Assembly: GCA_017529175.1 (NCBI GenBank)
Contig: JAFXNX010000240.1
Span: 1-5,554, forward strand
Direction: 5' to 3'
Length of the DNA stretch: 5,554 bases
From: Clostridia bacterium
GTDB lineage: Bacteria > Bacillota_A > Clostridia > Oscillospirales > CAG-272
In this document: piece by piece, positions 1-5,554 of the stretch
Position numbering within the stretch: the first letter of the stretch is position 1
Layout: every line of letters begins with the position of its first letter
Made by a program: the position numbers and the translations under genes
Notes under the pieces: generated by a model
Seen by the model: only the letters and a program-made list of their open reading frames with translations
Databases searched by the model: none
What the model was told of the DNA's origin: nothing

Positions 1-144
1 ACTGCACGGGATGCGGTCAGAATCATTTTCTGTGTTCTTCCGATAGCAATATTCGTTATTTCAATAATATGCGCTTTCAAAGCCGATATGGGAAGGAACA
101 GGTTTAATGCCATAAAAGAAGAACTGGCGAAAAGAAAAAAATGA
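1..144 (+). CDS. C-terminal end of a GPH/MFS-family sugar:cation symporter (partial, 5' end outside window)
   Basis: Frame 1 is open from the first base to a TGA at 142-144 and encodes 47 residues. The piece has a hydrophobic segment (IIFCVLPIAIFVISIICAF, about residues 8-26) followed by a short charged tail with the pattern RFNAIKEELAKRKK. A last transmembrane helix followed by a cytosolic tail of the form 'R-F-N-x-I-x-x-E-L-x-x-R' is typical of the glycoside-pentoside-hexuronide (GPH) cation symporters, inner-membrane proteins that bring in xylosides, melibiose and similar sugars. The FGGY kinase start 10 bp downstream fits this, because pentoside transporters are often next to xylulokinase genes. 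Substrate cannot be judged from the tail. The family call rests on a short C-terminal stretch and is moderate in strength. Confidence 0.62.
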   Translation, partial: TARDAVRIIFCVLPIAIFVISIICAFKADMGRNRFNAIKEELAKRKK

Positions 145-154
145 GTGACTCAGA

Positions 155-316
155 ATGTACATTATTATCTACGATTTCGGAACCGGCAGCGTAAAGACCT
201 TTCTGTTCGAAATAAGCTCGGAAATACGTCTTTTAGCAGGCTCATCCGCCGGATACGGTCTGTATATTTCCGACGGCGGCGGCGCCCGCGATTTTTACAT
301 ATATATTAAGTATTAA
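155..316 (+). pseudogene. 5' remnant of an FGGY-family carbohydrate kinase (xylulokinase-like), truncated
   Basis: An ATG at 155 opens a 53-residue frame ending in TAA at 314-316. It begins MYIIIYDFGTGSVKTFLFE, which is the N-terminal phosphate-binding signature of FGGY kinases (Y-D-x-G-T-x-S-V-K), and continues with a plausible family sequence up to about GLYISDGGGA (residue 44, near base 287). In intact kinases an acidic E-Q-D-x-x-x-W-W stretch normally follows and the protein runs to about 500 residues. Here the sequence turns into RDFYIYIKY and stops. No further kinase sequence was recognised in any frame of 317-570. The gene therefore looks broken by deletion or rearrangement just upstream of the repeat element. 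It starts 10 bp after the transporter stop, so the two were probably an operon. No good Shine-Dalgarno sequence is visible. Xylulokinase (xylB) is the most likely ancestor, but other FGGY substrates are possible. Confidence 0.6.
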
Positions 317-570
317 GCAACGAGAAGCACCGCTGGTCTGCGAGGCTTCGGAAAGGCTTTGCAACAGATTGGCAAAAGCACCCGGCGTTTTTACTCTTCA
401 TTCTTGTAATGAAACAGTTTTTTGCTATTCTGATTATAAACCGCATAAAGCCTTATGGCGTTGAAAGAACCGCTATTAATGTTTCGTTATTTAGAATTAT
501 TGAGTTATAGATCTCTGACGTTCTTTAAGCTTTTTCTGCCATGGAGCGGTGTACTATTCATAGAAATTAA
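317..570. other. Intergenic stretch without a recognisable gene
   Basis: This 254-bp stretch separates the kinase remnant from the repeat element. It is AT-rich and has stops in all frames. One frame is open from 310 to 510, but it has no early start codon, no ribosome binding site and no family resemblance. I see no tRNA, no riboswitch and no clear hairpin terminator. It may be decayed DNA left by the event that truncated the kinase gene. Confidence 0.5.
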
Positions 571-589
571 AAGGGGCTGTCGCAGTAAG
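571..589 (+). repeat. Left terminal inverted repeat of copy 1
   Basis: The 19 bases AAGGGGCTGTCGCAGTAAG are the perfect reverse complement of 810-828. Copy 2 shares the 12 outer bases from GGGG inward but has TC before them, so the leading AA probably is not part of the element proper. Confidence 0.9.
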
Positions 590-634
590 CGCAGAACGAA
601 AAACACGGTCAAGAAATAAAGAGTAAAACAAACA

Positions 635-683
635 AAAAATCCGTAGTTTTCATCTTAAGCAGGTGAAAATCCTACGGATTTTT
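635..683. terminator. Bidirectional Rho-independent terminator hairpin in repeat copy 1
   Basis: The left arm AAAAATCCGTAG plus TTTTCATC pairs with the right arm GGTGAAAA plus TCCTACGGATTTTT. There is a 2-nt bulge (TC) in the right arm and a 7-nt loop (TTAAGCA). The T-run after the stem on the plus strand and the complementary T-run on the minus strand would let it stop transcription in both directions. Copy 2 keeps both arms but has a different loop, as expected if the stem is what is selected. Here it would end read-through from the transporter/kinase operon before the TetR unit. Confidence 0.8.
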
Positions 684-704
684 CCATTTTATGTGTTTTT
701 CTAT

Positions 705-799
705 CGCCGTTTTTGCCCCTCGACGTAACTGGGAACCCCAAAAATCTAACGATTCCCCCGGACCCCTGCCCAATACGCCTCACGGGGCAAAGAACGGCG
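705..799. other. Long-range stem enclosing the conserved C-rich core of the repeat
   Basis: CGCCGTTTTTGCCCC (705-719) pairs with GGGGCAAAGAACGGCG (784-799), with one extra base on the right arm. A smaller GGGAA (731-735) and TTCCC (753-757) pair could form inside. Four C-runs (736-739, 755-759, 763-766, 769-771) give the minus strand four runs of three to five Gs separated by 15, 3 and 2 bases, a possible G-quadruplex. The visible part of copy 2 keeps the left arm, the C-runs and the first ten bases of the right arm. Confidence 0.65.
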
Positions 800-809
800 C
801 ATCACGCAT

Positions 810-828
810 CTTACTGCGACAGCCCCTT
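810..828 (-). repeat. Right terminal inverted repeat of copy 1
   Basis: CTTACTGCGACAGCCCCTT pairs base for base with 571-589. It lies 80 bp upstream of the TetR gene's -35 box, so the regulator's promoter begins just outside the element. Confidence 0.9.
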
Positions 829-876
829 ATACTCCCCTCTCGTGGAGTTTGAGAACCAATCATATTGCGCAAAATG

Positions 877-890
877 TAACAGTATTGTTA
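877..890. promoter_or_regulatory. Small palindrome upstream of the tetR promoter
   Basis: TAACA-GTAT-TGTTA is a perfect 5-bp inverted repeat with a 4-bp spacer. It is centred about 24 bp upstream of the -35 box, where an activator or a second repressor could bind. No matching site was found elsewhere in the window, so its role is unknown and chance occurrence in AT-rich DNA is possible. Confidence 0.3.
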
Positions 891-907
891 ATATATTTCT
901 CACGGCA

Positions 908-936
908 TTGACACCGGCTATCGTTTGTGATAGACT
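908..936 (+). promoter_or_regulatory. Sigma-70-type promoter of the tetR/dockerin unit
   Basis: A perfect TTGACA -35 box (908-913) is followed after exactly 17 bp by TAGACT (931-936; four of six matches to TATAAT). The -10 is preceded by TG at 928-929 in the extended -10 position. The predicted start of transcription is near 943, giving a leader of about 40 nt before the ATG at 983. The -10 lies inside the half-site array, so a bound repressor would block it. Confidence 0.75.
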
Positions 937-964
937 GTCTATCGCAAAGGATAGATTCTCTATC
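918..964. promoter_or_regulatory. TetR-type operator array: five alternating CTATC/GATAG half-sites
   Basis: Half-sites occur at 918-922 (CTATC), 929-933 (GATAG), 939-943 (CTATC), 950-954 (GATAG) and 960-964 (CTATC). Their starts are 11, 10, 11 and 10 bp apart, about one helical turn each. The central pair extends to a 25-bp palindrome over 924-948: TTTGTGATAGAC, a central T, then GTCTATCGCAAA, with a single mismatched pair. A second inverted pair, GATAGA/TCTATC around 957, lies in the leader. The array covers the promoter spacer, the -10 and the start region, directly upstream of a TetR-family gene, which is the usual arrangement for autorepression. The repeats are seen in the sequence; binding by the adjacent regulator is inferred. 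Confidence 0.8.
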
Positions 965-970
965 AAACGA

Positions 971-975
971 AAGGA
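971..975 (+). promoter_or_regulatory. Ribosome binding site that sets the TetR start
   Basis: AAGGA lies 7 bp before the ATG at 983. It decides against the in-frame upstream ATG at 713, which lies inside the repeat element and would start upstream of the promoter. Confidence 0.8.
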
Positions 976-982
976 ACTGACT

Positions 983-1615
983 ATGGGAACGAATACAGAG
1001 CTGTCCGCGCTGAAAAACAACGCGGTGCGGCAAAAAATAATCGAAAGCGCGTTTCGAGTCTTCACGGAGAAAGCGATCGACTCCGTAAAAATGAACGAGA
1101 TAGCCGACGTCGCCGGCATCGGCGTCGCGACAGTCTACCGGTATTTTTCAAACAAGAGCGATCTGGTGCTTGCCGTCGGAAGCTGGGTATGGGGAAAGCA
1201 TATATCGCAGGTCGCGCATATCGACAGCGACTCTTTCACGGCGCGTCAGATCTTCGAATTATATCTTGAAGCGTTTCTCGACTTGTACAGAAACCGCAAG
1301 GACATCCTTCGCTTCAACCAGTTTTTCAACGTGTACGTGAGCGGAGCGAACCTTCCGAAAGAGTCGACGCGCACGTACACGGAAACGGTCGACACGTTGG
1401 CGTCGCGCTTCGGCGTGATATATAAAATGGCGCTGAAGGACAAAACTCTTCGTACGGACGTTTCGGAAAAAGAAATGTTCTCGGCGACCCTTCATCTGAT
1501 GCTCGCCGCCGTCACCCGTTACGCGGTCGGGCTCGTGTATGACGTCGGGACCGATCCGGAGCAGGAACTTACGATGCTCAAACGGATGCTGATACGCGAA
1601 TATACTCCCGTATGA
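983..1615 (+). CDS. TetR/AcrR-family transcriptional regulator
   Basis: The protein has 210 residues, the usual size for the family. Residues about 15-65 form the N-terminal DNA-binding domain: an amphipathic first helix (RQKIIESAFRVFTEK), the MNEIADVAG helix (37-45) and the recognition helix with the hallmark GIGVATVYRYFSNKSDL (45-61). Residues about 70-205 are helical and variable, as expected for the ligand-binding and dimerisation domain; the ligand cannot be predicted. The start at 983 is chosen because AAGGA is well placed and because the family domain starts shortly afterwards. The frame is also open further upstream, but that part is repeat-element sequence and lies before the promoter. 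The gene sits behind a phased operator array and is followed after 51 bp by the dockerin protein gene on the same strand, so it probably represses its own operon. The family call is secure; the target is inferred. Confidence 0.92.
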   Translation: MGTNTELSALKNNAVRQKIIESAFRVFTEKAIDSVKMNEIADVAGIGVATVYRYFSNKSDLVLAVGSWVWGKHISQVAHIDSDSFTARQIFELYLEAFLDLYRNRKDILRFNQFFNVYVSGANLPKESTRTYTETVDTLASRFGVIYKMALKDKTLRTDVSEKEMFSATLHLMLAAVTRYAVGLVYDVGTDPEQELTMLKRMLIREYTPV

Positions 1616-1651
1616 CCGAAAATAACAAATGATAAATATAACTATATATTG

Positions 1652-1657
1652 AAAGGA
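1652..1657 (+). promoter_or_regulatory. Ribosome binding site of the dockerin protein gene
   Basis: AAAGGA lies 9 bp before the ATG at 1667. The alternative TTG at 1649 overlaps this site and would add six residues before the signal peptide, so ATG 1667 is preferred. The 51-bp gap after the TetR stop is AT-rich but has no -35 box and no CTATC/GATAG site, which supports co-transcription from the upstream promoter. Confidence 0.75.
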
Positions 1658-1666
1658 TCTGTTGCC

Positions 1667-4600
1667 ATGAAACACAAAAAACTCATCTCATTCCTGCTTG
1701 CGGTCGTGATGATCGTTCCGATGTTCGCGACCGTACTTCCTACGCCGGCGGCGGCAGAGACGCCGTTTCCCGGCATCACCCCCGGCATCAATATCGGCGA
1801 CTATTACAAATATATAATCAGAGTATATTGGAACGTGGTCAGCGCAAACGACCACGAGGATATCTATTTTACCGTCACGTGCGATACCTTAAGAACAGAT
1901 CCGGAGTCTTTAGAAGAAGCTTTTGCGAGCGGTGATGAAAGCCATAAACGTGAGAAAGCGGCGGATGAGAGCGGCGATCACACGTGGGCTTTCGCCAGCA
2001 ACACTTGTCCCAACAAACTGTACTATTGTACCTACGGTAAAGCTTTCAACCCTACGGAATGGTACATCACAAAGATCACGGTCACCCCTTTGAATCCCGT
2101 TGACGGCTACAGCTCGACCGAATACACTTATTGGGAAGGTAAGCTCGGTCAGCGTACCGCTCCCGTAGGCGGTATGCACAACTCCGACTCCATCTCGTTC
2201 AAAGTCGGAGAGGCGCCCGAATTCGCCGGCTGGACAGCCCTGAACGTCGGATCGAATTTTACTGAATATACAACCGACTGGACTTCGCCTCCGTACATAG
2301 AAGGGATCCTGCCGGTAAAAGGTCCGTCCACGATCGACGTACCTACAGACGGCAGCAGCGCTTCCTATGATTTTTCGCACGGACTTATCTACGACAATCT
2401 CGGCTCGGAATGGCCGGTGCAGGCGCTGGAACAAGTTGAGGTGAGAGAGTACGTCAGCGATTCCTACGTCGGAGGAAACTTCTTTTCACACACCGGCGTC
2501 AGTTTTTCAAACAATAATAATACAGTTACTCTAACTCCGGCGGCGAACGCCAAAAACGATTATAAGTTCCTGATAATATATAAAGAGAAGAAAACAAGAG
2601 ATTATTATGAGCACAAAGTCGTAACCGTCAAGACGTTCGACTATAACGTCACGTTCAAGGATCAAAACGGCGCGACACTCAAAACGGAAACTGTTGACTA
2701 CGGAAACAGCGCGACGCCTCCGGAGGTACCGGGCTACATTTACAAAAACGGACGCATCTATGCGTTCTCCGGATGGACGGGCGACGGATATACCGATATC
2801 ACAAGCGGAAATCAAGACCGCACAGTCACCGCCGCATATGATACCGACAAGGGCGTCCTTACCGGCAGCGGTACGAGTACCGATCCTTACAAGATCGACA
2901 GCGCCGCAGACTGGGAGCTGTTCGCCGCATATTGTGAAACCGACCTGACCGCGGGAAAGTACTTCAAGCTGACGAAAAATATCAGCACAAATATTATGGC
3001 CGGAAAGAGCGGTCACGATTTCCAGGGCGTATTTGACGGCGGACAATATAAGATAACGGTAAACTACGGTTCAAACAATTCACCGATCGCCGGGGATTAC
3101 ACGGCTCCGTTTTCATACGTCAAGAATGCCACGATCAAAGATCTGCACGTGGCGGGAGATATTTATACTTCGGGCAAGTATGCCGGCGGTATCATAGGCG
3201 GAGAATGGGAAACGGTAACTGTCGAGAACTGCCGTTCGAGCGTCAGCATCCATTCGTCTACCGTCGGCGACGGAACGCACGGAGGAATTATAGGGCTGAG
3301 CGCCAAGAACGGTAATCTTACTGTAAGAGGATGCGTGTTTGACGGCGAACTGCTCGGAGAAAACACAACGAACTGCGGCGGCTTCATCGGCTACAGAAGC
3401 TCTACCGCAGCGATCTATGACAGTATTTTCGATCCGTCGAGTGTGACGATAAGTGACGAGGGCAGCGCAATGTTCGCGCGCAACAAGATCGACGCGACGA
3501 ACAGCTATTACCTCTACAGATTCGGTACCGATTCCGGTAACCAGTGGAACTGGGGGAACACCGTTGGCGCAGGAAATAACGTTACGGTCGGTTACGACGG
3601 CCCCTATACGAATTACAGCGTCAGCTGCATCCGCGCTTACTCCACGGGCATAAAGTACAAAAACACTTTGTACGCGGGAAGCAATCAGACCGTCTCGCTC
3701 TCTCTCGGTCACACGACGCCCACGGGCTATACCTTCAGTGGCTACAGCGCAAGCTCCGGTTCGCTCTCAGGCAACAGTCTCACCATGCCGTCAAACGACT
3801 CAGACGTCGTGATAAACGCGGTGAACGAGATAAACAAATACACCGTGACCTGGAAGAACTATGACGGAACGACGCTCGAAACGGACAACGACGTTCCGTA
3901 CGGCACAACTCCGACCTACAACGGAGCGACGCCGAACAAAGCTCCCGACAAGGACTATACCTACACCTTTGCCGGATGGTCTCCGTCCGTTTCATCGGTC
4001 AAAGGAAATAAGACCTACACCGCAACGTATAATTCGGCGTCTCAGGTATATACGCTGACCTCCTGGAGCTGGGACGGCTTCGCTTCCGCGACAGCGCTGT
4101 TCACCGCAGGTGAAGGCGGCTTTACAAAAGAGATCACCGCAAGCGTCGGCGAACCTACCGTCGTGTCTGCCGGATGCACAGAGGAAGGCAGTAAGACTTA
4201 CACGGCGACGGTCGTATATGACGGAGCAACGTATACCGACGTGAAAGTACAGACTCTCGCGCCCGTCGGGCACGACTTCGGAGAGTGGACACTTACGACG
4301 GAGCCCGGCTGCACGTCGTCGGGAGTTGAAACGAGATACTGCTCGAGATGCGATGAGACGGAAACGAGAGATGTAGATCCGCTCGGTCACGATTTTGTCA
4401 GCGCCGGCGCAAAAGCGGCGACTTGCACGGAAGAAGGTCATTTATCCTATTATATCTGCGCACGATGCGACGTCATTCCGTCGAGTATCAGCGTTACGTC
4501 CCATGCGGATTACCTAACTATTCTGGAAGACACGGAAGGTGCAATAAAGACAAGTGTCGCTGTTGTCGACGGACAAGTCGTATTTCCCGGAAGTACCGGT

Positions 4601-5296
4601 ACAGGCACGACAAATCCCGGCTCGGGGATAACGCCCTCCAATCCGGGGATCACACCGGTCGATCCCGGGGACGACCCCGCGTCTACCGATTTCAGTGCGC
4701 AGTATCTGACAAACGTGGTTGCGATCCTCGCAAGATACCTCACAGAGGATATCGAGGAGGGCTTTACCGCCGAAAGCGTCACTACGGAAGAACTTAACTC
4801 CGCGCTAAATACTATAGGCGACGTCATATCGGAAAAAATCGAGCTGCCGTTTTCGATCTTGAAACTCATAATCGATATGTCCACACTATATTATGCAAAC
4901 GTCGAAATTCAGACCACGGAAGTTCCGAATCCGATCATTGATATCCCGGCGAAGGGACATAATCTCGTACACTTCGAAGCGAAGGCCGCTACCGCGTCCG
5001 AGTGCGGCAACGTCGAATACTGGCGTTGTTCCGCCTGCGGTAAATACTATTCGGACGAAAACGGCGAATTCGAAATCACGGAAGACGATACGGTCGTTCC
5101 GATGACGGGCTCCGTTATCACGGGAGACGTCGACGGGGACGGTGTCGTCACTCTTAAGGATATAGCGAAAATCAAAGAGTATATTGCGGGTATTGCGTCT
5201 ATTTCGGAAATAGTTTTCGCAAATACCGATATCGACGGCGACGGAGCAATCGGATTGATGGACATCAGCGCTCTCAAATCGCTGATCGCCGGCTGA
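1667..5296 (+). CDS. Large secreted multidomain surface protein with C-terminal type I dockerin
   Basis: The protein has 1209 residues. Residues 1-30 are a signal peptide: a lysine-rich start, a hydrophobic core, and likely cleavage after PAAA. Residues 31-324 match no family I recognise; 210-324 look like an Ig-like beta domain. Then follow an InlB/Flg_new-type repeat (325-391), a GLUG beta-helix-like region (400-636), two more InlB-like units (637-723, 725-788), a YTATV/YTD module (789-867), CxxC modules at 868-935, a Gly/Pro/Thr linker (975-1004), a mostly helical block (about 1005-1086), a last CxxC module (1097-1148) and a dockerin (1151-1209). There is no LPXTG motif, SLH domain or membrane anchor, so attachment would be through a cohesin. 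No catalytic domain was recognised; an adhesin, substrate-binding or scaffold-associated role is inferred. It is probably co-transcribed with the TetR gene. Confidence 0.9.
2639..2839 (+). other. Encoded InlB/Flg_new-type repeat (residues 325-391)
   Basis: The segment has the family plan: [21 protein letters not shown], then a proline-rich turn, then FSGWTGD, then TVTAAY. These small beta-grasp-like repeats are common in surface proteins of clostridia and in Listeria internalins. Confidence 0.8.
2864..3574 (+). other. Encoded GLUG-motif, beta-helix-like region (residues 400-636)
   Basis: It opens with [17 protein letters not shown], the entry motif usual before GLUG-type right-handed helices in secreted clostridial proteins. 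GLUG-like motifs GGIIGG, GGIIGL and GGFIGY start at residues 507, 539 and 571, exactly 32 residues apart. Each is followed by a beta strand with a conserved cysteine or aspartate (VENC, VRGC, IYDS). The fold is inferred from the motifs. Confidence 0.72.
3575..4030 (+). other. Two further encoded InlB-like units (residues 637-723 and 725-788)
   Basis: The first unit is divergent but keeps [12 protein letters not shown] and a [13 protein letters not shown] ending. The second is canonical: [22 protein letters not shown], then [10 protein letters not shown], then KTYTATY. Confidence 0.72.
4268..4471 (+). other. Encoded extracellular CxxC modules 1 and 2 (residues 868-935)
   Basis: Module 1 runs from GHDFGEW with Cys882, Cys892 and Cys895 (YCSRC). 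Module 2 runs from GHDF at 907 with Cys920, Cys931 and Cys934 (YICARC). They match the GHD-x-n-C-T-x-x-G-x-n-C-x-x-C modules seen in many secreted clostridial proteins. Module 2 stops right after its CxxC, without the usual [13 protein letters not shown] second half. Confidence 0.65.
4589..4678 (+). other. Encoded Gly/Pro/Thr-rich linker (residues 975-1004)
   Basis: A low-complexity stretch with repeated NPG, GITP and DPG units separates the repeat-rich front of the protein from the helical block and the dockerin. Such linkers give flexible spacing in cellulosome-type proteins. Confidence 0.75.
5117..5293 (+). other. Encoded type I dockerin domain (residues 1151-1209)
   Basis: Two calcium-binding loops are visible: [12 protein letters not shown] (1154-1165) and [12 protein letters not shown] (1188-1199). 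Each has Asp at loop positions 1, 3, 5 and 12 and is followed by an F-hand helix ([20 protein letters not shown]). The loop starts are 34 residues apart. Both calcium sites look intact. At the cohesin-specificity positions 10 and 11 the residues are Leu-Lys and Leu-Met. The domain ends the protein, as is usual. Confidence 0.92.
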
Positions 5297-5334
5297 TATC
5301 CTGCATTATAGTTCAGAATAATAAAACAGATCTC

Positions 5335-5554
5335 GGGGCTGTCGCACTTAGCGCAGATCGAAAAAGCGACGACAAGAAATAAGCCAAAACTCACCAAAAT
5401 CCGTAGTTTTCATCTTTAATTAGGTGAAAATCCTACGGATTTTTCCATTTATTCGCTTTTTCTATCGCCGTTTTTGCCCCTCGACGTAGCTGGGAACCCC
5501 AAAAATCTAACGATTCCCCCGGACCCCTGCCCAATACGCCTCACGGGGCAAAGA
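5335..5554 (+). mobile_element. MITE-like structured repeat, copy 2 (cut by window end)
   Basis: It starts GGGGCTGTCGCACTTAGCGCAG, 38 bp after the dockerin protein stop, in the same orientation as copy 1, and aligns with copy 1 bases 573-793. The terminator arms and the core are conserved; the region between the left end and the terminator is diverged. About 33 bases, including the right inverted repeat, should lie beyond the window. Confidence 0.8.
5396..5444. terminator. Bidirectional Rho-independent terminator hairpin in repeat copy 2
   Basis: The same stem as in copy 1 (ATCCGTAG plus TTTTCATC against GGTGAAAA plus TCCTACGGAT, then a T-run), with an 8-nt loop TTTAATTA instead of TTAAGCA. 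No other hairpin is seen between the dockerin protein stop at 5296 and here, so this is the likely terminator of the operon, leaving a 3' untranslated region of about 150 nt. Confidence 0.8.

Follow-up and report, generated by a model that had tools for sequence, protein, structure and literature searches.

A TetR-family regulator gene of a Clostridia bacterium with two predicted 15-bp operators at its own promoter

Described TetR-family operators and the regulator of this locus

Several TetR-family regulators are described as working from two operators or with more than one dimer, among them TetR (PMC3511530), QacR (PMC4482099), FadR of Sulfolobus (PMC6449355) and DarR (PMC10636190). In particular, the TetR dimer of Tn10 is described as binding two 15-bp palindromic operators beside its gene, with tetR and tetA divergent and the operators lying between them (PMC3511530). 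QacR (PMC4482099) and DarR (PMC10636190) are described as placing two dimers on one operator, where they share palindromes that overlap within 28 bp (QacR) or 20 bp (DarR). EthR, a TetR-family repressor of Mycobacterium tuberculosis, is described with motifs in multiple copies that are larger and are not classical palindromes (PMC4482099), and it has been reported to load several dimers (octamers) cooperatively on its operator. The locus analyzed here lies in a 5,554-nucleotide stretch of DNA from a Clostridia bacterium (below, the window). Given the two-operator and multi-dimer precedents within the TetR family it belongs to a known kind, and it is ordinary in design for this sort of regulator.

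The regulator gene (positions 983–1615, + strand) encodes a protein of 210 amino acids, its ATG at 983 having been chosen from the starts of homologs (the mechanical open reading frame begins upstream, at 713). The protein carries the helix-turn-helix domain of the TetR family (Pfam TetR_N, PF00440; E = 1.9e-14, 53.6 bits with a cut-off of 24), and AlphaFold2 predicts the fold of this family for it, all-helical with nine helices (mean pLDDT 85). A Foldseek search with the model gave 399 matches at E up to 0.001, and the 50 matches listed bear the names of transcriptional regulators, most of them of the TetR family, at TM-scores (query) of 0.49–0.74. Fatty-acid and steroid regulators are among these 50 nearest listed folds, as are EthR2 and DarR; at identities of 12–21% they are too distant for naming a ligand. 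Similarly, 23 NCBIfam models fell below E 0.01 and none reached its own cut-off, so they point to no ligand class. The regulator has 1,223 homologs in all, and 24 of the 120 listed were aligned. No relatives of the protein were found in viral contigs, and among the titles and abstract beginnings of the literature matches listed we recognized no description of this clade, its operator or its exported neighbors.

Like TetR of Tn10, the window regulator is a TetR_N protein with two putative 15-bp palindromic operators by its own gene. The letters CTATC and GATAG are common to the two systems and are differently arranged: tetO is CTATC-N3-GATAG, an outward pair with a 3-bp centre, whereas the window pair is inward, GATAG-N5-CTATC; in the window, inward pairs have a 5-bp centre and outward pairs a 6-bp one. 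The neighboring genes differ as well: in the window the gene of an exported dockerin protein is read the same way as the regulator, and in Tn10 tetA is divergent. With EthR the locus shares the TetR-family type of repressor and the multiple motif copies, but each window site is a plain 15-bp palindrome; an EthR-type oligomer would find two complete sites and a single half-site in this sequence. As in QacR and DarR, there is predicted room for two dimers in one operator region, but the 15-bp operators of the window do not overlap, and the interleaved half-sites of the QacR/DarR type are not seen, the N5 operators being separate and the corresponding outward pair lacking in relatives (below).

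The half-site array and the promoter

Five exact 5-mers on the + strand, CTATC at 918–922, GATAG at 929–933, CTATC at 939–943, GATAG at 950–954 and CTATC at 960–964, make up the alternating array that the preliminary description had reported, and its starts at 918, 929, 939, 950 and 960, with steps of 11, 10, 11 and 10 bp, were borne out. Elsewhere in the window these words occur four times, at 42, 701, 1099 and 5462. The array exceeds chance by far. When any 5-mer alternating with its own reverse complement at 10 or 11 bp is counted as a chain, the real chain has five members, and the longest found in 300 dinucleotide shuffles of the window has three (7 of 300); for the 152-bp region 831–982 the maximum in 5,000 shuffles is also three (reached by five). 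Tandem Repeats Finder reported no array at 880–1000 and the 21-bp units of O1 and O2 (below) agree by eye at 14 of 21 positions, so a recent duplication of these units is unsupported.

The promoter-like sequence consists of a perfect −35 box, TTGACA (908–913, + strand), a 17-bp spacer and a −10 box, TAGACT (931–936, + strand), which is preceded by TG. Together the boxes match the promoter pattern at 10 of 12 positions; shuffles of the upstream region hold 0.4 such sites on average, so the match at 908–936 is not strong by itself. The −10 box lies inside the putative operator O1 (GATAGACTGTCTATC, 929–943, + strand), a perfect 7+1+7 palindrome that scores 18.6 bits on the family matrix. The second, O2 (GATAGATTCTCTATC, 950–964, + strand; 17.4 bits), sits 21 bp downstream in the predicted 5′ untranslated leader, and the two 15-bp N5 operators do not overlap. 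As had been proposed, the −10 box lies under the array, and so by inference does the start site, placed at about 943–945. The sequence AAAGGA at 969–974 (+ strand) is a likely ribosome-binding site. Palindromic operators at a regulator’s own promoter are expected of the TetR family, and the sequence has them in O1 and O2, which are kept in relatives.

Because the halves of O2 can pair into a stem of 6 bp closed by a 3-base loop, immediately upstream of the likely ribosome-binding site, a role in the RNA was also considered, in which a leader hairpin would control tetR translation. This we regard as extremely improbable: the leader (944–1000) folds no better than shuffled sequence (z = −0.41; 57 of 200 as good), no Rfam family was matched at gathering score, and the copy most often kept in relatives is the one on the −10 box, which would be mostly untranscribed.

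Operator geometry, number and spacing in relatives

For comparison we searched the 130 bases upstream of the start codon in the best 80 of 119 genome-contig loci, whose regulators are 43–54% identical to that of the window; relatives at 62–89% identity (P0002–P0014) lay outside this DNA comparison, and the 80 include near-identical loci (for example L002/L003, L047/L051/L054 and L029/L035). The inward pair GATAR-N5-YTATC is present at 27 sites in 24 of the 80 loci, compared with 0.04 expected from letter shuffles, and no other centre length between 0 and 24 has more than four sites. With four-base halves in identical geometry (GATA-N7-TATC) there are 35 sites in 31 loci. The outward pair YTATC-N6-GATAR was found in none of the 80 upstream regions, and the tet-like YTATC-N3-GATAR in two (0.1 expected) as against the 24 with the inward N5 pair. 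The operator of the clade thus appears to be the 15-bp palindrome GATAR-N5-YTATC, mostly placed on the −10 box, and the enrichment of this pair together with the absence of the outward one indicates that the window operators are 929–943 and 950–964. The 16-bp outward pairs of the window are, on this comparison, probably merely the intervening sequence between operators.

These counts bear on the earlier suggestions that every neighboring pair is usable, giving four overlapping palindromes, and that dimers compete over shared half-sites: they point to two operators, and the relatives give no sign of such competition. A model in which several dimers load the four overlapping palindromes through shared half-sites, using the inward 15-bp and the outward 16-bp pairs alike, does account for the alternation of five half-sites at 10–11 bp, and DarR, a TetR-family protein, is described as using overlapping palindromes (PMC10636190). 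It is nevertheless very unlikely here, since the outward pair is missing from all 80 relatives where the inward one is strongly enriched, and since the linkers differ among the relatives’ tandem operators, so that the outward distance is not kept.

The position of the operator was read from best palindromes picked blind to the promoter. In 34 of the 80 relatives TTGACA, with one mismatch allowed, lies exactly 21 bp upstream of the pick, as it does for O1 in the window; at other offsets from 6 to 59 it is never seen in more than four loci, and shuffles give 0.3 of 80. This fixed offset suggests that the −10 box is built into the operator. The claim rests on the promoter-blind picks because the family-matrix site rule itself demanded a −35 box; that rule was passed by 45 of 81 rows (window included), and the 45 primary operators score between −8.5 and 19.3 bits, three of them below 1 bit. 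A relaxed rule, composed after the upstream sequences had been viewed, finds at least one operator in 49 of the 80 loci, against 11.9 of 80 on average in shuffled sequence. It leaves 31 loci without an operator, a share that may truly be larger given how often the rule matches shuffles.

The half-site itself may follow the protein. Of the 13 loci whose recognition helix reads GT[MIT]T, 8 have G as the second base, compared with 3 of the 30 whose helix reads otherwise (Fisher p = 0.001, with no correction for relatedness). The comparison drew on 43 of the 81 rows, window included; 36 rows had failed the filters and two with C or T at this base were excluded. The difference indirectly suggests that the second base follows the recognition helix; the rule is not strict, as 5 of the 13 GT[MIT]T loci carry A. 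The condition that the preliminary description had set for its own refutation, a lack of conservation upstream of close orthologs, gives a split outcome: the half-site and the N5 spacing are kept and the 10/11 alternation is not, the closest DNA compared coming from relatives at 54% identity.

By the relaxed rule two to four operators are present in 13 of the 80 loci, spaced by 17 bp (five loci), 18, 20, 23, 25 and 27 bp, where shuffles give about 0.02 operator pairs per distance; candidate second sites were seen in L050 and L065. Among 12 further loci, two operators were found in L088 (27 bp) and L107 (17 bp) and none by the relaxed rule in eight, and several of the later loci duplicate earlier ones (L087, L092, L094, L095, L103, L109 and others). 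L088 (54% identical) thus has two operators, and L004 (54%) and L001 (53%) have one each. Since these spacings amount to anything from 1.6 to 2.6 helical turns, the family as a whole does not share the window’s 21-bp phasing, and the helical phasing first ascribed to the array is not conserved. Such variable spacing also makes a fixed contact between dimers less likely; DNA-mediated help between them is possible.

A strict pattern, two GATAG-N5-CTATC at most 30 bp apart, was searched in genomes bearing relatives (50 of the 80 loci submitted) and occurs in 6 of 48, the reversed-pattern control in 0 of 48. The gene beside each of the six sites encodes a TetR_N domain. Three of the sites (L021, L052 and L072) were already in the 80-locus set; the new ones are L084 and L085, nearly identical to each other in sequence, and L086. 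In these three the tandem operators lie between divergent genes, one for the TetR_N protein and one for a conserved protein of ~480 amino acids with MDRAK near its start, possibly a different class of target. Among 391 genomes from the class of G002 the strict pattern is present in two, G002 and G021, both already among the six. The tandem operator pattern also matches seven viral stretches, beside which no TetR-like frame was seen by eye in two frames per place and strand (one place per strand in L097). We also note that in the L097 viral contig a 21-bp unit resembling GATAGCAAGGCTATCCCACTT is repeated many times in tandem, with no TetR-like frame seen at one place per strand.

Under the relaxed rule, two loci carry longer series over the regulator promoter: L016 (upstream of 3001) has four operator-like sites and L025 (upstream of 2995) three, at exactly 17-bp intervals in both cases, and judged by these sites both resemble a true array more than the window does. 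Such regular series, the reported cooperative octamerization of EthR on its operator, and the distance of exactly 21 bp from the 918 half-site to the right half of O1 are consistent with a cooperative oligomer in the window, with a third dimer or half-dimer on the 918 half-site making an EthR-like multi-step switch. We think this unlikely. The lone CTATC at 918–922 (+ strand) lies in the promoter spacer with no partner at operator distance; the would-be partner, TTGAC at 908–912, belongs to the −35 box and matches GATAG at one of five bases, and the 15-mer 908–922 scores −6.3 bits on the family matrix. Among the relatives with a promoter operator, only one other locus has such an extra half-site, a CTATC-like word 10–12 bp before the operator. 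The lone half-site is best explained as chance or as a vestigial half-site.

The downstream gene and proposed regulation

The next gene (1667–5296, + strand) begins 51 bases after tetR in the same direction and encodes a 1,209-amino acid protein with a C-terminal dockerin domain (Dockerin_1, E = 1.7e-9) and, by eye, a signal-peptide-like N-terminus. There is no terminator-like site in 1500–1750, and there is a weak promoter-like site at 1622–1650 (9 of 12 matches; three such sites over both strands compared with 0.3 expected) that could drive the dockerin gene separately; co-transcription with tetR is therefore likely and not certain. The unit is bracketed by a pair of MITE-like elements. One, of 264 bp (568–831), precedes tetR and has 22-bp terminal inverted repeats (GGGGCTGTCGCA) that are 95% complementary; the other (5335–5554) follows the dockerin gene, is 88% identical and is cut by the window end. 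BLASTN at E 1e-3 found no copy of the element among the fetched loci, and a 30-base piece of it has no exact match in the viral contigs.

Exported proteins are frequent in this position. Among non-overlapping open reading frames of at least 300 amino acids on either strand, a home-made export rule is passed by 37 of the 55 that begin no more than 600 nt behind the regulator, compared with 27 of 102 others at the same loci (Fisher p = 1e-6); the rule is crude and also passes a gene that is sugar-dehydrogenase-like by eye (L034). It picked 36 of 75 downstream genes of relatives, and the 10 of these that were scanned gave InlB-type B repeats, beta-helix repeats and F5/8 type C, Cthe_2159, FG-GAP and MBG domains. 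On these sequences, regulators of this clade tend to be followed by genes for large exported proteins, which are often rich in repeats.

In line with the preliminary description, the tetR promoter looks to be overlaid by an operator region that holds more than one site for a regulator, and autorepression is the natural reading of operators so placed. The putative sites, their overlap with promoter-like sequence, the conservation of the 15-bp operator and its multi-copy recurrence by this regulator family are read directly from the sequences; for binding, the sign of regulation, a ligand, cooperativity and co-transcription we infer the following. A TetR dimer made from 983–1615 would recognize the palindrome GATAG-N5-CTATC. 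Bound at O1 (929–943), it would cover the −10 element and block RNA polymerase, and a second dimer on O2 (950–964), just past the start site and two helical turns on, would give a stronger block or a higher occupancy. Ligand binding to the regulator would then release repression, so that tetR would be expressed, together with the exported dockerin gene if the two share a transcript. We consider it highly probable that this is a two-site autorepression operator, in which O1 blocks the promoter and O2 adds strength, acting on tetR and, given co-transcription, on the dockerin gene.

A more speculative idea, rather improbable in our judgment, is that local duplication changes how many operators a locus has (one to four) and how far apart they lie, and that both act as an evolvable gain control, by which paralogous regulators, each with its own large exported surface protein, would become separately tuned and possibly bistable surface-display switches in gut and rumen Clostridia. 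For a large TetR clade that has no NCBIfam name, the analysis provides a candidate operator, GATAR-N5-YTATC located on the −10 box. The link of this clade to large exported proteins, whether repeat-rich or with dockerin domains, may make its regulons predictable in rumen and gut genomes, and the range of one to four operators that occurs naturally in several helical phases could be used to test operator number against phase in setting the steepness of autorepression.
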